A stretch of 64,000 bases of DNA from Bolinopsis microptera. Lineage: Eukaryota; Ctenophora; Tentaculata; Lobata; Bolinopsidae. The notes beneath the pieces are model-generated. The model was not told the DNA's origin. It saw only the letters and a program-made list of their open reading frames with translations, and made no database searches. This document shows positions 1 to 64,000 of this stretch, piece after piece. Made by a program: the position numbers and the translations under genes. The DNA is taken from the NCBI RefSeq assembly GCF_026151205.1, contig NC_087078.1, positions 15,455,118 through 15,519,117 of the forward strand, in the 5' to 3' direction. Each line of letters begins with the position of its first letter. Within the stretch, counting starts at the first letter, position 1.

Positions 1-68
1 GACTGAGCCACTAAAACACTAAGGCCTATGGAAATATTAATAATCAATATGGAAATATTTATAACAAC

Positions 69-3000
69 CTTTCTTCTGGACGGTTGAAGCGGATCTTATC
101 TTCCTGTTGATTCCCCGTTCATCGGAGTCGTTTGATGGCTGGGAATTGTTCTTGAGTTTGACCCCGTCCAAGACCTTGCTAAACTTATTTCTCCTCTTGA
201 AGTGGCGGGTTACGTTGAGGGTAATGCTGGCGTAGCAGAACACAATCAGGATTATTGGAAGCGGAAACGTGATCAGCGAGTAGACCAGTATGTAGTATCT
301 GGAGATAAATTAACTTATTTAATAATTGGATAACAATATTTAGTATATGTCAACTAAGTTATTTGATAATTGTAGAACAGTATGAACATTGAACGTGTGT
401 GTTGCAACTAGCAGCTATGCAACGAGTAATCTCAACGTTTTGTCTATGACAAAGGCATGTAGCCGAAACGTCGACAGTACATGATTTATTATGTTTTAAA
501 GTGGAGATTCTCATTTCGTCCCCAGTAATCTATCATGATCGACCCATACCACTCAACAGAGCGAAAAAAGAAACATATTTGGAGATATATTGTTATTTGA
601 TAACTATCAAACAGTATTTGAGTATTTGAGTATTTGAGTATTTGAGTATTTGAGTATTTGAGTATTTGAGTATTTGAGTATTTGAGTATTTGAGTATTCA
701 GTATGTAGTATCTGGATATAAGCGATATGGTTGCACTGCACTTAAAGAATATACTTTGCCCGAAAACTACAAATTTACGAGTAAACTTTTACACGCCTGT
801 TTTAGTGACAAGCACATTATAAAGATATTAAAAAGTTCGAGAAGGACTTGTTCATTTCAGCGCCATTGTTGTTATTTTATCTTCGTTAACTTTCTTGGCT
901 GATAAAACCACTTAAGCATTAACTTTGCTGCTCCAGTAAAAAGGAATGATTTATGGGTGAGCTCATAGTTCATGCAACCTGTTGCCAAGATCGGCTATCA
1001 AATAAGCAACTCTGAACCTTCAGAGCAATCAACAAATTAATCTTAATGGGTTTTGTCTGAGATTTAAGATGGGAATCAGTCAATGACTTACGTGCAATGT
1101 CTTTAAAGAAGTTAACAATTTATCACCACAATTGGAGGATTTTTAATTGTTCTAGCATTAAAAAATACTGTTTATGTTATTAATTATACCATATCCGCCC
1201 CTGCCACTACACATCATTCCACTTTGATTATTACAGAGTATATAGGGGTCAAGGCTAGGACAGAATGGCAGGATTCTGTATAACAGAATTGAAATTTTGA
1301 CATCTTTATGTCATTTTGGCCGTCTGCCAATATGAAAATAACTGGGCAAATCAAGATGGTTTTTAGTTTTACAAAATGGTTTAAGATCATTTTTATAAGC
1401 TGGACAATTTTCTCTCCGGTGGAACTGACTATCAATTTAAATTGGAATTCATTTTGAGGAGAAGTGCTTAAAAATCGTAAATTATTCTAAATATAAACCG
1501 GCCAAAACATCACAATAAATCGTATTAAATACATTAATTACAACTTGATTCGGCACATTAACCAGTTTTATAAACTCCAAAGCTTCCTCAATTTTAATTG
1601 TCAGAAATATAAACTCACTTATCAGCGGGGTGACCATTCAGGTCCAGTCCACATGTGTACAGGGGTTGACTGAGAGCGTATCTGCTCCACCCAAAGAAGG
1701 GAGGCATGACCAGGAAGAAACACACTATCCAGATCACCGGCACTGCCATCTTCACCTTCCTAAGTGACATGATGTCTCGATATCTGGAGGAAGTGGTTTA
1801 GAGTCAGATATTATGATATTATATTATTAGATTTAATATTATCGGAGGTTGACATGCTATCTGGGAAGGGTGTTATAGCAAGCTAATTCATAGTATCAAA
1901 ACAAAATTGTCGAGATTATTTTAAAATCTTGAGGTTCGGGTGTCTGAGAATATGCTTACTGGTAAGGTTTTGAGATAAGGATGTATCTGTCGAAGGAGCA
2001 AAGTGTGAGGAACCAAAGTGACACTGATAGTGCTAGATTGTCACAGGAGCCAATGGTCTGGGGTAAACCACATTTGTAAGGAAAATTGAATTTGAGGATT
2101 ATAGATGGGAAAATCACAAATAGTAATATTCATGGCTGTCTGGCATTCAAAATTTATCAAAATTTATTATTAGATAATTTAGATATATTGGTTTGCAAGG
2201 TTTAACAGGTCTACAAGCTCTACAAGGTTTACAAGGTTTACATGAAGGTTTACAAGGTTTACAAGATTTACAAGGTTTACAAGGTTTACAAGGTTTACAA
2301 GGTTTACAAGGTTTACATGAAGTTTTGCAAGGTTTACAAGGTTTACAAGGTTTACAAGGTTTACAAGGTTTACAAGGTTTACAAGGTTTACAAGGTTTAC
2401 AAGGTTTACAAGGTTTACAAGGTTTACAAGGTTTCCATGAAGATTTACAAGGTTTACATGAAGGTTTACAAGATTTACAAGGTTTACATGAAGATTCACA
2501 AGGTTTACATGAAAATTTACAATGTTTACAAGGTTTACATAAAGATTTACAAGGTTTACAAGGTTTACAAGGTTTACAAGGTTTACAAGGTTTACAAGGT
2601 TTACAAGGTTTACACGAAGATTTACAAGGTTTACAAGGTTAACAAGGTTTACAAGGTTTTCAAGGTTTACAAGGTTTACAAGGTTTACATGAAGATTTAC
2701 AAAGTTTACAAGGTTTACAAGGTTGATTCCCGCACTATATAATGACAACACTATATAATGACAAGCACTTTATAGTGACTTGTCACTATATAGTCCTGTC
2801 ATTATAAAGTGCGTTTTGCACACTATATAATGACATGTGAGACGGCTGCAAATTTACCTAAAAGGATGTGACCCATGCCTTCAAATGGTAAGGTCGCGTA
2901 ACATCGAACGTGCCACAGATCATCACTAGCTGATCCGTCATCTCAAATATTTTAAGGCAAGCTGTGGAAAGGTTGTGATCCAAGTACTCAAGTGGAAACA

Positions 3001-4514
3001 TGAGTACTTGTTGGAGCTCGTTGGTGTCGTTGGAGCTTGTTATCATGTGGTGGAACACCAAACAGACCTGCTCGCTTCGATCACCTGTCCTGGAACCAGT
3101 ACGACTGCTGTCTAGCTGGTCTCCCACGCTCTTCGAACCTTGCAGAAGGATGGCATAATGGTTTCTGCAGCCTCGTCCAGTGTTCAAATCCTACCATCTG
3201 GAAATTCCTTGAAGCCCTCAAACTAGAGCAAGGACTAACAGACCAGAAGATCACGGAAAGACTGATGAGAAGACCTCCACCCCAGAGAGCAGCCAAGTGG
3301 ATAAGGTACGACTCCCTTCTGGAATCCTTCATGCAAGCCTACGATAACCAGGAGTACGAAGTCATCGATTATCTCTCTGCTGTTTCTGCTGCACTATGAA
3401 TTCGACATTTGATTATTGATATTATCGGTTTTACGATATTGGGATTTTATGATATTTCGATTGTACTATATTTCTATGACAGTTATACATTTTACTTAAA
3501 TAAGATTATTTGCTTTAGTAATATTCTAAAAGTAGAATTAAAGAAAAGTAAGGAAAAGTCGATATAAGATAAACTTGTCACTATATAGTGTTGTCATTAT
3601 ATAGTGCGTTTTGCAGACTATATAATGAAAAAGATCAGCTGTCATTATAAAGTGCTTGTCATTATATAGTGTTGTCATTGTATAGTGTGATTACCTACAA
3701 GGTTTACAAGGTTTACAAGGTTTACATGAAGGTTTACAAGGTTTACAAGGTTTACATGAAGATTTACAAGGTTTACATGAAGGTTTACAAGATTTATATT
3801 GTGAACCTGGCACAGGAGAGCGGATGGTTTCCAGTCACTGTATACGATCATGATAAAGGAGGTTGTCATAGTGCAGCAACACACTAACATGTCCACTATT
3901 GCTAGGTTGTAGATCAGAAACGTGGACACACACCGCATTAATCTGAGAGGCAGGTTGATTTTGAGACAGAAATGCGAATTAAGGTTAAAATTTGGGCTAA
4001 AAATTCAAAAATCCTCAAACTTAAATGTTATTTATAAATATTAATTGATTATTAGTTGTTAGACGTTGTGTCTGATTTTCTTAATCATTAAATCCTGTTT
4101 TCCCATTATAACTTAAATGCTTAAAAAGTGAGTGTACCTTCTTAAAAGGAACGCTATGATCATCAAAATGTTTCCAAACACTCCAACAACGAGGAATATT
4201 ATCAACAATCCACCCTGAAATAGAAATACTTAATGAAGCAAAGAAGAAATATTATAAATAAGTAAATATCTGATTCCTAATTTGATGCTTTGATCGTCCT
4301 TTAATATTTTTAAAAATCTTGCACAGCTAAATGATTTTAATCCACTTTTGCACTTCATTTAGTGCGAAAGTGACAAAAATAGTGCCGTTGTGACAGCACC
4401 AGTTTACTTTTAATGAATTTTAAACGGTTCCCGGGTTCTCACCATGACAGTAACAGTAAATAGATCTGGGCGGTCGTGGTAGTGGGAGGAAGAGTTCCTG
4501 TATCCTTCCGACAT
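69..4514 (-). CDS. Class A (rhodopsin-like) GPCR with opsin-like features, 5' six coding exons; 3' end off window
   Basis: Coding exons read on the minus strand: 4514-4443 (ATG), 4214-4138, 3942-3807, 2057-1960, 1783-1619 and 298-69. All have AG/GT borders and the phases agree throughout (778 nt, about 259 aa). The N-terminus is short, with an N-S-S sequon near residue 7 and no signal peptide. TM1 has the GN motif (VFGNILMII). TM2 has NLAIVD, followed by the ECL1 Trp and the TM3 Cys. TM3 ends in a D-R-Y motif ([14 protein letters not shown]). TM4 is followed by FFGWSRY and a Cys at the opsin disulphide position. TM5 has [15 protein letters not shown], followed by a basic third loop. The last donor, AAAG/GTTGTT at 69, is less certain than the others. 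TM6-7, and so any retinal-binding Lys, lie beyond the left edge. GWSRY and the exact C-to-DRY spacing resemble opsins, but the Glu113 and Glu181 counterion positions are Ile and Ser. It could therefore be an opsin relative or another class A receptor. The class is confident; the ligand is unknown. Confidence 0.85.
613..698. repeat. (GTATTTGA)n minisatellite, 8-bp unit
   Basis: About ten nearly perfect tandem copies of GTATTTGA. It lies in the intron between the TM4 and TM5 exons of the minus-strand GPCR. The open frame running out of its right side at 690 has no coding character. Confidence 0.9.
2187..2724. repeat. GGTTTACAA minisatellite, left part
   Basis: About 55 tandem copies of the 9-bp unit GGTTTACAA, with variant units such as CATGAAGGTTTA and CATGAAGATTTA interspersed. 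Because 9 is a multiple of 3, long repetitive open frames appear on both strands (QGL on plus, VNL on minus). These are artefacts of the repeat. The array lies in the GPCR intron between the TM2/3 exon (3942-3807) and the TM3/DRY exon (2057-1960), and it resumes at 3697 beyond an inserted transposon. Confidence 0.95.
2733..3687 (+). mobile_element. Degenerate MULE-like DNA transposon inserted in the minisatellite
   Basis: The terminal inverted repeats are CACTATATAATGACA at the left and the complement of CACTATACAATGACA at the right (14 of 15 match). Several more copies of the CACTATATAATGACA motif, in both orientations, fill both subterminal regions. Flanking 9-bp sequences TGATTCCCG (2724-2732) and TGATTACCT (3688-3696) match at 7 of 9 positions and look like an aged target duplication. 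A plus-strand frame inside (3037-3399) encodes the C-terminal part of a MULE-type transposase. TIRs, a target duplication of about 9 bp and the protein all agree on a Mutator-like element. At 955 bp it is internally deleted and cannot be autonomous. Confidence 0.8.
3037..3399 (+). pseudogene. MULE transposase C-terminal fragment
   Basis: A 120-residue frame containing [11 protein letters not shown], then [25 protein letters not shown] and a [12 protein letters not shown] tail. This is the usual order at the C-terminus of animal MULE-type transposases: an EGWH helix, a 'W+F-x-LK-EQ' helix and a basic tail. The DDE catalytic core, which lies upstream in the family, is missing. Family recognition is from memory of conserved motifs; a profile search against MULE transposase families would settle it. 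Confidence 0.7.
3697..3797. repeat. GGTTTACAA minisatellite, right part
   Basis: About eleven units of the same 9-bp repeat, with the same CATGAAGGTTTA variants as the larger array at 2187-2724. It is separated from that array only by the 955-bp transposon, so both belong to one array split by insertion. It stops a few bases before the donor site of the GPCR TM2/3 exon at 3807. Confidence 0.9.
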
Positions 4515-4876
4515 GATGTACACCGATCACCTTCACCAACTAGTGAGTAATGGAGGCACATGTAAGATTTAGACATGTTTGAAATATGCTCATTTACTGT
4601 TATTTTTTAAGGAAACGAATACTAACTGGTATTAGATCTGGCGAGAATATCCGAGAAAAATTGCGAAATATGAAACTGGAAAGTAAATATCAATCGCACG
4701 ATATTACTCAGCTTCAACTAAGATACGGACCACAGAGTTCATTGCTAATACTATATATGTAGCGACTCTAAATTCAAATTGAGAGTTCGGTGGAATTAGA
4801 AGTTAATAATAAAAATTCAAATTAAGAAATATTCACTATCGGGAAATATAGGAAATAATGAGACTTGAACCCTATG
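4515..4876. other. Non-coding, upstream of the GPCR start
   Basis: The 360 bases upstream of the GPCR ATG and downstream of the LINE 3' end. No coding exon, clear TATA box or repeat is visible. Any GPCR promoter and 5' UTR should be here or beyond the LINE insertion. Confidence 0.4.
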
Positions 4877-6960
4877 TTTGTTTTGAAACCCCACGGTGGA
4901 GGTTGGCGTGTGCCGCAATTTATTAATCAATGGTTATTACATAAATGAAATTATAGAAGTCACACTAAAATATAATAATGTAAAATAAAATATATTAAAA
5001 TAAATGCCCTACTAGAAGTACTATATAACTAACGGTCTGCAAAACTGGTTGAAGTCGCAATTTGTAAACATGCTAATTACTATTTGATAATAATAGATAA
5101 AAAGTTTTGCGCGGCAGATGTAAATTTGGCATTGCATAATGGCAGTGAAATTAAAATGATATGTTGTTAATGTTGATAAAAGATCATGGTCATTTGTCGC
5201 GAGTGATCTTTCTTTACGCGTTGTCGCTTACTAACTCGGTGTTGTAGTCTATCTGCGAGCGCCCTTCTCTTTGAGACTTTCTTAGCCCAGGTATACTATA
5301 AAGTAAGAAATTTGGCCAATTTTCATCGTCTCCTGAGCTTTGCAGCTTGAGGAGTTCGCGCTTAGCTGAATTTTTAAAGATTTCAATTGAAAAGGTAGAA
5401 CTTGGAATAGTTATATCCTTACTTTGTTTTGTAATAGAGAGCATGGGTCCTTTGAAGAAAAGAGTATTTCTAAATGTTGGGCCGTTGTAAGTTGTGAACC
5501 AAGAAAGGTTATGTTCGTATGTGGAATTATAGGTGGGAATATCGTGAGGGAAAAGTTCTTTGATGGATTTAGGGAGAAGGCTTGGCATGTTCCTTACTTT
5601 GTGTAGTAGAATAAGAGCGTTTTTAACAATGACACTATGGACTGTTAGGATATTATGCAATCTAAACGCACTTTTTGTGTGCTCCGGGGGATTGCCGTCT
5701 TTATATCTATAATTTACATATCCTGACATAACAGCTCTAATTCCCTGCTTTTGCTTGGTGAACAGAGATTCAATGTGACATTTTGAGGCAAATCCCCACA
5801 CTAAAGAACAGAAATTTAGATGGGATTGGATAAGGCTTTGGAAAATGTTTAGGCGGGCTTTGATAGGTAGAAGGTGCTTTAGCTTATACATAACTCCGAG
5901 GTAGCGACCCATCTTTATTCTAACTGCCGTAATGTGTTTTTGCCAAGTGAGCTTTTCGTCTAGGATCACTCCTAAAAATCTTGCTTCAGTCTTACGTTCG
6001 ATTACAGTGTTGTCAATGGACAAATTAAAGCCGCTGAAGTCGATTCTTTTTCTAGTGAAAATCATGTAACACGTCTTTTTTACATTTAAAGATAGCCCAT
6101 TAGCACCTACCCAATCTACAAGACGTGAAATTAGCTGATTAGCTTTTAATTGTATTTCTTCTAGGGTGGTTCCACTAATTAATATGTTTGTGTTGTCGGC
6201 ATAAAGGATGAACTTTGCAAAATCACTAATTCCAGGTAGGTCGTTTATATAAATTACAAATAAGAGAGGTCCTAAAATGCTACCCTGAGGTACGCCGTAA
6301 ACTATGGGCATGCTAGAAGAGCAAGTTCCGTTTAAAGTTACGTATTGAGATCGATTACAAAGGTAAGATCTAAACCATTCGTGCGCGACTCCCCTGATCC
6401 CACAATGGTCAAGCTTCTTAAGTAAGGTCTCATGATCAAGCACGTCAAAGGCTTTACTGTAATCGAGCAGGAGCAGTAGGGAAATTTGTTTCTTATTCAG
6501 AGAGTGTAGTATAGAATTTTGGGCATTGAGCAGTGCATGTTCGCACGATCTTCCTGGCCGAAATCCGTATTGATTTTCGAAAAGAGAATCGTTCTTGTCT
6601 AAAAATTCTAAAACACGAGCATGCATAAGTTTCTCATAAATTTTCGAGAATGATCCCAAAAGAGAGATCGGCCTATAATTAGCTACTTCCAATTTTGAAC
6701 CACCTTTGTGGATAGGAACGACTTTCGCAGTTTTTAGAGCATTTGGGAAGGTACCACTGGAGAACGAACAGTTAATGACATTAGCTAGTGCCCTGGTAAA
6801 GTTTTCGCAGCTGTTTGCAATTTTCAATGGCTCAATTTTACAATCGAGTGTGGACTTGTTCTTAAGCCCTGATATTATCTTTTGGACTTCACCGTGTGAT
6901 GTAGGCTTAAGAAACATCGAGTTACTACACGAAGCCTTAAGAAAATGCTATAATCATTAA
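4877..6960 (-). mobile_element. 5'-truncated LINE (non-LTR retrotransposon) with reverse transcriptase
   Basis: The minus-strand element comprises the RT-bearing ORF (6917-5214) and a 3' region of about 340 bp ending near 4877 in a CAAAACAAA-like tail. The 3' end is defined by a second copy at 39419-39782, which matches closely from 4877 up to the last codons of the ORF and then diverges abruptly, as 5'-truncated LINE copies do. The endonuclease and ORF1 regions are missing, so the element is dead. RT features suggest a CR1/Jockey-type LINE; the clade is not certain. The 5' boundary near 6960 is approximate. Confidence 0.85.
5214..6917 (-). pseudogene. LINE reverse transcriptase ORF with altered catalytic motif (YADN)
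   Basis: The open frame is 567 residues and in order shows AKVVPIHKGG and NYRPISLL (RT motifs 1-2), FGFRPG-like QYGFRPGRS (near 118), LDYSKAFD (first catalytic Asp, about 152), GVPQGSILGP (about 208-217), and YADN at 239-242 where active enzymes have YADD. GFNLS, FLGV and FW-like C-terminal segments follow, as in CR1/Jockey-type proteins. The second Asp of the metal-binding pair has become Asn, which is expected to abolish polymerisation. The frame is otherwise uninterrupted, so the insertion is fairly young. The N-terminal endonuclease domain is absent. Confidence 0.85.
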
Positions 6961-7395
6961 TCATATAAACTTAATGGGATTCCTGGTGGGATTCGTTGAA
7001 GTGCAGAGTAAATGGTTTCTCTAAAAGTTACACTAATTTCTCTTACCTAATACTTAATATTACTTATTCGCGGTCGCGAATCTCGTAATCTACGAGGGTC
7101 CAAAATTACATGAATTGTATAATTAATTTGAATGCAGTATGCAGATATGATGCCTTGTGGGTATTTTGTAATTTAACGCAGAAAAGCAGAAACACCTTTA
7201 TTTCTATCCCCCATCTCATTTTTCCTGATACAAATTACACAAATATTTCGGGGTCAAAATTCTACACATACCGGCGATGTCATCGATCTAGGAATGTTCC
7301 CAACTGTTGCCCATTTGTTTGCAAACCATAAATTATCGGATTATTTCCGAAATTCCGTCCGTGATATAAATGTTGGGCAAATAGGTACAATGTCG
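6961..7395. other. Non-coding spacer
   Basis: AT-rich sequence beyond the LINE 5' truncation point. No exon, known element end or tandem repeat is visible. The short frame at 7110-7331 has no recognisable features. Confidence 0.4.
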
Positions 7396-7617
7396 ACCGG
7401 TTAGTAACCGGCTATTAACCGGCTATTAACCGGCTATTAACCGGCTAATAGCCGTGACAAAACAAAGCGCCGGCTATTAGCCGGCTGTTACAGTGCTGTT
7501 AGGATTTTCCTAAAAACAAAGAACTAGCCAAGGTGGTTGGAAAATGGAAAGGGCTGTTATGCTTAGATGGCTGTTAGGAATGCAATTGAAATCCTAACAG
7601 CCCTATAACAGCTGGTT
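7396..7617. repeat. CCGGCTATTAA tandem/palindromic cluster, possible MITE
   Basis: Four tandem copies of an 11-bp unit (ACCGGCTATTA) are followed by inverted copies (GCCGGCTATTAGCCGGC). A second inverted pair, GCTGTTAGGATTTTC (about 7496) and GAAATCCTAACAGC (about 7589), follows. The outer ends, TAACCGGCTATTA and the complement of TAACCAGCTGTTA, form weak inverted repeats. This looks like a small non-autonomous foldback element; no target duplication is obvious. Confidence 0.45.
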
Positions 7618-8499
7618 ATTATATGTTTTAAGATATTCCAAAATTATTGATAAATCATCACCGAACAAACCAAAATAAATGGAGGACGCAATTAACGAAC
7701 ATGACAAGATTAAGCGGAGACAAAGGAGAGAGTATGATTAGCGACCACTCTCTAAAAGGACTGGTCTATCACTCTGGCTCTCTCACTAGCTACAATAGAT
7801 ATCACACAAGATATCACACTATTCACAAGTCCAGAAAAGAAGAAAGCTTGGCACGGGGTGATCATCCACAGTCACCAATCACCATACTCGGTACCATGCT
7901 CGGTACCACGCACGGTAGGTCTGAGGTTTGTCGGGAACCATTGTTTTGCCACTGTTATATACTTAGGAGATTGTAGCAACGACATAAGTACCAAAACGTG
8001 CCACCTCCCCCGCACTATTACTAATATTCGAACACACAATGGTCTAACACTCTAATACTCTAATAGAAGGGGTAGCTCTCTGAAGACTTTGTGATAGCTC
8101 TGTGACTGTAATTAAAGGTGCTAAGAGCACAGTAACCGTAAACTGTACTCTGAAGTTAGATACGCCCACTCTGACTCAGTACACTGGTAAAACTTGCTGT
8201 TTTTAACGAATTAAAGTGAAATATAGAATTGACTGCAGTACCTGGTTTGGTGTACCTGGTTTGGGGAAGGTGATGTAGATTTGTTTTGACACGTGACATA
8301 GATTGATGGATTTGATTGATGGCAGCCGCCAGCTGATCTATTAATCGCTGTCACTTGTCAAATATACCTAACCCCCCACCGGTAGTTTAAGTTTGGTCAG
8401 CTAATTTCAGGGCTCAACTCTGAGTTGTAACCATCGACCGGATTTATCACTGGACACATACAGACTACCAAGCTGGCATCTGGTATAAGATCAGACTTA
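7618..8499. other. Non-coding spacer
   Basis: No coding potential or repeat recognised. Overlapping frames near 7647-8055 have no family features or splice context. Confidence 0.35.
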
Positions 8500-8509
8500 T
8501 TATACTTAT

Positions 8510-10804
8510 GGACACGTTCATTGAAGTTTGAGGATATTGGTAAATATTAGTGACCTTACTAAATGGCACGATGATGTAAAATGTGTCACACTATAAAATT
8601 ATTTAAACCCTCAATGGTTAGGATAATCGTTTCATCCTCTAGATAAACTTTGTCGCATAACGATTTCTTTATCAGACGATAAGATATCGCTTAAATGCGG
8701 CCGGCAGTGAGTTGTAAACTTTGTCACACTATAAAAATGTGACGGAGTTTATATGGACCCCTTGTTGCCGTGTTTGACCAAATTTTCGAATTTCCAATTC
8801 ATAGAATAGCTGTATATGACTATTATCTACATATTTAGCGACTTTTTTCGTTAAATGGTAGCACCGTGTAAACTCCGTCACACATTTAAGAAATTTATAT
8901 GAGGGATGTTTATGACATCCTGACAAGAAATGCCGAATAGTCTAGCATTATTTTGTGAGCTGAATGTGTTTGGAATTGTTCACATATTTCATTGTTATAG
9001 GCAAATACAAATACAGAAGGCAGAAATAGGTAAATTTAGTCACATAAATTTGTATGATATCTCAACATGTGTGAAATTGAGTAAATATTAGTATACCAAC
9101 TTAAACACCCTATATTACGTACTATGGATCAATTAACAATATTTCAACCATACGCCGGTCATATAAATTATTATATGGCAGTGATATGTTAACATTGGAT
9201 AAATTTCAACACCTGAACAGGGTAAAAATTTGTAAATTTCGTCACAAAAAAAATATTATAACTTTATTTGCTCCGTGTTGGCAAAATAACTAGTTTATCG
9301 ACATAGGTATGGCTGTATGGTGATAAAGTAAAATTATATCCTATTCGAGGTATGATTCTTCAAAATAGGGGGCAAGAAATGTAAATTTCGTCACATCAGC
9401 CCTTGCATTAGTTAGTAGATAGATTTTCTTTCATATCAACAGTCCTTATTATAGTTAGAATGGATTTACACAGGAAATATAGAAACCCATGCCAATTTTT
9501 TATCACACTGAAATTATACTGTTGGGGCAGGAAAAGTAAATTTCGTCACATTTCAGTAACTTAGTAAAATTAAACTCAGCATTGTTAAACTTGAGTTCTA
9601 ATTTGCAGAACAATAACCAACCAATAATTCCTGGAAGAAAATTGAATTTTAACTGAGGTATGGTTCTTTAAAATAGGGGCAAGAAATGTAAATTTCGTCA
9701 CATACGTAATTTTAAAATTTAGATAGATTTTCTTTCATACCGATAGTCCTTATTATAATCGGAATGGATTAATACAAGAAATGTAGAAACCCATGCCAAT
9801 TTTTCATCACATTGAAATTATACTGTTGGGGCAGGAAAAGTAAATTTCGTCACATTTCAGTAACATAGTAAAATTAAACTCAGCATTGTTAAACTTGAGT
9901 TCTAATTTGATAAATAATAACCAACCAACAATTCCTGGAAGAACATTGAATTCTAACCGAGGTATGGTTCTTCAAAATAGGGGCAAGAAATGTGAATTTC
10001 GTCACATAAATTTAACCTCTTTATGATGTCATATCATTTTGTGACGATGTTTACATCAACTGCCCTATACTTGAATCAACTGTATCCGTGTATCGTCCTT
10101 ATATAGATTTTCCCCGCAAAATGTAACCTATAAATACGATGTCGTATCATTTTGTGACGATGTTTACATCAACTGCCCTATACTTATATCAACTGTATCC
10201 GTGTATCGTCCTTATATAGAGTTTTCCCGCCTTCCAAACCAAAATCAGATATAAATGATTTCGGAAATTCACCCAGAATTTCAAATTCCATATAATGTGA
10301 CAGAATTTACATCATTTCCCAATAACCAAGTGCATGTATTTGCTAACTTTTCAAAACAACATATTTTAGGGCTATGATTGGCAGAAGAACCATCAAATAA
10401 TGAGTTGAAAAGGTTTTGATGACACCTCACAGTAGAAAAGAGGTATCGTATTCTGAGTGTGACAAAGTTTACGAAATATTGCCTTAAAGCCGTTCGATCC
10501 GTGCCCTTTAACCAATGTTGTATCATAATTGTTAGATTGACCTAATCTACTATATATCAGACCAAGGAATGATAATTGGGCAGCTATGGTAAACAATGTC
10601 ACAAAAATGTGACATTTTTTACATTATAGTGCCTAAAAGCAATACATTTTATTTCTGAGCAGTGCATATGGGAGTATGGGTCATGTGGCTAATGTTCAGA
10701 ACTTATGAACACGCTAGATTAATAGATGCTAAAATTAAGCCACTATCGTCGAAAACGCTATTTTAGAAATTTACCAATATCCTCAAACTTCAATGAACGT
10801 GTCC
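8510..10804. mobile_element. 2.3-kb non-autonomous DNA transposon, perfect 36-bp TIRs and 10-bp TSD
   Basis: The ends are exact inverted repeats for 36 bp, starting GGACACGTTCATTGAAGTTT. Both sides are flanked by the identical 10-mer TTATACTTAT (8500-8509 and 10805-10814), a textbook target duplication. A 10-bp duplication with long subterminal repeats fits a Mutator-like element best. There is no transposase frame. The interior carries at least 15 copies of a motif close to GTAAATTTCGTCACA, in forward orientation in the left part and inverted in the right part, at a spacing of roughly 150 bp. Internal tandem duplications are also visible: 9345-9640 resembles 9655-9960, and 10020-10110 resembles 10135-10225. 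The perfect TSD and TIRs imply a recent insertion. Confidence 0.9.
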
Positions 10805-10814
10805 TTATACTTAT

Positions 10815-11390
10815 AGCTTGGACACGAGTCCAAGCTATAATAACCTGGGGTTGGATCTAGGCCGTATTGAAAACTGTTCAGAATGGACCGTGCTCGTATG
10901 TAAACGACAGAAGATTTGCTTCTTCACGATATTGCTGCGGGTACTATACTTACTAATTTACTAATCCACCTATTAAAGTGAAAGAGAGGTGAATTAAAGT
11001 GAAAGAAAGGCCAATCAAAGTGAAAGAAACTTTAAATAGTGCATGAATTGCAAGAGGAGCACCCGAAAATTTTCGATTTCTGAACGGTTCTCTCCAATGG
11101 TAATTTCATTAATCATCACCAAAGCAAGGGCTTCCTAGCAAACCACGCGCACATTCGTATATCAGTATCATTAATAAATCAGCATCCAACCCTAACCTTC
11201 TAACGTGTCAGCTGAGAAACTGTTCGCAGAATTTCACTCTCAATCAGTCACATATATGTGATTCACAGTCTTGACTGTTGCAATCTAAGGACAAACAGTT
11301 CTAGATAGCATATTATTTTCACATAATAACAAAGAGGGTAAAAATAAAGAACAGTGATATTTCTTGCTGGATAAGCGGAAAACATTTCAT
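10815..11390. other. Non-coding spacer with a short hairpin
   Basis: Immediately after the transposon's right target duplication, TATAGCTTGGAC and GTCCAAGCTATA form a 12-bp inverted repeat around ACGA (about 10813-10840). Three spaced copies of an AAAGTGAAAGAAAGG-like sequence occur near 10975-11030. No gene is seen. Confidence 0.4.
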
Positions 11391-11392
11391 GT

Positions 11393-11960
11393 TTCCCGTT
11401 TCCTGGTTATCTACATTTATTACAACAAAGAGAGGGGTAATGTGACCAGGACTACAATGAAACACCGTCGTTACAGATCTCAACTCCCTTAATAACTAAT
11501 AAGGAGATCATTAGTTGTCGCAAGCAGATTCGTAAACAGATTTAAGATTTTGAACGTAGGTTTATTTCACCTCGACAAATTTAGTTGTAGACGGAACAGC
11601 AGTTTCTTAGAATGACGATATTGTGGTGGGAAAATGTTAAGCCAACCTCTGGCTCAGATTGCATGTTTGGAGGGCCACCCGCCACAGGGGGCTCATATTG
11701 GGCCACAGGGGGTTTACATTGGGCCACAGGATGGCCTTGTTGTGAGGTTTTAAAGTTTTAAACAGATTCAGTTGCGAATACGACAGATTTCGAGGAAAAA
11801 TATATACATTTTGTAAGGATGCATAAACCGATAAAAGTATTATGTGGTAATAACCTAGTTTGTAATAACATGCAGGTATATGTTGTGCAATAATATGCAA
11901 GTATAATATGTTGTGCAATAATATGCAGGTATTTACTATCCTTCTTTCGAAAACTTCTAT
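11393..11960. repeat. Dispersed repeat, copy 1 (related to 14170-14860)
   Basis: It shares blocks in the same order with 14170-14860: ACATTTATTACAA...GAGAGGGGT, GACCAGGA...AACACC.TCGTTAC, a TTTAGTTGTA.ACGGAACAGC block and TGTGGTGGGAAAATGTTAAG. All differ by point changes and small indels, so this is an old duplicate or family member. There is no coding region; the minus-strand open frame at 11637-11918 is not supported. Confidence 0.6.
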
Positions 11961-12189
11961 ATTTCCAACGATTTAACAGAATGAAACAGATCAGGAGCCT
12001 ACTCGGCCGCTCAAGGTAACTCTGTTCAGTTTCTGTAAGCCAGTACAGCCTATCAGTTATTTGGTCAATCTAGAAAACTACGATAGTGGAAGAAGTTTAG
12101 GTAAGTCATTGTTAGTCAAGAGCTCTATCATTGGAGGATAGAGTTAAGTATAGAGTAAAATAGACTTTTAGTTCAGTACCAAAACAAAA

Positions 12190-12612
12190 AGAAGATTACT
12201 GAGATTACTGAGAATACTGAGAATACTGAGAATACTGAGAATACTGAGAATACTGAGAATACTGAGAATACTGAGAATACTGAGAATACTGAGAATACTG
12301 AGAATACTGAGAAAACTGAGAATACTGAGAATACTGAGAATACTGGGAATACTGAAAAATACTGAAAATACTGAGAATACTGAGATTACTGAGAATACTG
12401 AGAATACTGAGAAAACTGAGAATACTGAGATGACTGAGATGACTGAGAACACTGAGAACACTGAGAACAATGAGAGAACACTGAGAAAACTGAGAATACT
12501 GAGAATACTGAGATTACTGAGAATACTGAGAATACTGAGAATACTGAGAAAACTGAGAATACTGAGAATACTGAGAAAACTGAGAATACTGAGAATACTG
12601 AGAATACTGAGC
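12190..12612. repeat. GAGAATACT minisatellite
   Basis: About 45 tandem copies of the 9-bp unit GAGAATACT, with GAGATTACT, GAGAAAACT and GAGATGACT variants. Because the unit length is a multiple of three, it generates long false frames (ILS and VFS on minus, ENT and RIL on plus). It has no gene context. Confidence 0.95.
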
Positions 12613-12757
12613 CAGACAAGCACTACTACGAAGTTTTTATTCATACCAAAAACAAATTAGTGAATTGAATGTGGTTTTACAATTTCATATTATTTAGGAC
12701 GTAAATGATTGGAAAGGATGGAGACTTAAATTGTCTCATTATGGTCAAATGGTGATA

Positions 12758-14061
12758 CCTTATCGGACCTTATTTGGACGGACATTACTTGAACGCTGGA
12801 GGCCCTAGCGTTCATATAAATGTCCGTTCAAATAAAGTCTGTTCAATTAATGTCCGTCCAAGTTAAAGTCCGTTGAAATTTTTTCAAAAATTGTTCCATT
12901 TCGAACTTTTTGTCCCAGAATATGACAACTATGAGAACTTTATTGTGCCGTAAGTTAACGACGGAACGGGAAAAGTCGGTTTCCATAGGGGTTTAATTAG
13001 GTATAAACTACAGTACAGCTATACTTACACCCACATTCACATGCATGCAAGCTCACCTGGTCCAATGAGCGGGAAACGGAGAGGAAGGTCTGGTGACGTC
13101 ATAGTCACGTGACCTCAGGCTCATAATCACGTGACCTCAGACCCAATCAATTGGGTTCTGGCCTGGTCAGCCCCCTGTCACCCGATCTTGAGGTGACGTA
13201 CGACACCTCGTTAACCCAATCAATGTCTGGAAGGCTGCAAATTTTCACATGCCAAATTCACAAGATTCTTAAAGAGTTGTGCGAGATGACGAAACATAGT
13301 GGCCGCAGAATTATGAGGACTACCAGATCCTGGTGGAACCTAAGCGATCCATGATATCACGACAGGCCCTAAAGGTTCTCCTTGGTCTGCCGGAGGCACA
13401 GAAAACTCTACTAGTATATAATGTTTTCAAGGGTCACTTGGCGGAAAAAGTCAACGAAATTATGGCACTCAACAACATAGTTCATGAGCTAGTCACCGCC
13501 AACATGACAATTGACAAACTTGTTCCAGCCTCTAGATATTACGGTAAATCGTGTTGCCAAGGACATTGTCCGACGTTGTTATAGTTCATATTACTGAGGG
13601 GAGGTAATGAAACAGTGCTAGGAAAGCTCCACGTGATGTTAAGGTTAACCTAAAGGTGTCTAAGATAAAACTATTTCACGCCGAATGGCTTGTAAAAGTT
13701 AACACTGAAATGCAGGACCGGGGTAGTTTGATGAAAAAGGTTTCCATAAAGCTAGAAATCACTGATGCTTGTTTAAGCATGGACTATTTCATGCACGAAA
13801 ACCCATTTGATGAAGATGATATGTGATATTAGACACTGATTATGTACACATATTTTAACATTTTTACTGCTTAATGACTGCTTTTCTTACTTACTGTATA
13901 AAAAATGGATTTAAAAATCATTTGCTGAAATTTAAAAAAAGTCAAAAAATTGAAAAAATTCGGATTTTTGATGGTTTTGAATGCCTTCGAGCGTTCATAT
14001 TAATGTCCGTTCATAATAATGTCCGTTCATGTAATGTCCGTCCAAATAAGGTCCGATAAGG
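12758..14061 (+). mobile_element. TA-flanked DNA transposon with DDE-transposase remnant
   Basis: The inverted ends CCTTATCGGACCTTATTTGG... are identical for about 32 bp and are flanked by TA on both sides. This is the target preference of the Tc1/mariner/pogo superfamily. GTCCGTTCA-type subterminal repeats flank the coding interior. The frames inside (about 13151-13830) include a C-terminal stretch resembling DDE transposases. The frame is broken, so the copy is probably inactive. A second, internally deleted copy lies at about 39784-40134. Confidence 0.7.
13333..13826 (+). pseudogene. Possible DDE transposase remnant, frame-broken
   Basis: Two adjacent frames. The first (13333-13581) gives an unrecognised stretch of 83 residues. 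The second, read from about 13640 to the TGA near 13826, contains KLFHAEWLVK, a Gln/Asp-rich turn, KLEITDAC and an acidic NPFDEDDM end. The order 'HA-W-(V/L)-K ... GIxDA ... acidic tail' resembles the C-terminus of pogo/Tc1-mariner-related transposases. This is recognition by eye only. The catalytic Asp residues were not located. Confidence 0.4.
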
Positions 14062-14169
14062 TATGTTGAGTTACATAATTTGGCCATTGGAGCACAAAAA
14101 ACGTTAGACTTTCGTAAAACATTGTCAGATGAGGTTTATCTCTGTTGTAACGAGCAACTAATCGGGGGT

Positions 14170-14860
14170 TTTACTGTATTCAAATTTATTACAAAGGCAC
14201 GAGAGGGGTGTGACCAGGAGCACACTAAAACACCATCGTTACGGATCCTTGTTAACAGTGAGCGGTGAACAATTGAAACGCTTTGACACGAGCTATCACT
14301 TCCTTTATAAACTCCCCCGTGTTATTTGTGAATAATTGTGCTAGTTGGGAGGTATGCAGTCACGTGAAACTCGTATCTATCGTGCTTATATGGAGCGATT
14401 ATGGGTCAAACATTATACAGTGGCATGTTGTGAGACGAACCATTACATGAGGTATCTTAAAAAATTCCCTTAATATGGAGATTATAGCACACGAAATATT
14501 AACTGTCGGAAGTCTTTATCGTAAACTAATTTAAGGTTTTCAACGTAGTTTACGTTCACTGTGCCAAATTTAGTTGTAAACGGAACAGCTGTTGTAAGCA
14601 TTACGATATTGTGGTGGGAAAATGTTAAGCCAACCTCTGGCTAAAATATGCATATATAGAGGGCTCGTATTGGGCCACAGGATGGCCTTGTGAGGTTTTT
14701 AACTGATTCAGAAGGATGCATCCTAGCAAATTCGACAAGTAAAAACCAAAATATAGCTTCTGTCACTCAAATCTGTGGATACGACAGATTTCTAGAATAA
14801 TAGCATACCTTACTCGGGAATATTATGACAGGGATAAAGTGGTGGGTTTTGGAAAATTCC
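14170..14860. repeat. Dispersed repeat, copy 2 (related to 11393-11960)
   Basis: It has the same block order as copy 1 but is diverged. It is interrupted near its right end by the CCTTACTCGGG MITE at 14808. The two copies bracket the GAGAATACT minisatellite and the TA-flanked transposon. Confidence 0.55.
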
Positions 14861-14929
14861 GCCATATTTTTTCCCGGTAATTAATTTTCCCAGTTATAAA
14901 TTAACCCGCTATATTGTTCCCGAGTAAGG
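14808..14929. mobile_element. CCTTACTCGGGA MITE, complete copy
   Basis: Terminal inverted repeats CCTTACTCGGGAATATTAT and the complement of CCTTACTCGGGAACAATAT lie directly inside TA dinucleotides (14806-07 and 14930-31). The 122-bp interior contains TGGTGGGTTTTGGAAAATTC and TTTCCCGG. Related copies are at 14957-15030 and 52380-53255. TA targets suggest mobilisation by a Tc1/mariner-type transposase. Confidence 0.8.
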
Positions 14930-14956
14930 TAAACTAATAGTAATACATTTTGATGC

Positions 14957-15030
14957 TTGGTGGGTTTTGGAAAATTCCGCCATATTTTTCCCGGTCATTA
15001 ATTAACCTGCTATAATATTCCCGAGTAAGG
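14957..15030. mobile_element. CCTTACTCGGGA MITE, 5'-truncated copy
   Basis: It begins inside the family at GGTGGGTTTTGGAAAATTCC and runs to the intact right end CCCGAGTAAGG followed by TA. The left TIR is missing. It lies 27 bp downstream of the complete copy, so the pair may reflect a local duplication. Confidence 0.7.
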
Positions 15031-15089
15031 TATGCATTTTGTAAGGATATATAAATCGATTTCATTCTGTTCCTAGCAAGAACCCTTTT

Positions 15090-15255
15090 AACTCCAGGAA
15101 GTATTCCCCAAACGTCGTGGACACTAGTAACCGATAATTTCCCGTAAGAGTTGCCAGAGTATTAATATGAAGACAGACTGAGAGTCACCTCAAACTGGCT
15201 GGTAAAAAGTTTCAAAACAAATAACACTAAATTGCGCAATATATATATAACACAC
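15090..15255 (-). repeat. Dispersed repeat, inverted partner of 25342-26110
   Basis: The complement of this stretch matches the two halves of the repeat at 25342-25409 and 26023-26110. Shared landmarks are ATTGCGCAATTTAGTGTTAT, CAGTTTGAGGTGACTCTCA and GGGAAATTATCGGTTAC. It is useful because it shows the sequence before the hAT-like insertion in the other copy. Confidence 0.65.
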
Positions 15256-15277
15256 CAGAACCAGAAAAAATTATAAT

Positions 15278-15372
15278 ACTATAATACCTTGGCTTCTGAG
15301 TGCTGAGCGCGATAATTCCCGACAGCTTGCTGGAGGGAACGAGCGGGCACGAAAAAGCCAAGGTATTATAGT
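15278..15372. mobile_element. Small palindromic MITE-like element
   Basis: CTATAATACCTTGGCTT and its exact complement AAGCCAAGGTATTATAG enclose about 60 bp. The element sits in a TA-rich context (ATAATA on both sides). It is too short to encode anything; it is probably a MITE. Confidence 0.6.
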
Positions 15373-15379
15373 ATATTAT

Positions 15380-17670
15380 ACTATTATATTATCAGGTACT
15401 TAGACAAGTATATGACATATGTGTCTCTTTTTCAGCTTTAATTAACTTATTGTATCCCTTTATGGGGAGCAAATCTTATCAGTTAATGTATACCAAAATT
15501 TGTATAACTTTCTGACAAGTAAGATAAGGAACAAACATTTATTCTTATCTACTTCCCAAAAAAGAATACGAAAATGTCGGTTTATTTAAAAAAACCTAGT
15601 ATGGTATGGCGTCAAGAAATAGGCAATAGATAGGGTGCACAAATCAAATGTACATAGAATGTTAACTGTGATTTGTTAAGTTAGATTAGAAAGAAACTAT
15701 TAGAGTTTTGCAGCCTGATGAACAAGATCTACTGAATGATTAATAATCAAGCCATACTTAACGAATAAAATCGTGCCAAACCAGATAACGAGTCTGCTCG
15801 ATTCATATTAAAATGCTGAAGAAGCACCGATTCCAATTCTACGACTTCATATCTTAAGAAATTTCATGTGCTGCTCTGTCTATAAATTCAATTAGACAAT
15901 AAATGCTGGAAACATATAAATTACTCAAATATAAGTTTTCCTGCAAGTTATAGCCGTCCGTACTCCAGAGCTATCAATATATTAACCTCTGCACGCTCAC
16001 ATAGCACAAGCAGTGGGGGTAATGTCTGCATTTGGCGGCCAAATTCCAAAATTTGCATGGCAAAATTCAGAATTGGCCGCCAAAATTTTTTGGAGGCCTA
16101 AATCAAAAATCGGCTTCCTAGAATAAGGTGGATATGCAATTTTGAGTCGATTCCGAAAATTTCATGCAAAAATTTTGAAAACTGATTGAGTTATTTCCAA
16201 ATTAATGAAATCAATTCCACGAATATCGCGAACGAAGATACGGGCAATTTTGTTCATTTTTTGGGGTATTTTCGCCTTAGTATCCACAATCCACATTTAA
16301 ACAAATATAAAGCTATAACTTACAAAGAATATGTAGTTTAGGCCTACCTTTCATATAAAGTTAGTTTCATCTAAAAATATTGATATTTGACCAATTTAAG
16401 GGACGAAATCTACCAAATTTGGTGCGTATGCCCAAATATGGGCATATGGTTTTTTGGCTCATAACTCAGTCATTTTTTGTCCAAACTTGATGAAATTTCA
16501 TATACGAGTTCAAGAGACCACTAGCTACAAGTAAAGCACCATAAACCTGGGTTTTAGGCATGTTCAGGGTATTTGGCTAAATTGGGCCTAATTTGGACCA
16601 AATATGGGCGTGGTTGCCCCGCGGGCACCGTTTGGCGGTTGGGGTCCGGGACCCCCTCAAAAGTTCGGTCACTGGTCCTAGTTTGTTGGTCAACTGCTAT
16701 CTCGAAATCAAGTTTCACAAAAAAATACCCATTAAATATATTTAAGTAAATGGTATGTGTACTAGTGAGGAAGTAAAGCAAAAAAGGTTAAAGGCATAAA
16801 AACACTTCCAAAATTAAAAGGTATACGCCAAACGATGGCCTCCCAGTATGCTAGTCCATTTAAATTGGCACTGAGCGAAACAATCTTTATCTACCGTTCA
16901 GTTTTCAACCAACAGGAACACTTTTCATAAATAAGAGGATTCCACAATTCTTTATATTTAATACTTTAAGAAAAACAGTGACTAAACAAATTCGTTCCCA
17001 ATCCCCGACCATTTAACAATTACGAATTACGCAAATATATAGCTTCTCCATAACACCAAACCCCGGATATTGGTTAAGGCAAAGAAGCTCACAGCACAGA
17101 AAAAATTGAGCTAAAATTATAGTTCAAAAGAATAGGGAGTTGACGTCAAAGAAACTCAAAGCCGAATTTAACCCCAAACAAACCGATAATGACGAGCACT
17201 AAAGTGCCAGCATATGTGACACTGACAACTATTGCTATCATTAATCATTTGCGGGGTATTATATAAGCAATAGCAATGGCGACAACTACCTTGCCAAGAC
17301 TTGCCCAATGACAGGAACACAAATTAAATGCTCTTAAGTCGCCGTCGATTATTTGCTCGCAAGCTTTAATATAGCGTGACCGGTCAAGATATCATTATCC
17401 CTTTTTAACAACCGCGAGTGGCTGTTATTTTTATAGACGGGATCTATTTGTAATTGTAGGGAGAGTATCTGAACTGAATCTTTTTTCTGACTGGCAGTGA
17501 CATTTAACTTTAGACTGATGATATAGCAGAGAAAGGCAGTAAAATTGAAATATGTTATCAGAGAGATTTGAAGACTTGTTCATCATATTCATGAAGGTTT
17601 GGAATATGGAAATTAGTAATTAAACTCATGGATGATGTGAGAGTCCTTTTGAGTAAAGATTCACGTACGG
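15380..17670. other. Non-coding, AT-rich
   Basis: No exon could be supported on either strand. Part of it (about 16020-16800) has an unusually regular vocabulary (GGCGGCCAAAATT, GCCCAAATATGGGCAT) that looks like a dispersed repeat, but no second copy is present here. The minus frame at 16554-16781 has no known features. Confidence 0.35.
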
Positions 17671-17673
17671 TAA

Positions 17674-18051
17674 ATGAAAATTTGTCTTATGGAAGGAATA
17701 TTTAATTCTCAATTAGTACGATTAGCCAGAGTTAATTCGACACTTAATGGTTTCAAAAATTGTGTTACCGAACTTTTAGGTAAATTGGTTGCGCAAGGAT
17801 TTAAGTTAGCTGCATTGCGCAACAAGTTTGTCAAGTTTTATAAATCAAGATTAAATATTTGGGGTAAATATGGTAATGATATAATGATATTTATGATGAA
17901 TATGGCAATAAATATTGAATATTGGTTCATAAAATATATATTGCGTCATATCGGCATTATTTTTAAAAGTAAAGAACCAGACTCAAAGTCAATATCAGAG
18001 GGCACCATTGGTTTTGGCATATTCAAAAAAAGAATTCAATATCAGGTCTAA
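17674..18051 (+). pseudogene. Possible retroelement reverse-transcriptase C-terminal fragment
   Basis: The 125-residue frame has a central pattern IFNSQLVRLARV...F...V..LL.KLV.QGF....LRNKF.KFY. This resembles the helical 'thumb/connection' segment downstream of the RT catalytic core in several retroelements ('I-SQL-R-ARV ... LL-QG ... L-x-F-KFY'). No catalytic motifs, upstream RT or element ends are visible. It is an isolated decayed fragment if the resemblance is real. Confidence 0.4.
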
Positions 18052-18513
18052 CCATCATATATAATAGTGGTTTACACTTACAGCTTTATTTCAATTTAAC
18101 TGTGCAACATAAAGTAATTGATGGCGGTTTTAAGATTGCGCAAATCCTCGCAAATCCAAAGAAAATTGCTTTTGGATTTTGGTTACTCATACTCATACCC
18201 AATAGTATTGGCAATACTGCTTTCTTCTTCTTTGATAAAGCTAATGCAAAGAGAATTCTCAAATATTCTTCGGAGTCACACATTTGTAAAATGTCCACGC
18301 CACAATCATCATGGCTTCCAAATTTGGCAAAACTTACAGGGGGTCCTTTCCAAAATGAAACTTAGTGGTAAATATTGCTTAGTTTTCCCGTACAACTGGA
18401 CCTCAGGCCCACTGCAGCGTATGATGATTATAAATATAACTCTACAGTCTAAACTGGATTATCACGTGACTAAATTATTACATTAAACACGTTCTCTAGA
18501 TAGCTCTGACGGA

Positions 18514-18850
18514 CAACTCAAAACCCTAACGTAACCCTCTACTTTGACCAGAACCCTAACCCTCTACTCTGACCGGAACTCTAACCCTCTACTCTGATCA
18601 GAACCCTAGTCCTCTACTCTGACCAGAACCCTAACCCTCCACTCTGACCAGAACCCAGGAACCCTAACCCTCTACTCTGACCAGAACCCTAACCCTCTAC
18701 TCTGACCAGAACCCTTTAACCCTCTACTCTGATCAGAACCCTATCCCTCTAATCTGACCAGAACCCTAACCGGAACACTCTACTCTGACCAAAACCCTAA
18801 CCCTCTACTCTGACCAGAACCCTTTAATCCTCTACTCTGACCAGAACCCT
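18514..18850. repeat. AACCCTCTACTCTGACCAGAACCCT 25-bp-type tandem repeat
   Basis: About a dozen tandem units of 22-25 bp built from CCCTAACCCT, CTACTCTGACC and AGAACCCT, with length and point variants. It contains telomere-like CCCTAA words but is not a telomere array. It is interstitial, in non-coding sequence. Confidence 0.85.
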
Positions 18851-18859
18851 AGTCCCTAA

Positions 18860-20600
18860 CCCAATCCTTAACTCAAGCATCTGCTAAAATCCTTCACCTT
18901 TGGACACCGTTATCAACTTAATGAGATCACGTACAACAATTAGCAGACCCGACATCTGGGCCTCCTGCAAGACAATCATCAAAAAAGATGATAATACATC
19001 TTATCTCACATCTCACCATCAGAGACATTTATAATAATTAAATGAGTTTTGATGTGTGATGACTCCTAGTCCTAGCCAATATCATGGCTCATGGATATGC
19101 GTCGGCTATGCACATGGGCCATGTGATGCACGGTTCAGCTCTAAAATCCCTGTAACAGAGGGACCCCAATTAAATGAAATAGATATTTCTCAGAAATATG
19201 CATCTGCAGACATCCTGCCAGAGCTACTAGTACTGGAGAAAGAGAGAGGGAAAGGGAGCAGTAACGTGTGACAACAGCGGTCCCGGTGAAGCCCACTCGC
19301 CCTCTTTATATCAAAAGAACGAAAGGAAATGCCAAGGAGGGTGAGACGCGACTGCTGACGCTTTCAGCAAATTGACTGGACAAGACGAAACAGTCACAGA
19401 GCTAGGCGAAGATACAGTGGGAAAAATTATATTATTTATTTAATTTCAATTAAGTAAAAACTTTATTTATTGATCTAAGACTAGAGCAGAATTCATTTGG
19501 GTAATTTTAGTACCTTGTATAATGTATATATTAAATATTAATATAGGCACCATCGGACAAGTTTGTATAGTTTTCGTATATTTTATATGACGCTATAACA
19601 TCGCACTTGAAGTTTCTGAATAAATATTTGAGTCCAAACCTATAAAATAGACTCTTGACTCTTCGGTGCATTACATCGATCTCTTTATTATAATTTATAA
19701 TATCAACTTTCGTCAGATTGTGATATTCTCGCTGCACCAAGCTCCTGAAAATAATTGATTAATTAAGCTAATTAATTGGTTAATTAAGCTAAATGATAGC
19801 ACTCGACCAACGCTCCACTCTAGTTGACTCTGGTTCGCTTTTTATGCACTTAAAGGTTTTTTAAACATACGGGACTTATACAGTTATAGTTCAATGTAAA
19901 TCGTGTCTGACTGCAGTACCACTAGTACTACCGCGGGCTCGCCGATGAAGTCTTTAAAAATAATTGTAGCCCATTACTTGCGAAGCGGGAAGATGTTAAT
20001 TGATCGAAAGATGAAGGGAGTCAAACCACTAAGTCGATTTTTTTTCAAGACAGCCCGTTCATCTGTGACAAGACGTGTTGACTCACCAGACTGACCACTG
20101 ACAAATTTACCATAGCATAGGATCCGGGTGAGTGCAGATATTTTAAACATTTGTTTGTAGATAGGATACAGGTGAATCCAGTCGAGTGCAGATGTTATAC
20201 ACATTTGTTTACATCTGCTCACCCGACGTCAAACTATTTGTTTTATCTAAACAGATTTCACAATTAATATCATAAAGATGCAAGAATTTTCAAAGTCCAA
20301 CTTTCATTGCCGATGACCTTGCTCATACGACAATTTTCTAATATAGAGATATAAAAATATAGAAAAGGAAATCGGTGCCTTTCTCACTATGGACGCTTTG
20401 TAAATGTAATAGATCTTGCAATTTCATTGACAAAAAAACATGTTATTAATAACATTAACAAACAAGTTTTAATAAACAGTATTATTTTGAGCCGCACCGA
20501 ACCAATAACAAAATTTTGATTAATCTCGTTCATGTTTTGGTATTCGTGTTTTGAAGTTAAACAACCGCCTATCAGAATTGAGGAATATTGTAGCACCCCT
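18860..20600. other. Non-coding spacer
   Basis: No supportable exon. A short imperfect duplication (GAGTGCAGAT.TT..ACA.ATTTGTTT) occurs near 20130-20210. The rest is featureless AT-rich DNA. Confidence 0.35.
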
Positions 20601-20606
20601 TCTGGT

Positions 20607-20614
20607 TATAAAAG
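20607..20614 (+). promoter_or_regulatory. TATA box of the secreted-peptide gene
   Basis: TATAAAAG, 66 bp upstream of the ATG at 20680. It is placed as expected for a transcription start about 30 bp downstream and a short 5' UTR of about 40 nt. Confidence 0.65.
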
Positions 20615-20679
20615 AGGATTTTAGTTTGATAAAAGCACATTTTAGTTTCATCACGACTCGCAGATCAAAGCTCAACGAA

Positions 20680-21331
20680 ATGAAGATTGTTCTCTTTTGC
20701 TTGGCTGTAATTTGCTCAGGTAGGCGGAGAGATTTATCAATATTTACGATGGATTCGAAATCTTGGACTTGTGCTACTTTTACTCTCAAAATTTAATATG
20801 TAATAGCATTATATTGATTGAACAAGGATCATGTCCTCACTAATTATACTATGCTTATATGCTACGATGCAGATGTTCATTTCAAATTATTCAAAAGTTG
20901 GAGTTTGAAATTGAAATATCTTTTAGTGACGTCTGATCATATTATGTTCAAAAATGTGAGTTATTTTGGCAAAAAAACATGGCTGAGGTGCTAAAATTTT
21001 AAATTTGTCTTTAAAAACTCTTTAAAATTCGTTCAACTGTTAAAAACCTAAAAATGCCGCCCGGAACTCCCTATCACGATTCACGAGCATAACATATTTT
21101 CTACCCCTCTAACTTATCCACGTACAAATATTTATTATAGTTTCTCACCCTTCAACCTGCCTTACAATTTCAGATCTGGTTCACGCAGATGAGGAAGACA
21201 CCTCTGACAACGCAGAAAATGTCGGGCCATTTGAGTCGGAAGAGGCTGACGAGGACGAAGGTGCTTTCTATGGTGGCTGGGTTGGGGGTGGGGGTGGGGG
21301 TATCAACAAGCACTTCGAGGCGTATCGATAG
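20680..21331 (+). CDS. Small secreted acidic, glycine-rich peptide precursor (65 aa, two exons)
   Basis: Exon 1 is 20680-20719 and exon 2 is 21174-21331. The donor is CAG/GTAGGC, the acceptor TTACAATTTCAG, with phase 1 on both sides. The product begins MKIVLFCLAVICS, a compact signal peptide. An acidic stretch rich in Asp/Glu (residues 19-42) follows, then FYGGWV, a run of six Gly, and a short C-terminal INKHFEAYR. There are no Cys in the mature part. TATA box, short UTRs and AATAAA (21349-21354) 18 bp past the stop suggest an abundantly expressed peptide gene. The layout (signal, acidic spacer, short C-terminal segment) suits a neuropeptide, antimicrobial or secretory-granule peptide, but there is no dibasic cleavage site and no family was recognised. 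Confidence 0.75.
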
Positions 21332-21348
21332 TCTATCAGCTCCAAATT

Positions 21349-21354
21349 AATAAA
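21349..21354 (+). terminator. Polyadenylation signal AATAAA
   Basis: Canonical AATAAA 18 bp after the stop codon of the small secreted-peptide gene; it implies a very short 3' UTR. Confidence 0.6.
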
Positions 21355-21572
21355 CTTTTGGTCGAATTCTATGAATGTGAACATTTCTTGATATTTCGGT
21401 AAACGACTTCACCAGAATTTTGAGTTTTTGAAAATATCCATATTGCAGTTGCATTGTAAAAAATAAAAGTCTATTACTTTCTACATTCTTACATTTAACC
21501 AAATAAAATCAATAAATTGAATAAACAAGACAAAATATAAATTACAAATATTCTTTCATATAATTTTACAAT

Positions 21573-21636
21573 TATATACGGTACTATATATACGGTACTA
21601 TATATACGGTACTATATATACGGTACTATATATACG
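21573..21636. repeat. TATATACGGTACTA tandem repeat, 14-bp unit
   Basis: Four to five near-perfect tandem copies, in non-coding DNA downstream of the secreted-peptide gene. Confidence 0.9.
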
Positions 21637-21639
21637 ATC

Positions 21640-22800
21640 TGTGCAGCCAATGATTTTAATCTCGGAACTAAAAAGACACGCACGACGATAAATTAAAAGC
21701 TACAAATACCGGGTATATACAATATACCACAATATATAAATAATATTACGGTGATGACGATTGCGATTGATTGCTTTCTGAACGGTACACACGCTTCCGC
21801 ACTCATGTTTACATGAAAAATAAACACTGACTCACTGTATTAGTACTAGTAGTATTATTTTCGATGGATTTATTATACGTTTAGTTAGGTTTGCTAGCCG
21901 TATGCTTTAGTCGTAAACTTTATTCATTCCGAGGTGGTATTATCTATAGAATGATAAGGTGAAACTTCTCGGGGGAAATGAAAGGTGCACGGTATAGAGG
22001 TTTTGAATAAAAACTATAATTTTAAAGGAAATTGCGCACACTATAATATTGCAAAAGCGGTAGGTACAGCTTAGTTTAAAACTACTCTAATAAAACTTCA
22101 TTTTGACTGACCTACCATTGCATGTCTGCCTGTCGTACAGCTAATTCGAAATTCCGCTTGCATAAAATTTAAAAATTTGACGGCATCACAGGCTTTTCAG
22201 TTTCATCCTATGCTAACATAATATACTGTACATTTGAGGAGGAGTTAATTTTGTTTTATTTGTTACAACGTTCAACATTTCAACCGTTTGCTTTTTATAG
22301 TTTTCACGTGGATTTAATGATAAATCTTAGAATCTTAAACGGCTGCGTTGTTGACTGTTGTTCAACTGCATCAGCATTGGGCATATCAGTCAGCTGTATG
22401 CCTCTCTCTACAGACGCAATATTAGAAAGAGGAACTCTCAATAACGTTCCATGGTTCATGCTACTTCAATAATCAACCTAATTATAAACGTTGTCTGAGG
22501 AAATATAATAACGTTTTCAGGAAGTTCGGTATTCTAGATGACCATAACATTATTAAAGAACTCCCCTGATATCTTTTGATTTTATTGAAACACGGGTACT
22601 AACTCTGCTAAACTGAAAAAATTCTGAAACTTAGGTGAATAAGTGTACAACGTGCTAAACCGAAGTTCAGACTGACCAGTGAAAATGGGCGAGCGTACCA
22701 AGTGTCATTTTAATTAGATGTTTTAGTCAGTGATTTATTATTGAAGCTTGTAATTACAATAACTAATGCTCCTGTAAATACTTTAATTAATTGTTTGTTC
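21640..22800. other. Non-coding spacer
   Basis: No exon or repeat recognised. Frames such as 22251-22472 lack splice context and family features. Confidence 0.35.
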
Positions 22801-22802
22801 CG

Positions 22803-23120
22803 TTATTTTTTTTCCTTCCTCTTTTCCTTGTCATCCCCTTTAGTTTTAAGATTCTTGCTATAAATGGCTACAGCTAACACTATTAATGCTAAGTACCAAA
22901 CAACAAGTGGGAGGTGGATCGTTGGTACTATACCGTTAAATCGATTTAACACCGCAATTCCAGTCGCAAGCCTGGGACCACTACTAGCATTGTCACAACA
23001 TCTACAAAGCTGCCATATAGCCTGACTGACAATTTTCTCGACTGACTGACAATGTTTCTTCTTTTCCCCATTTAGAATACAAAGATTAGTACATTTTAGC
23101 TTATGATTAATATTGTATTT
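22803..23120 (-). CDS. Possible terminal exon: Cys-containing ectodomain, one TM segment, Lys-rich tail
   Basis: The minus-strand frame is open from 23120 down to a TAA at 22805-22803. It reads as KCTNLC..., HCQSVEKIVSQAIWQLCRCC, a Gly/Pro-containing spacer, the hydrophobic segment HLPLVVWYLALIVLAVAIY, then an Asp/Lys/Glu-rich cytoplasmic tail. There is no Met, so it would be a last exon of a type I membrane protein. No acceptor site convinces me (candidates lie near 23101 and at internal AGs). Upstream exons would have to lie opposite the plus-strand gene that begins at 23254. A long Met-free, domain-like frame with a clean TM is suggestive but not proof. Confidence 0.35.
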   Translation of the reverse strand, partial: KYNINHKLKCTNLCILNGEKKKHCQSVEKIVSQAIWQLCRCCDNASSGPRLATGIAVLNRFNGIVPTIHLPLVVWYLALIVLAVAIYSKNLKTKGDDKEKRKEKK

Positions 23121-23253
23121 TTACTTATAGTTTACCTAGATTCACCCATTATATCATTAATAAGTTAATAACAATTCAATTCTGAAACAGCAGAGAGCTA
23201 AAATTGGTGTTTTGAAATGATATAGTAGTATAACTGTGGGGAAAGAGAAGGTC

Positions 23254-25065
23254 ATGTCACAGTCAAACACTTTGGCAGTGCTTTGTTCCACCATGCTCTG
23301 TGTGGCAAGTCTCGCGAGGGTAACGGGAAGTCAAGGTAAGCCATCTTCTGATTAATGCCAATCTGAACCATTTTTATAACAATGCTGGAAATCCCCAAAA
23401 ATCTTATATCAACACCAACCTAGCCCATATTGTAAGGGCGTATATCAGCATTAACGTTTAGCCACACTGCTGTGAAATCAAGTCTATTTAACCACGATTT
23501 TCCTGTTCAACCACATCTTTGAGCTTTACGAAGTGAAAATAATAGGCTTGGTTTATTTTACATCACCTCAGCAAAACCACCCCTACCAGGCGTAAACCCG
23601 GAGTTATTAATCTCAAGAGGAGCGGCTACAGAGCAGAGCTCAACTGGCTGGCAGGGCTATAGCAGCTACGCAGTGGACGGTAACCGGGGAGGCATGTATT
23701 TCAAGTAGGTTCAACTTTCGGGTCTGATGTGCTGACTATACTACTGGTAATATGTCTGATGTGTTGACTATGTTCTGAGTTAAACTCAAATAAAGTGTTT
23801 ATGCAGTTGAACTATGGACGAAATTGAACCATATTTAGGGCCGAAACTTCGAATCGGGAACTGAAAACTTTTGGCTGATATAAAAACTGATACTGGTAAT
23901 AAATGAACTGGCAAGCATTATGAAACATCTGAGAGCACAATACAAAATATTTGTTAAGATATTTTGATCGCAAGAACATATTCTTCGTCATACGAATTCA
24001 GTTCCAATCCTGGAGCTGACATGTCTTGCAATATCTCGCTCAAAATCCATCAATATCATTGGTTAAACATCCATCTCTGGGAGTCTGGGCCTGATCCTGC
24101 TTTTAACTGGTTACCATGATATCGTAATCACACCACTATAACCAGCCATAGTCTACACAGTTTGATCCTGACATCTCCATTTAGTTGGCGGACTGAAACC
24201 CTATCGGACCAAATCTCTAACGCTTTCCCTAACCATAACCGTAGGCGTAATCCCAACTGTTATAGCTTAACCGTTAGTTTAATCGTGATCCTAACCGTGA
24301 ACATAACCCTAATCTAAACCTTAACACCTTAACCTTAATCCCATTCCTAACCCTAACCGTAGCTAGTGGTAGTCATAAGGTTTACTTTAGGGATTAGGTC
24401 TGTTAGGGATTCGGTCCACCTACCTTCTCAGTTTACCTGTCGTATGTCCTTCTGCCTTTCCTAAATTGGTCCTTGTAAGACGGATAGATATTCGGATAAG
24501 TATCTGTCGTATATACCTATCCCAATCCTCAGAGACAAGTGTGCCCATTCGGGAGAAAAAGGCCGCAATTGGTGGAAAGTTTCATTTGACAAACAATTCT
24601 CTGTCAACTTGGTGTACATCTACAACCGACAGGATTGCTGTCAAGCAAGAATTAACGGCACCCTGGTTAGCAATATTAATAATCTAATAAAGCACTTAAG
24701 TTAAATAATTAATAAACTTTAACCGCAGCATGGATTTTATGACAACTTCTAATGGAATCAATCATTGCGTTGCTGGTTGATGTTCCAGAGGAATAGATCC
24801 ATCAACGAGAGTTTAACTCAATATAATATTGTGTAATCCTGTCTATTTCAAAGGTCTACGCGGGAAGCCAGTTGTGTGGGAGAGTGATATACGACCCAAA
24901 AGAAAGCAGCTACAAAGTCTCTTGTGGAGGCATTCCCGCTGAAGAAGTTACGATCAGGAACTCAGGGAGTTACTTGACGCTCTGTGAGGTTGAGGTGTAT
25001 AGAACACCCCTCCGATCCTACAAACCCTTAAAACCCTCCAAGCCCTCCAAACCCTTAAAACCCTC
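23254..25065 (+). CDS. Exons 1-4 (part): signal peptide and F-type lectin (fucolectin) domain
   Basis: Exon 1 encodes MSQSNTLAVLCSTMLCVASL..., a signal peptide. Exons 2-4 give the fucolectin/F5-8-type order: ATEQSSTGW...SSYAVDGN, DKCAHSGEKGRNWWKVSF, VNLVYIYNRQDCCQARINGT, VSCGGIP and LTLCEVEVY. These correspond to the usual 'QSS..AVDGN', 'C.H(T/S)......WW.VDL', 'V.IYNR.DCC..R.NG' and 'LTLCEVEV' signatures. In F-type lectins this jelly-roll fold binds L-fucose with Ca2+. The adjacent Cys pair DCC, typical of the family, is present. The canonical fucose-binding His and Arg residues cannot be assigned safely by eye. A Lys/Pro/Ser repeat linker follows. Confidence 0.85.
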
Positions 25066-28000
25066 AAACCCTTAAAACCCACCAAACTCTCCAGATTCTC
25101 CAAGCTCTCCAAATCCTACAAATCCTGCAGTAAAGAGGCTTTCGAGACGACGAGTGTGTCGTTGTCAGAGTTTAAAGATTGCACAACGTTCACAGGGAGT
25201 CTCGTGATAACGAGCGAGACACTAACCAGGTTCGGCTTTATTCTTGTGCAGTAATATAAGAAGGAAATTATTAATTTTATAAATTTTTCCGGTTCTGGAT
25301 GAAAACCATGTGTAATGTGGTACGTGCACTGATACAACATAGCGTGTTATATATATATTGCGCAATTTAGTGTTATTTGTTTTGAAACTTCTCGCCAGCA
25401 AGTTTGAGGCTAAGATGAGAAGTATGTATGATACCGGGCGGAAAGTACGTACTTGTACTTTATTTTGAAAAGTACGTATGATACCTCAGTGTACGATTCA
25501 ACAAATTTTCAAACTTATTTTCACAGGCGCGATGTAACGTTTTTTAGATCCGACGTTTTATTTATTGGAAACTCCCGACTTCCATGATTGAAATTTCATT
25601 GTCATGATGGTTTTGAAAGCCATATTCATGGAGATAATAGAAACACTTAATCGCAGATAACAAAGAAAGTTTAATAAGCTTCATCATTTCATTAAAACAA
25701 AAAACAATGAACTTTCTAGCATCATCATTTCAACAGATCAAATTTACTTTCAGCTTTAACGTTTCAGTATTGCATTAAAGTTGATGTAGATCAATTTGTT
25801 GAATCTCTCAGGCTTAGTGCGTAGTCTTCTACTGCAGTAGATATACTCCATGTACTTATAAGACTCTGAAATCGCGCGAAATTTTAAAAACCGCGCGAAA
25901 CACGAAAGTTTGACACGTGCACTTATACATTATTGTATCTGCGTACTTTTCCGCAGTATTTTAAAAGTACGTACTTGTACGATACTTTGAAAAGTACGTA
26001 TGATACATACTTCTCATCTTAGGTTTGAGGTGACTCTCAAGTCTCAGTCTTTCCTCATAATACTCTGGCAACTCTTGCGGGAAATTATCGGTTACCCGTG
26101 TCCACGACTTTTCGGGGAAATAATTCCCGGAAAATATTATTGTATTATACAATTTTATTTTATTTGAAATCTGGATCACCATGGGCGCTAAATCCCCTCA
26201 GTCCCCCGGCCGGTTTATCGAAACGGACATGATCCCAGATGGCACAAAGCCAATATCACATTTTTATTTGTTGTTCTGAGTAAAGGTTACTTAGTACCTT
26301 TATGGCAACTTGTGTCACTCTCACTAACCTCACTGAATATTCGCTGGTCAAATTTCAGTCAAAACCGCGAAATTTCGGTTAAATTTCGGTCAAAAGCTCC
26401 TCTTCAAAAATCTTCCAAAATCTCTTTTATATTCTGATGATATTCCGTTTATCAAAGCTTTCTTTGGGAATAGAACTTTGAGTACCTCAATCGTGTCTGG
26501 CGCCATCCACAGTGGCCTTGTAAGATGGTTATTCAAGAAAATTTCAGTCAAATCAGTGAAACAGCTAAAATTCGAATATGTCCTACCGGTAGGACATATT
26601 CAAAATTTTCATGGCATCAAAGTTTCCTCCGGATATACTGCTTCTCTGACCACTGACCTTCTCTGCAAATACAGTGCCTATGCGGGTCTGAAGATTAATG
26701 CTGGCAAAACACAGAGCATGGTTGTCAGCAAAAGTGCATCGCAGAGGCCGTATTCTAAAGACGACACTATGGACATCAATGTGGAAGGTCTCCCAATACA
26801 GCAGGTCAGCAATTTCACTTACTTGGGTGCAATCATCAGTGCAAATGGAACAATTGACAAAGAACTATCAGCTCGAATTCAAAAGGCCTCTGGGGCATTC
26901 TATCAGCTTAGCAGTATATGGTACAGTCGCAGCATCAAGACTCCAACAAAAATCAGGATTTACAAAGCGGCTGTTCTCACTATACTGTTCTATGGAAGTG
27001 AGGTATGGAATACCACACAGACGCAGATGAAAAGATTTGAGGTGTTCCATCATAGATGTCTGAGGAGAATCCTGAAAATCAAATGGTTTTATCATGTTTC
27101 TAATGCTGATGTACTTAAGCGGGCTAACATCGCCCCTGTTGATACTTTCGTACGAGCAGCTAGACTCCGATGGTTTGGCCATGTGGTGAGGATGCCAGAA
27201 GAAAGAATACCCAACTATCTTCTGCACTGGATCCCAAAGCATGGTAAAAGGTCAAGAGGTAGACCTAGGAAAAACTGGTTGTCATGTGTCCGGGAGGATG
27301 CAGCAATCTTCACAGGTGTCGATAACATCACGATAGAAGATGCAGAACAACAAGCTACAGACAGGGTTCACTGGAGAGGTCTAATACACCGGAGAAAGGA
27401 GTTACTATGTGGTGCAGGCCACTCCAACGACTAGGAGGAGACCTTTCCAAGTACAAGTAAGTATACTGCTTCCAGTACCAACTACCAATTCTTTATTTTA
27501 AAATCCTGTTGCTCACAGATTTCGGGGAAACATGGATGCGGATAATGTTAATCTCATCAACGCTCTGCACTATTTGCGGAATATTAGGAAAATCACGGGA
27601 ACTTTGATTGTAAAAGATGTTGCTGAACTGGAATCCTTAAGTTTTCTGCAAAATTTGGCGACTGTTGAAAACAGAGGAAACGAATCATTTGCTATAGAAA
27701 TAACGAATGTAAGTAGTAAGCAGCTCAGTTTTAGAACGTTTAAGATGAACTTTTAAGTTCTTGAATTTAATTTTATGTTATTCTGAAATTAATGGATTAA
27801 CCAAAATTATCTACTGTCATGAAGTTTTAAATCAACCAATGGTGATAAAATGGATTAATTTCAGAACAAAGGATTGAGATCAACTGATCTTCATTCTCTA
27901 AAGTTTGTAAACTTCGGAGCAGTCAAGGTTTGTATTTTTTCTAAATCTTACCTATAAAGTTTTCCGTTTGTACGCTATAAGAAATATCAGACTTCAGAGA

Positions 28001-31000
28001 CAATATGTGCTCCTCGTTTGCCTCATTTCCTAAAAATCAATGTTATAATAGACAAATAAAGAGAGTACCAACTTTCAGATAAGTGATAATAGACAGTTGT
28101 GCTACTACCCCACTAAAGATGGACTGCAGATGATCAGGACCATTAACAAAGCTGGAAGAAAACTGAAGTTTCTTCAACGGAAGATTGAATTGTTTGAAGT
28201 GTTTTACTGGGAGGTTAAAGATGACGTGTCAGGAAATTGCGGTGAGTCTGACTAAAAAGACATTTGAAATGCGTGACATGAGTTTCATGACACTGACAGC
28301 ATTTGGCGAATATTTTGCCGTATTCCATGTACAGTTTACATTAACTTTGACAAATTATTTTTTGTTTTGACAAATATTTATAATGTTTTTATGATGTTTT
28401 GAGACAAAGTGAGAGTCTCCACTCAGTTTCTCAAACAAATAGTTGTCGACGTCTCGACAACTATTTGTTTGAAAGTTTGTAAAACAGATTATCAAAAACG
28501 TATTTACTCGAAATTTTCTTCAGTCGACAAAAACCTTAAAAAAGGAAAGAACATGAACAAATGCCCGAAAAGCTGTGGAGACAATGGGTGTTGGGGAAAA
28601 CATCCAAGGTTTTGTTTACAAATTGTCTGTATGGATTCTATAATGCCGGTAAGTCTGCAGTTAACACATCCTCGAAACAAATTGAAGATTGTTATATTAG
28701 TATATTGTATTAACATTGATTGCTGTCAAAATTTGTTTTCCAAAGGGAATAAATTTCACGTCATCTCCCTACCATCGGTTAAGTGCATATTGTCAAAAAA
28801 TGAATTATCATGTGAATTTAACCACTATTTTACAACAGACTGGCTCATCTTCACCACCCGATACCATCAAACCGACCAGTCCAAGTTCCAACACTAATTC
28901 TTACACAAAGTGTAAAGGTGACCCAGTTAGTTTGGGTTGCTGGAAAGACGACACTAAGAGGGCCATATCAGGTGGGATAAGATTCACATCGGACAACCCG
29001 ATTGAGGATTGTCAGATTTATGCTGCAAGTGTAGGATATGATGTGTTCGCTGTCCAATATGGTGGCGAGTGTTTTACATCTTCAAATGCTGGCAGCACTT
29101 ATCAGAAATACGGAAAATCAAGAAATTGCCAAAAGGACGGTCGTGGAGGTAATTGGGCCCAAAATGTTTATCAGGTCAACAAGTGCATCAAAGGTAAGTT
29201 TGGTGTGATTACTGGAACTTTCAGATATCCATTTTATTTCGAAATTCGAATAAATTTACATCAATGTATTACAATTTAGCTAAAGTGAAAGTGAAAGTTT
29301 ACCGACAATTACACCAATTAGGAGTGTGGCATCATATAATCAGGCGGTATAGAAGTAACCCTTGACTACCACTTCAATTACACATGAATCATGTGCTATC
29401 CATAAAGACGGTTATCGAGTATTATCCTAAATCATAATCAAAGAAAATGAACTAACATCATGTATTTCCTGTTAGATAAAACTAAGTTGGAGAGATCTGA
29501 CGATGACTCCGCTGCTGCCTTCCCAAACATGACAGGAACATCATGGAGCTGGGCTCATGACGGAGTTAGCTCCAACGGTATCATTGAGTTCCTTCCAAGC
29601 GGAGTAACGAGGTGGAATAATGGTAAAAAGCAAGGTTTCTGGAGGATGAACGACAGTGGGAAAGTTCTGGAAACCAGATTCAATGGAATTCACCATACGC
29701 TAAAGTATATGGCTGACGAGAAAAAAGCAGTGCTGGTAATCCCTAATAGATTTCCTGCAAGTACTATGAGAATGAAAGGTGAATATTGCTTCAAATCATT
29801 TTGCATTCTAGCCATCGCTTATTTAATGATAAAGGACGTCCTTGACAGATTAAGTTACTTTACGGAAAATGACTGATAACGTTATATGAACTTAATAATT
29901 GAAGTAAAATACGTTGATATAATAATACGTAATATGAACTTAATAATTAAAGTAAAATACGTTGATTTCCCGTAAAATCGTAGGATCACCAGTCAAAGAA
30001 AGTAAAACAGATCGGAAGCGGAAGGATAGGTTTAGGATAGTAGATACCAAAGGCGATGACATCAAAACCGGAGAAAGGGGTCTACTGCTGTATTACGGTG
30101 GTACAGTGTGTGATTATGGATCATTTAATGACAATGCTGCTGATGCTATTTGCCGAGAGATGGGCTATTCAGGTTCTGATAACTGGATGACTGCAGGATT
30201 GTTTGATTTCTTTTACATTCAACAGAAACTTGAAATAAATGTAGGTGCGATTGAATGTGGTGATGATGACTGGTCGTCATGTTCTTATTCGAAGAGGAAC
30301 AAATGCGAACACACTGATGATGTGTTTCTTAGCTGCAGTACAGGTAAAATTATATAATTTATGTGAATCACAGTCCATAGAAAATGTTATAGATGTATAC
30401 CAGATCAATGTCAGTCTGCTTATATCAATACAAGTTTAACATCGTGTGAATTGTCTGTCAAATAATTGGTCTCTAGACAAAAAGTTCATCCAATTTATGG
30501 AATTTGTGTTCAGAAATTTTCATATTTGAAAATGGGACAGAAATCGGTAAATATGAATTTTCGTTTTTTAAGCTTTCTGCTCTGAGCTTCCTCCGACCGA
30601 AATCAAACTTCCAGCAAGCTGTGTTGTAACCATGAAATATGTGGCGTATACACTTTGTGCGTGTATACGCCAGAGATACATAAACGTATTCATTTTATGA
30701 TACGTAACTACTAATGTATACATTTGACATATTCTGATTTCTGAGTGCGTCCCGCTTGCAATTACATCTATAAATAGGGTTCAAAATTTACAGTGCAAGA
30801 GGACAATTTTTCACTCGTGGACGAAGATGGTAACAAAGTCAAAGCTACAGAAAGGGGCCTACTCCTCTTCAACGGTGGAACCGTCTGTGACGATAACTTT
30901 GATGAAAACTCAGCTGATGCTATTTGCAGACAGATGGGGTATTCAGGCATTCTCAGCTGGACAAGTGGAACTTATTATGACATTCAGCAAGATTTAGAAA

Positions 31001-34000
31001 TAAACCTAGATGACATAGAATGTATTGCTAATTCTTGGTCGTCATGTATTTATTCGGAGACGAACAACTGTGGGCACGGCGAAGATGTTTTTCTTAGCTG
31101 CGAAACAGGTAAAATTATTTTTTTCCCAGCTAAAGAAGCGGGTTGCTTACAGTAGAGGTAAAGCTACACACATTCTCAATTCAACCATAAGCGTTCAGCA
31201 ATTTTTAAGAAATTTAAATTAAAAGCATAATAATGAATGTTAATTTTCTCAGAGGAAGGCTCCACAATTGAATTCGGCAAAAGATTGAGGGATGCGAAAA
31301 ATACAATGTCGTCGAAAACAAACTCTGAACGCACAAGCGCAACCTCAAAATCATATTCTGAGTCCTCTTTGAGCAAATCCGATAGTAATTCGGAGACTTA
31401 TGCCTCAAAAGATGGCCAATATAAGCCGTCAACGACCTTTCCATCCTTCACAATTACTGGAAGTCAAAAGTCACAATCCAGATCAGAAAAAGTGAGCCCT
31501 ACTGAATCATCACCAGTTTTTCAGACAGTCTATTCACTCAGTTCTTCAAAGGCATCTATTTCGCAAGGCTCTGAATCCTCAGATTCTTTGTCAAGCACCT
31601 CGAAGGCATTCACATCGTCAGAAAAAGTAAGTCAATCTTCAGCCAGCACTTCAGAGGCAGCTAAGTCATCACAGAGCTCGGGGACTGCGAGTATCAGTCA
31701 AACATCAGGTTTTATGTCTAAGTCGCCAAGCACCGCATCAGAACCATCACAAAGTTCTGAAAGTCCATCGACAAATACAAAAGACCAACAAACTTCACCT
31801 TCCATGGTTTCTCAAAGTGCAAGTGCGTCATCAGCATCAGAATCATCTGCAAGCTCAAGATATCCCAAACCAAAAACCGTAAGTCAATCTTCATCGGATG
31901 CATCATCTCCAAGCTCAAAAGAAACATCCAAACCATCATCTAACTCCCCAGGCCCAAGATCTTCAGCGGCTTCAAAATCATCACCTAGCTCTATGAGCCC
32001 TTCACTAAATACGAACTTTGTTTCAAAAACAGGAGCGGCTTCCAGTTCAGAACCGACACGTTCATCACCAAGTTCTGATTCTTCTTCAGCAAGTACAGCA
32101 TCTCCTCAGGTCACAACAACAGCTGATGACTTCTTTACCTCCACACAATCATCAAAGGCAACATCAGTCAGCAAAACATCAGAATCAACCAGCACTAGTC
32201 AACGAACAGAGCAAGCATCTGAGTCAGCAAGTTCCTCAAAATCAGACGAGAACAGAACACCATCACAAAGCACTGCTGTTGTAGAGTCTTCGCCATCTAC
32301 GTTGAAACCAGCAGGTTCAGAAGGATTTACAGAACTAACAATACAGACAATCGCTTATACCGATGAACAATTCACACGACCCAGCGAGTCCATATCGAGG
32401 TCATTCCCCGACTTCTTGACAGTGCAAGCTGAAACTTTTAATGAACTTGGATATGAAGAAGAAGATTTAAGTTCAACGTTCCAGGTAGAAAGCACTGATC
32501 CGTTAATGGATGATAAGTCACTAAAAGAATCTCAAGCCAAAACCACAGATACTCTCCAAGAAGAAGACATGCCAGCAGAATATTTAATGAAGGAGTTAGC
32601 ACCTGTCAAGATTTTACTATCAACAAAGGAATTCGAAAGATACGAAGCAGCAGGATATTTTGATGGTGTCCAATATTCGTGGAAGTTTAGAGATGGTAGC
32701 TACGAAGTGATCATACAACCGCAGTCTTATATGCGATTCTACAATAACAAGAGTCAAACTGTGGGTAAGTACAGTTAAAAAGAAGACATATTTAATCTTT
32801 AACCAGTTCCCTAAAAGATTGGAACACAGGAAGACACATGCGTTCTTTCTGTGATTTTCAAGATCCATAATTTTCTGCCAGCACTCAAAAGTGTCCACTT
32901 TCCTTGTAAAGTAAAATAAAATCTGTGGAAGATATTATATCCATAAGGATGGTTATAATATTATGTTAATTCTTTATTCTTAAGGATCAGTGAAAGAAAT
33001 AAACAATGATGAGAATAACTTTGAGTTCAAGTTAACGGCTAACGAATATGAGAAATACAGAATGGCGGGATATTTTAATAATATAAAATACAGTTACTTT
33101 GAAATAGAGGACGGATTCACCATTACTCTGTCTCGGGAGGCTTATCAGAAGTTCCTTGCCAATAAAGAAAATCCAGGTAAACATTTGTATGTTGATGACA
33201 TTTCAGTATAATAACAATCAATTCGCTTCCAATTTTTTACTTACTGAAAATAAACTTAACAATCTTGATAACGTATGGCATGATTATTCTTGCAGAGATG
33301 GGAAGATTTAGATTGGAGTTGGAAGATAACACAAAAGATCAAACGACATTAACTCTGACTAAGGAAGAATTTGAAGATTACAAGACTGGAGGGTACTTTA
33401 GAGGAATTAAATACACATGGACCGAACAAAATGGAGTCTATATGATTTATATATCACAGTCTTCTTACGACAAGCTGAGGCAAAACATGGACTCCGCAGG
33501 TATTATACACCACTATTATTTAACAATTAAATTCAGAATTCCAATTGAATTTATCACAATCGAATCCATCATGGTCACACGAAGATTTTGTGGTGTATTC
33601 CATCTAACACCGTACTCACCTCACAGTAAGTCTAGAAAGCATCGTCTTAAATAAAGAACAGTTCAACAGTTACAAAGTGTTGGGGTATTTTGATGGGGTG
33701 GTTTATGAATGGTCCATAGCTGATGGAGTATACACTGTTTTTATGTCACCGGAGGATTATCTACAGTTCACCAACAACAAAGAGGGTAATTAATTAATAA
33801 CTACAATTCACATCTTGTGCTCATTTATAGGATTGAGCAGCACAATCAATCACAATCGTAAATTCGTAATGTCCTTGCTGAATCAAACTGTTATACAAAG
33901 AATCCTACTTTAAGAGTTTAAGGTGCTCCTATTTTATCAGAATCTGCTGAAGATGAAGATACAACGACATTGACTCTCAGTGAGGAAGAATTTGACGAGT

Positions 34001-37000
34001 ATAAGTCAAGAGGGTACTTCAGAGGAATTAAATACACGTGGACCGAACAAAATGGAGTCTACACAGTTTACATCTCACTGTCTTCTTACAACATGTTAAT
34101 GCAAAACATGGAGACTACAGGTAAGCAGTAGATATGACTTAGTTCTCATTTATACTTACCTTGATTACTTAAGTGAGCTTATTTACAGTGTTATCTTGAA
34201 GCAGTCAACTATTCTTGCAGTAGCTTCTCAGTATAGCTGCTGAGTGGCGGCCCGTTCAATGAGCTGTGCAACAAATACCAATTTACTAAGTTATCATGAA
34301 TTTGAAATGGCTAAGTTTTTATGGATATTTAATGGATATTTAATAGATATTTAATGGATGGATTCCATCTTATCCTGTGATAACCCCTCAGAAATCTTAG
34401 AAAGAATCATCTTATCCGAGGAACAGTTTAAAAGCTATAAAGTGTTAGGATATTTCAATGGGGTGGTTTTTGATTGGTCCATGAATGATGGAGTATACAC
34501 TGTCTTCATGTCACCTGAGGATTACCAGCTTTTCGTCAACAACAAAAAGGGTAAAATATAAAAACAAACAATTCATATTCCATTCTCATCACACTGATGT
34601 TACAACAGCACAATCTGAAATGACTGATTACAATTATTGGAGTTTTTCTTCAAAGGAATCAACATTTAGGGTTATACCATTTTTTAGGATCCGTAGAAGA
34701 TGATGGTCTGGCGACTGATACGATAACCTTGACTTTGAGTGGAGAAGAATTTGACGAGTACAAGACAAGAGGGTACTTTAAAGCAATAAAATACAGATGG
34801 ACCGAACAGAATGGGGTCTACCAAGTCTACATTCCACAGTCTTCTTACGATATGTTGAGGCAAAACATGGAATCTGCAGGTTTATGATTTATAATATTAA
34901 GCTCCGTTAACTCTCGGCATCAGTCTCATTTTATATTTAACCAAATATTTTCTGTTAATAATAGCAACAATTATTGTTCTGTTCCATCTAACACTATAAT
35001 AAACTTTCAGACATTCTAGAAAGCTTAGAAAGCATTGTCTTAACTGAAGAACAGTTCAACAGTTACAAAGTGTTAGGGTATTTTGATGGAGTGGTTTATG
35101 AGTGGTCCTTAGCTGATGGAGTATACACTGTTTTTATGTCACCTGAAAATTACCAACTGTTCGTCAAAAACAAAGAGGGTAATTAAAAACGGAATACAAT
35201 AAATATTTCACGCTCGTTCATGAGATTAAACGGTTTACATCAGCACGATTTAAAGTAACCACAATCTCTCTTGATCAGTGAAACTGTTTTTCAAAGGACA
35301 TAAATACAAGTTCTGCTTCTTTTCAGGATCAGCTGTTGAAGAAGGTGACACAACCATCTTAACTCTTAGCGAGGAAGAATTTGAAGAATATAAGAGGAGA
35401 GGATACTTTAAAAGTATCAGATACACGTGGACTGAACAAAATGGAGTCTACACAGTTTACATCTTACAGTCTTCTTACAACATGTTAATGCAAAACATGG
35501 AAACTACAGGTGTGGAGTTATAATTATTTTACTGTTATTTCAAGATTGAATTTAATTACATGAACATTAAATTTGACCTCAAGGGATGAACATTTTTGGA
35601 TGGTGTTCATCTTACACCGTCCCACCTCTCAGAACGTTTGGAAAGCATCGTCTTAACTGAAGAACAGTTCAACAGTTACAAAGTGTTGGGGTATTTTGAA
35701 GGAGTGGTTTATGAGTGGTCCTTAGCTGATGGAGTATACACTGTTTTCATGTCACCTGAGAATAACCAACTGTTCGTCGACAACAAAGAGGGTATTTGAA
35801 AAATAATAAAAATTCACATCTTACGACAGCAAAATTTGATTACAATCATGTTTCTTGATTCAAGTGACTTATTTTTGAAGGACTTTCTAACTTTAAATGT
35901 AGGTACTGTCACTGTTTCAGGATCTGTAAAAGATGATGGTCTGACATCCAATACAAAAACGTTAACTCTTACCAAGAAACAATTTGATGACTACAAGACT
36001 GGAGGGTACTTCAGAGGAGTTAAATACACATGGACCGAACAAAATGGATTCTACATTGTCTACATTTCACAGTCATCTTACAACATGTTCATGCAAAACA
36101 TGGAAAATACAGGTTCCCGCCAATCTAGATAATTAAGTTTGTATTGATGAGACTGTGCATCGCTTATGGCATGAGTCATACATCAACCTTTTGACATTTT
36201 AATTGGTTACCAAATTATAATTTGTCTCTCTCGATCTCTCTCGATAGTTTCGTGCTAGTTAACATTTTAAAAAGGTACTGATACCATAATAATTTCTCAG
36301 AAAATCTGAAAAGCATTTTCTTAACTGAGAGAGAGTTCAACAGTTACAAAGTGTTGGGATATTTTGATGGAGTGGTTTATGAGTGGTCCTTAGCTGATGG
36401 AGTATACACTGTTTTTATGTCACCTGAGAATTACCAGCTCTTCGTCAAAAACAAAGAGGGTAATTAAAAACGGAACACAATAAATATTTCACGCTCATTC
36501 ATGAGATTAAACGGTTTACATCGGCACGATTTAAAATAATCACAATCTCTCTTGATCAGTGAAACTGTTTTCCAAAGGACATAAATATCAGTTCTTTTCA
36601 GGATCTGTTGAAGATGGTGACACAACCATCTTAACTCTTAGCGAGGAAGAATTTGAAGAATATAAGAGGAGAGGATACTTTAGAAGTATCAGATACACGT
36701 GGACTGAACAAAATGGAGTCTACACAGTTTACATCTTACAGTCTTCTTACAACATGTTAATGCAAAACATGGAAACTACAGGTGTGCAGTTATAATTATT
36801 TTACTGTTATTTTTAAGATTGAAATTAATTACAAGAAAATTAAATTGGACCTCAAGGGATGAACATTTTTGGATGGTGTTCATCTTACACCGTCCCACCT
36901 CTCAGAACGTTTGGAAAGCATCGTCTTAACTGAAGAACAGTTCAACAGTTACAAAGTGTTGGGGTATTTTGAAGGAGTGGTTTATGAGTGGTCCTTAGCT

Positions 37001-40000
37001 GATGGAGTATACACTGTTTTCATGTCACCTGAGGATTACCAACTGTTCGTCAAAAACAAAGAGGGTATTTGAAGAATAATACAAATTCACATCTTACGAC
37101 AGCAAAATTTGATTACAATCATGTTTCTTGATTCAAGTGACTTGTTTTTGAAGAACTTTCTGACTTTAAATGTAGGCACTGTTTCAGGATCTGTAAAAGA
37201 TGATGGTCTGACATCCAATACAAAAACCTTAACTCTGACTAAGGAAGAATTTAATGACTACAAGACTGGAGGGTACTTCAGAGGAATAAAATACACGTGG
37301 ACCGAACAAAATGGAGTCTATATCATCTATATATCACAGTCTTCTTACAAAGAGTTCATGCAAAATATGGAAAATACAGGTTTAACTTTGACTGAGAAAT
37401 GAATTATTTGAACGTGAAACCTAAACTGGATCTGTAAACACCTGTATATTAACTTAAACTCCAAAAAACAGAAAAAGAAGAGGAGTTTGTTCTAACCGAG
37501 GAACAGTTCAACAGCTACAGTGACAGAGGTTATTTTGAGGGTGTGGTGTACGAATGGAGCCAGGAGGATGGGGTGTATATCATGACCATGTCCGCTTTGA
37601 ACAGGCAGCTATTGGATAGAAACCGTGGAGCTGACAAACAATATAGTAACTAAACTTCTTGTTTTATGGTTTAAAGTTTAGGTGTTTATTGACCACATAC
37701 TCTGTTTAGGCGGTCGGAGAAGCTGTCTTGAGAGTCGAGGTAAAATCGTGGCCATTTTTTTACGAGGGTTTAATTTTCTGAAAGATTGTAGTAAGATTTA
37801 TTGGATGTTTCCTAAATAAATATTCATCTTTATTGACACAATATAGTTTACTGAAGGCTGGCAAATTCTTATAAATTAAATACTTTAAACGACTATTGCG
37901 ACTTCAAGTCCGACATTGAATATTTTAAATTATTTCGGTTAAATACCTCTTCAAAAGTCCTTCTTCGACATAAACAACCTGGGTGGTGTATTATTTGTGC
38001 CTGGCAAGTTATACGTTTAAGAGCGATATCTTGAATGGTCGTAAAGGATTGGCGAAGGAGTTTCAAGTATATGTGATCGACCACAAAATGGCCTTTGAAA
38101 ATTGCGCATTAATGCTAAATGCTAACCTTCGACTAGCGATGATTCTTTTCTTCTTTGTTTACATAATACATGTAAGAAATTTAAAAATGCGCTATCCAGT
38201 TATTGTACCAGCTCAAAATATTCAGTCTAATGACAATGCTTATAAAACAAAAAATGTAACAGTAATTCATAGATTTTAAATTATACAGAAGTAATGATTT
38301 CAGGAGAAGAAGACGAAATGAAAGAAGACTCAAAAAACACCGCTATCCTCACTCTAACCAAGGAAGAGTACAAAGAGTACGAGACACGAGGTTATTTCGA
38401 AGGTGTGAAGTACAGATGGAGTGAGAAGGGTGGAATGTACACACTGTACATTCCTCGCGCATACTATGAGGATCTTATGAGGAAGATAGGGTCTTATGGT
38501 ATGTTGTGTAAATGGCTTATGTAGTATTTTTCGTAGGGGTTGTGGTTGCAAGCAACACAGTAAGATAGGACATATAAGGACATTATCTTGGTGAAATTCT
38601 TTATTTTACTATGTTGATTGGTATAATATGGTGGTTTACCAGTTACCACATTAATGTTTTCTATGGCATGATTGTTTAATAGCGTATAATGGATTACGTA
38701 ATTTGACCGACTGCTTTTCTTTCAGAAGAAGCTGAGGTGGTGAAGCAAGTGGTTCGCAAGACAGGTGGCATGATGTTTGTAGTGACACAAACAAAGGTTT
38801 GCGAAGGGACCAAGGAGACTCCTTTATCACATTTGATCGACGTGCAAAATTAAAATTCTAGATTCCATTTTTCAAATAAGACGACTTTGTGATCATGTCA
38901 AAATTGATCCTTACCAATATCAAATTAGATAGAATGCCTAGTTAACAATACCCGAATAGAATTTATTTTCTATCAATATGCAAGTAAATAATATTTACTA
39001 GAGGGTAGTCCTGGAGGGGTTTTGTAAACACTACAAACGGTTATTTACACGAGAGGTTGCTATTTCAGAAGCTTTGAAATAAAACGTGCTAACCTTCTTC
39101 AGAAAGTAATGCTCGGTGAAGAGAACGTTGAAATAGCAGGGGGTATCTACAGTACACTTCAGTACCTGACACCACTCAAGTCAGACAACGTGTCCCTAGT
39201 GAGGACTGATGGTGGGGTGGTGAGCAAGGGGGTGAAGTTAGAGCTGCAGACCTCTCCTATTGCTTCAGCTCTGGTTATCAAGATGAGGATCAGTAGGGTT
39301 ACTGAGGATGTGGCAGGTAAATAGGAATAGTTGATGGTTATTTAGTTTATAAATTGGTTCATTATATCACATATCACTATCATATTATCTTATTATGCAA
39401 CAGAAGACAATTGGTTGTTTTGTTTTGAAACCCCACGGTGGAGGTTGGCGTGTGCCGCAATTTATTAATCAATGGTTATTACATAAATGAAATTATAGAA
39501 GTCACACTAAAATATAATAATGTAAAATAAAATATATTAAAATAAATGCCCTACTAAAAGTACTATATAACTAACGGTCTGCAAAACTGGTTGAAGTCGC
39601 AATTTGTAAACATGCTAATTACTATTTAATAATAATAGATAAAAAGTTTTGCGCGGCAGATGTAAATTCGGCATTGCATGATGGCAGTGAAATTAAAATG
39701 ATATGTTGTTGATAAAAGATCATGGTCATTTGTCGCGAGTGATCTTTCTTTACGCGTTGTCGCTTACTAACTCGGTGTTGTAAGAAGAATATTTGAAAAT
39801 TAAAGCTTTCAGTTAAAGTCTGCTGAATTCTTTTCCAAAATTATTCCAGTGCAAACTCATGTTTTATCTAGGATATGATAACTTTTTAATTTCAGTCAAT
39901 TTTAATTTCTGTTATTGGAAAAATCAATAAACTATATCATTGGAATATATTCTTAGTATCGCATTATGGTGATTATGGCATGATCACTTTTTTAATCTTC

Positions 40001-41326
40001 GGCTTCCTCCAAAAAAAACGCCAAAAAAAGATGAACAAATTTGGATTTTTGAATGCCTTCGATCGTTTATTTAAATGTCCGTTCATAATTATGTCCATTA
40101 ATTTTAATATCCGGTCAAATAAGGTCCGATAAGGTACCCAAGACAGTTCACCTTACGTCCTCGCACTTCCTAGCAAAAGCCTCTTACACGTACACGTACA
40201 CGTACACGGAAACGTACACGTACACGTTTTACAAAATGTTCGCAAATTTTTTAAATTTCGTCGCCCAATCGAGCAAATCACAAGCCTATACGAAACTCGG
40301 AAAGCTTAGGTTTATCTTCAACACCTGGGTTCCCATGCTGTTTCACATGCCGTGTTCCGTAAACACCTGTCAATAGAATTCCAAGGCAAGCATCCAATCA
40401 CAAAATACAAAATCCCATTCACCCAATCACAGCTTTTAGATGTGAAACCCTAAGTCTGAAGTTCCATATTCACCTTAGAGTTAGCAAATTTAAAGTTAGT
40501 AGATGTTGACATGTAAGTTGTGAACTGCTTTAATATTATAACTTTAAAAACATAGGACTGTCTAGTACGTCTGGATTGAAATACTTAGATAGTTCTTTCA
40601 AGGTGTTTTTAATATTTTATAGGTTTTGTTGACATGTGCAGAGCTTCTTTAAAAGCTCTAAACTTTATGACACGAAGTCAATTTATATGACAGCCAAAAC
40701 AATATTTTTAGAGCCACTTACCACTATCCTATTAATATTATTTTATAATTATCCTTTGAAAACTGTCCAAGCCTCAAATCAACTGTATATACCACGTTAG
40801 TCGTCATGTAAACACAACACCAGCCCACACTCAAGACGGACAAATTTGGTTGGAATGTGTGACTATTATATGTGAGTATTTGTACCATAGTCTGATTCTT
40901 TCTAGAATCTGGCTCCCAACTTTTTGAAGTTCCTCTAACCTTCAACCGACGCCATTACAATCAACACTGTTTTGGATATTGCACGAAAGCATGCAGAAGC
41001 TGGCTGCTGGTGTTGACTATTTAATAAGATGGAAAATTACCGCGAAACCTCAGCTAGACGAGAAGTTATAAAACATTTTTCATCATTTATTTTCTGGGCT
41101 GGTGCCATACTCATGTTCGTAAATCGAAAACTATATGTATAATTCTGACATTTAATGTATAATTCTGACATTTAATGGTGCCGTAGTCATTTCCATAAAT
41201 ATTATGTATACAATTCTTGACGAATAATAGTTCCACATTCTTTCAGGAGAATACGAAGCTAGATACACGCACGAAACGGAGTCTGAAATTCAAATATTCT
41301 CGAACAAGATTGTAATCAGTTTATAA
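23254..41326 (+). CDS. Giant secreted multidomain recognition protein, 32 exons, about 2440 aa
   Basis: Exons were deduced from AG/GT borders and phase. Exons 1-13: 23254-23335, 23572-23704, 24533-24665, 24854-25229, 27519-27708, 27865-27927, 28079-28241, 28524-28648, 28839-29193, 29476-29778, 29984-30343, 30794-31108, 31253-32764. Exons 14-29 are listed under the module array. Exons 30-32: 38726-38796, 39103-39316, 41247-41326. They total 7322 nt; adding one missing base in exon 4 gives 7323, exactly 2440 codons plus stop. Domain order: signal peptide, F-type lectin (about 35-165), linker, receptor L (about 206-380), furin-like Cys (381-422), WSC-like (447-535), W-rich beta domain (541-641), two SRCR (655-865), Ser-rich region (867-1305), 17 novel modules (1310-2319), Ig-like end. 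No membrane segment was seen, so it should be extracellular. The domain set suggests glycan, microbe or self/non-self recognition; this is inference. From exon 9 to exon 29 all introns are phase 1. Confidence 0.8.
24181..24424. repeat. Degenerate CCCTAAC-rich block with weak inverted ends
   Basis: It lies in intron 2 of the giant gene. The interior is an irregular run of AACCCTAA-, AACCTTAA- and AACCGTAA-like words. The ends GGCGGACTGAAACCCTATC and the complement GTGGACCGAATCCCTAAC agree at about 15 positions. It may be a decayed MITE with a telomere-like interior. Confidence 0.4.
25118..28241 (+). CDS. Exons 4-7: receptor L domain (EGFR/insulin-receptor type)
   Basis: It begins late in exon 4 (SLSEFKDCTTFTGSLVITS) and continues in exons 5 (27519-27708), 6 (27865-27927) and 7 (28079-28241). 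The repeating 'C..F.GSL.I', 'L..IRKITGTLIV', 'ESLSFLQNLATV' and 'SLKFVNFGAVKISDNRQLCY' pattern is the leucine-rich beta-helix of receptor L domains, ending in the usual 'I.(D/N)N..LCY'. The intron between exons 4 and 5 (25230-27518) has been filled by a hAT-like element and a LINE fragment. In RTKs this fold binds ligand, and here it is detached from any kinase. Confidence 0.8.
25342..26110 (+). repeat. Dispersed repeat (two halves) split by a hAT-like insertion
   Basis: The halves 25342-25409 and 26023-26110 together match the complement of 15090-15255 (ATTGCGCAATTTAGTG, GTTTGAGG-TGACTCTCA and GGGAAATTATCGGTTAC landmarks). The break falls exactly where the 8-bp target GTTTGAGG is duplicated around the inserted element. 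Confidence 0.65.
25410..26022. mobile_element. hAT-like non-autonomous transposon (613 bp, 8-bp TSD)
   Basis: The ends CTAAGATGAGAAGTATGTAT and its inverted copy form TIRs of about 20 bp. The duplicated target GTTTGAGG lies at 25402-25409 and 26023-26030, both perfect. The 8-bp target duplication is typical of hAT. Subterminal AAGTACGTA words are repeated in both arms (AAAGTACGTACTTGTAC). There is no transposase. It is inserted into an older repeat whose empty site survives at about 15190. Confidence 0.85.
26470..27450 (+). mobile_element. LINE fragment: C-terminal part of a non-LTR retrotransposon ORF
   Basis: The open frame 26478-27434 lacks the RT catalytic core but contains the typical post-RT region: KYSAYAGLKINAGKTQSMVV, FTYLGAIISANGT, FYGSEVWNTT, FHHRCLRRILKIKW, RLRWFGHVVRM, RGRPRKNW and a terminal Trp/Arg-rich helix. 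This is the common 'GL.IN..KT', 'YLG..I...G', 'YG.E.W' and 'LRW.GH..RM' series of RTE/CR1-like elements. It is severely 5'-truncated, sits in intron 4 of the giant gene in the same orientation, and is unrelated to the LINE at 4877-6960. Confidence 0.8.
26574..26601. repeat. Perfect 28-bp palindrome
   Basis: GAATATGTCCTACC followed directly by its reverse complement, flanked by AAAATTC/CAAAATTTT. It lies near the 5' junction of the LINE fragment. Confidence 0.85.
28431..28473. repeat. Short hairpin in an intron of the giant gene
   Basis: TCAAACAAATAGTTGTCGA and its inverted copy are separated by only a few bases (GTC-CGT region), giving a near-perfect 19-bp stem. It is intronic, between exons 7 and 8. 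Confidence 0.75.
28524..29193 (+). CDS. Exons 8-9: furin-like Cys patch, Thr/Ser/Pro linker and WSC-like domain
   Basis: Exon 8 gives CPKSCGDNGCWGKHPRFCLQ...C, the opening 'C..(S/C)C....CWG....C' of a furin-like cysteine-rich region as found after L domains; only one such unit is present. Exon 9 opens with a Ser/Thr/Pro linker, then LGCWKDDTKRAI, DNPIEDCQIYAASVGYDVFAVQYGGECF and NCQKDGRGGNWAQNVYQV. This 'GC(W/Y)KD...RA(I/L)...C...A...GY..FA(V/L)(Q/E)(Y/N)G.EC(F/W)' arrangement is that of WSC-type Cys-rich domains common in marine invertebrate secreted proteins; these are thought to bind carbohydrate. Confidence 0.75.
29476..29778 (+). CDS. Exon 10: W-rich beta domain, unassigned
   Basis: A single exon of 303 nt with phase 1 on both sides. 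It has the rhythm GTSWSWAHDGV.SNGIIEF, SGVTRW..GKKQGFWRM, VLETRFNGIHHTLKYM and AVLVIPNRFPASTMRM. Regularly spaced Trp and amphipathic strands suggest a small beta-barrel or lipocalin-like fold (an inference). There are no cysteines, unlike its neighbours. I know no named family for it. Confidence 0.7.
29984..31108 (+). CDS. Exons 11-12: two SRCR-type domains
   Basis: Exons 29984-30343 and 30794-31108 each encode one copy: 'RG(L)LL(Y/F).GGTVCD...F(N/D)(D/E)N(A/S)ADAICR(E/Q)MGYSG', then 'Q(K/D)LEIN(V/L)..IEC....WSSC.YS..N.C.H..DVFLSC'. This is the scavenger receptor cysteine-rich fold (VCDD.(W/F)....A...CR.(L/M)G, ... C...(W/E)..L..C......C.H.EDV.L.C) in a six-Cys form. The two are clearly duplicates of each other and are flanked by phase-1 introns. 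SRCR domains typically bind microbial or self ligands. Exon 11 carries an extra basic N-terminal extension of about 15 residues. Confidence 0.85.
31253..32764 (+). CDS. Exon 13: Ser/Thr-rich mucin-like region plus first module
   Basis: The longest exon (1512 nt). About 350 residues are dominated by Ser with Thr, Ala, Pro, Lys and Gln (SSSPSS-, SQSS- and SASS-type strings), expected to be heavily O-glycosylated and extended. An acidic stretch follows (about 32340-32590). The exon ends with the first copy of the repeated module: STKEFERYEAAGYFDGVQYS, then W and a DGSYEV core. The codon use is a typical simple-sequence coding expansion, without long perfect repeats. Confidence 0.85.
32985..38498 (+). 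CDS. Exons 14-29: tandem array of an unrecognised ~50-aa module, alternating A and B types
   Basis: Exons: 32985-33176; A 33296-33499; B 33627-33785; A 33941-34120; B 34392-34550; A 34688-34879; B 35011-35178; A 35327-35509; B 35633-35791; A 35921-36112; B 36301-36459; A 36602-36781; B 36906-37064; A 37188-37379; B 37472-37645; A 38304-38498. Every exon is 159-204 nt, a multiple of three, with phase-1 borders, so any could be skipped in frame. The module consensus is roughly L-[ST]-x-E-[EQ]-[FY]-x-x-Y-x-x-x-G-Y-F-x-G-[VI]-x-Y-x-W-x3-[DNG]-G-[VM]-Y-x-[VIL]-x-[MI]-x3-x-Y-x-x-[FL]. A exons read KYTWTEQNGVY and end QNMxxTG; B exons read VYEWSxADGVYTVFMSPE and end NNKEG. There is no Cys. Two strands, a turn and two strands are plausible. 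The tandem duplication of A+B pairs is obvious, introns included in places. Confidence 0.9.
38726..41326 (+). CDS. Exons 30-32: Ig-like C-terminal domain and stop
   Basis: Exons 38726-38796, 39103-39316 and 41247-41326 (TAA 41324-41326), joined at phases 0 and 1. They encode about 120 residues: FVVTQTK/KVMLGEENVEIAGG, LKLELQTS-like strands, then RISRVTEDVAG/EYEARYTHET. The 'V..DVAGEYEARY' resembles the F-strand 'DxGxYxC' of I-set Ig domains with the Cys replaced by Ala/Arg. The fold call is inferred from this pattern. The intron before exon 32 (39317-41246) carries a LINE 3' fragment and a deleted DNA transposon. Confidence 0.65.
39419..39782 (-). mobile_element. 5'-truncated copy of the LINE at 4877-6960
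   Basis: It matches the 3' region and the last codons of the LINE at 4877-5248 nearly base for base, starting at TTTTGAAACCCCACGG and ending at ACTCGGTGTTGTA. Differences are a handful of substitutions and one short deletion (TTAATG). It has the same minus orientation and lies in the last intron of the giant gene. The high identity indicates a family recently active in this genome. Confidence 0.9.
39784..40134. mobile_element. Internally deleted copy of the TA-flanked transposon at 12758
   Basis: The left part matches 12870-12960 (AGTTAAAGTC.G.TGAA, CAAAA.TT.TTCCA, ATATGA.AAC). The right part matches 13950-14061, including GGATTTTTGAATGCCTTCGA and the intact right end GGTCCGATAAGG followed by TA. 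The left TIR is missing, and the LINE copy abuts directly at 39782. Confidence 0.65.
40180..40228. repeat. (GTACAC)n microsatellite
   Basis: About eight hexamer units with one GGAAAC interruption, in the last intron of the giant gene. Confidence 0.85.
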
Positions 41327-42744
41327 TGAACAAACAAGGATACATCAACTTTACCATAAATATACTCACCTGTTATTTGATAAACATGCTTTCTTATCTG
41401 TGACCGTTTGATTTTTGATTAATGTTTTTGAAAGTTGATTTTTGGTACGGGATTCAATTTGTATAATTTAGTCTAGAATTAAGAATTGTGATCAGCAATT
41501 CAGTATTTATAATGAACTGCAGTAAGCTTGCACGGGTAATTGAACTTAAAGTTGAATTATGGTTTTTCTATTTCTGTTTTTGTAAAAGCTGTTTTGTAAA
41601 AAGTAAATGTATGAAACAGAAAACCTGACTTTTATTTTTAAATTCCTCCTTCCTTTTGATTAAAATCATTGCCAAATTACTGTTTACAATTTTATAAATC
41701 ATCATTTAAAGAAGTTTGCATCGCCCGTCTAGCTGATAGTAGCTGCCCATCCTTTCTTTTCTCCTAGAAAGTTAATTGAAAAATTGCATCTCCATATTAG
41801 CATATTGCGGAAAAGCAACATGCAATTTGCAAAACACCTCCTTTTCAATAAAAATCAGACGCGGATTAAATCGAATAACCGGATTACGGCTTCCAGAGAA
41901 GGAGTTATCAAACAGACAGGTCAGACTAAACAGTAAACATGTATTCAGAGGCAGTTGCCGTATGAGGAAGAGCTATACTGAGTGGTCAATGTAATGTGTA
42001 AATGGTATAAACCATGTAGGAATATGTTGTAATGTAGTGTCGTTAATCAACTATGCATTATTTCATTCAAAGCTGCACCGTAAGCATGTCATTCGATTGA
42101 TGGTGCTACATTAATTTGATTTTTTTTAATTTTGTGATCAAGTTCATGTTTATAATGATAAACATATAATGATTGATGCACCAATGTCATTATGGTTTAA
42201 CCGCCGTGTTTTGGTTTAGCAGAAATAGATTTAAATAATGTTTTACTCACTCCAGAGTCCAGCTGCAGTCTGCAGGTAGTGTTGAGTTTCGCTAATATTT
42301 TCCTAACCTTCATTAATCAATAATCATGTTGTTGCCTTATTGTAGATATTTGGATCTTGTGTAAATGTAATTTAAATACATTGATGTAAAATTTATTTGA
42401 ATTTCGAAATAAAATGTAAAAATATAACGTACTTTAAAAATAAGTAATAATTAAAGTAGCTCTTATTTCTTATAAAACCATAGCACAAACCAACACTTAG
42501 TTGTCACCTATCGTCCACTTTTAAAACACCGCGTACATAGACCGTTGTTGAAATAACTGATTTGTTTGGCATATTTTACCCGGCCAAGTTTCCGGCAAAA
42601 TATCACCAAAATAAACTTAAAATACTGACCTATATAACAACCATCATTAGTCCATAAAAAATAGAAAGCAAAAATCAGGACAGGAAGACATGTGTGAAGT
42701 TGTAATTGGAAGAAAGTACTTCCAAAAATTTTTCATTATTTAGA
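41327..42744. other. Intergenic region between the two large plus-strand genes
   Basis: It should hold the 3' UTR of the giant gene and the promoter/5' UTR of the next. No canonical AATAAA lies close to the stop at 41326; the nearest, in TTTTCAATAAAAATC near 41846, is about 500 bp away. TTTATTATTTAG/AATG just before 42745 could be an acceptor for a 5' non-coding exon. Confidence 0.4.
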
Positions 42745-43100
42745 ATGTTGTCCGGTATGGTGGGAGCGGGCTCCATGGCAGTCAGAAAGAGTAAATCCTC
42801 CTCGCCTGATCATCTGAACAAGCTTGTGGCCGGAACTCTCAAAGATGAAGTGAAGAAGCGGGAGAGAAAAAGAAGGAAGGAGATGGAGAAGTTGAAGAAG
42901 ATGAATGAGAAGAAGGAGAAGAAGGAGAAGAAGGAGAAGAAGGAGAAGAAGGAGAAGAAGGAGAAGAAGGAGAAGAAGGAGAAGAAGGAGAAGAAGGAGA
43001 AGAAGGAGAAGAGGAAAGAAATGTGCTCAGATGACAGAAGATTTGTGTTTAGTGCAACAAGTCCCGTGGAGATGAGAGTTCCCTTCTCTCCAGTTATGAG
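42745..43100 (+). CDS. Exon 1: basic N-terminus with (KEK)n helix encoded by a 9-bp minisatellite
   Basis: MLSGMVGAGSMAVRKSKSSS, then HLNKLVAGTLKDEVKKRERK and a long run of Lys/Glu encoded by about twelve GAGAAGAAG units (about 42897-43014). The charge pattern predicts a single alpha-helix or coiled coil. The exon ends ...SPVMR with donor ATGAG/GTAATA, phase 2, matching the acceptor at 46754. The ATG at 42745 is the first in frame; it follows TATTTAG/A, so a 5' non-coding exon is possible. The repeat is hypervariable by nature, so length polymorphism is likely. Confidence 0.7.
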
Positions 43101-46100
43101 GTAATATGCAGATTTTAATTTAGGTCAAGGAAACAAGATTAAAAGTTTAGAGATTTGCAGGTTAAGAACATACTCTTGTGTTGTTATAGTACATAATTGG
43201 ACTAATGAGTAGCCAATGAAGTTGATCGTGTTTTTCAGTGCTATAGGTTCAGTAGACACCAGATTTTCAGTGGACACTCCGATTCCACTTTAAACCTTGA
43301 TTCTAGTAAAGCCCGTAACATTTAACGGGATGCGGGAGAAAAAGAATGCGGAAGAAAACTTTATTTTCTGCACTCTATGGCAGGAATTTAGAGGGCATCC
43401 AAAATACTTAAATAGCTGAATGCTAATCAATGACAATGGGATTTATTGCATTTATAGTACAACTAGATACTAGGTATCCAACTTGCGCACTGCATTTAGT
43501 ACCACAAGATATTATCAATGTTACAGGTAGCAAACTTTCATGTCGTAGTCATAATCTATAATGAGAGTATTACAGCTCTATATATTTTTGGTCAAACTTT
43601 CATATTGTAGACACAATCCATAATGAGCGTAATTGACATCTATCTATTTAGAGCTCTACGACAACATATTTTAGAGGGAATTTGAAATCACTGACTGTCA
43701 ATCAATGACAACTGGAATTAATAATATGGACAAATCCGGAAATAACACGTACACGCACGTCGTACGTCGTACGGACACCAGTACAATAGTATTTTAGGAT
43801 TCTTTCATATTGCAGAGTAGCCTAGTACTTATAATTTAAGTATTTGATCAGTTCTATATATTTCGAAATTTGACGCGAGCTTTTCGTCAGAGAAACTTTA
43901 CAAAGGTTCCCCTCGCCTAGAAAAGATGTATGAACGTTCCATTCAGTCGCAGTTAAATCATTGTGCGTTCAAGCTCGAGCGGACAGTTAAAGTCTGAAGA
44001 TATACGGTTCACTGGAGCTGCACCATCACTGTCTTAATCTAACAGCACGGGTGCAAATTTCCATAACTATTGTTCAGTGAGATACGTGATAGTGCAAGGA
44101 TTTTAATGCACAATTTAGCGATGAAAAGTTCTAGTCACATTGCACAATTAGGTAGAGTCTGTTATCAACAATGTGATCTCCCGCTGGTCAGCACCCTTGG
44201 GCTGTTAATGATTTTACAAAAATCTAGCACTATGGTGTTGAAAGATTTCGATAAAGCTGCAGTGCTATTTTTTGCATCATAAGTTATTTTGGCCTCCAGC
44301 AATGACTGTTCAGTTCGGTTATCTATTTGTTAAGCTGTAATGAACCAATGGTGGATGATCTAAAATTTAGCACGGAATAAAATAAAAATGTTTTGGTAAT
44401 AAAGCTGAAGTATTTTAGCCGTCAAAAGCTATTCACAACAGCCATTTAACCGTCCACTCTGCACTGTCTACTGTGTAACAGAATAACATACTAAAGCTTC
44501 ACTTCCGAAATGTTAACCTAATTTATCAGAATCGACTCTTGTTGACTTGTGACTGGAGAAGGGTTATTTTTGTCAAAGCTTTAACCCTGTTTGCGTTGTT
44601 TCTCAACATTCTCCATTCTGTCAACTCGACAGTTTTTAATTGCCGGTAGAGAAAGCCCAAACATATTGTTGTCATTGGTCCCCAGATATACCTACATCAC
44701 CTACCCGTGAACTAATTCTACGTGAACACAAGCAACTTTCTGAGGTTTAACATTAAAATCCAAATTAGATTAGCGGGTTTGCTCCGACACAAGCCATATG
44801 TGACCAGTTTGGCGTTCCGTCAACAATTATATGAAATTAAAGTTTCGAAATTCTCCGCTAATGCACGTGCTAATTTTATTATGTTAACTCCGATAATTCC
44901 TTCAGCGGTACTACCCACCATTTCCCAATCTGTGCTAGTTTGTTGTGCAAGCCGAATTTTTGAAGCACTTTTAGGGTATTCGCTTCGAAGTATCTTAAAT
45001 TTTTACATCAAACTCTGCCTAACAAGGTTAATCTATGTGTTGACATTCTCCACTTCACCTGTCACTTCACATTTCCACTCTAATATATTTATATACTGCG
45101 AGGTTTCTTTACACATTGTATAGGAACCCAGGCTTACGTCTGAGATTATAACCTATTGACATAAAATCTGCCCTGTGCGCTGCAGTTCGACCTAGTCACG
45201 TTGAGATCGAGACTTTAGATCCGTCAACTAAATACTGTACAGTACACGCGTGAGGGGGAGGAGGGTGGACTGTGATAAAGTAGGAATTTAGTGCAGGCTT
45301 GCTGGCATTTCTTGTTTTGTAACTGCATTTGTATCGTGTTGACGGTGAATTTCAACTGTGAAGCATGTAGTCAGTCACGCACAGCTTTGAGGTTGTCACG
45401 TTTGCTGCGCCTCCGCATTTCTTGAAGGGTTTTCTGGTTTCTCGTGAGAATCTCACGAGAAACCAGAAAATCCTTCAAGAGATAATTTGGAAATTAATTA
45501 GTGTGACCATGTGGTGATGATTTTGCAGTTGTCAATGTCTTGCTCACTAATTAGTCTTGCTTGTTAAGTACTTATAAGTGCTGAAAGTAAGGTTGTTCGA
45601 GTGTGAAAATCGGGCGTAGCAATCACCGATTCACATTGTGCAGTGATTTCATTTGTTTAGTAGTTTCCGTCAGTATTAGAAAATCTTAAAACTGATAACA
45701 GAGGTGTTGAAGCCAAGGTATTGAAAGTAGATAGAAAAGGAGAGGGTACATGCCATTCCTTTCATCACGGCTTTTTATGTTGATGTAGGAAGGACAAACC
45801 AAACCCGTATTTGCTGTCCGATCAGTCGATAACATAAAAGCAAATATCGTATGCCGTAATTCATTTCAAATCCTTTCAGTTTGGTGGCATTCTTTTTCGT
45901 TCTGTAAACGATAAATTCCATTGTTCCGCGAAGCTTTTAATGATGCAGTATTTTCCGATGCATGTTAAAATATTTTTAGGATTTATGCCGTATTTTTTTA
46001 AAATGATGCTGCAAGATAGTTTGCGGAGGCAACTATAGTGGTGTTATAATTGGTCTAAATTGAATAGAAGTAGCATACTTGAAAATTCATAGACATCGAT

Positions 46101-49100
46101 CATGATTTGAACCTTTTTTAATCTGCATTCTATAGGGACGGTTTCTTTGTAAAGATTTTTTGTTCTATTCGAAAAAATATACCTTTCTTGTAATTTTTGA
46201 GAAATGCTTGGTTGGCTTGCTGTTCGATGGTAAGATTAACAATTTCATATTTTGTAAAATAGTGCTGAGAAGCACATTATCATTCAAAAGACAAAGTTAA
46301 ATTAGTTTTTCATTCCAGTTAGATTGAAGTGCCAAAATAGACATCACAGCTAATTTTTGGCAATTTCTTAGGCGCAGAATTATTCAATTGTGCATTTAAT
46401 TTGTGTAATTTGTTTCATGGAATTAACGTGGTTCACGGATTTAAGTTAATGACGCTTCTGCATGAATTTGGTCAAGTCATAGTACAAAAGCTTTCTTAGA
46501 CCCGTACCGGAAAATAAAATTCAATTAGGTAGTTTCAGTCGAATCACCGGCATGGGTAACTTGGCTTTATACTTCATTTTTACCGTAACCCGCGATGTTA
46601 GTTTTATAAATAATCCCGTATGGTTGAACCTCCATTACATTATCCACTTTTATTTTGTGATGACTTCGTAGTCCGTCCATCAATAAATGATAGATTGATA
46701 AATTTTACAAAGATTAGGGCTCTTAAAATCATAATATCCATCATTAACTTCAGGACCATGGCTATGCAGAAGTTAACGTTTTCCCTGACGGCGTTTGATC
46801 CCACTCCCAGCGAGTGCAGCTTGGCTTTTGACGAGAAGACATGTGTCGTGGAGAGCACATCCAATGCTAACATATCCGTCGAGGATTATAAGTAGGTACT
46901 GGGTGTTAGGAGTTAGGTTTGAAATGATAATACACAAATTGGGCGTTTTTGCTTTTAAAAATACCTGAAATTCGGATAAAAACCGCGGTGGGGGGGGGGG
47001 GGGGGGGGGCGGGGGGGGGGGGGGGTTAGGGGTAGCGGGGGCGGTCGTTTCGCCACTGGTTAGGTGTTAGTTGTTAGGTTTAACTATAAGGTGTTAGTGT
47101 TGTTAACAGTACTTAAGTTGTTTAATGAACTTAATACTATAACAATAGTTGAACTTGAATTAATTTCCGGATGAGATTTATTTAACTCAAAGATTAAATT
47201 ATCATATACGAAAGGCAATCTTTCACCTTGGCCAAGCAGAGCACATTTTAGGCATAATATTCATGAACATAACAAGAAGAACTTGTAAATGTATCTTAAC
47301 TGAATTGTAATTAACTTCTCTTCAGGACTACTCCAGAAGGTAAACCGAGCGAAATCTACCTAAAAGTAACTCCAGACCCAATCGCTTTTGTGATGAAGTT
47401 CATTGAGGGCAAGATGATGATAGAATTCAAGGGAAGCTGGTCTGCCTTCCAAGTGGTAAGTCTCTCTAATAACCAATATTTGTAGGTTAATAACCTACTG
47501 ACGTCAAATCAACTTTCGTGTTCATTCATGGCCGTGCGCTAACGTTAAACTAAATTCCTACATTCTGCACTGCAGAGGACATAACTTTTAACAGTACTTC
47601 CAATATGGCCGAGTAGCAGTGAAGACTGTGTATATTCGGACCGTGTATTCAAACACCGACTAGAATGCAGTCCCGAAATACATTGCATGCACGTATCTAG
47701 CGTGTCTTCCTATACAGTAGATGTCATAAAAGTGAGCTTGGTTGACCCAGTCCGTGTTTTTGTGGAACGTACAAGTCATTACTAGGCCCTACGTTGCAGT
47801 ACAGCGTTTTTTGGGTTTAGCTAGTGCTACTCAGTATAAAGTGTTAAATATAACAGTGAGCCTGTTAAACCCAAATAAAATAGAATAGTCAGACTGTACT
47901 TCTGTCTTCACCTTTCATGAAATTTCTTATGAAAAGTTGATAGTTAGTAAAATCACATTTATCTTGAAATTTCCAACAAATATCATCCATGAAAGTTGAT
48001 ACAATTGCGAAATTGACTGTCCTAAAATCAGGAATGCCTAGCGAAAGTTAACAAAGTAACCGAGGTCCTCCAAAGTGACGAGATTCAGGTACTGATAGCA
48101 AAAAGCCCTACGAAATTGAAAGTGTGAATTTTTCATTCTTGTAATATCTTACCAACTTTTCAAGGAATGCAGTGGTCAGCCCGGACATCTAGAATACAGC
48201 ATATGGCCTAGCATTTACAGATGATACATAAATATATATAGAATGTGCAAGAATGCATTCAGCAAATATTAGAAGCTTTAAATGTGCATATTGAGGTGTA
48301 TTGTGCCCAACAAGCTCATTTCAAAAACCTGTGCTTGTGACACATCAGCACCTTATATTTTGATACGATAGCCGTCGATCCCCTTCAACATATTACTAAA
48401 ATAATGAATTTGTACCCTGTACTATTTAGCCTAATAGTTAAATCCTTGTTAACATTTATAGAGATAACCTGCGCTTGTATCCAGTGATAGCACTTATTTA
48501 TTTTGGAAGGATAGCCGTCTACAATAGCATATTCTCATATTATATTCTCATATTACAACCTGGACTAGGATGAATCTGTACCTTGTACCTGGTTATAACC
48601 TGGAATCTTTACCTTGTACTTGGATTTTCACTTCAACTTTAAACTGTTGTTAACAATTAGAGCAATATTGCTTCAATAACTTGAATAATGAATATGTGCT
48701 TGTAACCAACTGTGCAGCACCTTATACTCTTATATCTTAGCTGCCGCAACCTGCTTCTTAATAGCATTTTTTACTCGAAAACAGGAAACCAGAGCACAAG
48801 TTGAACAAGTACCTGAGGTACCTGAGGTACTTGCGGTACCTGAGGTCCCTGAGGTACCTGAGGTACCTGAGGTCCCCCAAAGCGACGAGAGTCAGGTAGT
48901 AAGAAATGTTAAGCATATGGGACCGCATGGTATATACCTATATAATATACTAATATATATAGGACCGCATGCCAATTTTTCCGTCCATATACGTTTACAA
49001 GAATTCAAGAATTAAGTAAACAAAGACTGCTCGCATTTTCTTATTTGGAATGAGAAACGTGGCATTGTGCATCCAGAACCTTTATTTTAGAGGTAACTGG

Positions 49101-52100
49101 TTAATGTGCATAATGTGGTAATGTGCACAACAAGGCACGAGCCTGTGATTGTATCATGCATCAGCGTCTATACCACGTGTAACATGTAATATAAGCAGTT
49201 TCAAGTTTGCATGAATTATTCCCATTCCAGTTACGGTCTGGTGGTGACTAGTGTTACATTTTATTGATATTTTCTTAACTGTCATTAAACAGTGGCATTG
49301 CTTCATCCAATATACTCTGGTTTCATGACATTGTAATTAATTGCTCTTTCAATAAAATTCCTGATTTTTACAAGTGATCATGTGATAGATCATCTGACGG
49401 TGTGATACTGTAGAACATTCCACAGCTCTAACCGGTGAGATTGCGCCACAACTGACAAAAAAAATCATTTGAATTTAAAAATATAAAGTGCCAGAATCTA
49501 GCAAAAGCACCTCATTATTAGTGCTTGTATCCAGCAATGGCACTTCATAACCGATGCTATAATCTGTATATAGCATAAGCAGTAAGCAGCCTATATTTTG
49601 ATAGCATATTATTTGAATAGATTTGTAACATAAAATTCATTTAAGTACCAACAAATATGAAAAATATTTGGAAATTGACTGCCATGAAATCAGGATCACG
49701 TTGGACTAAAAGTGATTAAAGTTCCTGAGGTTGCGCAAGTTGAGGTTGATCAAGTTGAGGTTGCTCAAGTTGAGGTTACCCAAGTTGAGGTTACCCAAGT
49801 TGAAGAGAGTCAGGTACGAAAGTATAAATTATTTAGGACTGCATGAACGCATGGTGTACCTAGTACCCAGTACCCACTTTAACTCACTTACTTCTTCTTG
49901 GAAAGCTCTACTACTCTACTACTACTACTACTTGTAATTTGTATACTGAAAAGTTTTCTTGGCCGGAGTGCTGGGTAGTGGGTATTCTCTAATTTGGCAT
50001 CCTTGCCACATAACTAAACCATCTGACTCTACCTTCTCTTCAAATATATCTACTGGAGCGATACCACACTTTTTGACTTAAAATAGTTGACTTAAAATAG
50101 TTCCACAATTTACACTTCTTATTGCATACCAGACTTCAGACATGATTAACACAGCCGCCTTGCAGATCCACTAGCCTTGCAATGCCATATTTGTTGCTTT
50201 GGTTCCTTTAATGTGTTCAGAAGGAATTTAGTAAACCAGGGTAGCTAAAATCTCAGTCTAGTAGCATCTAGAATTAGCAGCGTGGCACCCAGCAATTAGA
50301 AGCTGTACAGTGGTGACTGCATAGTGACACTAGGGTAGTGTGATGTGCCCAACAAGCCCGTTTCAACAAGCCGCGCTTGTACCCAGCAAAAGCTACCTAT
50401 ATTTTTATATGATGATGCCGTTTCAGCCTGCTTGCAATCTCTTTACTTGAATGGAATGCCTGAAATATTGTTGACATTTAGAGCGGTTAAGAATAAAGAG
50501 AGAAACAATTAATTCGACACTCTTATATCTGGTATATTCTTAATATGTCATTTCAATATTAAAACATAATACTTCTTATATCAAATATGACATTGATTTA
50601 ATTGAGCTATCAAAACCAGGCACAAACTCAAGTCCAAGAAGTAGTCCAAGAAGTGGTGGAAACTGAAGTCGTCACCACTAGTTGACTCCGGCTTTTCCTA
50701 CAATATCTGCTTCAAAGTTCATTTCATCGAAGATGACGTTGATGCTCATGATATTAGGTAGATATTTAACAAAATTTAGATTATAAGTTACAATGTAGAT
50801 GTATTATTAGCAGTGCAATTAGAAGTGATTCGAACCGTTATCAATATCATAATGCTGGCAAAATATTCACGATTAACCTTCACAGGATGCGCTGGGATCT
50901 GAAAGAGTTCACGGAGCCCGAGGGAGCTAACTACACTATTGTTTACCAAGCTACGCAGGCTGACGGTGGAAGAGAGTTCGTCATCGCTTACTTCCATCCG
51001 GTAGGCAATAAGGAGTTTAGAGTTGAGATCTATATTATGATAAGGAGCATGTGTCAGCAAATGGTGGAGAAGAATCATTGACATTGATTATTTTACCATT
51101 TCCGCCATTTCCTGATCCGGACTCCATAATCCATTCATTGTAAATATTTTTCCAGAGCGGCAAAATATGGTGTATTTCTTTTGAATTTCTATACATTCGC
51201 GCTGAGGTTGACATCTCCATCCGTGCCAGGTTTTAAAAGGACAACGTTCTTATAACTCTTATAACATGTTAATATTCGGGGCACATGATGTCAGATATTG
51301 GACGTTAAACACAGAAAATTCCGAGATGGGGTAATTCATTCACGATACCCTATATAACACACAGGTAACCGGGGAGCTGTTCCTGTTACGTGGTATTGTC
51401 AAGGACGACAAGGTCACAATCCTCAACACAGACAAGTTCGACCAGGAGCATCTTAAGCTTTATATAACATTCTACATCAAGGATCCAGAACTCCAGGTCA
51501 AGATTTTTGAGTAAGTTGTAATTTGTAGATTATTTGAGATTCAATGTTTCGTCTTCCGCTCCCTGAGTGGGTCAATCATCATAGATTACTCAGGACAAAA
51601 TGATTTTCTCCACTCACTGTAAAACAAAATACATCGTGTATTGTCAAGATGTCTTTTGTTTTACAGCGAGTCGAGACTCTCATTTCGTCCCCAGTAATCT
51701 ATCATACTTGAGATTCCTTGATAATATCATAATACCCGCGATAATGTAATATGTTAATAATTAATATGCTGTATTAACTAATAACAGCAATAATTATTAT
51801 TATGTTTAGACTTTAAAATTCTAATAATTCTGTATCTCAATCTGCGATCCCAAGGGAAGCTACTCTTGCAAGGTAAAGACACTTTTCAACGTTATAATGA
51901 GGCACTTTTGAACGTTATAATGTGGCACTTTTCAACATTATAATGTAACTACATCATATTCATGTTCTCAAATTATTTGTTACATATTAGTGTTGAAAGT
52001 ATTACATTATTATATTATATTAATTATCAGTGTATACTAAAGTTCTAAATAAGACACAACACGGCAACACCGTTATATTATCTTTCTCTAAGAAAACAAA

Positions 52101-54721
52101 ATCGATCAACCTACATTTTTCGCCAGGCTGAGTGGTCTATAAAATACAACAATTTGTGTCAATAATATTATCAAGAAACGCATTTCAATCACATTAGTCG
52201 CGCTTTGTCAATAGGAACAGAATTGACTGAAGTCTTCCTGGCATCTGAAAACTATGAATACTATAAATACCAAGGAGTTATAGGCAATTCCATCAAATAT
52301 ACCTCTCATCACACGGCGGAGTATTCTCTTATATCGACTACGCTCCACCCTACCTGTCAGTGCTTCACCAATATTAATACCTTACTCGGGATTATTATAA
52401 CCGGGATAAAGTGGTGGGTTTTGGAAGATTCCGCCATCTTTTTCCCGGTCAGAAATTTTACCAGTCATAAAAAAACCCGCCGACTCAGATTATGGGGTTC
52501 CAAGGGGGTGGTGATCATCATAGTTTACCTGAAGTCTCATATGTGCTAGAGAAGACTTTTGAAGCAGTGGATGGAGGGCTGTAACTTTATTGGCGGTTGC
52601 TACCATAATTTCGTTATAAAAATCACAATTTGGTTATAGAAATCAGATTTCAGTGTGGACCGTGATTCTCACTTTTCTTGCCCATGAAGTGAGTAAACTG
52701 TGCCACTATTTCATGGTCCACGGTGGATTGATTACTGGAGCAGTTGAATATGCAAAGCCAAGACGTTCCCCAATACCAAGCGGTGGGCAGGAAATTAAGC
52801 TCCGGCTGACTTTCAGAGCAGTAGCCCCATTAGCGGACAAAATGAAAGTCTTGTTAAGACAACAATACAACTTCGAATTTGACGGTCAGCAGCAGGGGGA
52901 TATCAATAATGATAATGGAGGGGACATTAGCGATAATGAGAATGAGAATACGCTTTAATGAAGATTTGACTTATTATTGCTATAGATTTATTTTCCTTTA
53001 AATACTAGACGTGTCTTTTTTTCTATTTATGAGTAATATCAGTAACTGTAAATTGAAATAACTTCTTTAACAAGTAACAAAAACAGAAATTTCGGTTGAA
53101 AATTTGTTGACCTCTGAAAAAAAACTTGAAAGGTCGGCCACCGGTAAATACATGACCGGGATAATTTGGCGGGTTTTGGGAAAGTCCGCCATATTTTTCC
53201 CGGTTATTAATTTTCCCAGTCATAAATTAACCCGCTATAATATTCCCGAGTAAGGTATGTTAATATTGATATATATATTGGTAATACAACATTAATAACA
53301 CCAATATAATATAATGATAGCGCAATAATTGTAAGTTTTTACGTTCAGGGAAATCGAGGCCAACCCAACATGGACGATAATGATCCTCTACAAATACGGA
53401 GTATTCGCCGAGGCTGTTGACCTGGCATCAATGGTTACGCATATCTCAGCAGAAGACGCAGATAATAGTAAGCGTTTTAAAACTTTTCTCGAATATTCTT
53501 GTCTTGAAAGAAATGAACGTGTAAATTACTTATATGAGTAAATTATATAATTTGTGAATCATGATGATGAAGTATGCGCTGCCAGTGCCTGCATAATATC
53601 CCATCATCCCGACACTAACTCGATCCCTTTTAGAACCAGTCGAAAGCAAAGATAAGGAAGATGATGAACATGTCAGAAAGGCCAGGGAAGCCCAGAAGAA
53701 AGCAGAGGAGAAGGGAAAGAAAGGAACTGGGCCACCAGAGGACGGAAAACCATGGAGTTGCGGTTAGTGATTTAGATTATATCAGAAATATTCGATTCAC
53801 TGTTCCCTGGTATATTTATTCAGGATGTTACAGGAGAATTAATTTAATGTAGTTTGAGGAGTCCTCACTCTCCTCACGTCCAACAATGGCGTTTCTCTTG
53901 TCGCTAATTTGAAGATAATTTGTTGCTGATTTACCTACGAGTACCAACGTCACTCTTGTTAAGTTTCGTCAAGTCTTGACATTGTCTAGCGTCTGTCTAC
54001 CCTACAAGTTAAACAGTTAATGAGATAAAATATTGTTAATAGTTTTTCTGGACGGCATGTCTCATGTACAGTTTTCCTTACGCAGGTAAAGTAAAATGGG
54101 AGCTCCCCAAGGAGGAAAAGAAGTTCAGAGATGTTGGAAAATTAAAGATCCCAGACTTTGGAGCTAAGGAAGAGGAAAAGAGCACTAAGGATGTCGGCAA
54201 GCTCAAGTGGGACGGGGTAAGCTAATTACTTAATTAGCTAATAAGCTAATTAGCTATATCTTTTCTTTCTCACAATATCTGTAAACTGTTGTAAGAGGCT
54301 GCAATTGTGCTATCTGTCCGCGATGTAATTTATATACACGGACACCTTTAAGGTATGTACCTTCTAACAATTGATGCGAAAATAAACATTTTCTTATATA
54401 ATTTTCCAAAATATACGAACGTAGCGGAAACTGTGTCAGTCTGAGTCGGTAGTAAAGTGATATACTGAAGTTGTCTTTATCACAAAAATGTTAGAATCTG
54501 CCATAAGTTGGATGTCCGATAACATACAAAAATCACAAGCTTAACGCATGATGTCATTGCAGTTTAGCGCTGAGGAGCCTAAAGAAGTCGTTAAAGAAAA
54601 GCCTAAAGTTGGTAAACTAAACCTGGGAGCTTTCGGAGGCGCACCAGCGGAAGCCAAAGCACCAGTGAAAAGATCGTGGAAGAAGAAGGAAAAGACAGCT
54701 GAGGAGAACGGCGCAAAATAA
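42745..54721 (+). CDS. Intracellular Lys/Glu-rich and Pro/Glu/Val-repeat protein, 13 exons, about 636 aa
   Basis: Exons: 42745-43100, 46754-46891, 47326-47455, 48032-48088, 48785-48895, 49694-49813, 50620-50757, 50886-51063, 51365-51510, 53349-53467, 53634-53762, 54086-54216, 54563-54721 (TAA). All borders are AG/GT and phases agree; removing one extra T at about 50683 in exon 7 gives 1911 nt, exactly 636 codons plus stop. There is no signal peptide or TM segment, so it is cytosolic or nuclear. Order: basic N-terminus with a KKE repeat helix (1-118), beta-rich region 1 (119-208), Pro/Glu/Val repeat exons (209-304), beta-rich region 2 (about 325-500), Lys/Glu-rich segment, then VGKLK repeats. 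No family was recognised. The PEV-like spacer and charged coils recall cytoskeletal or muscle elastic proteins, but that is only analogy. Confidence 0.75.
43101..46753. other. Long intron 1 of the second gene
   Basis: 3.65 kb with no additional exon found. Contents are a perfect-type hairpin at 45421-45479 and two AT-rich paragraphs that resemble each other near 43500 and 43590 (ACTTTCAT.T.GTAG..A.AATC.ATAATGAG). The frame at 44722-45123 has no features supporting a gene. Confidence 0.4.
45421..45479. repeat. Near-perfect 28-bp-stem hairpin
   Basis: CTTGAAGGGTTTTCTGGTTT... pairs with its complement across a 3-nt loop (AAT), with one mismatch (a G:U pair in RNA). It may be a miRNA-like precursor or a minimal foldback element. 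It lies in the first intron of the second gene. Confidence 0.75.
46754..47455 (+). CDS. Exons 2-3: beta-rich region 1
   Basis: Exons 46754-46891 and 47326-47455 encode RTMAMQKLTFSLTAFDPTPS, ECSLAFDEKTCVVEST..., then KPSEIYLKVTPDPIAFVMKF and KMMIEFKGSWSAFQV. Alternating hydrophobic residues and aromatic ends suggest a beta-sandwich. It shows a loose kinship with region 2 (for example 'REFVIAYFHP...EFRVEIY'), so the two could be diverged copies. There is no match to a family I know. The intron between them contains a long poly-G run. Confidence 0.7.
46989..47027. repeat. Poly-G tract
   Basis: About 37 G with a single C interruption, 100 bp downstream of exon 2 of the second gene. G-quadruplex-forming and prone to sequencing error. 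Confidence 0.9.
48032..50685 (+). CDS. Exons 4-7 (part): duplicated Pro/Glu/Val/Gln repeat exons
   Basis: 48032-48088, 48785-48895, 49694-49813 and the first part of 50620-50757, all phase 0. Exon 4 ends TEVLQSDEIQ, exon 5 is PEVPEV... ending VPQSDESQ, exon 6 is QVEVxQVEV... ending VEESQ, and exon 7 opens TQVQEVVQEVVETEVVTT. The shared 'xxSDExQ/EESQ' ends and similar introns (recurring CAGCACTTATATTTTGATA-like text) show that an exon-plus-intron unit of about 0.75-0.9 kb was duplicated in tandem. The low-complexity PEV/QVEV strings recall elastic PEVK-type spacers, by analogy only. Confidence 0.75.
50686..53467 (+). CDS. Exons 7-10: beta-rich region 2
   Basis: From exon 7 after the frameshift point (SGFSYNICFKVHFIEDDVDA) through exons 50886-51063 (NYTIVYQATQADGGREFVIA, EFRVEIYIMI), 51365-51510 (VTGELFLLRGIVKDDKVTIL, LKLYITFYIKDPELQVKIF) and 53349-53467 (EANPTWTIMILYKYGVFAEA). 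It has long beta-strand-like stretches with acidic turns. No catalytic motif was seen and it is unassigned. The donor after CAGCAAATG at 51063 (GTGGAG) is weak but is the one that keeps phase 0 with the next exon. The intron 51511-53348 contains a MITE-family insertion and a module-like orphan exon. Confidence 0.65.
52219..52379 (+). pseudogene. Orphan, diverged A-type module exon
   Basis: After an acceptor-like TTGTCAATAG, the phase-1 reading is GTELTEVFLASENYEYYKYQ followed by a G, a few residues, SIKYTS and EYSLIS. This lines up with the A module (L-T-x-E-E-F-x-x-Y-K-x-x-G-x-x-x-x-I-K-Y-T). The entry phase also equals that of the giant gene's A exons. The GYF and W positions are lost, and the element at 52380 cuts it off before any donor. 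It is best read as a dead copy of the module; the gene around it does not use it. Confidence 0.4.
52380..53255. mobile_element. CCTTACTCGGG element, long member (876 bp)
   Basis: The left end CCTTACTCGGGATTATTATA and the right end ...ATATTCCCGAGTAAGG are flanked by TA on both sides. Arms contain GTGGGTTTTGGAAGATTCCG and the matching right-hand GCGGGTTTTGGGAAAGTCCG. Unlike the 122-bp MITE, it has a 650-bp interior including a frame at 52653-52958 (about 101 residues) with no recognised features. It is inserted in intron 9 of the second gene. Confidence 0.7.
53634..54721 (+). CDS. Exons 11-13: charged C-terminal tail with VGKLK repeats
   Basis: Exon 53634-53762 encodes an Arg/Lys/Glu-rich helix (VRKAREAQKKAEEKGKKG). 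Exon 54086-54216 contains VKWELPKEEKKF, DVGKLKIPDFGAKEEEK and DVGKLKWDG. Exon 54563-54721 has KEKPKVGKLNLGAFGG and ends in a Lys/Ala/Glu-rich tail, stop 54719-54721. Three spaced copies of 'K-V/D-V-G-K-L-(K/N)-(hydrophobic)' suggest a short linear binding motif. The stretch looks disordered. It is the most repetitive part of the protein apart from the PEV exons. Confidence 0.75.
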
Positions 54722-54857
54722 AGTTTGCGAAGCAAACTGGTTAAATTCTAAAATTTTCGAGTTAAATGGCATCTATTCTTCAAGTTTTATGATGATAATT
54801 CGTACCAAATTTTGGAGTGGTCCGCTGTTTATTAGTCTCATGATTGAAATACTGATA
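54722..54857. other. 3' flank of the second gene
   Basis: A short 3' UTR region; no canonical AATAAA within 130 bp of the stop codon. Confidence 0.35.
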
Positions 54858-55033
54858 GTTGGATAATATCCGGTTGAAAGAGACAAGCCAGACAAGGACA
54901 AATGAAACAGGAAGTTAGGAATGTAAGCAAATTTTCGGCGTCAACGCCATCTTCAGGCTCAAATCAAATTTGCCTACATTCCCAACTTCCTGTTTCATTT
55001 GTCCTTGTCTCTTTCAACCGGATATTATCCAAC
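54858..55033. mobile_element. Foldback MITE with ~70-bp arms
   Basis: The arm beginning GTTGGATAATATCCGGTTGA is repeated inverted, ending TCAACCGGATATTATCCAAC, around a loop of about 30 bp (CGGCGTCAACGCC...). The arms differ by a few indels. No target duplication is clear. Confidence 0.75.
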
Positions 55034-58000
55034 AGCCAACTAATAATAATTCGTACCCTAAGGCCTAAGATAACCAACTATATATCAAATTCGTACCCTA
55101 AGGCGCCTAAGATAACCAACTATATATCAACTTTTATTACCATGACCAGTAATGCGATAAATATTCTCAGAGGTACGATGAGTAACATCATTGATGTATC
55201 AAAGAAAGAGATGTCAGGGAGAGAGGCCGGCATAATATGTATAGTTTATGTATAGTAATCAGAATGGCGACCCTTCTTTTGCTATAAACTGGGAAAATAT
55301 ATATCTTCGCTGCGACTTCGCTGCGACTGTGTATGACTGACTGTTATTCAAATGATGCTCATTTTATATAAATGGTTTGTTAGAGTAAATGTTGATTTTC
55401 AGTTATAAGGGAACTTACGTGTTGTTTCATGAACTTATATTCGTCATGTTTGATCTTATAACACAGTGTTTCAATGTGAATAACCTAAGAATCGTTTCCT
55501 TTATCCGACTCCATATTTAAAGGTCCAAAGGAACGATTAAAGCGAATTAATGAATGGGTTGTCCAAATTAGGATTGGTAGAATGAACCCTCAAATGAAAA
55601 CCAAATCGATTTAGTAACCTTAGCCTTGATGGCCCATTATCACGTATGATCACCACGTTGAATGCAAATCCTCAAACCCAGTACCAAAATCTTGAAACCA
55701 AAACCACTTTTGAGATATAACTCCACTGAGTATTCTACTTTCTGATCGTGTACCTGATTATTAATAATAACACATGATGTAATGACACAATAGCACCTGA
55801 AACAGAAGGCGCATTTTGACATGCCTTGCGCAGAGGGGAGGGACGTTGATCACTAAACGGTACCCTCCATGTGACAAGGTCCACAAAATCCCTCAAGCTC
55901 CAATCAGAACTCTTCTCACCCCTCCACGGACCAATCACAAGCCGGTAATCCGCCCACGTGCAACTTCAGGGGCACAAACAGGAGCTAGATAGAATAGCAG
56001 TTAGAGCTCCATTGGGGCGCACCTGGTTGGATCCTCATCCCACCAACGCTTACACGATCCTAATCCTGGACAGCTCATTTATCATATCAGAATCCTGTCA
56101 CGTTCTAGAACAAGTGTTGTGCAAATTTAAATGTTACAACGTCTGCCATTAGTCGATCTATTGTTCCCAACAGTCCAATGAAATTTAAATTTTGCCGTAT
56201 AGTGTTCCTTTTCTTTGCCTAAATGTTAAGCAATGTTATAAACAATGTGATAAACTTTTGTTTCTGACTTGTTTATTAAGTTTTCACTTGAGGGTTCCAT
56301 AGTCTTCCACAGAAGTTTGTAAAAGAAGAGTCTAGAAGAAAACGACTAGCTCGATAATAATAGGATATAACTGGCTATAAATAAAACATGTTTTACTAGG
56401 CTATTTAATTTATTGGAGCATTATAGTGACCTACCTATGTCCTATAATAGTTTGTTATCGAATTCGCTATATTATTTGCTTACCCAGTTATTTACCTAAG
56501 TCACCGACTGATGTTGACATATTGCATTGTAAATTTTAAAACTGTAAGAGTAAGTTATCTTCAAGATTGTGCCTTGCGATTATTAATTAAATTTAAAGTA
56601 TTTGCCGACTCATATGCTGCAGAATTTCAAAATAATGTACATTTCAATAACTTAATCAATAACTTAAATCAATCCTTTCTTTTCAGTAACATATAATATA
56701 ATGCCGATTCTCAGACTTTACCAAGCACTGAGTATCAGTAAATACTTATATAATTTTACGTGACCACAATATTTAACAAGGTAACACTATTTAAGGCAGT
56801 AAAACTAGTTACTAGCGGGCTGCCATTAATGGAGACTTGTGGTCCATGGCCTCATTAAATGTATTGGCCTGGAGGGGGTTATTCAAACTTTTAAAAACAT
56901 ATAAGTGATACGAAATATTTAGTAAGCAGGAGCTTTCAAAATACGTCTGTAAATCGTCTTCAGTAAATATATTGGCTCTGTTACATCTCTTCCTGTTAAT
57001 ACAAAACTCTGTAACATTAAGAACTGTTGAAAATAAGATATATTTGCTCATTAAAAAAGTAAATACCTTAACTTTTTATTGGTACAATAGACGTTATGTA
57101 AGTTCGCAGAACAGAGAGAGAGAAGTTGGCACTTGTGTGCTAAACGCAGGTTAATGAAGACAGGTTAAGCCTGTCTACACTTCACATGGGCGTGATATTG
57201 TGGCGTGATATTGTGGTGTGATATCGTGGTGTGATCTATCTCATGATTTACGTAAGTGTGATAACATTGCTGAGTGTAAGGCAAAGCTAAAGCCTTCCAA
57301 TGATTACAGGCTACATTCCCAGTTATAGCAAGCAAAACAGCTTGTTTTCCATTGAAGATATAATACCTATGTCTCATTTCATGCCATTAATATTTGAAGT
57401 AGAAGTAACCTGCTAGACACTAATCGGATACTAAAACAATTCACTCCGAAGTTTAAATCTGTACGCTTAAGGTTCAACTTTCTGAAACATTTGTATATGA
57501 GATTTTAATACCTAAAACATAATATTACCACGTTTTTTATAATTACTTTCTGTTGAACACTAAACATGGTTTGGGTATAATAATTATACCTCAGCCGAAA
57601 ATACTGGCTCTTTAAAATATTCTTATTAAGAACCAAATATAAGTATGAATCGATTTGGTAAATACCAATTTTAAGGGATTTTAAGTGTGACTCTTAGAAA
57701 TTAAGGGTGACACTTAATAGAAAATTCCGTGAATAACATTTGTAGAGTTGCCACTTAAACTCCTTTTTAAGTGTAACCTCATACTTAAACTGCTGTTAAA
57801 GTATGACCTAAAGGTTGGTAAATAATAGCTCAAAATGACAATAGAATTATGCTAAAAGCTCGAAATTTATAAGTTATCTTTATTACGCTGTGTGCCATTG
57901 CTCGTCGGCATCATTGGCACACTGTTACAGTTTGGTTGCGGCTCCTTACTTGCAACTTGTAATTTCTAAATAACTGCAATTTCTAAATAACTGCAATTTC

Positions 58001-59600
58001 TAAATAACTGCTGCAATCACCAATAACCGAACACCTGTGCTTTCAGTAAGTTCAGCATCATGTGACATTAAGTACTGCCATGGCCTGGTGATCACTAACA
58101 ACGTGGCTGCATTTCAATATTTTAAAACTTGGACAATGTCCAAGAACGCGTCAGGTCCACAATCCACCTACAGGTCAGCAGGGTGTGACCATGTTGCAGT
58201 TTTAACTCCAAGTAAACAGTTACAGCTCTGATAATGGCTTTTAGAATTACGATCGGTTGCTGTTTCTGGGAGAGAAACAGTGAAGGAAGGGGAAGTTTTA
58301 ACCTTGGATAAAATTATAGAGAGCTTATAGAAAGGTATTGTGATCAACTTTTTTTAAATCGAATACTTTATAATTTCCATTAGTTGCATTTCGTTGTTAC
58401 TCGAAATCCGTTCGACCAGTTGTGGACCTTCTCACGAATGTTCAAAATAAGTGGCCACGGCCCACTGACAGTAGGCACTTTAACAATTACTCGATAAACA
58501 CAACCAATTCTATATTGTACATTGTAACCTCTAATATTCTGATTTTTAGATATACTGCTCGGAAGTCTTAATCACAGACTATTAAAAATAAAGTAGCAGT
58601 TATTTATTATTTTTAGCTTTCATAGAACTCTAAGATCAGGAGATGCTATAAACTCTATATATAATATAATATATGATATGTAGGCAGAATGTTGGTTGAT
58701 GTAATTAAGTAACAGCATCGCTAGTACCTCTCCATTATGGGATACTAAAGAAGGTCTCAAAGTAAAAACCTGTGAAATGTCAGTTATTCTCTGATATCAT
58801 AAGCTACTATTTTTTCCATAAAGACACCTTTATTGTATACATTAGAATTAGACAGAATGTCACCTAAAGTAAGTAAGTAGAATTAGAAAATATCATAAAT
58901 ATTACTATGGTCTATGGTGATGTGGTGCAATACGTTAGATAACTATTACTATGATGTATTAATTGTGAAACTGACGCATTTTAAATGCGTCAGTTAGAGT
59001 TCAATTTGCCTTAAAAGCTGGTTAAAATTAAAATTTGTCTAAAAGTTCCGAATTCCACAAGATATTAATAATCTGAGATACCAATATAATAGAATTAAGA
59101 CGGGATAAAGGATTTCTTAAACTGTCAGATTTAATAATAATAGAATAATTTTGTTAAATATGAGCATTCTTTAAAGGGCCAAAATTAATACATTTTCCCT
59201 TATAATATAAATTATAATCCTTCCCTGCTTTTCTATGAGTATTGAGCAAAGAATATGGACATTGCCTAATTGCAGGGCCGAATATGTTTTCAAAACATAC
59301 TTTGCTAATTTGTATATTCATTTATTGCTCGTTTAATTTGTTTTTATGCTTAATTTATGATAACTTGTATCTGAGATTCTGAAATTGAATTTATTTTGTT
59401 GATTAAGATAATATAGAATTTTATTACAGCAAATATAGCACCTGGTACGCAGAAATAAAAAGCAAAATACAATCTATTCAGAAAAGTATAGACTAAAGTT
59501 AACACCCAACCATTGAATTCAAGGCTCTCCATAACTGATTAAAACCAGAACATTGTACGTTACTACAGCAACGATCTGATTTACGATTTGAAATCAAATG
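55034..59600. other. Non-coding 4.6-kb stretch
   Basis: No exon, RNA gene or transposon could be supported. Small features only: an imperfect direct repeat AATTCGTACCCTAAGG.....TAACCAACTATATATCAA (55050-55130), a GTGATATTGTGG triplication (57190-57230) and three copies of an 18-bp AATTTCTAAATAACTGC unit (57960-58012). The tail of a third large gene is not visible. Confidence 0.4.
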
Positions 59601-59624
59601 AAGATTAAATCATTTCTGTACTGT

Positions 59625-59925
59625 ACAGTGTACTACTGCTACTAACTGTACTACTACTGTACTACTGCTACTAACTGTACTACTACTGTACTACTGCTAC
59701 TAACTGTACTACTACTACTAACTGTACTACTACTGTACTACTACTACTAACTGTACTACTACTGTACTACTACTGCTACTAACTGTACTACTGCTACTAA
59801 CTGTACTACTGCTACTAACTGTACTACCACTGTCTATTGCTACTACAATACTACTACAGTACTACTACTACTGTACTATTACTACTGTACTACTACTACA
59901 AACTGTACTACTACATTATAATGTT
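59625..59925. repeat. ACTGTACTACTACTGTACTACTGCTACTA satellite, first block
   Basis: Tandem array built of ACT and GCTACTA trinucleotide-like words arranged in 15-30-bp higher-order units (CTGTACTACTACTGTACTAC, TGCTACTAACTGTACTAC). It resumes at 60615 after a unique spacer. Confidence 0.9.
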
Positions 59926-60194
59926 GTGATTGCATAATTTATTGTAAATATATTATATTTCAGTATTACCGTATGTACCGATGGGAATATTTACGCGATG
60001 GGTAAGCGGGTAATATCCTGTTCAAACCCAGGATACATAACATGAAGACTTTGTTGTAACTTTGTATGAAAAGCATTAATACATAATTTGGTGCTTCAAT
60101 GTGTGGTTAATGTAGATGGTTATAATTTTCGACACAAAAAGCCAGCCGCTGCCCAGTTCTATTTATATTAAATTAATTAAGGTCGTCAACGTAA

Positions 60195-60480
60195 AAATGA
60201 TTAAAACATGGACATCTTTATTTGGTAATCATGCCCATACAAATGGTCCCAACATTCATTGCAAGCTACATTATTTTTTCTCATAAAGTTGATTAAAAGT
60301 CCTAATATGATTCCGAAAAATGAGATCATTGCTCATCAAACATTGACACCTTTATTTGGTAATCATACCTATACAAATGGTCCCAACGATTATTGCAAGC
60401 TACTTTATCTTTTACCACATCAAGTTGATTAAAAGTCCTTTAATATGATTAATGATTTCAAAAAATTAGATCATTGCTCA
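60195..60480. repeat. Two-copy ~140-bp direct repeat in the satellite spacer
   Basis: ACA.CTTTATTTGGTAATCAT and AATGGTCCCAAC...ATTGCAAGCTAC...AAGTTGATTAAAAGTCCT occur twice in tandem with about 90% agreement by eye, between the two satellite blocks. Non-coding. Confidence 0.8.
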
Positions 60481-60614
60481 AAATAGAAAACAAATTGATC
60501 CGAAGCCTACTTATAAAAGTACCTCCTGTCTCCCCATCTCAGTTAATATGCTTTCTTATTCAATAGTAAATGATAGGGAAGCAGTGTTAGATTGGCGCCT
60601 TAGATTTAGATTTT

Positions 60615-61580
60615 AGACTAACTGTACTACTACTGTACTACTACTACTAACTGTACTACTACTGTACTACTGCTACTAACTGTACTACTAACTGTACTAC
60701 TACTCTACTACTGCTACTAACTGTACTACTACTGTACTACTGCTACTAACTGTACTACTGCTACTAACTGTACTACTACTGTACTACTGCTACTAACTGT
60801 ACTACTACTGTACTACTACTGCTACTAACTGTACTACTGCTACTAACTGTACTACTACTGTACTACTGCTACTAACTGTACTACTACTGTACTACTGCTA
60901 CTAACTGTACTACTGCTACTAACTGTACTACTACTGTACTACTACTACTAACTGTACTACTACAGTACTACTACTACTACTAACTGTACTACTACTGTAC
61001 TACTGCTACTAACTGTACTACTACTACTAATAACTGTACTACTACTGTACTACTGCTACTAACTGTACTACTACTACTACTACTAACTGTACTACTACTG
61101 TACTACTACTACTAACTGTACTACTACTGTACTACTACTACTAACTGTACTACTACTGTACTACTGCTACTAACTGTACTACTGCTACTAACTGTACTAC
61201 TACTACTAACTGTACTACTACTGTACTACTACTACTAACTGTACTACTACTGTACTACTACTACTAACTGTACTACTACTGTACTACTGCTACTAACTGT
61301 ACTACTACTGTACTACTGCTACTAACTGTACTACTACTGTACTACTGCTACTAACTGTACTACTGCTACTAACTGTACTACTACTGTACTACTGCTACTA
61401 ACTGTACTACTACTGTACTACTGCTACTAACTGTACTACTGCTACTAACTGTACTACTACTGTACTACTACTACTAACTGTACTACTACTGTACTACTAC
61501 TACTAACTGTACTACTACTGTACTACTGCTACTAACTGTACTACTACTACTACTAACTGTACTACTACTGTACTACTACT
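60615..61580. repeat. ACTGTACTACTACTGTACTACTGCTACTA satellite, main block
   Basis: Nearly 1 kb of the same satellite as 59625-59925, with higher-order alternation of CTACTAACTGTA and CTGCTACTAACTGTA words. It ends abruptly at TACTAAGCCCCCTCCC. Confidence 0.95.
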
Positions 61581-61599
61581 AAGCCCCCTCCCGGGTTGC

Positions 61600-62105
61600 A
61601 ACATTGCCATGTTACGCAAATAATTGCCGCGCTAACGAAATATTTGCCATCTTAGCAAAATATGCGCCGTGTTATGATGTATTTGCCAGGCTGCGCGTGA
61701 TGATGCAAATATTTCATAAGGAGGCGAATTTTACGTTAGGAAAATGCGCATTCTTAGCAAAATATTTGCCAAACGGTCAGACGCGCGCTGCACGCTCCTT
61801 TTAAGTTTGTTTACGCGAGAATGAAATCTTAGCATTCTTAGCAAAATATTCGCCTCCTTATAATTTATTTGCGCGAGAGTTAAATCTACGCTTTTTTAGC
61901 AAAATATTCGCCACCTTATAATTTATTTGCGCGAGAGTTAAATCTACGCTTTCTTAGCAAAATATTCGCCACCTTATAATTTATTTGCGGGAGAGTTAAA
62001 TCTACGCTTTCTTAGCATAATATTTGCCGCCTTATAATTTATTTGCGGGAGAGTTAAATCTAGCTACGCTTTCTTAGAAAAATCTTTGCCACCTTATATT
62101 TTACA
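61600..62105. repeat. 58-bp tandem repeat (TTAGCAAAATATTCGCC family), first block
   Basis: Four to five tandem units of TTAGCAAAATATTCGCCACC-TTATAATTTATTTGCGCGAGAG-TTAAATCTACGCTTTC, preceded by more divergent ATATTTGCC words and an ACGCGCGCTGCACGC segment. A second, shorter block lies at 63565-63800 in the same orientation. Confidence 0.85.
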
Positions 62106-63560
62106 TAACTTCATTTGTGATAGGAATTAGGATCATATGCTGCTTACGACTCTGCAGTGGATCACATACTGTATACGTGGATTGAACTGACCCGAAGGAA
62201 TTATGATCAGTGGATCGAAATACATAACGTGACCGACGAATCGCGTCCACAAGATCACTTCGAAATAAGTAACGTGAACCGGCCTGACGAATCACTTGAT
62301 GAGTTTATGATCCAAAAGAAGGATAGGATCTGACCTGAACTTGGAAATAAGATAGGATATTGTGTCGCACTGAATATAATAGAGTACGCTACCTGGATTG
62401 TAGTGCGACACATACTGTAGTCAGTGTAGTGCGAAAGATTACTTTTAGAGTGTTAGCAGTTAAAATTCTAAACTTCATCCCGTTTCAAATATCAAACCAC
62501 AGTACGAATTATTGCACTAATGCCGGTTATAATGAGGTCTAAAACACACGCTCATAGTTAAAGTGTGTTTATATTTACCAATTAAACTTTAGTTGATGTT
62601 AACTTGTTAATTATAACTGTGTACGAGTACGACTACCTACCTAACAGTAACCGCTTCGATTTGTTTAACAAAACATCATTTTCCGAACTAGAGTGCGGTA
62701 CCTATGACTTAGACTGTACTCCGCTAGAAACAACAAAATTTAAACAATTGGACAGTAGCGAATCTACCTAGCGAACTTTAGTGTTAGAACTTAGCGGTGA
62801 CCGACAACTAGGAACCTCTCATTCCGGCCTCCCACAGCTAGGTATCACATGACATGGCCCAATCAGTGACGTATCATTTGTGATGTGATCCATATTATTC
62901 ACATGACAGTTTAGTAAGTAGTTGTGTTTGAGAAGTGTTTGAGCTCTCGGCATGTGTTCACATAACGGACGTGAGCCAGGTCCAAAAGTGGCTGGTTCTC
63001 GTATCCAAGGATGTGAGCCGAGCATGCACTCAAGCGGAAAGCTGCTGAACAGCCCAAGGCAGTAGAGCCAAGGCGTCCGGATCTGCACAGCACTCTGAAG
63101 CGAAGACCTCAGAAGAATTCCTCCTTCCTTCTACAGGCACCTCCACGAGACGGGACGAGCCCTTTGTTATCTTCGGCGGGAAGACAGATCGGAATGTACG
63201 AGTCGTTACTCGTTGCCTTCTCTACAGCCCGGAACCTTGCTACGCTGGCATGGTAGCAACTGGATTGCAGACGGCACGTTTTACGTCGCCCCGAATATAT
63301 TCACCCAGAGCTATACGATTCATGCTGTTATTGACTAGAAATTTTTGCTGTGAAATCAGTGGATACCTGAAGATTGAGAGATGGACGCCTCGAGATTGTT
63401 CTACAAGGGCCCCCGACTGTTTAAACCAACAAACTTTTTGTGAATTACCTAAGTTATGTTTGTAAACAGTAAAATAACTAATTCGTCAATCATGGATATG
63501 CAGATGATCCAGTTTCTCTCTAAACTTAAAACTCCGTAATATTTTAAATCGATTTACTCG
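62106..63560. other. Unique spacer between two blocks of the 58-bp repeat
   Basis: No gene supported. The minus-strand frames at 62819-63093 and the plus frame at 63250-63465 have no recognisable domains. GTGTCGCACT and AGTGCGACAC form a short inverted repeat (62361-62412). The equal-orientation repeat blocks on both sides raise the possibility that this is the interior of a larger element. Confidence 0.35.
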
Positions 63561-63564
63561 CGCA

Positions 63565-63800
63565 TTCTTGGAAAAATAATTGCCAAACAGTTTGACGCGC
63601 GTTGCACGCCCCTTTTTGGTTTGTTTACGCGAGAATGCAATCTTCGCATTATTAGCAAAATATTCGCATCCTTATAATTATTTGCGCGACGCAAATAAAT
63701 CTTCGCTTCCTTAGGGAAATATTCGCCACCTTATAATTTATTTGCGAGAGGATTCAATTTGTGTTTTTTATGTTCGCGCAGTTCTTAGCAAAATATTTAT
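63565..63800. repeat. 58-bp tandem repeat family, second block
   Basis: It repeats the order found at 61755-61990: TTGCCAAAC.G...GACGCGCG.TGCACGC, TTTGTTTACGCGAGAATG.AATCTT.GCATT, then AGCAAAATATTCGC..CCTTATAAT. Diverged about 10-15% by eye. Confidence 0.8.
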
Positions 63801-64000
63801 CTGAACGAAAGCTCAAAATTTACCGAGAAATTGACCGTCTAATTAATCTATTTGATGACTGTTTCTGACCTAAAATTGCACAAAAAATCGATTTAACTAG
63901 GTTTCAGAACCTATAAACAAATCCTTGTTCCTCAAAATTTATGTTTTATAGTTAATACGAGCAACAAGCAACGCCAACATGTAGGTATATTGTATTGATC

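What the first reader, a model, noticed from the sequence alone, without database searches (positions are those of the whole stretch)
31253..38498. Undescribed ~50-residue module repeated 17 times, one per exon, in strict A/B alternation
Sequence: sixteen exons (plus the end of exon 13) encode copies of a Cys-free module with invariant G-Y-F-x-G-(V/I)-x-Y-x-W and (D/N)-G-V-Y cores. From exon 15 to exon 29 the types alternate A,B,A,B without exception. All exons are phase 1-1 and multiples of three. Knowledge: symmetric phase-1 exons are the classic substrate for exon shuffling and cassette splicing in extracellular proteins. Inference: the A+B pair is the duplicating and probably the folding unit, possibly interlocking as a filament or ladder. 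I know no named domain with this signature (it is not the intracellular GYF domain).
Basis: partly seen in the sequence, partly recalled or inferred. Interest (0 to 1): 0.88.

Follow-up and report, generated by a model that had tools for sequence, protein, structure and literature searches.

The report
New exon-encoded protein module in ctenophore
A comb-jelly genome encodes a small protein building block that matches no named family I could search, one block per exon, multiplied into chains at several places, once as the tail of what looks like a secreted binding protein.

Summary
Seventeen tandem copies of a Cys-free module of about 50 residues lie at 31253-38498; all 17 exons are phase 1-1 and multiples of three. 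Types A and B alternate from exon 15 to 29. Same-type copies show purifying selection. The 'invariant' motif is overstated: GYF 17 of 17, full motif 12 of 17. No library match reached a cut-off.

New here: (1) The genome is a ctenophore's. (2) The module is a family at four loci, 74 matches plus one weak one, including 48 on contig C11 beside a K/E/P-rich frame. (3) It is two beta-alpha half-repeats. (4) AlphaFold2 predicts beta-alpha-beta-beta-alpha for single B and A modules (pLDDT 94.6, 90.5); nearest geometry is the bacterial ring-building motif, not significantly. (5) The last duplication copied four exons; A-to-B spacing is nearly fixed, B-to-A varies.

Most likely: a class 1-1 module, perhaps lineage-restricted, forming the rod-like tail of a secreted mosaic protein. 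Rod and assembly roles are inferred.

The parts
23254..23335 (+). Putative exon 1: signal-peptide-like MSQSNTLAVLCSTMLCVASLARVTGSQG, ends in phase 1
   Evidence: inferred, no RNA
23590..23679 (+). Putative exon of a galactose-binding (F5/8-type or fucolectin-like) domain, phase 1-1
   Evidence: Pfam PF22633 at 25.4 bits is below its cut-off of 27.8, on a hand-joined string
27519..27708 (+). Receptor L domain exon (borders tentative)
   Evidence: PF01030 E 9.9e-8, above cut-off; borders
28839..29193 (+). WSC domain exon (start tentative)
   Evidence: PF01822 E 3.2e-7, above cut-off; donor phase 1
29993..30343 (+). SRCR domain exon 1, phase 1-1
   Evidence: PF00530 E 9.9e-8
30794..31108 (+). SRCR domain exon 2, phase 1-1
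   Evidence: PF00530 E 1.1e-12
31253..32764 (+). Exon 13: Ser/Thr-rich mucin-like spacer (448 aa, 30% S, 12% T), then module 1
32985..33176 (+). Exon 14: module 2, neither A nor B
33296..33499 (+). Exon 15: module 3, type A
33627..33785 (+). Exon 16: module 4, type B
33941..34120 (+). Exon 17: module 5, type A; AlphaFold2 model m528c05e50e9a
34392..34550 (+). Exon 18: module 6, type B
34688..34879 (+). Exon 19: module 7, type A
35011..35178 (+). Exon 20: module 8, type B; AlphaFold2 model mb8e12ca6c9b9; first exon of the recently copied block
35327..35509 (+). Exon 21: module 9, type A
35633..35791 (+). Exon 22: module 10, type B
35921..36112 (+). Exon 23: module 11, type A; last exon of the copied block
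36301..36459 (+). Exon 24: module 12, type B; counterpart of exon 20 (91% DNA identity)
36602..36781 (+). Exon 25: module 13, type A; counterpart of exon 21 (99%)
36906..37064 (+). Exon 26: module 14, type B; counterpart of exon 22 (97%)
37188..37379 (+). Exon 27: module 15, type A; counterpart of exon 23 (90%)
37472..37645 (+). Exon 28: module 16, diverged type B
38289..38498 (+). Exon 29: module 17, diverged type A
38726..38797 (+). Exon 30: phase 1-1 if spliced at 38797; read through, it stops at 38852 (possible C-terminal end)
   Evidence: read from the sequence; inferred
39107..39316 (+). Possible exon 31, in frame, phase 1-1, no Pfam match
   Evidence: inferred

Best explanation
A module family without a name in the libraries searched, encoded as one class 1-1 exon per module and perhaps restricted to ctenophores. 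Each module is two beta-alpha half-repeats with a strand between them, folding on its own as beta-alpha-beta-beta-alpha. Shown by computation: the exons, their phases, purifying selection, the family at four loci and the half-repeat. Predicted: the fold. Inferred: in this gene the 17-copy array is the C-terminal rod (about 1000 residues) of a secreted mosaic protein. Its upstream exons (galactose-binding-like, receptor L, WSC, two SRCR) would be the ligand-binding head and the Ser/Thr-rich exon a glycosylated spacer. The array grew by unequal exchange of two- and four-exon blocks, which symmetric exons tolerate, so length can change without frame loss. A and B are old diverged copies held at a nearly fixed A-to-B spacing. 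The rod most likely gives reach and multivalent self-association or anchoring, not catalysis.
For: 17 of 17 exons phase 1-1. At the C1:20.45 Mb and C11 loci, 26 of 30 scanned module exons have an acceptor at the same point of the module in phase 1, 28 of 30 a phase-1 candidate, and all 15 with a donor listed are phase 1. A profile of those loci recovers 17 of 17 window modules with 0 of 616 decoys. pN/pS 0.27. Half-repeat score 14.7 against shuffled mean -3.0, sd 2.2, maximum 5.3, 0 of 300. pLDDT 94.6 and 90.5 with the same five elements. A four-exon block copied, three introns at 91-94%. Two-module blocks of 1575-1577 bp on C11. A-to-B linker 11 residues in 6 of 7. Receptor L, WSC and SRCR over cut-off. 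No stretch fit for a membrane helix in spacer, modules or tail (maximum 19-residue hydropathy mean 0.80).
Against: No RNA or protein evidence. The joining of exons 1-12 to the array is inferred from phase and frame only, and the galactose-binding-like match is below cut-off. The rod and assembly function rests on architecture. C1 and C11 proteins look cytoplasmic, so an extracellular role is not general. With the window profile alone, many C11 frames gave only E 0.013-0.56 or were not listed; 2 of the VLQIP-like sub-type passed 0.001. The phase at the C1:4.09 Mb pair is ambiguous. No spliced multi-module model could be made. Restriction to ctenophores was not tested in any other animal.
Confidence: 0.55

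Rival explanations
1. Ring-building-motif-like assembler: each module packs on the next, as bacterial ring-building motifs do between subunits, so the chain forms a solenoid, arc or filament and A/B are the two faces of a heterotypic contact.
Confidence: 0.2
2. Recognition array: each module binds a ligand, and A/B diversity and copy number tune avidity in an immune or prey-capture protein.
For: SRCR and WSC head. In Mnemiopsis, 8 of 12 differentially expressed SRCR genes rose on bacterial re-exposure, and SRCR genes have unique domain combinations (PMC11797021, abstract and passages).
Against: Copies are under purifying, not diversifying, selection; the conserved residues look like core residues (inference).
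Confidence: 0.2
3. The array is primarily a cytoskeletal spring module (titin-like design) whose copy in this gene was captured by an extracellular mosaic through exon shuffling.
For: C11 array of 48 matches beside a 369-residue reading frame with 60% P+E+V+K and no Cys; C1 array with five PxWKxxLKK-type repeats upstream. Titin and twitchin were likewise built from class 1-1 modules (PMC8001218 passages).
Against: The 5' ends of the C1 and C11 genes are not proven; no Ig, FN3 or kinase domain was looked for across those loci; the direction of transfer is unknown.
Confidence: 0.25
4. Non-coding or decayed repeats that happen to read open.
For: No RNA evidence was available.
Against: 17 of 17 in-phase exons with splice signals, pN/pS 0.27, family conservation.
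Confidence: 0.02

Closest known systems
Class 1-1 exon-shuffled modules (Ig, FN3 and others; PMC8001218 passages)
   Same: One domain per symmetric phase-1 exon, tandem expansion, use in a secreted-looking mosaic and apparently in intracellular proteins
   Different: Mixed alpha/beta predicted fold with internal duplication, no sequence relative in the libraries searched, seen here only in one ctenophore genome
Ring-building motif of EscJ/PrgK/FliF (bacterial)
   Same: Predicted beta-alpha-beta-beta-alpha topology, rmsd about 2.1 over 50-52 residues to EscJ
   Different: No sequence similarity found; bacterial membrane rings, not tandem exon-encoded chains; match not significant
KH domains and aspartokinase regulatory (ACT-like) domains
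   Same: Similar small alpha/beta arrangement among the next structural matches, some tied with EscJ
   Different: Mostly lower Z (about 3.5-5.2) and higher rmsd (about 2.7-4.3)
Titin/twitchin-type giant proteins
   Same: Long tandem arrays of class 1-1 modules plus a K/E/P-rich segment (C11 locus)
   Different: Different module; Ig and FN3 were not searched at that locus; cell location unknown
Intracellular GYF domain
   Same: Only the letters G-Y-F
   Different: Not among the Pfam families listed

Membership tests
Class 1-1 shuffled module | Exon flanked by phase-1 introns on both sides | tested here: met
   17 of 17 in the window. At C1:20.45 Mb and C11, 28 of 30 scanned exons have a phase-1 acceptor candidate (26 of 30 at the same point); the 2 without one listed are C1 m1 and m3 (one search shows a phase-1 candidate further up for m1). 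All 15 with a donor listed are phase 1. C1:4.09 Mb pair ambiguous
Class 1-1 shuffled module | Folds autonomously | tested here: inconclusive
   Single B and A modules predicted at pLDDT 94.6 and 90.5; not an experiment
Class 1-1 shuffled module | Occurs in different domain contexts | tested here: met
   SRCR/WSC/mucin-like context here; W-K-K and K/E/P-rich frames at C1 and C11; exon joining inferred
Ring-building motif (SctJ/FliF) | Beta-alpha-beta-beta-alpha fold | tested here: inconclusive
Ring-building motif (SctJ/FliF) | Sequence relationship to the family | tested here: not met
   No such hit for Pfam (3 proteins) or for the 17-row profile against PDB sequences
Ring-building motif (SctJ/FliF) | Homo-oligomeric ring | not testable with these tools
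GYF domain | Match to the Pfam GYF model | tested here: not met
   Not among families listed up to E 10 for 3 proteins
Any named Pfam/NCBIfam/PHROGs family | Score over the curated cut-off | tested here: not met
   Best Pfam for window modules PF19036, E 0.00039, 21.1 bits, cut-off 26.1; none over cut-off for 9 peptides of the other loci; NCBIfam best E 0.013; PHROGs best E 0.068, no curated cut-off there
Titin-like elastic protein | Ig/FN3 modules with PEVK segment | not tested
   PEVK-like composition seen at C11; Ig and FN3 not searched across that locus

The most novel reading that the evidence does not exclude
Ctenophores invented their own mobile class 1-1 domain: an internally duplicated beta-alpha-beta-beta-alpha module with ring-building-like geometry. 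They use it as the tandem brick of both giant cytoskeletal proteins and secreted mosaics, the role that Ig and FN3 play in other animals, and the A-B chain self-assembles into an ordered fibre.
Probability: 0.15. Interest if true: 0.88.

Novelty: new variant of a known kind. Interest (0 to 1): 0.62.

Why it matters
The domains shuffled as class 1-1 exons in animals are said to be a few dozen types, the most used of them mainly beta (PMC8001218 passages). A new alpha/beta one, perhaps private to a lineage argued to be the sister of all other animals (PMC10232365, title and passages), would test whether this mechanism worked independently there. The family also gives concrete candidates for ctenophore structural proteins.

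Tried and rejected
Rejected: the intracellular GYF domain; the sub-threshold Pfam hit PF19036 (E 0.00039 but 21.1 bits, cut-off 26.1, on a hand-joined repeat query); an 18th module at 52166-52546 (E 0.42 with the window profile, not listed in what I printed for the other two); a bacterial or viral source (viral contigs: 15 pattern stretches, 0 relatives; bacterial and archaeal contigs: 68 pattern stretches, 0 relatives; both weak for distant kin); non-coding repeats. A SPOR-like or ferredoxin-like fold completed by a fourth strand from the exon tails of C1 and C11 was considered from recall and left untested. Foldseek gave 0 matches at E <= 0.001, which does not show that the fold is new. Tandem Repeats Finder listed no module copies. 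Other ctenophore genomes, UniProt, transcriptomes and AlphaFold DB were out of reach. So 'unnamed' means: no match over cut-off in Pfam or NCBIfam and none significant in PHROGs or PDB sequences, and nothing found in my searches of an open-licence library, read as listings and as passages of six papers. Restriction to ctenophores is a guess. The species name Bolinopsis microptera is inference.

Papers seen: passages of PMC10232365, PMC11797021, PMC11184263, PMC6278862, PMC8001218 and PMC8786727 (for PMC11797021, PMC6278862 and PMC8786727 also part of the abstract in those passages); the start of other abstracts and the rest as search listings only.
Full report
WHAT IS THERE. The array is at the stated coordinates. 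Seventeen GYF cores occur on the plus strand. Delimiting each by its AG and GT borders gives exons 13 to 29 (31253-32764 to 38289-38498). All 17 are phase 1-1 and of length divisible by three, and the spliced modules read 1009 residues without a stop. No module has a Cys. The motif is looser than claimed: GYF 17 of 17, full motif 12 of 17, (D/N)GVY 13 of 17 (read).

IS IT REAL CODING SEQUENCE. Codon substitution between same-type copies is mostly silent: pooled pN/pS is 0.27 for 7 A copies and 0.27 for 6 B copies (e13, e14, e28, e29 left out). Successive same-type pairs give dN/dS 0.10 to 0.26 for 10 of 11 pairs; the eleventh (19-21) was saturated. I had no RNA.

WHOSE GENOME. G000 has 264.65 Mb in 232 contigs. 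The ligand-binding part of one of its glutamate receptors matches the chain named ML032222a best in the PDB (132 bits), then 4zdm (96), then insect and vertebrate receptors (76 or less). ML numbers are Mnemiopsis gene models (PMC6278862 passages); that 4zdm is from Pleurobrachia is recalled. Against this as a simple test: a longer piece of a second receptor ranked full-length vertebrate receptors first (138 bits), with ML032222a at 127 over the ligand domain only. I take the genome as a ctenophore's. Bolinopsis microptera, with 13 chromosome-scale scaffolds (PMC10232365 passages), fits in size from recall of its assembly and from the numbered large contigs seen, but that is inference.

A FAMILY, NOT ONE GENE. 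Searching the genome with single modules found three more loci: C1:20446093-20453967 (7 modules, plus a weak match at 20452948, E 0.19), C1:4094518-4095627 (2) and C11:14676454-14716255 (48 matches: 46, one of them half a module, and one each). With 17 here that is 74 plus one weak match; the tool calls such counts lower bounds. A profile of 30 C1 and C11 modules, with none from the window, recovers 17 of 17 window modules (E 2.3e-12 to 8.2e-5) and no other of 616 window frames or 616 shuffled frames at E <= 1. The reverse profile finds 13 of 351 frames of the other loci at E < 0.001 and 0 of 351 shuffled frames, best decoy 0.18. Among the 13 are two of the common VLQIP-like C11 type (1.2e-5, 6.7e-4); other C11 frames gave E 0.013 to 0.56 or were not listed. 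The C1:4.09 Mb pair, not in the model, scored E 7.8e-10 and 3.5e-6 with the 47-module profile, best decoy 0.26. E-values here are for small sets. In 26 of 30 scanned module exons at C1:20.45 Mb and C11 the acceptor lies at the same point of the module in phase 1; 28 of 30 have some phase-1 candidate; the 15 with a donor listed are all phase 1. At the C1:4.09 Mb pair the phases are ambiguous.

HOW THE ARRAY GREW. For exons 15-28, same-type exons two apart are 75-93% identical in DNA except 26-28 (58%); neighbours are 48-56%. Introns four apart are 91%, 94% and 91% identical for 20-24, 21-25 and 22-26, but 24% for 23-27, against a shuffled mean of 25.5 and maximum 40.4. So the last event copied a block of about 1.27 kb with four exons. 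On C11, successive modules from 14700063 to 14706367 alternate 864 and 711-713 bp apart, a two-module block of 1575-1577 bp repeated about four times. In the tree the 17 window modules fall on one side of a fork (93/96), C11 is one group with weak support (29/69), and C1 is not one group; columns are few. Alternation thus reflects the unit of duplication, seen at two loci. The linker from A to B is 11 residues in 6 of 7 cases and 14 in one; from B to A it is 14, 15, 18 or 29. This favours A-then-B as a spacing unit.

THE PROTEIN. Upstream lie a signal-peptide-like exon (23254-23335), galactose-binding-like exons (below cut-off), a receptor L domain, WSC and two SRCR domains, then a Ser/Thr-rich stretch of 448 residues. 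The signal-peptide, SRCR and mucin-like exons join in phase 1; I did not complete the chain between the galactose-binding-like and SRCR exons. No stretch from the Ser/Thr-rich part to the tail is hydrophobic enough for a membrane helix. The gene may end at 38852 or continue through a phase 1-1 exon at 39107-39316. The C1 locus has five PxWKxxLKK-type repeats upstream of its modules; the C11 locus has a 369-residue frame with 60% P+E+V+K and no Cys upstream. Neither showed a signal peptide in what I read, but their 5' ends are not proven.

HOW IT MOST LIKELY WORKS. Head domains bind, the Ser/Thr-rich part is a glycosylated spacer, and the module array is a long rod that provides reach and multivalent contact. 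The rod role is inference from architecture. Class 1-1 shuffling in animals, including intracellular titin-type giants, is described in PMC8001218 (passages). SRCR genes with unique domain combinations, several responding to bacteria, are described in Mnemiopsis in PMC11797021 (abstract and passages). Ctenophore-specific candidates of tentacle cells, enriched for signal peptides, are described in PMC6278862 (abstract and passages). None of these names this module in what I read.

VERDICT. A genuine module family, unnamed as far as I could search, with strong in silico support; interesting mainly as a possibly lineage-restricted class 1-1 brick with internal duplication. Its fold is predicted and its function open.

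Noticed in passing
G000:C11:14676454-14716255 (outside the window): A second, larger array of the same module: 48 matches, with a two-module block of 1575-1577 bp repeated about four times.
   Followed up: partly
G000:C11:14717001-14718107 (L100): A 369-residue open frame with 60% P+E+V+K and no Cys lies upstream of the C11 array.
   Followed up: partly
L040 3087-3992: Five PxWKxxLKK-type repeats upstream of the C1 array, reminiscent from recall of short actin-binding motifs; no Pfam match over cut-off.
   Followed up: partly
L040 6935-9899: Frames with shared sequence in opposite orientation between C1 modules 5 and 6, which look to me like reverse transcriptase.
   Followed up: no
5217-6947 (-) and 26337-27431 (+): Open stretches that look to me like reverse transcriptase, the second within the putative gene.
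   Followed up: no
53597-54720 (+): Open stretches with VGKLK and RSWKKKEK motifs, resembling the W-K-K frames of the C1 and C11 loci.
   Followed up: no
2150-2769 and 12171-12657: Low-complexity tandem repeats that read open on both strands.
   Followed up: no
39107-39316: In-frame phase 1-1 exon candidate after the array, without a Pfam match.
   Followed up: partly
G000, whole genome: 32 matches to the glutamate-receptor ligand-binding family; 9 lie in open frames of over 900 residues.
   Followed up: partly
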